The notes under the pieces were generated by a model. It made no database searches. It worked only from the letters and a program-made list of their open reading frames with translations, and was not told the origin of the DNA. Source: Acetobacteraceae bacterium (lineage in GTDB: Bacteria > Pseudomonadota > Alphaproteobacteria > Acetobacterales > Acetobacteraceae). Taken from it: DNA of 34,112 nt. Positions 1-34,112 of this stretch are shown piece by piece. The first letter of the stretch is position 1, and the number at the start of each line of letters is the position of its first letter. The DNA is taken from contig JANWXJ010000159.1 of assembly GCA_025055335.1 (NCBI GenBank), positions 1-34,112 of the forward strand, given 5' to 3'. The position numbers were made by a program, and so were the translations under genes.

Positions 1-139
<139 letters not shown>

Positions 140-191
140 CGGCGGCCGGGCCTCTGCCGAAACCACCCGGGCAGACCCTCCCGGACCCGCC

Positions 192-1202
192 ATGCTGACG
201 CACAAGCGAATCTTCTCCGGCATCCAGCCCTCGGGCGTGCCGACCCTCGGCAACTACCTCGGCGCCATCCGCAACTGGGTGGCGATGCAGGGGAAGACCG
301 ACAGCATCTACTGCGTGGTGGACCTGCACGCGATCACGGTGTGGCAGGACCCGAAGCAGCTCGCGCGCCAGACGCGGGAGATGGCGGCGGCGCTGATGGC
401 CTGCGGGCTCGATCCCGCGAAGGTGCTGATCTTCGTCCAGAGCCACGTGCATGCGCACACGCGGCTCGCCTGGATCTTCAACTGCGTCGCCCGCATCGGC
501 TGGCTGAACCGCATGACGCAGTTCAAGGACAAGGCCGGCAAGGACCGCGAGGCGGCGAGCGCCGGGCTCTATGTGTATCCCACGCTGATGGCGGCCGACA
601 TCCTGGCCTACCACGCCAATCTCGTGCCCGTGGGCGACGACCAGCGCCAGCACCTCGAGCTCGCGAACGACATCGCCGAGAAGTTCAACCACGACTACGG
701 CGTCGCGTTCTTCCCGACGATCGAGCCGCTGATCCAGGGTGTCGCCGCGCGGGTGATGTCCTTGCGCGACGGGACGAAGAAGATGTCGAAGTCCGACCCC
801 TCGGACCAGTCGCGCATCAACCTGACGGACGACCGCGACGCCATCGCCTTCAAGATCCGCCGCGCCAAGACCGACCCGGAGCCGCTGCCCGAGCATGTCT
901 CGGGGCTGGAAGGCCGGCCGGAGGCGAGGAACCTTGTCGGCATCCTGGCGGCGGTGACCGACAGCCTGCCCGAGAACGTGCTGCGCGAGCACGGCGGCAA
1001 GGGCTTCGGCGCCTTCAAGGAGGTGCTGGCCGAGGCGCTGATCGCCCACCTCGCCCCGATCCAGGAGCGGCTCAAGCGGCTGCTGGACGATCCGGCCGAG
1101 ATCGACCGCCTGCTGCGCCAGGGGGCGGAGAAGGCGGCGGCGATCGCCGATCCGATCGTGGCCGAGGCCGAGCGGATCGTGGGGTTCCTGCCGCGGGGGT
1201 GA
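192..1202 (+). CDS. trpS: Tryptophanyl-tRNA synthetase
   Basis: [30 protein letters not shown] (HIGH-like region) and [14 protein letters not shown] (KMSKS), full length 336 aa. Confidence 0.97.
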
Positions 1203-2783
1203 TCAGCGCGGGCGGATCCGCCCCTCCAGCTCCGCCCGCGCCCCGCCGGCCAGGAACCGCGCCACCACCTCCTCGAGCAGCGGCCCGTTGTCGTAGGCCT
1301 CGAGCGCCGCGTCGCGCAGCACCGCGTAGCCGTCGCCGCCGCGGCGGAGGAAGTCGTTCGTCACCACGCGATAGACGCGCGCGGGCTCCAGCGCCTCCCA
1401 CCGCCCCTCCCGCCGCACCTCCACGGGGCCGAGCCGCTGGCCGGGCGGCGCCGCCGCGTCCCACGCGAAGCGGATCCCCCCCACCTGCGGGAATCGCCCG
1501 GCCATCGGCTGGGACAGCCCGTTCTCCAGCGCCGCCCGCAGATCCGCGCCGCGCAGCGAAAGCGTCGCCAGCGCATTGCCGAAGGGCAGCACGGCCAGAA
1601 CGTCCCCGTAGGTCACCTCGCCCGCGCCGAGCGGCGCGCGCAGGCCGCCCGCGTTCTGCAGCGCCACCTCGGCGCCCGGCGCGGCCGCCAGCATGGCATC
1701 CGCCACCAGATTGCCGAGGGCGCATTCCCGCGCCCGGCAGTCGAGCGGCAGCCCGGCCGCCAGCCGCCCGACGACGCGCGCCCGCACCTCGGCCAGCGTC
1801 GCCGCGAACTCCGCGACGATGGCGCCGACGCGCGCATCCTCCGGCAGGTCCGTCGTCATCTCCCGGACCGACGCGGCATGGGCGACGACGCGCCCGTCCG
1901 CCGCGAGGTCGAGATCGAGCCGCCCGAGATAGCGCCCGAGCGCGCCCGCCTGCACGATCCGCACCGGCCGGTCGGGCCCCTCCGCCAGGATCGGCGCCGG
2001 GCCGGACGCGCCCGGCAAGTCGCCCAGCAGCGTGTGCGAATGGCCGCCGACGACCGCGTCCACCCCCCGCACCGCCCGCGCCAGCGCGAGATCGGCCGCC
2101 AGCCCGAGATGCGACAGCAGCACCACCGTCGCCGGGCCCTCCCGGCGGGCCTCGAAGATCGCGCGCTCGGCCGCCTCGGCCGGGTCGGTGAAGCGCAGGC
2201 GGGGGCCGGGGGAGGAGACGGCCGGGGTGTCCGGCGTCGTCAGCCCGATCACCACGATCCGCGCGCCGCCGCGGGCGAAGGCCGCCCAGCCGCGCAGCCG
2301 TCCGGCCAGCGCCGGCTCTTCCGCCGCGTCGATGTTGGCCGACAGCAGCGGGAAGCGCGCCGCCTCGGCGAAGCGGCCGAGGGTCTCCGGCCCGTGGTTG
2401 AACTCGTGGTTGCCGGGGGCCATCGCCTCGCAGCCATAGGCGTTCTGCACCGCCACTTCCGCCGCCCCGCGGTGGCGGGTGTGGAACAGGCTGCCCATGA
2501 ACTGGTCGCCGGCGTCGAGCGTGAGATGCGCGCGGCCGTCCGCCTCCGCCTCCGCCCGCGCCGCCCGGATCGCCGCCGCGATCCGCGCCGAGCCGCCGAA
2601 GCAGGGCCCGCGCCCCGGGTCGCAGGCGGCGCCGGAGGCCGCCGCCGGCTCGTGCCGGGCATGGACATCGTTCAGGTGGATCAGCCGGAGCCGCGCCGCG
2701 GCCTGCGGGCGGGCCGGGCGCAGCGCGGGCAGGGCGAGGGCGGCGCCGAGAACGGCGCGGCGGAAGATCGGCGTCTGGCGCAT
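1203..2783 (-). CDS. Bifunctional metallophosphatase / 5'-nucleotidase family protein with N-terminal signal
   Basis: Likely start MRQTPIFRRAVLGAALALPALRPA (RR-containing signal). Motifs LIHLNDVHARHEP, TLDAGDQFMGSLF, APGNHEFNHG, VVGGHSHTLL and C-terminal VTNDFLRRGGDGYAVL are typical of the UshA/NT5E type. Confidence 0.9.
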   Translation of the reverse strand: MRQTPIFRRAVLGAALALPALRPARPQAAARLRLIHLNDVHARHEPAAASGAACDPGRGPCFGGSARIAAAIRAARAEAEADGRAHLTLDAGDQFMGSLFHTRHRGAAEVAVQNAYGCEAMAPGNHEFNHGPETLGRFAEAARFPLLSANIDAAEEPALAGRLRGWAAFARGGARIVVIGLTTPDTPAVSSPGPRLRFTDPAEAAERAIFEARREGPATVVLLSHLGLAADLALARAVRGVDAVVGGHSHTLLGDLPGASGPAPILAEGPDRPVRIVQAGALGRYLGRLDLDLAADGRVVAHAASVREMTTDLPEDARVGAIVAEFAATLAEVRARVVGRLAAGLPLDCRARECALGNLVADAMLAAAPGAEVALQNAGGLRAPLGAGEVTYGDVLAVLPFGNALATLSLRGADLRAALENGLSQPMAGRFPQVGGIRFAWDAAAPPGQRLGPVEVRREGRWEALEPARVYRVVTNDFLRRGGDGYAVLRDAALEAYDNGPLLEEVVARFLAGGARAELEGRIRPR

Positions 2784-2919
2784 GGCAGCCTCCCCGTCGG
2801 CGGAAAACGCTCCGTCAACGCCTCTCCTGCCATGGTGCGGACAGGTTTTGCCATCTACCTTCCGTGACACGCCGGCCGGCCCGCCGCCCGGCGCAACCCC
2901 GTTTGCCGAGCCTCCGACG

Positions 2920-3831
2920 ATGCAGGTCTATCTGCCGATCGCCGAGATGTCGGTGGATGCCCTGCTCCTGCTCGGCATCGGCTTCGGCGTGGGCTGGCTG
3001 TCGGGGCTGTTCGGGGTGGGCGGCGGCTTCCTGCTGACGCCGGTGCTGATGCTGATCGGCATCCCTTCGGCGGTCGCCGTCGCGTCGGGGGCCAACCAGA
3101 CGATCGGCGCCTCCGTCTCCGGCCTCATCTCCAACCTGCGCCGCGGCACGGTGGACCTGAAGATGGGCCTCGTGCTGCTGGCCGGCGGCTTCGCGGGATC
3201 GGCCATCGGCGTGCAGGTGTTCGCTCTCCTCAGGCGGACGGGTGCGGTGGATGTGGTGGTGGCGCTGTTCTATGTGCTGGTGCTCGGCGTCGTCGGCCTG
3301 CTGATGGTGCGGGAGAGCGTGCAGGCCATCCTCCGCCGCCGCCGCGCCCAGCCGCGGCGGCTGCACGAGCATTTCTGGGCGCACGGCCTGCCGCTCAAGA
3401 CGCGGTTCCGCAAGTCGCGGCTCTACATCTCCGTCATCCCGCCGCTCGGCATCGGGTTCTTCATCGGCTTCCTCTCCGCCATCATGGGGGTGGGCGGCGG
3501 CTTCATGCTGGTGCCGGCGATGATCTACCTGCTCGGCATGCCGACGGCGACGGTCATCGGCACCTCGCTGTTCCAGGTGGTGTTCGTCGCCGCCAACGTC
3601 ACCGTGCTGCAGGCCTGGGCGAACGGCACGGTGGACGCGGTGCTGACGCTGCTGCTGGTGGCGGGCGGCGTTGCGGGGGCGCAGTTCGGCTCCGCCTTCG
3701 GCACGCGGCTGCGCGGCGAGGAGACGCGCGCCCTGCTCGGCGCGCTGGTGCTCGCCGTCGCGGCGGCGCTGCTGTGGGACCTCGTGCGGGTGCCGGACAA
3801 CCCCTTCGCCATCGGGCGGGCCCCGGCGTGA
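2920..3831 (+). CDS. TSUP family (TauE/SafE) sulfite/sulfur-compound exporter-type permease
   Basis: Duplicated GVGGGFLLTPVLMLIGIPSAVAVASGANQ / GVGGGFMLVPAMIYLLGMPTATVIGTSLFQ repeats and multiple hydrophobic helices. Confidence 0.92.
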   Translation: MQVYLPIAEMSVDALLLLGIGFGVGWLSGLFGVGGGFLLTPVLMLIGIPSAVAVASGANQTIGASVSGLISNLRRGTVDLKMGLVLLAGGFAGSAIGVQVFALLRRTGAVDVVVALFYVLVLGVVGLLMVRESVQAILRRRRAQPRRLHEHFWAHGLPLKTRFRKSRLYISVIPPLGIGFFIGFLSAIMGVGGGFMLVPAMIYLLGMPTATVIGTSLFQVVFVAANVTVLQAWANGTVDAVLTLLLVAGGVAGAQFGSAFGTRLRGEETRALLGALVLAVAAALLWDLVRVPDNPFAIGRAPA

Positions 3832-4568
3832 TCCGCGCGGCGCTCCTCGTGCTCGTGCTGCTGCTTCCGGCCGGATCCCGCGCCGAGGAGGCGCTGATCT
3901 CCCGCCTGTCGGACCGGCGGGTCGAGATCACCACCGCCTTCACCGGCGCCGCCATCCTGGTGTTCGGCACGACGGGGGCGCCGCTCGGGCCCGCCTCCGG
4001 CCATGACGTGCTGATCCGCGTCGAGGGGCCGCCGCAGCCGATGGTGGTGCGCCGGCGGGTGCGGGTGGCGGGGCTGTGGGTGCCGGGGCCGACCGCTACC
4101 TTCCCCGAGGTGCCCTCCTTCTATGCCCTGGCCGGCACCCGCCCGCACTGGGAGGTGCTGAGCGAGGGCGAGCGGGCGGCCGCCCGCCTCGGCCTGATCA
4201 ACCTGCCGATGCGCGCCGTGGGAGAGCAGGCGCCGGTGTTCCGCGCCGCGCTGCTGACGCTCAAGCAGGAGGCCGGGCTGTGGGTCGAGCAGCCGGAACC
4301 CGTCTCGGTCGATGGCGGACGGCTGTTCTCGGCGCGCATCCCGCTGCCCTCCACCGTCGCGCCGGGCGAATACCGGGTGTCGGTGCTGCTGGTGGCGGAA
4401 GGCCGGGTGCTGGAGTGGCAGGAGCACGGCCTGTCGGTCCTGCGCGTCGGCACCGCCGCCACCATCGCCGGGCTGGCGCGGAACTGGCCGCTGCTCTACG
4501 GCCTCGTGTCGGTGCTGCTCGCCGCCGCCGCCGGCTGGCTCGGCAGCATCCTGTTCCGGAGAGGCTGA
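3828..4568 (+). CDS. TIGR02186-like conserved membrane protein (signal peptide, periplasmic domain, C-terminal TM)
   Basis: GTG start overlaps the TSUP stop (GTGA). N-terminal signal VIRAALLVLVLLLPAGSRAEE; EITTAFTGAAILVFGTTG; C-terminal TM LLYGLVSVLLAAAAGWLGSILFRRG. Position after a TSUP gene matches this family. Confidence 0.8.
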   Translation: MIRAALLVLVLLLPAGSRAEEALISRLSDRRVEITTAFTGAAILVFGTTGAPLGPASGHDVLIRVEGPPQPMVVRRRVRVAGLWVPGPTATFPEVPSFYALAGTRPHWEVLSEGERAAARLGLINLPMRAVGEQAPVFRAALLTLKQEAGLWVEQPEPVSVDGGRLFSARIPLPSTVAPGEYRVSVLLVAEGRVLEWQEHGLSVLRVGTAATIAGLARNWPLLYGLVSVLLAAAAGWLGSILFRRG

Positions 4569-4583
4569 GGGAGGGGAATCGCC

Positions 4584-5075
4584 ATGCCGACCGCGGAAGC
4601 CGCCGCCGCCAGGCGCGACCGGGTGTTCCTCGTGGTGGTGGACGACAGCCCGGAGCGGGCGGTGGCGCTGCGCTACGCGGCGCTCCGCGCGCGCAAGTCG
4701 GGCGGCCGGGTGGCGCTGCTTCGGGTGCTGGAGCCGGCCGGCCTCGTGGAATGGGCCGGGGTGGGGCAGATGATGGCCGAGGAACGCCGACAGGAGGCGG
4801 AGGCGCTGCTGTCCGGCCTCGCCGCCGAGGTGCAGGAGATCACCGGCGGCATGCCGATCCTGATCATCCGCGAAGGCGAGCCGCGCGAGGAGTTGCTGAA
4901 GCTGCTCGAGGAGGATCCGCGCATCTCCATCCTCGTGCTGGCCGCCGCCCCGGGCAGCGGCGGCCCTGGCCCGCTGATCACCGCGCTGACCGGCCGGCAC
5001 GCCCACCGGCTGCGCGTGCCGATGACGATCGTGCCCGGAGAGATGAGCGAGGCGGAGCTCGAGCGGGTCACCTGA
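4584..5075 (+). CDS. Universal stress protein (UspA family)
   Basis: VFLVVVDDSPERAVALRYAALRARKSGGRVALLRV ... ISILVLAAAPGSGGPGPLITALTGRHAHRLRVPMTIVPG. Confidence 0.9.
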   Translation: MPTAEAAAARRDRVFLVVVDDSPERAVALRYAALRARKSGGRVALLRVLEPAGLVEWAGVGQMMAEERRQEAEALLSGLAAEVQEITGGMPILIIREGEPREELLKLLEEDPRISILVLAAAPGSGGPGPLITALTGRHAHRLRVPMTIVPGEMSEAELERVT

Positions 5076-5141
5076 GGGCCCGTTGCACCCGGCGGCAATC
5101 CGGACCACATAGGTCGGGAAACCGCCGCCACGGACCGAGCC

Positions 5142-5702
5142 ATGTTCATCGAGACCGAAGCCACCCCGAATCCCGCCACCCTCAAGTTCCTGCCCGGGCA
5201 GGACGTGATGGGCGGCCGCGGCACCGCCGACTTCACCGACCCCGCATCCGCCGCCCGCAGCCCGCTGGCCGAGCGGCTCTTCCGCATCGAGGGCGTGGCG
5301 CGGGTGTTCCTCGGCGCCGATTTCGTCACCGTCACCAAGGCCGAGGGGCCGGAATGGACCACGCTCCGCCCGCAGATCCTCGGCGCCATCATGGAGCATT
5401 TCCTCTCGGGCAGCCCCGTGCTGCTCGACGACGCGGCCGCCGAGGCCGAGGACGTGGACCCGGCGGATGCCGAGATCGCGGCGCAGATCAAGGAACTGCT
5501 CGACACCCGCGTGCGCCCGGCGGTGGCAGGCGACGGGGGGGACATCGTCTTCCGCGGCTACCGCGACGGCATCGTCAAGCTCAGGATGCAGGGGGCGTGC
5601 TCGGGCTGCCCGTCGTCGCGCGCCACGCTGAAGCACGGGGTCGAGACCATGCTCCGCCACTATGTGCCGGAGGTGGTGGCGGTGGAGCAGGTGGAGGCCT
5701 GA
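5142..5702 (+). CDS. NifU/Nfu-family Fe-S scaffold protein
   Basis: MFIETEATPNPATLKFLPG (Nfu N-terminal domain) and C-terminal VRPAVAGDGGDIVFRGYRDGIVKLRMQGACSGCPSSRATLKHGVE with CxxC. Confidence 0.95.
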   Translation: MFIETEATPNPATLKFLPGQDVMGGRGTADFTDPASAARSPLAERLFRIEGVARVFLGADFVTVTKAEGPEWTTLRPQILGAIMEHFLSGSPVLLDDAAAEAEDVDPADAEIAAQIKELLDTRVRPAVAGDGGDIVFRGYRDGIVKLRMQGACSGCPSSRATLKHGVETMLRHYVPEVVAVEQVEA

Positions 5703-5710
5703 CGCCCCGG

Positions 5711-5730
5711 CCGGGCGCCATCACGCCCGG
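5711..5730 (+). terminator. Hairpin just downstream of nfu (CCGGGCG-ccatca-CGCCCGG), possible terminator
   Basis: Perfect 7-bp inverted repeat with 6-nt loop, 8 nt after the stop codon; no U-tract. Confidence 0.4.
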
Positions 5731-5822
5731 AAATGACGGCGATGCGGCGGGCGGCATGGCGCGGCCCGCCCCGCCACCCCACATGCCGCCCGGTTTCCCT
5801 CGAACAGCCCCTGGAGTGCCCG

Positions 5823-6440
5823 ATGCCCGACACCAGCGTGCCGCCCGCCCTGCCCGAGACGCTCGACGCGACGGCGCTCGACCGCCTCTTCCGCGAGGCG
5901 CGGACGCAGAACAAGTGGCTCGACAAGCCGGTGCCGACCGAGAAGCTCGTCGAGATCTACGAGCTCCTGAAGTGGGGCCCGACCAGCGCCAACTCCTCGC
6001 CGGCGCGCTTCGTGTTCGTCACCAGCCCCGAGGCGAAGGCGAAGCTGAAGCAGGCTCTCTCGCCCGGCAATGTCGAGAAGACGATGACCGCCCCGGTGAC
6101 GGTGATCGTCGCCCACGACCTGCACTTCTACGACAAGCTGCCGGTGCTGTTCCCGCACGTGGACGCGAAGTCCTGGTTCGCCGGCAACTGGTCCTTGGCC
6201 GAGCAGACGGCCTTCCGCAACGGCACGCTGCAGGGGGCCTATCTGATGCTGGCGGCGCGCGCCGTCGGGCTCGATGTCGGGGCGATGAGCGGCTTCGACA
6301 ACAACAAGGTGGACGAGCTGTTCTTCGCCGGCCGGCCGTGGAAGTCGAACTTCCTCGTCAATCTCGGCTACGGCGATCCCTCGGGGCTGTTCCCGCGCAG
6401 CCCGCGGCTCGCCTTCGAGGAGGCCTGCGAGATCGTCTGA
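5823..6440 (+). CDS. Malonic semialdehyde reductase-type nitroreductase (RutE/HadB-like)
   Basis: [40 protein letters not shown] ... [37 protein letters not shown]. Confidence 0.9.
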
Positions 6441-6453
6441 TCGTCCGCGCCGC

Positions 6454-6474
6454 GGCGGGTTGGGCCAAGCCGCC
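6454..6474. terminator. Hairpin between convergent rutE-like gene and response regulator (GGCGG ... CCGCC)
   Basis: GGCGGgttgggccaagCCGCC within the 49-bp convergent gap. GC-rich, no T tract. Confidence 0.3.
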
Positions 6475-6489
6475 CCGCGGCGGGGCGGC

Positions 6490-7197
6490 TCACCCCGTGT
6501 CGCCCTGCGTCTCCAGCCGGTAGCCGCCGCCCTCGGTGATCAGCAGCCGGGCCTCCGTCGGGTCCGGCTCGATCTTCTGGCGCAGGCGGTAGATGTGGGT
6601 CTCGAGCGTGTGGGTCGCGATCGCGGCGGAATAGCCCCACACCTCGTTCAGCAGCACCTGCCGCGCCACCGGCCGCCCGCCCGCCCGGTAGAGGAACTTG
6701 AGGATCGCCGTCTCCTTCTCGGTCAGGCGGATCCTGCGGTTCCGCGTCGGCTCGAGCAGCAGCTTGGCCGCGGGCCGGAACAGGTAAGGCCCGATGGTGA
6801 ACACCGCGTCGTCGCTGTTGTCGAACACGCGGAGCTGCGCGCGCAGCCGCGCCAGCAGCTCGTTCAGCCGGAACGGCTTGGCGATGTAGTCGTTGGCGCC
6901 GGCGTCGAGCGCCTGCACCACCTCCGCCTCCTCGCCCGCGCCGGTCAGCATCAGCACCGGCATCCGCGCCCCCCGGCGGCGGAGCTCGGCGCAGAAGGCG
7001 CGGCCGTCGCCATCCGGCAGCCGGACATCGAGCAGCACGGCGTCGAACCGCGCGCCGCCCGCCAGCGCCGCCTCGGCGGCGGCGAGATCGGCCACCGCCA
7101 CCGGCGCGAACTCCCCGTCGAGGGCGAGCTGCTCCGAGAGCGTCGCCCTGAGCGCCTCGTCCTCGTCCACGATCAGCACCGGCCGTGGCCCGCTCAT
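6490..7197 (-). CDS. OmpR/PhoB-type response regulator (receiver + winged helix)
   Basis: MSGPRPVLIVDEDEALRATLSEQL, AVLLDVRLPDGDG, ANDYIAKPFRLNELLARLRAQLR, C-terminal THTLETHIYRLRQKIEPDP..LLITEGGGYRL. No adjacent histidine kinase. Confidence 0.93.
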   Translation of the reverse strand: MSGPRPVLIVDEDEALRATLSEQLALDGEFAPVAVADLAAAEAALAGGARFDAVLLDVRLPDGDGRAFCAELRRRGARMPVLMLTGAGEEAEVVQALDAGANDYIAKPFRLNELLARLRAQLRVFDNSDDAVFTIGPYLFRPAAKLLLEPTRNRRIRLTEKETAILKFLYRAGGRPVARQVLLNEVWGYSAAIATHTLETHIYRLRQKIEPDPTEARLLITEGGGYRLETQGDTG

Positions 7198-7209
7198 GCG
7201 CCCTGACGT

Positions 7210-7233
7210 CCTTCCCTGCACCCTTCCCTGCAC
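7210..7233. repeat. Perfect 12-bp tandem direct repeat CCTTCCCTGCAC x2 in the response-regulator 5' leader
   Basis: ccttccctgcac|ccttccctgcac directly read, 13 bp upstream of the minus-strand start codon. Confidence 0.8.
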
Positions 7234-7396
7234 CGCCGCCGCGCGAGACTGCCGCCCGCGCCCGCCGCCGGCAAGACCGGCCGCCCCATGCTCCGCCGCG
7301 ATCCTTGCCATTCCCCTGCCATCTTCAACGGCGTTCATCAGGGGGTCTTGAGCGGGCCAAGGGAACGCCACATTCCGCGGGCGTGATGGGGGCCCG

Positions 7397-8605
7397 ATGG
7401 AAACCACCGGTATGAACATGACGAGGACGAGCAGCATGGCAGGCCTCGCGCCCGAGGCGCACGACCCCGAGATCGGCCCGGCCCTCCCGGACGAGGCCGC
7501 GCTGGCGATGCGCGCGGTGCACCGCGCCGTCTCCGACCTGCGGCGCGGCACGCCGGTGCTGCTGCGCGGGCCGGAAGGCTGCCTTGCCGTGGCGGCGGCC
7601 GAGACGGTCGGCGCCCGCGGCCTCGCCGAGATCGCGGCGATCGCCCCGGCCCCGGCCGTGCTGCTGCTGGCCCCGGTCCGCGCCGCCGCCGTGCTGCACC
7701 GCCCGGTGCCGCAGCACGGCTCGGCCGGAGAGGAGGGGGCGGTCGCGCTCCGCCTCCCGCCCGCGCTGATGGAGCCGAAGGCGCTGCTCTCGCTCGCCGA
7801 CCCGGTGGCCGAGCAGATCCTGCCCGAGGCGCCGGAGCGTGTCGCCGCCCCGCCGCTCGCCGCCGCCGCCATCGCGCTCGCCAAGCTCGCCCGGCTGCTG
7901 CCGGCGCTGGTCGCCGCCCCCGTGCCGCAGGGCTGCGCCGAGGGCCACGCGCTGCTGTCCGTCAACGCCGCCGACGTGCTCGCCTACCCGACCACCGCGG
8001 CCACCAGCCTCAAGCGCGTCGCCTCCGCCCATGTGCCGCTCGAGGACGCGCGCGACGTCCGCCTCGTCTCCTTCCGCGCGGCCGACGGCGGGATCGAGCA
8101 CATGGCCTTCCTGATCGGCCCGGTCGAGCAGGTGGTGGCCGAGGGCGGGGCGCCGCTCGCGCGGATCCACTCCGAATGCTTCACCGGCGACCTGCTCGGC
8201 TCGCTCCGCTGCGACTGCGGGCCCCAGCTCAGGGGCGCGATCCGCAAGATGGCCGAGGACGGGGCGGGCGTGCTGCTCTACCTCGCGCAGGAGGGACGCG
8301 GCATCGGGCTGGTGAACAAGCTCCGCGCCTACACGCTGCAGGACCAGGGGCTCGACACGCTCGATGCCAACCGGGCGCTCGGCTACGGCGCGGACGAGCG
8401 CGGCTTCCTCGTCGCCGCCACCATGCTGCGCGAACTCGGCGTCACGCGCGTGCGGCTGCTGACCAACAACCCCGACAAGCTCGCCGGGCTTGCCGCCTGC
8501 GGCATCGAGGTGCTGGCGCGCGAGGTGCACAAGTTCACCGGCAACGGCGTGAACGACCGCTATCTCCGCACCAAGGCGGAACGCTTCGGCCACATGCTCG
8601 GCTGA
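7397..8605 (+). CDS. ribA: GTP cyclohydrolase II
   Basis: IHSECFTGDLLGSLRCDCGPQL (Zn-binding cysteines), LYLAQEGRGIGLVNKLRAYTLQDQGLDTLDAN, RVRLLTNNPDKLAGL. Confidence 0.93.
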   Translation: METTGMNMTRTSSMAGLAPEAHDPEIGPALPDEAALAMRAVHRAVSDLRRGTPVLLRGPEGCLAVAAAETVGARGLAEIAAIAPAPAVLLLAPVRAAAVLHRPVPQHGSAGEEGAVALRLPPALMEPKALLSLADPVAEQILPEAPERVAAPPLAAAAIALAKLARLLPALVAAPVPQGCAEGHALLSVNAADVLAYPTTAATSLKRVASAHVPLEDARDVRLVSFRAADGGIEHMAFLIGPVEQVVAEGGAPLARIHSECFTGDLLGSLRCDCGPQLRGAIRKMAEDGAGVLLYLAQEGRGIGLVNKLRAYTLQDQGLDTLDANRALGYGADERGFLVAATMLRELGVTRVRLLTNNPDKLAGLAACGIEVLAREVHKFTGNGVNDRYLRTKAERFGHMLG

Positions 8606-8606
8606 G

Positions 8607-9107
8607 GTGCGGGCCGAGCTCGAGCCGCAGGGCGCGGCCGGGCTGCTCCGGATGGGGCGGCTCGTCCTCCGTTGCGCGATCGGCCGCGGCGGCGCGCGCG
8701 CCGACAAGCGCGAGGGGGACGGCGCGACGCCGGTCGGCCTGCTGCCGCTGCGGCGCGTGCTCTACCGCGCCGACCGCGTGGCCGCCCCCGCCTGCGCCGT
8801 GCCGGTCGAGCCGATCGGGCCGCAGGACGGCTGGTGCGACGATCCCTCCCACCCCGACTACAACCGCCCCGTCACGCTCCCTCACCCGGCGCGGCACGAG
8901 CGGCTGTGGCGGGAGGATCCGCTCTACGACATCCTCGGCGTGCTGGGGTGGAACGACGCGCCGGTGGCAAAAGGGCGGGGAAGTGCGATCTTCCTGCATG
9001 TGGCGCGGCCCGACCTCGCCCCGACGGAGGGCTGCATCGCCCTGCCGGAGCGGGAGCTGCGGGAGGTTCTGGCAGAGGGGCTGACGGAGATCCTGGTGCG
9101 CGGCTGA
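8607..9107 (+). CDS. L,D-transpeptidase (YkuD)-like protein without obvious signal peptide
   Basis: GTG start 1 bp after ribA stop. DKREGDGATPVGLLPL, GWCDDPSHPDYNRPV, IFLHVARPDLAPTEGCIALPERELREVL (His...Gly-Cys catalytic motif). Confidence 0.85.
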   Translation: MRAELEPQGAAGLLRMGRLVLRCAIGRGGARADKREGDGATPVGLLPLRRVLYRADRVAAPACAVPVEPIGPQDGWCDDPSHPDYNRPVTLPHPARHERLWREDPLYDILGVLGWNDAPVAKGRGSAIFLHVARPDLAPTEGCIALPERELREVLAEGLTEILVRG

Positions 9108-9141
9108 GGGCTGTGCTCGGCCCGGCTCGCCGCCGCCGCGT

Positions 9142-9202
9142 GGCCTCTGCGGCACCGAGGCCCTCTGGTCTGCGGCAGGGGGCCCGCGGGCAGGCCGGGC
9201 CC
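9142..9202. terminator. Two successive hairpins between convergent genes (GGCCTC/GAGGCC and GGGCCCG/CGGGCCC)
   Basis: Perfect inverted repeats 9142-9147/9157-9162 and 9180-9186/9196-9202 in the 103-bp convergent gap. No U tract. Confidence 0.4.
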
Positions 9203-9210
9203 GGGCCGGA

Positions 9211-10632
9211 TCAGGCGCGTCGCAGCGCCGAGGGGTAGAAACGCCCCGCCCCGTTCCGCATGCCCTCGAGCAGGAAGCCGCGCGGGAGCGGAAGCCACAC
9301 GGGTTCGGGCTCCGCGTCCTCGGCCGCGGCAAGGGCGCCGAGCAGCGGCCGGCCCTCCATCTGCGGGCCGGCAAGGCCGAACAGGTGCAGCACCGTGGGC
9401 ATGACGTCGGACAGATCGGCCGGCTGCCGAACCACGGCACCGCGGCGGATCGGCCCGCCGGCGAAGACCAGAACGCTCGCGAGCTCCGCCGCGTGCAGCC
9501 CGCCATGCATGCCCCCGCCCTCGGGGACATCGGGCGAATCGAAGGGCGCGGTGCCGGGCAGCCCCCACACGTCGGGCCCGGCATCGCCCGCGAAGCACAG
9601 CACGAGATCGGCGCTTCGCCGATGCGCAGAGCCGAGCGCGGAGAGCGGGATCCCCCACCCCTCGGGCAGGAGGGCGGGATCGCGCGGCAGCAGCGCCCCG
9701 GTCCAGGGATGGGCGGCGAGGAAGGCGGCGAGCGCGGGCGCATCCTCGGGCCGCCTGAGCCACAGCCCGGGCGCCGCGCCCGGCGCCACCACCACCTGCC
9801 GGCCGGCATCGCTGCCGGCATCGAAGCCCGCCCGGCGCAGCTCCTCCACGAGCGAGAGCTTCCCGCGCCCGGTCACGTGCCCGTGGTCGGACAGCACGCC
9901 GATCACGATCTCGGCGGCGTCCGGCTCTGCCGCGCGCCAGGCCATGACGCGGCCGAGCACGGCATCGGCGGCCGCCAGCGCCGCCAGCGCCGCTGCCGCC
10001 CCGAGGCCGGCATAGTGGAAGGACAGGTCGGGCTCGGACAGCCACAGCAGCGCCACATCCGGCCGCAGCTCGGCCAGGACATGCTCGACGAACAGGCGGC
10101 CCGCATGCGCGATGCGCGCGGCATTCGGCACCGCGGCGGGGGGCACCGGCCCGAAGCGGGCGGCCAGCCGCCGGGCTTCGGGCGCCTCCTGCTCCTCGAC
10201 GTTCCAGCGGAACTGCCCGAGGCGCTCGGCCGCCGGGTGCAGAAGCCGCGCCGCCCCGGCGGTGCCGGAGGACACCAGCGCGAAGGACCGCCCGGCCCGC
10301 GCCAACACCTCGGCCGCCGTCTCGCGCTCGAGCGGGCTCTCGCCCCCGGCGGCCAGCAGCGCAAGATCGGCCGGGGATTTCGTGCGCAGCAGCCGCCCGG
10401 GGCAGAGCGCCGCATCGAACAGGGTGTTCGCCACCATCCCGTGCGCGCCCGGCCGGCAGCCGGTGGCGAGCGAGGGGGTGGCCGCCCGGGTCTCGGAGGG
10501 GAAGACGCTGCGCGCCGCGGAGAACCACGCACCCTCGGCGGCAAGGCGCGCGAGATGGGGCGTGCGCGCGGGCGAGACGAGGTCGGGCCGAAGCCCGTCG
10601 AATCCGATCAGCACCACGCGCACGGGCAGCAC
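9211..10632 (-). CDS. Alkaline phosphatase superfamily / NPP-type phosphodiesterase, apparently cytoplasmic
   Basis: MLPVRVVLIGFDGLRPDLVSPARTPHLARLAAEG, FPSETRAATPSLATGCRPGAHGMVANTLFD (nucleophile Thr region), GVLSDHGHVTGRGK, GGMHGGLHAAELASVLVFAG (metal ligands). No signal peptide. Confidence 0.87.
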   Translation of the reverse strand: MLPVRVVLIGFDGLRPDLVSPARTPHLARLAAEGAWFSAARSVFPSETRAATPSLATGCRPGAHGMVANTLFDAALCPGRLLRTKSPADLALLAAGGESPLERETAAEVLARAGRSFALVSSGTAGAARLLHPAAERLGQFRWNVEEQEAPEARRLAARFGPVPPAAVPNAARIAHAGRLFVEHVLAELRPDVALLWLSEPDLSFHYAGLGAAAALAALAAADAVLGRVMAWRAAEPDAAEIVIGVLSDHGHVTGRGKLSLVEELRRAGFDAGSDAGRQVVVAPGAAPGLWLRRPEDAPALAAFLAAHPWTGALLPRDPALLPEGWGIPLSALGSAHRRSADLVLCFAGDAGPDVWGLPGTAPFDSPDVPEGGGMHGGLHAAELASVLVFAGGPIRRGAVVRQPADLSDVMPTVLHLFGLAGPQMEGRPLLGALAAAEDAEPEPVWLPLPRGFLLEGMRNGAGRFYPSALRRA

Positions 10633-10635
10633 CTT

Positions 10636-11520
10636 TCAGCGCAGGGTGGGGTCGAGCCGGTCGCGCAGCCAATCCCCGAGCAGCGAGACCGAGAGCGTGG
10701 TGAGCACGATCACCACGGCCGGCGAAAGGAGGATCCAGGGCGCGCGCGTCAGGTATTCCCGCCCGTAGCCGACCATGGAGCCGAGCGAGGTCTCGGGCGG
10801 CTGCACGCCGAGCCCGAGGAAGGACAGCCCCGACTCGAGCAGGATGATCTCGGGGAAGGCGAGCGTCATGGAGACGATGAGGGTGGAGGCGATGTTGGGC
10901 AGCACGTGGCGGAGGTAGACGCGCCAGGGGCCGGCGCCGAGCTGGCGGACGGCGAAGGCGTAGCCCTGGGCGGAGGCCGCGATAGCGAGGCCCCGGGCGA
11001 TCCGCGCGTAGCGTTCCCAGGCATGCAGCCCGAGCAGGCAGACGAACAGCACCATCGAGTTGCCGAAGAACGCCAGCACCGCGAGCGCGAACACCAGCAT
11101 CGGGATGGAGGCCGAGAAGTCCACGAGCGCGAGCACCGCATGCTCGACCGCGCCGCGGAAATGGGCGGCAAGGAAGCCGAGCACGGTGCCGAGCACGGCG
11201 CCGATCACGGTGGCGCCAAAGGCGATCAGCAGGCTGGTGCGGATCGAGTAGATCAGGCGGGCGAGCACATCGCGCCCGAGTTCGTCGGTGCCGAGCGGAT
11301 GGAGCCAGCTTCCGCCCAGGAAGACCGGCGGCGAGAGGCGGTTGCGGAGATCGAGCGCGGTGTGGGCGTAGGGGCTGATCGCGTCGGCCAGCAGCGCGAC
11401 GAGCAGCATGAGGACGAGCCACACCGCCCCCGCAAGAACGAGCGGCGGCGGCAGCGCCCTCTCGCGCCGCGGCGGCGCGGCGGCGGCGAGTGCGGGCCGG
11501 GGCAGCGGCGCCTCCGGCAT
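10636..11520 (-). CDS. Dipeptide/oligopeptide-type ABC transporter permease (DppC-like)
   Basis: HPLGTDELGRDVLARLIYSIRTSLLIAFGATVIGAVLGTVLG; ESGLSFLGLGVQPPETSLGSMVGYGREYL. Confidence 0.93.
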   Translation of the reverse strand: MPEAPLPRPALAAAAPPRRERALPPPLVLAGAVWLVLMLLVALLADAISPYAHTALDLRNRLSPPVFLGGSWLHPLGTDELGRDVLARLIYSIRTSLLIAFGATVIGAVLGTVLGFLAAHFRGAVEHAVLALVDFSASIPMLVFALAVLAFFGNSMVLFVCLLGLHAWERYARIARGLAIAASAQGYAFAVRQLGAGPWRVYLRHVLPNIASTLIVSMTLAFPEIILLESGLSFLGLGVQPPETSLGSMVGYGREYLTRAPWILLSPAVVIVLTTLSVSLLGDWLRDRLDPTLR

Positions 11521-11521
11521 C

Positions 11522-12460
11522 TCAGCCCGCTCCCGCCCGGCGGATGCCGGTGCGCAGCCGCGGGTCGAGCACGCCGTAGAGGACATCCACCGTCAGGTTC
11601 GCCACCACCATGGTGGCGGCCACCAGCAGCAGGATGCACTGCACCACCGCCAGATCGCGGTTCGCCACCGCCACCACCATCAGCCGCCCCACCCCGGGCC
11701 AGGAGAACACGCTCTCGACCACCACCGCTCCGGCGATCAGGCTGCCCACCATGAAGCCGACGATGGTGACGGTCGGGATCGCGGCGTTCGGCAGCGCGTG
11801 GGACCACACCACCGCCCGCCACGTCAGGCCCTTGGCGGAGGCGGTGCGGATGTAGGGCTGGCCCAGCACCTCGAGCATGGCGCTGCGGGTGAAGCGCGCG
11901 AGCACTGCCGCCCCGCCGATGCCCAAGGTGGCCACCGGCAGGATGGCGTGCCGCCAGCTTTCCTGCCCGCCCGAGGGCAGCCACCCGAGCTGGACCGCGA
12001 ACACCAGCACGAGCAGCAGCCCGAGCACGAAGGAGGGCACGGTGAAGCCGGCCACCGCCGCCACCATCAGCGCCCTGTCCACCGCCGAGTTGCGGTGCAG
12101 CGCCGCGTAGATGCCGGCCGGGATGCCGAGCAGGAGCTTGATGAGCAGCGCCGGCACCGTCAGCGCCAGGGTGGCGGGGATGCGTTCGGCCACCAGCACG
12201 ATGGCCTCGCGCCCGTCGCGCATCGAGCGGCCGAGATCGCCGCTCGCGATGGCGCCGAAGTAGTGGAAGTACTGCACCCACACCGGCTGATCGAGGCCCC
12301 AGGCGGTGCGGAAGGCGTCCACCGCCTCGGGCGGGGCGTCCGCACCCATGATGATCTGCGCCGGATCGCCGGAAAGCCGCAGCACCACGAAGGCGAAGGT
12401 CACCACGAGCACGATGGTGACGGCGGCGCGCAGGAGCCGCGAGAGCAGGAAGCGGACCAT
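11522..12460 (-). CDS. Dipeptide/oligopeptide-type ABC transporter permease (DppB-like)
   Basis: MVRFLLSRLLRAAVTIVLVVTFAFVVLRLSGDPAQIIMG; FTRSAMLEVLGQPYIRTASAKGLTWRAVVWSHALPNAAIPTVTIVG; ESVFSWPGVGRLMV. Confidence 0.94.
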   Translation of the reverse strand: MVRFLLSRLLRAAVTIVLVVTFAFVVLRLSGDPAQIIMGADAPPEAVDAFRTAWGLDQPVWVQYFHYFGAIASGDLGRSMRDGREAIVLVAERIPATLALTVPALLIKLLLGIPAGIYAALHRNSAVDRALMVAAVAGFTVPSFVLGLLLVLVFAVQLGWLPSGGQESWRHAILPVATLGIGGAAVLARFTRSAMLEVLGQPYIRTASAKGLTWRAVVWSHALPNAAIPTVTIVGFMVGSLIAGAVVVESVFSWPGVGRLMVVAVANRDLAVVQCILLLVAATMVVANLTVDVLYGVLDPRLRTGIRRAGAG

Positions 12461-13452
12461 CAGGCGGCCTGTCGGATCGGGGCCTCGGCCTCGCCCTGCG
12501 CGACGTGGCAGGCGACGAGGCGGCCGTCGGCCCGCGGCTTCAGCGCCGGGCTTTCGGCGCGGCAGCGCGCCACCGCCGCCGGGCAGCGGGGGTGGAAGGC
12601 GCAGCCGGGCGGGCGGTCGGCGGGGTTCGGGGGATCGCCCGGAAGCAGGATGCGCCGGACCGCCCGCCCCGGGTGCGGGATGGCGGAGACGAGGGCGCGG
12701 GCATAGGGGTGGGCCGGGTCGTGCAGCACGGCGTCGGGCTCCCCCTCCTCGACGATGCGGCCGAGATACATCACCGCGATGCGGTGGCTGAGCTGCCGGA
12801 CGGCGCGCAGGTCGTGGCTGATGAACAGCATGGCGATGCCGAAGCGCGCCTGGATGTCGGCCAGCAGGTTCATCACCTGCGCCTGGATCGAGACGTCGAG
12901 CGCGCTGATCGGCTCGTCGGCGACGAGGAGCGAGGGGCCGGTCGCGAGCGCCCGGGCCAGCACGGCGCGCTGCCGCTGGCCGCCCGAGAGCTCGTGCGGA
13001 TAGCGCGCCGCGTGGTCCTCCCGCAGGCCGACCGCGTGCAGCAGGTCGAACACCCTCGCCTGCCGCGCGGCGGGGTCGAGCAGGCCGTGGATGTCGAGCG
13101 GCTCGCGGATCTGTTCGCCGATCGGCAGCCGCCGGTCGAGCGCGCCGAGAGGGTCCTGGAACACCATCTGCATCCGCGCCCGCAGCCGCCGCCACTCCGC
13201 GGTGCCCGGCGGCGGCATGGGGCGGCCTTCGAAGCGCACGCTGCCTGCGTCCGGCCGCTCGAGCCCGAGCACGAGCCGGCCGGTGGTGGACTTGCCGCAG
13301 CCCGATTCGCCGACGAGGCCGAGCGTCCGCCCCGCCTCGATGCGGAGGGAAACCCCGTCCACCGCCGCGATCTCCACCCCCCGCCCGAACAGGCCGCGCC
13401 GCATGGCGTAGCGGCGCACCAGCCCCTCCGCCTCGAGCAGCGGCGCGCTCAT
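12460..13452 (-). CDS. ABC transporter ATP-binding protein (DppF/OppF-like)
   Basis: [20 protein letters not shown] (Walker A), HELSGGQRQRAVLARALATGPSLLVADEPISALD, C-terminal oligopeptide-type GCAFHPRCPAAVARC. Confidence 0.95.
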   Translation of the reverse strand: MSAPLLEAEGLVRRYAMRRGLFGRGVEIAAVDGVSLRIEAGRTLGLVGESGCGKSTTGRLVLGLERPDAGSVRFEGRPMPPPGTAEWRRLRARMQMVFQDPLGALDRRLPIGEQIREPLDIHGLLDPAARQARVFDLLHAVGLREDHAARYPHELSGGQRQRAVLARALATGPSLLVADEPISALDVSIQAQVMNLLADIQARFGIAMLFISHDLRAVRQLSHRIAVMYLGRIVEEGEPDAVLHDPAHPYARALVSAIPHPGRAVRRILLPGDPPNPADRPPGCAFHPRCPAAVARCRAESPALKPRADGRLVACHVAQGEAEAPIRQAA

Positions 13453-14426
13453 GCCGGCACCGGCTCGGCGGCGGCGGGTTCCGTGGCGCGCAGGCAGGCC
13501 GCGCGATGGCCCGGCGCGACAGGAAGGGGGTGCGGCGCGGCCCGGTCGCACTCCGGCCGGTGCGCGGCGCAGCGGGGGGCGAAGGCGCAGCCCGGCGGCA
13601 TCGCCCAGGGTTCGGGCACCCCGCCGGGGATGGAGGCGAGGCGACGCTTCGGCCCGGCGAGCGGCGGCAGGGCGCCGAGCAGCCCGCGGGTGTAGGGATG
13701 GCGCGGGTCGGCGAAGATCCGCTCCGTCGGCGCCTCCTCGACGATCCGGCCGGCATACATCACCGCCACCCGCTCGCAGGTTTCCGACACGACGCCGAGA
13801 TCATGGCTGATCAGCACCAGCGCCATGCCGAACTCGCGCCGGAGGGAGTGCAGCAGATCGAGGATCTGGGCCTGGATCGTCACGTCGAGGGCGGTCGTCG
13901 GCTCGTCGGCCACCAGGAGTTCGGGGCGGCCGGCGAGCGCCATGGCGATCATCACCCGCTGGTTCTGCCCGCCCGAGAACTCGTGCGGATAGGCATCGAG
14001 CCGCCGCGACGCGTCGGGGATGCCGACGAGGTCGAGCAGCCGCCTCGCCTCCGCCCGGGCCGATGCCCCCTCGAGGCCGCGATGCAGCGACAGCGCCTCG
14101 GCGATCTGCCGCCCGACGCGGTGGACCGGATTGAGCGAGGAGGCGGGGTCCTGGAAGATCATGGCGATGCGGCCGCCGCGCACGCGCTCGAGCCGCGCCG
14201 GCGGCGCGCCGATCAGCTCCTCCCCCTCGAGCCTGACGCTGCCGCCGATCTCCGCCCGCGACGGCAGCAGCCCCAGCGCGGCGAGCCAGGTGACGGACTT
14301 CCCGCAGCCCGATTCCCCGACGAGCCCGACCGCCTCGCCCCGCCCGACCGCGAGGTCCACCCCACGCAGCGCAGGCTGGCCGGAGAAGGCCACGGTAAGG
14401 CCGGTGATGGCGACGAGGCCGCTCAC
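13449..14426 (-). CDS. ABC transporter ATP-binding protein (DppD/OppD-like)
   Basis: GTG start at 14426 overlapping the SBP stop (GTGA). [72 protein letters not shown]. Confidence 0.94.
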
Positions 14427-16027
14427 GCCCCGGTCCCGAGATTGCCCGGGCCGAACACCATCGCCCAGCCGGAGGAGGCGCGCCAGCGAATGTCGCGCCG
14501 CTTCGCGGTGAAGGCCGCGGCGTGGTGCAGCACGATGTAGGCCGGATCCTCGCGCTCGAGGATGGCGAGGATGCGGCGGAACTGCGCGCGGCGGCGGGCC
14601 ATGTCGGTCTCCGCCTCGAGCGCGGCCGAGACGCGGTCGAACTCCTCGTTCGTCCACTCGCCGTTGCGCTCGGCCTCTGTGCGCGGGCCGAAGGAGCGCA
14701 GGATGCCGGCCACCGGATCGCCGAAGATCGAGGTGTTGGACCAGTCGCGCAGCGCCCGGCCGGGGGTGCGCGCCGTCACCTGGGCGAAGTTCTCGCGCAT
14801 CTCGATCTGCACGTTGAGGCCGACGGCGCGCCACATCTCCACCGCGATCTGCGCGTTCGCCACCTGGTTCGTGTAGTAGTTGTTGAGCAGGCGGTAGGGG
14901 ATCGGATCGCCGCGGTAGCCCGCCTCGCGCAGCAGCCGGCGGGCCTCGGCCGGGTCGAAGCGCGGGTTCTCCCAGTCGGAGAGGTACATCTCGCCGTAGC
15001 TTTCCATCTGCATGCCGCGGGGGATGCGGGTGCGGCCGGCCCAGAGGGCCTGCACGATCGCCTCGCGGTCCACCGAATGGCTCATCGCCCGGCGCACCCG
15101 CGGATCGGCGAGGACGGGATGGGTCTTGTCGAAGGCGAATTTGCGGATGTTGTTGATCGGGCTGCCCAGCACCTCGAAGCGGGGGTTGCGTTCCACCACC
15201 GCGATCTGGTCGGGCGGGATGTCGCAGGCGAAGTCGAACTCGCCGGCGAACAGGCCGTTGATCCGGCCCGACACCTCCGGCACCTCGACGAAGCGCAGCC
15301 GGCGCGCGGGCGGCCTGCCGCCCCAGTAGGCGTCGTGCGCCTCGAGCACGAGCAGCGTGTCGGGGCGGAACTCGGCGATCCGGTACGGCCCGGTGCCGAC
15401 CGGCGCGCGCGCCCAGGCGAGCCAGGACTCCGCCGCGGCGAAGGCGGCGCGCGAGAGGATGGCGCCCACGCTCTGCGCGATCCGGCCTTCGAGCGTGACG
15501 TCCGGCGTGCGGTTGACGAAGCGTATCCTGCGGGAGTCGAGCACCTCGATGCGCTCGAGCCCGGGATAGGTGCGGCGGGCGACCGCGATCACCTCCGGCG
15601 GCGGCTCCTTGCCCGCGCTGCCGGCAAGGATGCCGCTGCGCCCCTCGCCGGTCGCTCCCTGCGTGCCGAACAGGCGCTCGCCGAAGGAGAACACCACATC
15701 CTCGGCCGTCATCTCGCGCCCGTCGTGGAAGCGCACGCCCGCGCGCAGCGTGAGGTCGAGCGTGCGGGCATCCACCCGGCGCCAGGATTCCGCAAGGCCG
15801 GGGACGAGCCGGGCGCCCTCGAGCCAGTCGGTCCCGATGAGCTGTTCGGCATAGAGCCCGTGGACGCGGAAGCCGACGTTCGACTGCTCCCGCGGGGGCT
15901 CGAAGGTGTTGGAGTTCGAGAGCTTCTGCACCGCGATGGTCAGGGTCGGCCGCTGGTCGGCCTGCGCGAGAGCGGGCGCGGCCAGCAGCCCGGGGAAGGC
16001 GAGAAGCGAACGGCGCGGCAGCGGCAT
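14423..16027 (-). CDS. ABC transporter substrate-binding protein, family 5 (paralog 1)
   Basis: MPLPRRSLLAFPGLLAAPALAQADQRPTLTIAVQKLSNSNTFEPPREQSNVG; MTAEDVVFSFGERLFG; FDPAEARRLLREAGYRGDPIPYRLLNNYYTNQ. Confidence 0.94.
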   Translation of the reverse strand: MPLPRRSLLAFPGLLAAPALAQADQRPTLTIAVQKLSNSNTFEPPREQSNVGFRVHGLYAEQLIGTDWLEGARLVPGLAESWRRVDARTLDLTLRAGVRFHDGREMTAEDVVFSFGERLFGTQGATGEGRSGILAGSAGKEPPPEVIAVARRTYPGLERIEVLDSRRIRFVNRTPDVTLEGRIAQSVGAILSRAAFAAAESWLAWARAPVGTGPYRIAEFRPDTLLVLEAHDAYWGGRPPARRLRFVEVPEVSGRINGLFAGEFDFACDIPPDQIAVVERNPRFEVLGSPINNIRKFAFDKTHPVLADPRVRRAMSHSVDREAIVQALWAGRTRIPRGMQMESYGEMYLSDWENPRFDPAEARRLLREAGYRGDPIPYRLLNNYYTNQVANAQIAVEMWRAVGLNVQIEMRENFAQVTARTPGRALRDWSNTSIFGDPVAGILRSFGPRTEAERNGEWTNEEFDRVSAALEAETDMARRRAQFRRILAILEREDPAYIVLHHAAAFTAKRRDIRWRASSGWAMVFGPGNLGTGA

Positions 16028-16031
16028 GGCC

Positions 16032-17591
16032 TCAGGCCCCCCAGTTCCGGCCGCGGAAGTCCATGAAGAAGGACTGCGCGGGCCGCCAGCCGATCTCCCG
16101 CCGCTTGGCGGTGAAGTTGGCGTTGCGATGGAGCACCGCATAGGCCGGATCCTCGCGCTCGATGATCGCGAGCATCCGGCGCCGGATGGCGATCCGCCGC
16201 GGCGTGTCGAGGATGCTGTCGAACTCCTCGCACAGCGCGCCGAACTCGGCGTTGCGCCACTGGTTGCGCCGCCACACGGCGCTGCCCGGGCCCCAGCTGC
16301 CGACCGTCTGGACGGAGGGGTCGGGCACCACGGCCGAGGCCGACCAGTCATGCACCCCGCGCGAGGCCGGCTCGCCCCCCAGGATCTGGCCCCAGTTCTC
16401 CACCATCTGGAGCTGCACGTTGAGGCCGACGGCACGCCAGCCGGAGACGAGGATCTGCGCCGTCGCGGTCTGGTTGGTGTAGTAGTTGTTCAGGCAGCGG
16501 TAGGGGATCGGCTGGCCGCGGTAGGAGGATTCGCGCAGCAGGCGCCGCGCCTCGGCCGGATCGAAGCGCGGCGCCTCCACGTCCCGCAGGTAGAACTCGC
16601 CGTAGAACTCCCACTGCAGCCCGCGCGGCACGCTGGTGCGGCCCTCCCACAGGGCGGTGATGATCGCCTCGCGGTCGATCGCGTGGCTCATCGCCCGCCG
16701 CACCAGCGGATCGGCCAGGACGGGATGGGCGGTGTTGAACACGACGTAGCGGGTGTTGTTGATCGGCCCGCCCGCCACCTCGAACCGCCGGTCGGACTCG
16801 ATCGCGCGTATCTGGTCGGGCGGGATGTCGGTGGCGAACTCCGCCTCGCCCGAGATCAGCATGTTGATGCGCGAGGACACCTCGGGCACCTCGAGGAAGC
16901 GCAGCCGCCGCAGCGGCGGCCGCCCCTGCCAGTGGGCGTCGTGCGGCTCCATCACCAGCAGGCGGTCGGGGCGGAACTCGGCGATTCGGTAGGGGCCGCT
17001 GCCGACGGGGCGGCGCGCCCACTCCATGAAGGACGGTGCGGCCAGGAAGGCGCCGCGCGGGACGATCACCGCGATCGAGCGCGCCATGCGGCCGATCTGC
17101 ACCGGATCCGGCCGGCTGTTGACGAGGCGCACCCGGTACGGCCCGACCGCCTCCATCCGCTCGAAGGCGGGAAAGGCCTGGCGGGCCGTCTGCGGCACGC
17201 TCGCCGGCACCTCGCGCCCGCCGCCGCCCCACATGCGCTCGGGCCCGAAGGAGAACACCACATCCTCGGCGGTGAAGGGCGAGCCGTCGTGGAACACCAC
17301 CCCTTCCCGCAGATCGAACTCGACCACCCGCTCGTCCAGGCGCCGCCAGGCGGTGGCAAGCCCCGGGAGGAGCGACATGTCGCCGGTCCAGTCGGTGTCC
17401 ACCAGGGGCTCGACATAGTTGCGGAAGATCCGCGTGCCGACGTTCGACTGCTCGAGCAGCATCTCGAGCGTGTTGGAGGTGGCGAGGTTCTGCACCGCCA
17501 CGCTCACCTGCGGCCGCGGATCGGACTGGCCGACCGCCGGTGCGGCAAGCAGTGCGGAGGAGGCGAGGAGAGCGCGGCGGGGGATGCGCAT
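16032..17591 (-). CDS. ABC transporter substrate-binding protein, family 5 (paralog 2)
   Basis: MRIPRRALLASSALLAAPAVGQSDPRPQVSVAVQNLATSNTLEMLLEQSNVG; FTAEDVVFSFGPERMWG; FDPAEARRLLRESSYRGQPIPYRCLNNYYTNQ. Confidence 0.94.
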   Translation of the reverse strand: MRIPRRALLASSALLAAPAVGQSDPRPQVSVAVQNLATSNTLEMLLEQSNVGTRIFRNYVEPLVDTDWTGDMSLLPGLATAWRRLDERVVEFDLREGVVFHDGSPFTAEDVVFSFGPERMWGGGGREVPASVPQTARQAFPAFERMEAVGPYRVRLVNSRPDPVQIGRMARSIAVIVPRGAFLAAPSFMEWARRPVGSGPYRIAEFRPDRLLVMEPHDAHWQGRPPLRRLRFLEVPEVSSRINMLISGEAEFATDIPPDQIRAIESDRRFEVAGGPINNTRYVVFNTAHPVLADPLVRRAMSHAIDREAIITALWEGRTSVPRGLQWEFYGEFYLRDVEAPRFDPAEARRLLRESSYRGQPIPYRCLNNYYTNQTATAQILVSGWRAVGLNVQLQMVENWGQILGGEPASRGVHDWSASAVVPDPSVQTVGSWGPGSAVWRRNQWRNAEFGALCEEFDSILDTPRRIAIRRRMLAIIEREDPAYAVLHRNANFTAKRREIGWRPAQSFFMDFRGRNWGA

Positions 17592-17595
17592 CGCC

Positions 17596-19227
17596 TCAGG
17601 CCCCGAAGGCGCCGGGCCGGAAATCCATCGCGAAGGCCGGGCTGGCGCGCCAGCGCAGATCGCGCCGCTTGGCGGTGAAGGTCGCGTTCTGGTGCAGCAC
17701 GGTGTAGGCTGGATCCTCGCGCTCGGCGATCTCGAGCAGGCGGCGGAACACGGCACGGCGGCGGGCACGGTCGGTCGAGCTCTCGAGCTCCTCGCAGAGC
17801 CGGTTGAACTCCTCGTTCGTCCACTCGCCCACCTGCTGCTGCTGGCCGCGCGGGCCGTGCTGGTTGACGATGGAGGAGACCGGATCGTTGAAGGGTGCGC
17901 TGTTCGACCAGTCGCGGATCGCCCGCGGGCTCTCGCGCGAGAAGATCTGCGCCCAGTTCTCTACCATCTGGATCTGCACGTTCAGCCCCGCCGCGCGCCA
18001 CATCTCGACGAGGATCTGCGCGGTGGCGTTCTGGTTCGTGTAGTAGTTGTTGAGCAGGCGGTAGGGGATCGGATCGCCGCGGTAGCCCGCCTCGCGCAGC
18101 AGGCGGCGGGCCTCCGCCGGGTCGAAGCGCGGAACCTCCCAGTCGGCGATGAACATGTCGCCGTAGTATTCCCACTGCAGCCCGCGGGGGTCGCGGGTGC
18201 GGCCGGCCCACAGGGCGTCCACGATCGCCTGGCGGTCGATCGCATGCGTCAGCGCCCGCCGAACCCGCGGATCGCGCAGCTGGGGGTGGTTCTTGTCGAA
18301 CACCGTGATGCGGTGGTTGAGGATGGTGCCGCCCTGAACCTCGAAGGCGGGATTGCGCTCGATGCCGGCGATCTGGTCGGGCGGGATGTCGCAGGCGAAC
18401 TGGAACTGCCCCGACAGCAGGCCGTTGATCCGGGACGCCACCTCCGGCACCTCCACGAAGCGGATCTGCCGCAGCGGCGGGCGGCCGCCCCAGTACTCGT
18501 CATGCGCCACCAGGGTGAGCGAGACGTCCGGGCGGAACTCGGCCACCTTGTAGGGGCCGGTGGTGACGGGGCGGCGCGCCCAGTCGAGCCAGGTGGGAGC
18601 CTCGAGGAAGCCGCGGCGCGAGCAGATGTCGCTGCCGTAGCGGGCAAGGCGCCCTTCCATCGTCACGTCCGGCGTGCGGTTGACGAAGCGCACCCTGTAG
18701 CGGCCGACGGCCTCCACCCGCTCCAGCGCCGGCCAGATGCGCCGCGCCACCGCCGGCACCTCGGGCGGCAGCTCTCGCCCCTGCGGCCCCTGGCCCGGGA
18801 TGCGCGCGAACAGCGTGCCCTGGGCCTGCGCCTCGCCGGTGCCGAACATCCGCTCCGGGCCGAAGGAGAACACCACGTCCTCGGCCGTCATCTCGTCGCC
18901 GTTGTGGAACCGCACGCCCTCGCGCAGGTCGAGCTCGACCGTGCGCTCGTCGAGCCGCCGCCAGGCGGTGGCGAGCCCCGGCACGCTCTCGAGGTTGCCC
19001 TGCCAGTTGCGGCCGATCAGCCCCTCCCACAAGGAGGTGTAGAACACGCGTTCGCCCACATTCGACTGTTCGCGCAGCACCTCGAGGGTGTTGGAGTTGA
19101 CCACCTTCTGCACCGCGATGGTGACGGAGGGCCGCTGGTCGGCCTGGGCGATGGCGAAGCGCGGCAGCGCCGGGGCGGTGGCGAGGGCGGCGGAGCCGCC
19201 GAGCAGGGTGCGGCGGGGCGTCGTCAT
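17596..19227 (-). CDS. ABC transporter substrate-binding protein, family 5 (paralog 3; first gene of operon)
   Basis: MTTPRRTLLGGSAALATAPALPRFAIAQADQRPSVTIAVQKVVNSNTLEVLREQSNVG; MTAEDVVFSFGPERMFG; FDPAEARRLLREAGYRGDPIPYRLLNNYYTNQ. Confidence 0.94.
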   Translation of the reverse strand: MTTPRRTLLGGSAALATAPALPRFAIAQADQRPSVTIAVQKVVNSNTLEVLREQSNVGERVFYTSLWEGLIGRNWQGNLESVPGLATAWRRLDERTVELDLREGVRFHNGDEMTAEDVVFSFGPERMFGTGEAQAQGTLFARIPGQGPQGRELPPEVPAVARRIWPALERVEAVGRYRVRFVNRTPDVTMEGRLARYGSDICSRRGFLEAPTWLDWARRPVTTGPYKVAEFRPDVSLTLVAHDEYWGGRPPLRQIRFVEVPEVASRINGLLSGQFQFACDIPPDQIAGIERNPAFEVQGGTILNHRITVFDKNHPQLRDPRVRRALTHAIDRQAIVDALWAGRTRDPRGLQWEYYGDMFIADWEVPRFDPAEARRLLREAGYRGDPIPYRLLNNYYTNQNATAQILVEMWRAAGLNVQIQMVENWAQIFSRESPRAIRDWSNSAPFNDPVSSIVNQHGPRGQQQQVGEWTNEEFNRLCEELESSTDRARRRAVFRRLLEIAEREDPAYTVLHQNATFTAKRRDLRWRASPAFAMDFRPGAFGA

Positions 19228-19254
19228 GGCGTGTGTCCTCGTCAGCGGTCCATC

Positions 19255-19287
19255 CCGCGCCGGCCCGGCACGAGGCCGCGCCGGCCC
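19255..19287. repeat. Perfect 12-bp direct repeat CCGCGCCGGCCC, 21-bp spacing, upstream of the ABC operon
   Basis: Copies at 19255-19266 and 19276-19287; 28-60 bp upstream of the first SBP start codon. Confidence 0.75.
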
Positions 19288-19300
19288 ATCGGGGCGGGAT

Positions 19301-19337
19301 TGCCGCCGGTCGGGGCACCAAGGCACGACCGGCGGCA
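19301..19337. repeat. Perfect 12-bp-arm inverted repeat (TGCCGCCGGTCG - 13 nt - CGACCGGCGGCA) between murJ and the ABC operon
   Basis: Arms 19301-19312 and 19326-19337 are exact reverse complements. About 97 bp downstream of the murJ stop and 74 bp upstream of the SBP start. Confidence 0.85.
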
Positions 19338-19433
19338 CACGCTCACCGCTCCCTGGCGCAGGGATAGCGGAGGGATCTGACAGGGGCGTGACGGCAGCGT
19401 TGGGCTTGGATGACGATGCGGGCGGAAAGCGCG

Positions 19434-20972
19434 CTACGCCGCCCGCCGCCGCGGCCGCGCGATCTGCCGCAGGTCGAACCCGCCCGAGGCCTGCGCCGCC
19501 CCGAAATACAGAACCATCCCGACCGCGACGATCGCCCCGGCCAGCCCCACGCGCGCGAGTGTCCCCTCCGGCGCCGGCAGGAGCCACAGCAGCAGCAGGA
19601 TGCCCGCGGCCATCGCCGCTGTGCTGCCCGCAAGCCTCGGCAGCGCCCGCCGCAGCCGCCGGTCGGGCCGCCACCGCCCGCGCCGGGCCAGCACACCGGC
19701 CAGCAGCGCCGCATTGGCCCAGGCGGCGAGCGAGGTGGCGAGCGCGATGCCGACATGCCCTATCAGCGGAGCGAGCGTGAGGTTCAGCGCGAGATTGAGC
19801 GCCACCGTGGCAAGCCCGATCTTCACCGGCGTCGAGAGATCCCCGCGCGCGAAGAACCCCGGGGCCAGCGCCTTCACCAGTACGAAGGCCGGCAGGCCCG
19901 CGGCATAGGCAACAAGCGCGGCGGCCGTGGCGGCGGTGGCCTCCGGCCCGAAGGCGCCGCGTTCGAACAGGGCGGCGATGATCGGCCCCGCCGCCACCCC
20001 GAGCGCCGCGGCCGCCGGCAGCGAGAGGGCCAGCGCCACCTCGAGCGCCCGGTTCTGCGTCCGATGCGCCGACAGCGGCCGGCCGAGCCGTATCTCGCGC
20101 GCGAGCAGCGGCAGCATCGCCGTGCCGATCGCCGCCCCCACCACGCCGAGCGGCAGCTGCGCCACCCTGTCGGCGTAATACAGGAAGGAGACGGCCCCCG
20201 CCGGCAGGGTGGAGGCGATGATGACGTCTATCGCGAGGTTGAGCTGGGTGACGCCGGCGCCCAGCACGCCGGGCACCATGCGCTTCAGGATCGCCACCAC
20301 CTCCGGCGGGAAGGAGGGGCGGCGGAACAGGTTCAGCGCCATCCCCGCCTGCCGCGCCGCCACCCACACCAGCGCGAGCTGCGCCACCCCGGCCGCGAAC
20401 ACCCCCCAGGAGAGAGCGTGGCCCGCGGTGGCGACGAAGGGCGTGAGGCCAAGCAGCGCCGCCATCAGCAGCAGGTTGAACAGCACCGGCGCGGCGGCGG
20501 CGGCGGCGAAGCGGTCGAGCCCGTTCAGCACGCCGGAGACCAGCGCGGCAAGGCAGATCAGCCAGAGATAGGGAAAGGTGATCCGCGTCATCTCGACGGC
20601 CAGCCGGTAGCGCTCGGGGTCGTTGAGGAAGCCGGGCGCGATCGCGGCGATCACCCAGTCCATCAGCAGCAGCCCGGCCAGCACCAGCACCGCGAGCCAG
20701 AGCGACAGCAGCGAGGCCATGCGCTCGGCCAGCGCCTGGGCGCGGGCGCGGCCCTCGGCGGCGAGCGTGCCGGCGAAGGCCGGCACGAAGGCGGCGTTGA
20801 AGGCGCCTTCCCCGAACAGCCGGCGGAACAGGTTCGGCAGCTTGAGGGCGACGAAGAACGCATCCGCCACCGGCCCCGCGCCGAGGCGCGAGGCGATCAG
20901 CATGTCGCGGGCGAAGCCGAGGATCCGGCTCGCCATCGTCCAGGTGCCGACGGTGGCGATCGCCCTCAGCAT
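19434..20972 (-). CDS. murJ: Lipid II flippase MurJ (MviN)
   Basis: MLRAIATVGTWTMASRILGFARDMLIASRLGAGPVADAFFVALKLPNLFRRLFGEGAFNAAFVPAFA; polytopic, 512 aa. Confidence 0.96.
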   Translation of the reverse strand: MLRAIATVGTWTMASRILGFARDMLIASRLGAGPVADAFFVALKLPNLFRRLFGEGAFNAAFVPAFAGTLAAEGRARAQALAERMASLLSLWLAVLVLAGLLLMDWVIAAIAPGFLNDPERYRLAVEMTRITFPYLWLICLAALVSGVLNGLDRFAAAAAAPVLFNLLLMAALLGLTPFVATAGHALSWGVFAAGVAQLALVWVAARQAGMALNLFRRPSFPPEVVAILKRMVPGVLGAGVTQLNLAIDVIIASTLPAGAVSFLYYADRVAQLPLGVVGAAIGTAMLPLLAREIRLGRPLSAHRTQNRALEVALALSLPAAAALGVAAGPIIAALFERGAFGPEATAATAAALVAYAAGLPAFVLVKALAPGFFARGDLSTPVKIGLATVALNLALNLTLAPLIGHVGIALATSLAAWANAALLAGVLARRGRWRPDRRLRRALPRLAGSTAAMAAGILLLLWLLPAPEGTLARVGLAGAIVAVGMVLYFGAAQASGGFDLRQIARPRRRAA

Positions 20973-20991
20973 CGCGGGCCTGGGCTGCGGC

Positions 20992-21495
20992 TCAGGCGTT
21001 GGCGGCCGGCTGCGCGCCCGTCTGCCCGCGGCGGGACTGCCACAGCGCCGCGAAGTCGATCGGCGTCAGCATGATCGGGGGGAAGCCGCCGTCGCGCGTC
21101 ATGTCGGCCAGGATGTTGCGGGCGAAGGGGAACAACAGGCGCGGGCATTCCACGAGCAGTACCGGCTCGACCATCTCCTCCGGCACGTTCAGGGTGAAGA
21201 TGCCGCAGTAGAGCAGTTCGGCGATGAAGGCCGGGCTGTTGTCCTTCGGCACGCGGGCGTCGGCGCGGAGCTGCAGCGCCACCTCGAAGATGTTCTCGCC
21301 CTCCTGGATGCGCCGGGCGTTGACGTCGAGCGAGAGGTCCACCCGCGGGTTCTCGCGCAGTGTCGCGAAGATCTCGGGCGCGTTCGGCACCTCGAAGGAG
21401 AGGTCCTTGATGTACTGGATGTTGATCAGCAGCGGCGGCTGCTGCGGCGCGCCGTTGCCGGGATTGGCGGGGGCGGGGGGATTGGTCTGCGACAT
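20992..21495 (-). CDS. secB: Protein-export chaperone SecB
   Basis: LLINIQYIKDLSFEVPNAPEIFATLRENPRVDLSLDVNARRI; VECPRLLFPFARNILADMTRDGGFPPIMLTPIDFAALW. Confidence 0.97.
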   Translation of the reverse strand: MSQTNPPAPANPGNGAPQQPPLLINIQYIKDLSFEVPNAPEIFATLRENPRVDLSLDVNARRIQEGENIFEVALQLRADARVPKDNSPAFIAELLYCGIFTLNVPEEMVEPVLLVECPRLLFPFARNILADMTRDGGFPPIMLTPIDFAALWQSRRGQTGAQPAANA

Positions 21496-21570
21496 CGGTC
21501 GGGTTCCTCGGGGTGGCGCGGCCGGTAGCACGCGGCGGGCGGCGGGGCGAGGGGGGGGCGCACCCATCCC

Positions 21571-22131
21571 TCACCCGTGCCGCCACGCCACCTCCTCCGG
21601 CGCCGGCGCGGTGATGTCGCAGCGCAGCCACGCGCCGTTCGTCACGCTCTGCCCCGTCATCGCCAGGATGAACCCCCAGTGGGAGACGACGAGCGTCTCC
21701 TCCCAGTCCGGCAGCCGCGCCATCTCGGCCCGGAATGCGGCGGCGCGGCGGATCACGTGGTGCTCCGGCTCCTCCTCGCCCGGCCACCACACCTCGGGCA
21801 GGTGGTCGAGCGCGTGTTCGGGGAAGCGCCGCCTCAGATCGCTCGCGGGGCTGCCGATGTCGCAGGAGAAGGCGTAGCGCTCGCGCACCAGCGGCTGCAC
21901 ATGCACGGGCAGCCCGAGGCGCCGCGCGATCGGCGCGGCCGTCTGCAGGGCGCGGGTGTAGGGGCTCGCCACGATGCGGCGGATCGGCGCCAGCGCCGGC
22001 AGTTCCTCCGCCGCGCGCTCGGCCTGGGCGTGGCCGAGCGGCGTCAGCTCCGGGTCGGGGATGCCGGGATCGCGCCGGGTTGCCGAGAAATGCAGGTTGA
22101 ACACGCTCTGGCCGTGGCGGAGCAGGATCAT
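21571..22131 (-). CDS. Histidine phosphatase (phosphoglycerate mutase-like) family protein
   Basis: MILLRHGQSVFNLHFSATRRDPGIPDPELTPLGHAQAERAAEEL; RRIVASPYTRALQTA; VVSHWGFILAMTG. Confidence 0.92.
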   Translation of the reverse strand: MILLRHGQSVFNLHFSATRRDPGIPDPELTPLGHAQAERAAEELPALAPIRRIVASPYTRALQTAAPIARRLGLPVHVQPLVRERYAFSCDIGSPASDLRRRFPEHALDHLPEVWWPGEEEPEHHVIRRAAAFRAEMARLPDWEETLVVSHWGFILAMTGQSVTNGAWLRCDITAPAPEEVAWRHG

Positions 22132-22187
22132 GCGGGGGCCTCCGGCGGCAGAGGTGGCGCGCCGCGCCGCGCCCGGCAAGCGGCCTT

Positions 22188-22209
22188 CCCGCAACGACGC
22201 GGTTGCGGG
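22188..22209. promoter_or_regulatory. Perfect 8-bp-arm palindrome CCCGCAAC-gacgcg-GTTGCGGG in the divergent histidine phosphatase / tim44-domain promoter region
   Basis: Exact reverse complement arms 22188-22195 / 22202-22209, 45 bp upstream of the + strand start. Confidence 0.5.
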
Positions 22210-22253
22210 CGGGGGGGCGAGGGCCTAGGTATGGGCCCTCAAGGAGACCTGCG

Positions 22254-22916
22254 ATGTCCGGCGGCTTCCCCGTCGATCTGATCCTCTTCGCGATGGTCGC
22301 GGCATTCCTGGTGCTGCGGCTGCGCAGCGTGCTCGGCCGCCGCACCGGCTTCGAGCGCCCGCCGCGGCCGGAAGCCGCCGCCGGCGCCTCGCCCCGCGCG
22401 CTCGAGCCGGAGCCTGCCCCCGCCGCCATCGCCGGGCAGGCGCGGCAGATCGTGCCCGACCCCCGCTCCCCCGCCGGCCGGGCGCTCGCCCGCATCCGCG
22501 AGACCGATCCCTCCTTCGACCCCTCGGCCTTCCTGGCGGGCGCCGAGACCGCCTTCCGCATGATCGTCGAGGCCTTCGCCAAGGGCGACCGCGAGACGCT
22601 CCGCATGCTGCTGTCGGAGGACACCTATGCCGGCTTCGAGCACGCGATCGCCGAGCGCGAGCGCGCCGGCCACCGCCAGCGCACCGAGATCCGGGCGGTG
22701 ACGGAGGCGGCGATCGAGGCGGCGGATCTGCGCGGCACCATCGCCGACGTGACGGTGCGCTTCGTCTCCGACCAGGTGAACGTCACCACCGATGCCGCCG
22801 GCCAGCCGGTGGCCGGCACCGATGCCGTGACGGAACTCGTGGACATCTGGACCTTCCAGCGCGACCTGCGCTCGGAGGATCCGACATGGCGGCTGGTCGC
22901 CACCGCGACCGGCTGA
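22254..22916 (+). CDS. Tim44/TimA domain-containing membrane-anchored protein
   Basis: N-terminal TM FPVDLILFAMVAAFLVLRLRSVLGRRTGFE; FLAGAETAFRMIVEAFAKGDRETLRMLLSEDTYAGFEHAI; upstream of mltA. Confidence 0.9.
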   Translation: MSGGFPVDLILFAMVAAFLVLRLRSVLGRRTGFERPPRPEAAAGASPRALEPEPAPAAIAGQARQIVPDPRSPAGRALARIRETDPSFDPSAFLAGAETAFRMIVEAFAKGDRETLRMLLSEDTYAGFEHAIAERERAGHRQRTEIRAVTEAAIEAADLRGTIADVTVRFVSDQVNVTTDAAGQPVAGTDAVTELVDIWTFQRDLRSEDPTWRLVATATG

Positions 22917-24070
22917 TCCGACCGCCCGCGCCCGCGGGCCTGCTGTTGGCCGCCCTGCTTGCCCTCTTGTCGCCGGGCCTTGCCGCCGGGCAGGCGCCGC
23001 CGGGGCCGACGCTGCACGTCTCCGCCCTGCCCGGCTGGGCCGAGGACCAGCACGCCGTCGCACTCGCGGCGTTCCTCCGCGGCTGCGAGGCGCTGGCCCG
23101 CCCCCCCGCCGCCCTGGAGGCCGCAGCCGAGATGCCGGCCGGGCTTGCCCCCCTCTGCGCCGAGGCGGCGCGGCTGCCGCCGCAGCAGGACGCCGCCGCC
23201 CGCCGCTTCTTCGAGACGCGCTTCGCCCCCGCCCCCGCCGGCCGCGGCCTGATGACCGGCTATTTCGAGCCGGAACTGCGCGGCGCCCGCGCCCCGGCCC
23301 CGGGCTTCCCCGCCCCGCTCCGCCCGCGCCCGGCGGATTTCGTGGAACTGAACCCCACCGCCCCGACCGCGGCCGAACGCGGCATTGGCCGCCGCCTCGG
23401 CGACCGCATCGAACCCTACCCCGACCGCGCCGGCATCGAGGCCGGGGCGCTCGACGGGGTCGCCCCGCCCTTCCTGTGGCTGGCCGATCCGGTGGACAAG
23501 TTCTTCCTGCAGATCCAGGGCTCCGGCCGGGTGGTGCTGCCCGACGGCGCGGTGCTCCGCGTCGGCTATGCGGGGCAGAACGGGCATCCCTACCTGCCGG
23601 TCGGGCGGCTTCTCATCGAACGCGGCGCGATCCCGCGCGAGCGCATGTCCATGCAGGCGATCCGCGCCTGGCTTGCCGCCGCCCCGCCCGAGGAGGCGGC
23701 GGCGCTGCTCTCCGCCAACCCCTCCTACGTGTTCTTCCGCCTGATCGAGGGGCTGTCGGCCGAGGACGGCCCGATCGGCACCCTCGGCGCGCCGCTCACC
23801 CCCGGCCGGTCGCTCGCGGTGGACCGGGCGCTGATCCCGCTCGGCCTGCCGGTGTGGGTGGAAACCCGCGATCCGCTGGACGGCCGGCCGCTGCGCCGGC
23901 TGATGGTCGCGCAGGACACGGGCGGGGCGATCCGCGGCCCCGGCCGCGGCGACTGGTTCTGGGGCTGGGGCGCCTTGGCCGAGGAGCGTGCGGGCCGCAT
24001 GCGCGAACCCGCGGCGCTGACGGTGCTGCTGCCCCGCCCGCCGCCGCAGGAAACCGCCGAGGCGCGCTGA
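22886..24070 (+). CDS. mltA: Membrane-bound lytic murein transglycosylase A
   Basis: LMTGYFEPELRGARAP, VDKFFLQIQGSGRVVLPDG, NPSYVFFR, LMVAQDTGGAIRGPGRGDWFWGWG (3D domain). Confidence 0.94.
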   Translation: MAAGRHRDRLIRPPAPAGLLLAALLALLSPGLAAGQAPPGPTLHVSALPGWAEDQHAVALAAFLRGCEALARPPAALEAAAEMPAGLAPLCAEAARLPPQQDAAARRFFETRFAPAPAGRGLMTGYFEPELRGARAPAPGFPAPLRPRPADFVELNPTAPTAAERGIGRRLGDRIEPYPDRAGIEAGALDGVAPPFLWLADPVDKFFLQIQGSGRVVLPDGAVLRVGYAGQNGHPYLPVGRLLIERGAIPRERMSMQAIRAWLAAAPPEEAAALLSANPSYVFFRLIEGLSAEDGPIGTLGAPLTPGRSLAVDRALIPLGLPVWVETRDPLDGRPLRRLMVAQDTGGAIRGPGRGDWFWGWGALAEERAGRMREPAALTVLLPRPPPQETAEAR

Positions 24071-24113
24071 ACCGCCGCTTCCGGCCCGCGCCCCCCGCCC
24101 CTATCTTGCCGCC

Positions 24114-24884
24114 ATGCCGGAACCCCGCCCGCGCGTCGCGCTCTTCGTCACCTGCCTTGTGGACCTGTTCCGCCCGACCGTGGGCTTCGCCGCCATCCGG
24201 CTGCTCGAGCAGGCCGGCTGCGAGGTGGCGGTGCCCATGGCGCAGACCTGCTGCGGCCAGCCCGCCTTCAACAGCGGCGACCGCGCGACCGCGCGCGACC
24301 TCGCCCGCCGCGTGGTGGACGCCTTCCTGCCCTACGACTTCACCGTGGTGCCCTCGGGCTCCTGCGGCGGCATGATCGCCCGCCATATCCCGACGCTGTT
24401 CGAGGACGATCCCGCCTATCGCGGCAAGGCGGAGCGCCTTGCGGCCAAGACGCATGAGCTCGTCTCCTTCCTGCGCGACGTGCGGGGGATGGAGCGCGTG
24501 GAGGCCGCCTATCACGGCACCGCCACCTACCACGATTCCTGCTCCGGCCTGCGCGAGATGGGGGTGAAGGCGCAGCCGCGCGCGCTGCTTGCCAGCGTCG
24601 CCGGGCTCTCGCTTGTCGAGATGGCCGAACCCGAGACCTGCTGCGGCTTCGGCGGCACCTTCTGCGTGAAATACCCCGAGATCAGCCTGCGCATGGCAAG
24701 CGACAAGACGAAGGACATCGCCTCGACCGGGGCCGACACGCTGCTGGCCGGGGACATGGGGTGCCTCCTCAACATCGCCGGGCGCCTGAGGCGCGAAGGC
24801 AGCACGGTGAGGGTGCGGCACGTCGCGGAGGTGCTGGCCGGCATGACGGACAGCGTGCCGCCGATCGGCGCGGCGCGGGAGTGA
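24114..24884 (+). CDS. lutA: Lactate utilization Fe-S oxidoreductase LutA/YkgE
   Basis: VALFVTCLVDLFRPTVGFAAIRLLEQAGCEVAVPMAQTCCGQPAFNSGD and ETCCGFGGTFCVKYPEIS. Confidence 0.95.
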   Translation: MPEPRPRVALFVTCLVDLFRPTVGFAAIRLLEQAGCEVAVPMAQTCCGQPAFNSGDRATARDLARRVVDAFLPYDFTVVPSGSCGGMIARHIPTLFEDDPAYRGKAERLAAKTHELVSFLRDVRGMERVEAAYHGTATYHDSCSGLREMGVKAQPRALLASVAGLSLVEMAEPETCCGFGGTFCVKYPEISLRMASDKTKDIASTGADTLLAGDMGCLLNIAGRLRREGSTVRVRHVAEVLAGMTDSVPPIGAARE

Positions 24885-24888
24885 CGCG

Positions 24889-26319
24889 ATGGTCCACCTC
24901 ACCTCCCCCGCCTTCAAGGCGAATGCCGCGCGCGCCCTCTCGGATGCCGGGCTGCAGAAGGCGCTGGCGCGCTCGAAGCCGCAGTTCCAGGCCAAGCGCG
25001 CCAAGGCCGCCGCCGGCCTGCCCGAGTTCGAGGCGCTGCGCGACATCGCGCGCGACATCAAGAACCACACCCTCGCCCATCTCGACTTCTACCTCGAGGA
25101 CTACGCGGCGAAGGTGGAGGCCGCCGGCGGCACGGTGCACTGGTGCGCAACCGCCGAGGACGCCCGCGCCGCGGTGCTGCGGATCTGCCGCGCCGCCGGC
25201 GCACGCACCGTCACCAAGGGCAAGTCCATGATCTCGGAGGAGATCGGGATCAACGAGCATCTGGAGGCGCACGGCATCACCCCGGTCGAGACCGACCTCG
25301 GCGAATACATCCTGCAGCTCCGGCGCGAGCCGCCCTCGCACATCATCGGCCCGGCCTTCCACCTGAACCGCGAGGACTGGGAGAAATCCTTCCGCGAGAG
25401 CCACACCGACCTCCCGCCCGACCGCGAGTTCCGCGAACGCCGCGACATCCTGGCGGAAGCCCGCACCCTGCTGCGGCAGAAGTTCCTCGCCGCCGATGTC
25501 GGCATCACGGGGGCCAACTTCCTGATCGCGGAAACCGGCAGCAGCGTCATCGTCACCAACGAGGGCAACGGGGACCTGACGCAGACCCTGCCGCGCGTGC
25601 ACATCGTGCTCGCCTCGATCGAGAAGGTGGTGCCGACGCTCGAGGACGCCTGCGTGTTCCTCCGCCTGCTCGCCCGCAGCGCGACGGGGCAGGACTTCTC
25701 CGTCTACACCACCTTCTCGACCGGAATCCGGCGCGAGACCGACCTCGACGGCCCGCACGAATACCATGTGGTGCTGCTCGACAACGGCCGCTCCAACATG
25801 GTCGGCACGCCGTTCCAGGACATGCTGCGCTGCATCCGCTGCGCCGCCTGCATGAACCACTGCCCAGTCTACCAGTCGGTCGGCGGCCATGCCTATGGCT
25901 GGGTCTATCCGGGGCCGATGGGCAGCGTGCTGACGCCCACACTGGTCGGGGTGGAGAAGGCCGGGCATCTTCCCAACGCCTCCACCTTCTGCGGGAAGTG
26001 CGAAAGCGTCTGCCCGGTGAAGATCCCGCTGCCGAAGCTGATGCGCCACTGGCGCGAACGCGAGTTCGAACGCCACCTGACGCCCGCCACGACCCGCTTC
26101 GGCCTGCGCTTCTGGGCCTGGTTCGCAAGGCGCCCAACACTCTACCGCTGGGCCACGCGCGCGGCGATGGCAACGCTCGGCTGGGCGGGGCGCAAGCGCG
26201 GCGCCTTCGCCGCCCTGCCTCTTGCCGGCGGCTGGACCGCCGGGCGCGACCTGCCGGCCCCGGAAGGGGATACCTTCATGGCCCGCTACGCGCGGCAGCG
26301 GCGGGAGGTGCGGCGATGA
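24889..26319 (+). CDS. lutB: Lactate utilization protein B (LutB/YkgF), ferredoxin-type
   Basis: CIRCAACMNHCPVYQSVGGHAYGWVYPGPMG, CGKCESVCPVKIPLPKLMRHWR, TKGKSMISEEIGINEHLE. Confidence 0.96.
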   Translation: MVHLTSPAFKANAARALSDAGLQKALARSKPQFQAKRAKAAAGLPEFEALRDIARDIKNHTLAHLDFYLEDYAAKVEAAGGTVHWCATAEDARAAVLRICRAAGARTVTKGKSMISEEIGINEHLEAHGITPVETDLGEYILQLRREPPSHIIGPAFHLNREDWEKSFRESHTDLPPDREFRERRDILAEARTLLRQKFLAADVGITGANFLIAETGSSVIVTNEGNGDLTQTLPRVHIVLASIEKVVPTLEDACVFLRLLARSATGQDFSVYTTFSTGIRRETDLDGPHEYHVVLLDNGRSNMVGTPFQDMLRCIRCAACMNHCPVYQSVGGHAYGWVYPGPMGSVLTPTLVGVEKAGHLPNASTFCGKCESVCPVKIPLPKLMRHWREREFERHLTPATTRFGLRFWAWFARRPTLYRWATRAAMATLGWAGRKRGAFAALPLAGGWTAGRDLPAPEGDTFMARYARQRREVRR

Positions 26320-27017
26320 GCCGCGAGGCCATCCTTTCCGCCATCCGCCGGGGCCTCAGGCGCGGCCCGCTGCCGCCCGACCAGGCGGCGATGCTGCGGG
26401 GCCGCATCGCCGCGCATCCGCGCCACCTGATCCCGGCCCGCTCGCGCCTGCCGCGCGCCGAACAGGTTGCGCTGTTCGTCCGCAACGTCGAGAAGGAGTT
26501 CGGCACCGTCGCCCGGCTGCCGGATCCTTCCGCCGTGCCGGGTGCGATCGCCGAGTATCTCGCGCGGCAGAACCTGCCGCCCGCCCTCGTCGCCGCGCCG
26601 CATCCCGACATCGCCGCCCTGCCCTGGGCCGACCACCCGCTGCTGCAGGTGGAACACCGCGCCGCGCGCGAGGGGGATGCCGTCTCCCTCCAGCACGCCT
26701 TCGCCGGCATCGCCGAGACCGGCACGCTGATGTTCCCCTCCGCCCGCGAACGCCCGACCACGCTGAACCTCCTGCCCGAGACGGAGATCGTGCTGCTGCG
26801 CGCCTCCCGCATCGTCGGGGCGTACGAGGAGGCGTGGGACCTGCTGCGGGCCGAGAACCGCGACGGCCGCACGGGCGGCTTCATGCCGCGCAACGTCATG
26901 CTGGTCACGGGCCCCTCGAGGAGTGCGGACATCGAGCAGACCCTGGAACTCGGCGCCCATGGCCCGCGCCGGCTGCATGTGCTGCTGGTCGAGGACGATC
27001 CCTCGGCCCGCGCCTGA
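26316..27017 (+). CDS. lutC: Lactate utilization protein C (LutC/YkgG, LUD domain)
   Basis: ATGA overlap with lutB. GIAETGTLMFPSARERPTTLNLLPETEIVLL; NVMLVTGPSRSADIEQTLELGAHGPRRLHVLLV. Confidence 0.95.
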   Translation: MSREAILSAIRRGLRRGPLPPDQAAMLRGRIAAHPRHLIPARSRLPRAEQVALFVRNVEKEFGTVARLPDPSAVPGAIAEYLARQNLPPALVAAPHPDIAALPWADHPLLQVEHRAAREGDAVSLQHAFAGIAETGTLMFPSARERPTTLNLLPETEIVLLRASRIVGAYEEAWDLLRAENRDGRTGGFMPRNVMLVTGPSRSADIEQTLELGAHGPRRLHVLLVEDDPSARA

Positions 27018-27020
27018 GCC

Positions 27021-27548
27021 ATGAGGCGGCGCGAGCTCTCGCCCGAGGAGCGCGCCTTCTGGCAGGACTGGGCGCGCCGCGCCGGGGTGGTGCCGCTTGC
27101 CGGGCCGCTGCCGCCTGAACCGCCCCCCGCCGCAGCTGCCCCCGCAGCCGCAGCGCCCGCGGCACCCGTACCGCCCCCGCGCCCCGCCCCGCCGCTGCCA
27201 CCCGCCGAGATCGTGATCGGCGTGCAGCCGGCGGGCCTTGATGCGAAGCGCTGGACGGCGCTGCGGCGCGGGCGGCTCCGCCCCGAACGCACGCTCGATC
27301 TGCACGGCATGCGCGCGGCCGAGGCGCATGCCGCCGTGCGCGCCTTCGTCCCGCTGGCGCAGGAGGCCGGGTTCCGCTGCATCGCCATCGTCACCGGCAA
27401 GGGCTCCTCGGCCGAGGGGGGCGTGCTGCGGCGGGAGCTGCCGCACTGGCTCAACGCGCCGGATCTCCGCCCGCGCATCCTCGCCGCCGCCCACCCGCAC
27501 GCGGCCAACACCGGGGCGGTGCACCTCCTGCTGCGGCGGCGCGGATGA
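27021..27548 (+). CDS. Smr/MutS2 C-terminal domain protein
   Basis: RTLDLHGMRAAEAHAAVRAF (DLHG) and IVTGKGSSAEGGVLRRELPHWLN (TGKG). Confidence 0.93.
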   Translation: MRRRELSPEERAFWQDWARRAGVVPLAGPLPPEPPPAAAAPAAAAPAAPVPPPRPAPPLPPAEIVIGVQPAGLDAKRWTALRRGRLRPERTLDLHGMRAAEAHAAVRAFVPLAQEAGFRCIAIVTGKGSSAEGGVLRRELPHWLNAPDLRPRILAAAHPHAANTGAVHLLLRRRG

Positions 27549-27898
27549 CGCCCTTCGGCGCGAGGCTGCGCGCGTTGCGCGAGGCGCGCGGCGTCACGCT
27601 CTCCGAACTCGCGGCGGCGCTGCAGGTCTCGGCCGCCTATCTCTCGGCACTCGAACACGGGCACCGCGGGCGCCCCTCGGCCGGGCTCGTGCACCAGGTG
27701 AACGAGTTCTTCGGCCTGATCTGGGACGAGGCGGAGGAGCTTTCCCGCCTTGCGCGCGAAAGCCACCCGCGCCCCACCCTCGACGCCTCGGGCCTCAGCC
27801 CCGAGGCGACCGCCCTCGCCAACCGCCTCGCGCGGGCCTTCCGCAGCCTCACCCCGGCGCAGATCGCCCGCATCAACGCCGTGCTGGACGAGGGCTGA
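27545..27898 (+). CDS. XRE-family helix-turn-helix transcriptional regulator
   Basis: ATGA overlap with smr. MTPFGARLRALREARGVTLSELAAALQVSAAYLSALEHGHRGRPS. Confidence 0.93.
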   Translation: MTPFGARLRALREARGVTLSELAAALQVSAAYLSALEHGHRGRPSAGLVHQVNEFFGLIWDEAEELSRLARESHPRPTLDASGLSPEATALANRLARAFRSLTPAQIARINAVLDEG

Positions 27899-27947
27899 GT
27901 CGCGGGAGGCGACGACATTTCCTCGCGCTCCGCAACGCTTCGCAACG

Positions 27948-27972
27948 GCGGGCCGTGGCATGTTCGGCCCGC
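27948..27972. terminator. Perfect 8-bp-arm hairpin GCGGGCCG-tggcatgtt-CGGCCCGC between XRE and PepSY genes
   Basis: Arms 27948-27955 / 27965-27972. No U tract, so terminator versus operator is unresolved. Confidence 0.4.
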
Positions 27973-27996
27973 TTCCCGCCGACGGAGCGACACCGG

Positions 27997-28902
27997 ATGA
28001 CCCCCTTCCTCCTCAAGCTGCACCGCTGGATCGCGCTCCTCTTCGCGCTGCCGCTCGCCGCCGTCATCCTCTCGGGCCTCGTGCTCTCCTTCGAGCCGGC
28101 GCTGAAGGCCGCCGCGCCCCCCGGCAGCGTGACGGAGGCGCGGCTTCTCGCCGTGCTCGACGCCGCCGGGCCTCAGGCCGCCCGCGCGGCGCTGTTCGTG
28201 CGCGGCTACGAGGGCACGGCGACCGTCGGCGGCCGCGGCCGCGCCGCCACCTTCGATCTCGCCACCGCCGGACCGGCCCAGCCAGGCCCGCTGGCGGCGG
28301 CATTCCGCACCGCCCGGCAGCTGCACGAGACGCTGCTGCTCGATCTCGGCTGGCTCGTCACGGCAAGCACCGTCGCGCTGCTCCTGCTGCTGCCGCTCGG
28401 GCTGCTGCTGGGTTGGGAACGCCCGTCCAACACGCTGCGCGGCTGGCATCGCGCATCGGGCTGGTTCGCCCTGCCGCTGCTCGTGGCAAGCCCGGCCACG
28501 GGGCTGATGCTCGCCCTCGGCCTCGGCTTCAGCCCGGGCGCGCCGCCGCAGGCGCAGGGCCCCGCGCCGACGACGCGCGAGGTGGTGCGGATGGTGGCGG
28601 AACGCCACGACCTCTCCGGCCTCGACTGGATACGCCCGGTCGGCGGAAGGCCGCTCGTGCGCCTGCTGGACGAGACCGGCACCACCCGCATCTACCGCGC
28701 CACCGCCGAGGGTCTCGTTCCCCAGCCGCGGCCCTGGGTGCGCATCCTGCACGAGGGGACTTGGCTCGGCCTTGCCGGATCGGTGGTGAACCTCGTGGTC
28801 TCGCTGGTGCTGGCCGGGCTGCTGGCCACCGGTGTCCTGCTGTGGGGGCGGCGGGCGCTGCGCCGGGCGTTTCGCCAGAACCGCCGCCCGGCCGCGGCCT
28901 GA
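27997..28902 (+). CDS. PepSY-associated TM helix domain protein
   Basis: MTPFLLKLHRWIALLFALPLAAVILSGLVLSFEPALKAA; further TM helices (TASTVALLLLLPLGLLLGWE; WHRASGWFALPLLVASPATGLMLAL). Confidence 0.85.
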   Translation: MTPFLLKLHRWIALLFALPLAAVILSGLVLSFEPALKAAAPPGSVTEARLLAVLDAAGPQAARAALFVRGYEGTATVGGRGRAATFDLATAGPAQPGPLAAAFRTARQLHETLLLDLGWLVTASTVALLLLLPLGLLLGWERPSNTLRGWHRASGWFALPLLVASPATGLMLALGLGFSPGAPPQAQGPAPTTREVVRMVAERHDLSGLDWIRPVGGRPLVRLLDETGTTRIYRATAEGLVPQPRPWVRILHEGTWLGLAGSVVNLVVSLVLAGLLATGVLLWGRRALRRAFRQNRRPAAA

Positions 28903-28906
28903 GGCC

Positions 28907-29518
28907 TCAGTCCGACAGCACCCCGTGCTGCCGCAGGAAGCCGAGGAGGGGCAGCATCGGCAGGCCGAGGATCCCGGTATGCTCGCCCTCGATCCGGCGG
29001 AACAGCCTAAGGCCGAGCCCCTCCACCCGGTAGGCGCCGACCGAGCGCGTCACCGCCTCGCCCTCGGCGGCGACATACTCGGCGATCACTTCCGGCTGCA
29101 GCGCGCGCATGGCAAGCCGCGGCGCCGCCACATGCTGCCAGACGCGCAGGCCGCCGCGGTGGCAGACCACGGCCGTCACCAGCTCATGCACCCGGCCCGA
29201 GAGCCGGGCGAGCTGCGCCTCGGCCGCGCGCGCATCCGCCGGCTTGTCGAACCATTCCCCCTCGCACACCAGAAGCTGGTCGGCGCCGATCACCAGCGCC
29301 TCCGGATGGCGGCGGGAGATCCGCTCGGCCTTCGCCTCCGCGAGCATCACCGCCGCATCCCGCGGCGGGATGGCTTCCGCCTTCGCCGCCTGCTTGATTG
29401 CGGCCTCGTCCACCGCGGGCGGCATCACCGTGAAGGCAAGGCCCGCCGCGCGCAGCAGCGCCGCCCGGGTCGCCGAGCCGGAGGCGAGGATCAGCGGCGG
29501 ATCTGCGGCCTGCCTCAC
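28907..29518 (-). CDS. maf: Maf-like nucleoside triphosphate pyrophosphatase
   Basis: [83 protein letters not shown]. Confidence 0.95.
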
Positions 29519-30357
29519 GGCTGTGCCTTCCTGCGCAGGTGCCAGCGGTCCATGATCTGCAGGATGGTCGCGGCCGTCTCCTCGATCGAGCGTCGCGTCA
29601 CGTCCACCACCGGCCAGCCGCGCGCGGCGCAGAGCCGCTTGGCGGCCAGGATCTCGGCCTGCACGGCCTCCGGGTCGATGTAGTCCGCGCGGTTCTGCCG
29701 CATGCCGTCGGCGCCGATCAGCTTCAGGCGGTGGCGGCGGATCTCGATCAGCGCATGGGCGTCGATCGTCAGGCCGATGATCGGGCAGGTCGCCTCGTCC
29801 AGCTCGCGCGGCAGATCAACCCCCGGGATGATCGGCACATTGGCCGCCTTCACCCCGCGGTTCGCGAGGTAGAAGCAGGTCGGCGTCTTGGAGGAGCGGG
29901 AGACGCCGACCAGCACCACATCCGCCTCGCGGATGCCGGCGGCGCCCTGGCCGTCGTCATGCGCCAGGACGAAATGCATCGCGTCTATGCGGCGGAAATA
30001 GTCTGCGTCCAGCACATGCTGGGCGGCCCGCTTCGGCTTCGCCTCCTCGCCGATCGCGCGCTGCAGCACCTCGAACACCGGATCGAGCACGGAGAGGCAT
30101 TCCACACCGAGCCGCCCGCAGGTCTCCTCGAGGGCGTGGCGCAGGCTGCGGTCCACCAGCGTGAACAGCACGGGCCCCGGCTCCGCCTCGAGCCCCTCCA
30201 GCACGCGGTCGAGCTGCAGGCGGGAGCGCACGAGGCTCCAGCGGTGGTGCACCACCTGATGGCCCTCGAACCGCGCAAGGCAGGCGCGTGCGATGGAGTT
30301 CAGCGTCTCGCCGGTGGAATCCGAGACGAGATGCAGGTTGATCGGGCGGGCGGCCAT
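29515..30357 (-). CDS. ppsR: Pyruvate, phosphate dikinase / PEP synthase regulatory protein (DUF299; RP001-type)
   Basis: [83 protein letters not shown]. Alternative start at 30366. Confidence 0.95.
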
Positions 30358-30366
30358 CGCCGCCAT

Positions 30367-30683
30367 CCTGCCGTGTCGCGCGGTTGTGGAGAAGCCTGGG
30401 GAAAAGACGTGCCGCCGCCGGCGCAAAAGCGGCCGAGCCGCGCCATACGCGGGTCGCCGCAGGTGTCGTGCCCCCCATGGCGTTGCTGCGGACAAGCGCC
30501 GCGACGGTCTGTGGAAAACCCTTCGGTGCCTCCGCCATTGCAAGCGAATCAACCGCCTGCCTGCGGACAGGCGGCGTGGATATCGCGTGCCGGCGCTGGG
30601 GATGGCCTGCGTCCACGGCTTCCACAGCCCCAACAACGACTCCCACCCTTTCAAGACTCCCTCTTTCGAGGAAGGATCGCGGC
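30367..30683. other. oriC: Candidate chromosomal replication origin (oriC) in the ppsR-hemE divergent intergenic region
   Basis: TGTGGA-core DnaA-box-like sites at 30385-30393 (TGTGGAGAA) and 30510-30518 (TGTGGAAAA), CGTGGATAT at 30575-30583, reverse core TCCACA at 30621-30626, near-match TGGGGAAAA at 30397-30405. Located at the hemE/RP001 origin position known from Caulobacter. Confidence 0.6.
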
Positions 30684-31724
30684 ATGGATGCCCGATCGAA
30701 GCCCTTGCTGCGTGCCCTCTCCGGCGAACCGGTATGGCCGCCGCCCTTCTGGCTGATGCGGCAGGCCGGCCGCTACCTGCCGGAATACCGGCGCGTGCGG
30801 GCCGAGGTGCCGGATTTCGTCGCCCTCTGCACCGATCCGGCGCGGGCGGCGGAGGTCACGCTGCAGCCGCTCCGCCGCTACGGCATGGATGCCGCCATCC
30901 TGTTCTCCGACATCCTGATGGTGCCCTGGGCGCTCAAGCGGGATCTGCGCTTCGCCGAAGGGGAGGGCCCGCTGCTCGCGCCGCTCCGCACCATGGCCGA
31001 GGTGGAGGCGCTCGACGTCGGGGGCGTTGCCGCCGCCGCCCCGGTGTTCGAGACGGTCGCGCGCCTGGCCGAGGCGCTGCCGCGCGAGCATCCGGGGGCG
31101 GCCCTGATCGGCTTCGCCGGCGGCTGCTGGACGGTCGCCTGCTACATGGTGGAAGGCCGCGGCGGGGGCGAGTTCGCCGCCGCGCGCCGCATGGCGCATG
31201 CCGAACCCGGGCTGTTCGCCGCGCTGATGGAGCGGCTCGAGCAGGCCACCATCCGCTACCTCGCGGCCCAGGCCAAGGCCGGGGCCGAGGCGCTGATGAT
31301 CTTCGATTCCTGGGCCGGGCTGCTGTCCCCGCAGGGCTTCCGCCGCTGGGTGATCGGCCCGACGGCGCGGATCCGCGCCGCGCTGAAGGAGCTCGTGCCC
31401 GAGGTGCCGGTGATCGGCTTCCCGAGGCTTTCCGGCCCCCTGATCGCGGAGTATGCGCGCGAGACGGGGGTGGAGGCGGTGGCGATGGACACCGGCCTCG
31501 ATCCCGCCTGGGCGAGGGATGCGGTGCCGCCCTGGGTGGCGCTGCAGGGCAACCTCGATCCGATGGCGCTCGTGGCCGGTGGCGAGGGGATGATGCGCGA
31601 GGTGGAGGCGATCCTCGGCGCCCTGCGCGGCCGGCCCTTCGTGTTCAACCTCGGCCACGGCGTCGTGCCGCCGACGCCGCCCGAGCATGTGGCGGCGCTG
31701 GCGGCGCGGCTGCGCCAAGGCTGA
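30684..31724 (+). CDS. hemE: Uroporphyrinogen decarboxylase
   Basis: [82 protein letters not shown]. Confidence 0.97.
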
Positions 31725-31752
31725 GGCCGGGCGGCATCCGGGACCGGTGCGG

Positions 31753-34112
31753 CTACCGGCTCCGGGCGATCACCGCAAGCGCCGCCGCGCTGATCGAGAC
31801 CTGGGAGAGGAGCGGCGTCACGTCCCTGAGGAACCCCCAGCGCTCGTAGGGCGAGGGATCCTGCGGCACCACCACGAGAGAGCCGGGCGGCACCGGCGGC
31901 CCGCCCGCCTGCCAGCCCGACAGCCCCGCCGGCGCCGACTGCCTGTTCGGCAGCACGACGAAGGCGCGCGAAGGATCGGCGAAGCGCTGCAGATCCCCCG
32001 CCGCCCGCACATAGTCCGCCGCCCGCCAGCCGGACTGGAACTGCCCCGGATTGAGCACCGCCCCAACCACCGTCACCTCGTTCGGGCGCTTCGGGATGGC
32101 GATCAGGTCGCCCGGTTCGAGCAGCACATCGAGCTCGGGCCGGGCGGCGAGGATCACCGGGTTCGCCTCCACCACCATGCGGCCGGCGGCGCGCGCCTCG
32201 CGCAGAGCGGCGGCAAGCTCCCGCCCGGCGGTGATGGCGGCGGCGAGATCCCCGCCCCGCCCGCCGGCGCCGATCATGCCCTGCGCCCCCGCCACCTGCA
32301 GCAGCGACTGCTCGAGCTCCCGCGCCGAGCGTTCGAAGCCCTGCTGCTGGCGCTGGCGCACGCTCTCTCGCGTGAACACCGCGCCATAGGGATAGGCCTG
32401 CGGCGTCAGCCCGCCGGCGCGGGCGAGCAGCTCCGACAGACGCTCGCCGCGGCGGATGTCGTACACCCCGGGCCGCACCACCTCGCCGAGCAGCGTGACG
32501 GGGCCGACCTCCCGGTCGCCGAAGCCGCGGGAGATGCGCAGCGTGTCGCGCGGGGAAAGCCGCACGGCGGCGAAGTTGCGGCTGCGCAGGTCGAGCAGCG
32601 CGCGGGTCAGCGGCACGGTGCCGGCCGGGTCGTTCGGCTCGCGCGCGAACTCCCCGGCGGAGAGGTCGGCGCTGTCGGCCGGGCCGCCGGCCGCGGCCAG
32701 CATCTGATCCAGCCCGGTGTTGTCGAGGATGGGATAGAGGCCGGGCAGGCGCGCCTCGCCGCCGATCAGCACCGCTTGGTCGAGCAGGAACACGAGGAGC
32801 GCCGGATAGTCGCGGAACACCGCCGGGCAGGGGGGCGAGCCGATGTCGGGGAAGCCCGCCCCGCGCGCATGGGCGAAGCGCTGGGGAGAGGCGCGGGCGG
32901 CCACCGCCAGCGCCTGCAGCGCGGGGCAGGCCTCGGCGTCCGGGGGCTCGCCGCGCAAGGCCCGCTGCACCGGGGGCGAGGCGAGGAACAGCACATCCGC
33001 CTGGCCGAGCAGGACCACCTCGTCGGCCTCGGCAAGCGTGAGGTTCGCCTGCCCCCCCAGCACCCGGCCGAGATCGAAGGGGAGGAAGCGCCGCACCCGG
33101 GTTGCCGGATCCACCCGCCATACCACCCCCATGCGCACATAGGGATCGGGGCGGATCAGCCGCGGATCGGCGAGCAGGCTGCGCAGCGTCGGCCGCCCGG
33201 CGGCCGAGCGCGTGACGGGCGCCGTCACATGCCCGACAAGGCGAAGCGCATTGGCCGGCACATCGGCCGAGGGCTGGACCAGCACCGCATCGCCGCGCCG
33301 CAGCAGGGTTTCCGGCCCGATCTCGGCGAAGGACCGGCGCCCGCCGGCATCGGTGCCGACACGGAGGAAGCGGTTGCCGGCCGGCCGCAGCGGCTCCCCG
33401 GCGAGGGCGAGCAGCACGGAGAGCGAGGCGGCATTGGCCCCGGGGGGAAGCTCGTAGATCCCCGGGCGCGTCGCGTCCCCGCCGATCGCCACCACCGGGC
33501 CGAGCGGCGGGATCACCACCTGCTCCCCCTCGCGCAGCGAGAGATCGGGCGCCTCGCCTTGGCCCGCGAGCACGGCGTAGAGATCGAGCGTGCGCGCCCC
33601 CGCCGGCCCCTCGACCCGGATCGCCCGGAGCGAGCCCGTCCGCTTCACCCCGCCCGCCGCGATCAGCGCATCCAGCACCGAGGCGAGGGCGGGCAGCGCC
33701 ACGACACCCGGGCGCTCGGTCTCGCCCGCCACCAGCACGCCGATCTGGCGTATCTCGCCGACCGAGACGAAGGCCTCCGACCCGCCGAGTTCGCGGTTGG
33801 CGCGTTCCGCCAGCTCCGCCCGCAGATCGCGCAGGCTGCGGCCGGCGGCGGGGATGGGCGGCAGGTCGGGCAGGACGAGCAGCCCGTCGCGGCCGATGCG
33901 CGCGCGGTGGGTGGCGCGGGCGCGGCCGCGCAGGATCACCACCACCTCGTCGTCGCGGCCGAGCACATAGCCCTCGGGCACCGCGCCGAGCGGCGGCGGG
34001 CCGGCGGGGCCGGCGCGCAGCGAGTCGTAGCCGAACTGCCGGAGCGGTGCGGCCAGCTCGAGCCGGGCGGCGAAGAACGCCTCGACGGCGGAGGGCGGCT
34101 CGGCCGGTTCCG
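31753..34112 (-). CDS. Polysaccharide biosynthesis/export protein with multiple SLBB domains (5' end beyond right edge)
   Basis: VPEGYVLGRDDEVVVILRGRARATHRARIGRDGLLVLPDLPPIPAAGRSL (export domain); repeats VTLLGEVVRPGVYDIRRGERLSELLARAGGLTPQAYPYGAVFTRESVR and VTVVGAVLNPGQFQSGW. The open frame continues to the window end (EPAEPPSAVEAFFAARLELAAPLRQFGYDSL upstream of VPEGYV). Confidence 0.9.
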   Translation of the reverse strand, partial: EPAEPPSAVEAFFAARLELAAPLRQFGYDSLRAGPAGPPPLGAVPEGYVLGRDDEVVVILRGRARATHRARIGRDGLLVLPDLPPIPAAGRSLRDLRAELAERANRELGGSEAFVSVGEIRQIGVLVAGETERPGVVALPALASVLDALIAAGGVKRTGSLRAIRVEGPAGARTLDLYAVLAGQGEAPDLSLREGEQVVIPPLGPVVAIGGDATRPGIYELPPGANAASLSVLLALAGEPLRPAGNRFLRVGTDAGGRRSFAEIGPETLLRRGDAVLVQPSADVPANALRLVGHVTAPVTRSAAGRPTLRSLLADPRLIRPDPYVRMGVVWRVDPATRVRRFLPFDLGRVLGGQANLTLAEADEVVLLGQADVLFLASPPVQRALRGEPPDAEACPALQALAVAARASPQRFAHARGAGFPDIGSPPCPAVFRDYPALLVFLLDQAVLIGGEARLPGLYPILDNTGLDQMLAAAGGPADSADLSAGEFAREPNDPAGTVPLTRALLDLRSRNFAAVRLSPRDTLRISRGFGDREVGPVTLLGEVVRPGVYDIRRGERLSELLARAGGLTPQAYPYGAVFTRESVRQRQQQGFERSARELEQSLLQVAGAQGMIGAGGRGGDLAAAITAGRELAAALREARAAGRMVVEANPVILAARPELDVLLEPGDLIAIPKRPNEVTVVGAVLNPGQFQSGWRAADYVRAAGDLQRFADPSRAFVVLPNRQSAPAGLSGWQAGGPPVPPGSLVVVPQDPSPYERWGFLRDVTPLLSQVSISAAALAVIARSR

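Follow-up and report, generated by a model that had tools for sequence, protein, structure and literature searches.

In the oriC of Escherichia coli, the core DnaA box lies beside a pyrimidine-rich unwinding segment, and the methylation site is GATC. Among alphaproteobacteria, the origin of Caulobacter crescentus (Cori) has been located by independent methods between hemE and a COG1806/DUF299 gene (PMC1914354), in agreement with what an earlier sequence-only reading of the DNA analyzed here had stated for hemE and RP001. The G-boxes of Cori are moderate and its W-boxes very weak (PMC4468827); several GANTC sites have also been reported there (PMC3973325). The predicted origins of Rickettsia prowazekii and Wolbachia likewise have hemE on one side, with COG1806 on the other side in Rickettsia (PMC1914354); they are AT-rich and contain predicted CtrA and IHF sites. 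The BUS origin of Bacillus subtilis and other bacteria is composed of a DnaA-box, a GC-rich spacer, and DnaA-trios, and the associated rule calls for three or more trios next to a box with ≤2 mismatches (PMC8287927; strand convention, PMC8235120).

Here, we analyzed a window of 34,112 bp, the whole of contig C163 in an Acetobacteraceae assembly of 2.92 Mb (256 contigs, 84% complete). A HemE comparison groups the organism with Roseococcus, Roseomonas, and Rubritepida, the best match (73%) being Roseococcus sp. SKW89. The divergent ppsR–hemE spacer of 317 bp (30367..30683) is in all likelihood oriC at the ancestral alphaproteobacterial hemE/DUF299 position. This identification, proposed in the sequence-only reading, is supported by the gene neighborhood, the clustering of DnaA boxes, a core kept in 79 relatives, the proximity of parS in six genomes, and a terminus or dif site opposite hemE in three. 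Origins at hemE/DUF299 would then be known also from a very GC-rich lineage of Acetobacteraceae, represented here only by a fragmented genome, and Roseomonas and its relatives would be seen to have an origin of compact, conserved architecture.

Gene Neighborhood and Motifs of the ppsR–hemE Spacer

NCBIfam assignments set the bounds of the spacer and agree with the flanking genes named earlier. ppsR (DUF299; COG1806, Caulobacter CC0001, "RP001"), encoding a PEP-synthase/PPDK regulatory protein, occupies 29515..30366 on the minus strand (NF003742, 309 bits, cutoff 225), and hemE, encoding uroporphyrinogen decarboxylase, occupies 30684..31724 on the plus strand (TIGR01464, 357 bits, cutoff 303), with 317 bp between them. 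A maf-like gene adjoins ppsR (28907..29518, minus strand; TIGR00172, 121 bits, cutoff 117), a neighbor that we take to be shared with the origin clusters of Caulobacter and Rickettsia. An Rfam search of the 34-kb window returned no matches. Elsewhere in the window, genes of the lactate-utilization type lie at 24114-26319, where a LutB/LldF family protein (24889-26319) is preceded by a related iron-sulfur protein.

A position check of each of the five DnaA-box-like motifs claimed for the spacer found all of them at their coordinates. Two differ from the DnaA box by a single mismatch, namely, TTCTCCACA at 30385..30393 (minus strand; plus strand TGTGGAGAA) and TTTTCCACA at 30510..30518 (minus strand; plus strand TGTGGAAAA). 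The latter is located at −174 from hemE, and its 9-mer also occurs at −162 to −180 from hemE in several relatives. The weak box TGGGGAAAA (30397..30405, minus strand) includes the hexamer TGGGGA, which recurs as a weak hexamer at 30597..30602 (minus strand, −87 from hemE). We take TGGGGA to be the Caulobacter W-box (W-box hexamer TCCCCA); it is enriched 24-fold in the spacers of relatives, in the same W-box orientation. The degenerate box CGTGGATAT (30575..30583, minus strand, two mismatches, −109 from hemE) aligns with the TGTGGAN region of the relatives and appears to be one half of their convergent box pair. The fifth motif, TTCCACAG, was assigned to the reverse strand at 30620-30627 in the sequence-only reading. 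The core box position, defined by the alignment and a box census, lies at 30618..30626 on the plus strand and is degenerate, reading GCTTCCACA with three mismatches.

In total, the spacer contains five sites with ≤2 mismatches to the DnaA box. A scan of all 34,112 bp for TTATCCACA at ≤1 mismatch found two sites, both inside the ppsR–hemE spacer, where shuffles lead one to expect 0.41 per window, indicating clustering beyond chance. The organism's own DnaA has the canonical recognition helix FGNRDHTTVLHAV, the same as in its relatives, and boxes of the E. coli type are therefore expected.

The description of the spacer as less GC-rich is correct yet modest (67.8% vs 73.9% for the window), since 5% of 317-bp windows are equally low. 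The caveat attached to the original proposal also stands: the spacer contains neither a TTAA-N7-TTAA (CtrA) site nor an IHF consensus, and no strongly AT-rich unwinding element was found in its 317 bp, though it is AT-richer than its surroundings. The most AT-rich 40 nt, at 45% AT (30627..30666), line up with hemE-adjacent DNA that is likewise AT-richer in the relatives and are the probable unwinding segment.

The locus resembles Cori in having the same flanking genes, a divergent spacer, and DnaA sites that fall short of the E. coli consensus; the weak-box strategy of Cori (PMC4468827) is similar to that of the window. Relatives have TGATCCACA at the core. In contrast to Cori, the window's spacer is higher in GC and has no 40-bp AT-rich element, and CtrA sites, absent from it, occur in only 1 of the 79 relatives. 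Caulobacter-type CtrA gating is therefore not indicated. The lack of CtrA and IHF motifs likewise separates the spacer from the AT-rich Rickettsia and Wolbachia origins. As in E. coli oriC, the core box lies directly beside a pyrimidine-rich, probable unwinding segment with potential methylation sites, although the methylase site is a different one (GANTC), the window is GC-rich, and no IHF match is present. Overall, the locus is very probably the expected feature at the same spot as in Caulobacter and relatives, with DNA motifs that are unusually weak and GC-rich.

Conservation of the Spacer in Relatives

Of 80 related GTDB loci, one is truncated; the other 79 all show divergent ppsR and hemE genes separated by a spacer that usually measures about 285-480 bp. 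In five more distant relatives from a first panel, ppsR is not beside hemE, which counts against the oriC reading. Alignment of the spacers, an approach suggested with the original proposal, revealed a shared core consisting of TGTGGAN, ~30 bp, TGCGTCCCC, the box, AGGCCC, and an AT-richer stretch up to hemE; the window aligns with it at the conserved TGCGTCCNC-box-AG. The boxes are kept as well, with 128 at ≤1 mismatch in 26,888 bp of spacer (window included) versus 41 in 779,458 bp of flank, making them ~90-fold denser. The most enriched 9-mer, ATCCACAGG (CCTGTGGAT/ATCCACAGG), has 63 occurrences in spacers and none in flanks. At the core box itself, the commonest forms in relatives are TTATCCACA (20 loci), TGATCCACA (10), and TCATCCACA (10), and the window has GCTTCCACA. 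Core boxes of the CTTCCACA type are also present in loci L010, L210, and L221.

We applied the BUS rule at the core box, counting, within 16 bp of the box, runs of three or more trios whose middle T is on the same strand as the box. Such runs occur in 19 of the 79 relatives, and a CTA lies within 14 nt after the core box in 60 of the 79, compared with 6% of random spacer pieces. The relatives' TTATCCACA-GGCC-CTA arrangement thus resembles the BUS origin, in the right orientation. The window is unlike it: the core box has three mismatches, no CTA trio follows it, and the longest trio run with a conserved middle T is 1. Degeneracy of the core box is the most unusual trait of the locus, and it gives the idea of a relic some, albeit low, probability.

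These features suggest how initiation might proceed. DnaA would bind individually weak boxes at 30385, 30397, 30510, 30575, 30597, and 30618, and the resulting filament would grow toward hemE. Melting is predicted beyond the core box (30618-30626), in the AT-richer DNA that extends to the start of hemE; DnaB would be loaded there, and ParB acting at nearby parS would segregate the new origins.

GANTC Sites

The window's spacer contains three GANTC sites, versus 0.84 expected (p about 0.05), which are potential CcrM sites: GAATC at 30546..30550, GACTC at 30638..30642, which is common to Paracraurococcus ruber L271, and GACTC at 30655..30659 within TTTCAAGACTCC, which is the GANTC conserved in the stretch next to hemE. 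Among relatives (loci L203-L282), we counted 369 GANTC in 26.6 kb of spacer versus 655 in 780 kb of flank, a ~17-fold enrichment, corresponding to 4.7 per spacer versus 1.5 expected under a first-order Markov model of each spacer. Sixty-six of the 79 relatives have a GANTC between the core box and hemE, often as AAAGACTCTTTTT. The enrichment in most related spacers is a mildly new point. We rejected GANTC as a universal trait of these origins, as the spacer of the closed relative G200 has one site and that of SKW89 (L203) has none between the core box and hemE. GANTC is scarce in Roseococcus spacers.

A protein with a RAMA domain, the type found at the C-terminus of CcrM, is encoded in the organism's own genome and in 4 of 4 relatives searched. 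CcrM may also control the spacer. GANTC marks CcrM/GcrA-regulated promoters and is intergenically enriched in most alphaproteobacteria (PMC8116508). Given this precedent and that of the Caulobacter origin (PMC3973325), a role of GANTC in the hemE promoter is as plausible as one in the origin. A more speculative and rather doubtful idea, drawn by analogy, is that origin GANTC sites serve as a timing device in Roseomonas-type Acetobacteraceae, with CcrM acting as Dam does on GATC in E. coli oriC and without CtrA; the window's three sites might then be a reduced version.

Position on the Chromosome

We searched six closed or near-closed relatives for parS using the pattern TGTTTCACGTGAAACA with ≤2 mismatches; a control pattern gave 0 matches. 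parS lies 26 kb from hemE in G200, 6.5 kb in both G213 and G111, 9 kb in G109, 33 kb in G025, and 46 kb in G142. The organism's own assembly has two parS-like sites (G000:C191:7478, 7527) beside parA-parB on C191, a contig with no assembled link to C163. C191 also carries mnmE-gidA-gidB adjoining parA-parB (gene names read from translations).

The GC-skew test put forward with the original proposal was performed on closed relative G200, the own genome being divided into contigs. G200 is probably a Roseococcus genome: its spacer is Roseococcus-type and shares an identical hemE-proximal tail with R. thiosulfatophilus L204. In the 2.0 Mb sampled from its 4.21-Mb chromosome (about half coverage), the skew minimum falls at 2.24 Mb and hemE at 2.72 Mb. 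The minimum is thus 0.48 Mb from the predicted position, and the skew, weak and with a broad trough, does not by itself place the origin. A 7-mer two-arm fit for origin placement was set aside because of its broad optima.

The polar octamer GGGNAGGG, a type of architecture-imparting sequence used in Acetobacter (PMC3751514), was more informative. In G200, its polarity flips sharply at 0.52-0.55 Mb and fades toward the origin; the terminus is therefore placed at the flip. The antipode of the terminus (~2.64 Mb) and the cumulative GGGNAGGG minimum (2.64 Mb) lie close to hemE, with an antipode–hemE gap of 2% of the chromosome and the terminus at 0.49 of the circumference from hemE. In G111 and G213, for which the largest contig was taken as the chromosome, the distance from hemE to a dif-like site amounts to 0.526 and 0.516 of the circumference, respectively. 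Local GGGNAGGG switch points occur 60 kb (G111) and 17 kb (G213) from hemE; the signal is weak near the origin and, at most, consistent with this placement. Inside the window, the octamer is found once on the plus strand and six times on the minus strand to the left and twice on the plus strand to the right, which at n = 9 is suggestive only. Where GC skew is uninformative, the origin can be placed by parS and polar motifs. As G200 illustrates, GGGNAGGG polarity is also a useful terminus finder in such a case.

Alternative Explanations

The spacer could instead be a divergent promoter region shared by ppsR and hemE, in which the boxes and GANTC sites regulate transcription through DnaA, CcrM, and GcrA while replication starts elsewhere. 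The conserved AT-richer segment with GANTC directly upstream of hemE fits such a role, as do the known marking of CcrM/GcrA-regulated promoters by GANTC and its intergenic enrichment (PMC8116508). However, a promoter would leave unexplained the parS sites at 6-46 kb, the terminus or dif opposite hemE in three genomes, and the ~90-fold density of boxes, and we regard this explanation as improbable. Origin and hemE promoter functions can also coexist, as they presumably do in Caulobacter. An origin adjoining dnaA, as in many bacteria, has a precedent in the Ori-Finder prediction that puts Acetobacter pasteurianus oriC near dnaA (PMC3751514). Here, it is highly improbable: dnaA is not opposite the terminus in G200, G111, or G213, lying 0.91-1.5 Mb from hemE (0.91 Mb in G200), and in G111 and G213 it is nearer to dif (0.7-0.8 Mb) than to hemE. 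No clustering of DnaA boxes was seen on C199, the contig with the own dnaA.

The sequence-only reading had offered "oriC, or a relic of it". A relic would imply that the lineage moved its origin elsewhere and that the boxes are decaying, as the three mismatches of the GCTTCCACA core box and the loss of trios, in contrast to the CTA of 60 of the 79 relatives, might suggest. The own assembly is in fragments, at 84% completeness, so a better site could lie in the missing part. Against this, the spacer retains two boxes with a single mismatch as well as core blocks that align with those of relatives, and L010, L210, and L221 likewise have core boxes of the CTTCCACA type. The whole own assembly (2.92 Mb) contains 64 1-mismatch boxes versus 83 in a reversed control, and besides the spacer, one pair of boxes within 500 bp, on C3; neither the dnaA contig nor the parS region of this assembly has a comparable cluster. 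The oriC half of the earlier statement is thus upheld, and the relic half becomes a slim prospect, since the own assembly offers no better candidate and the core blocks of the spacer still align.

The box pair on C3 (C3:8023/8057) was rejected as an origin, as it lies between phage portal and prohead-protease/capsid genes. The two DnaA-like boxes are 34 bp apart at L287:4024-4066 (G000:C3:8023-8065), in a prophage of the same assembly, flanked by the portal gene and the prohead-protease/major-capsid genes. In the same locus, at ~4425, a TAG preceding the start at 4489 apparently breaks the frame of the prohead protease/capsid gene, which may reflect a sequencing error or a decayed prophage.
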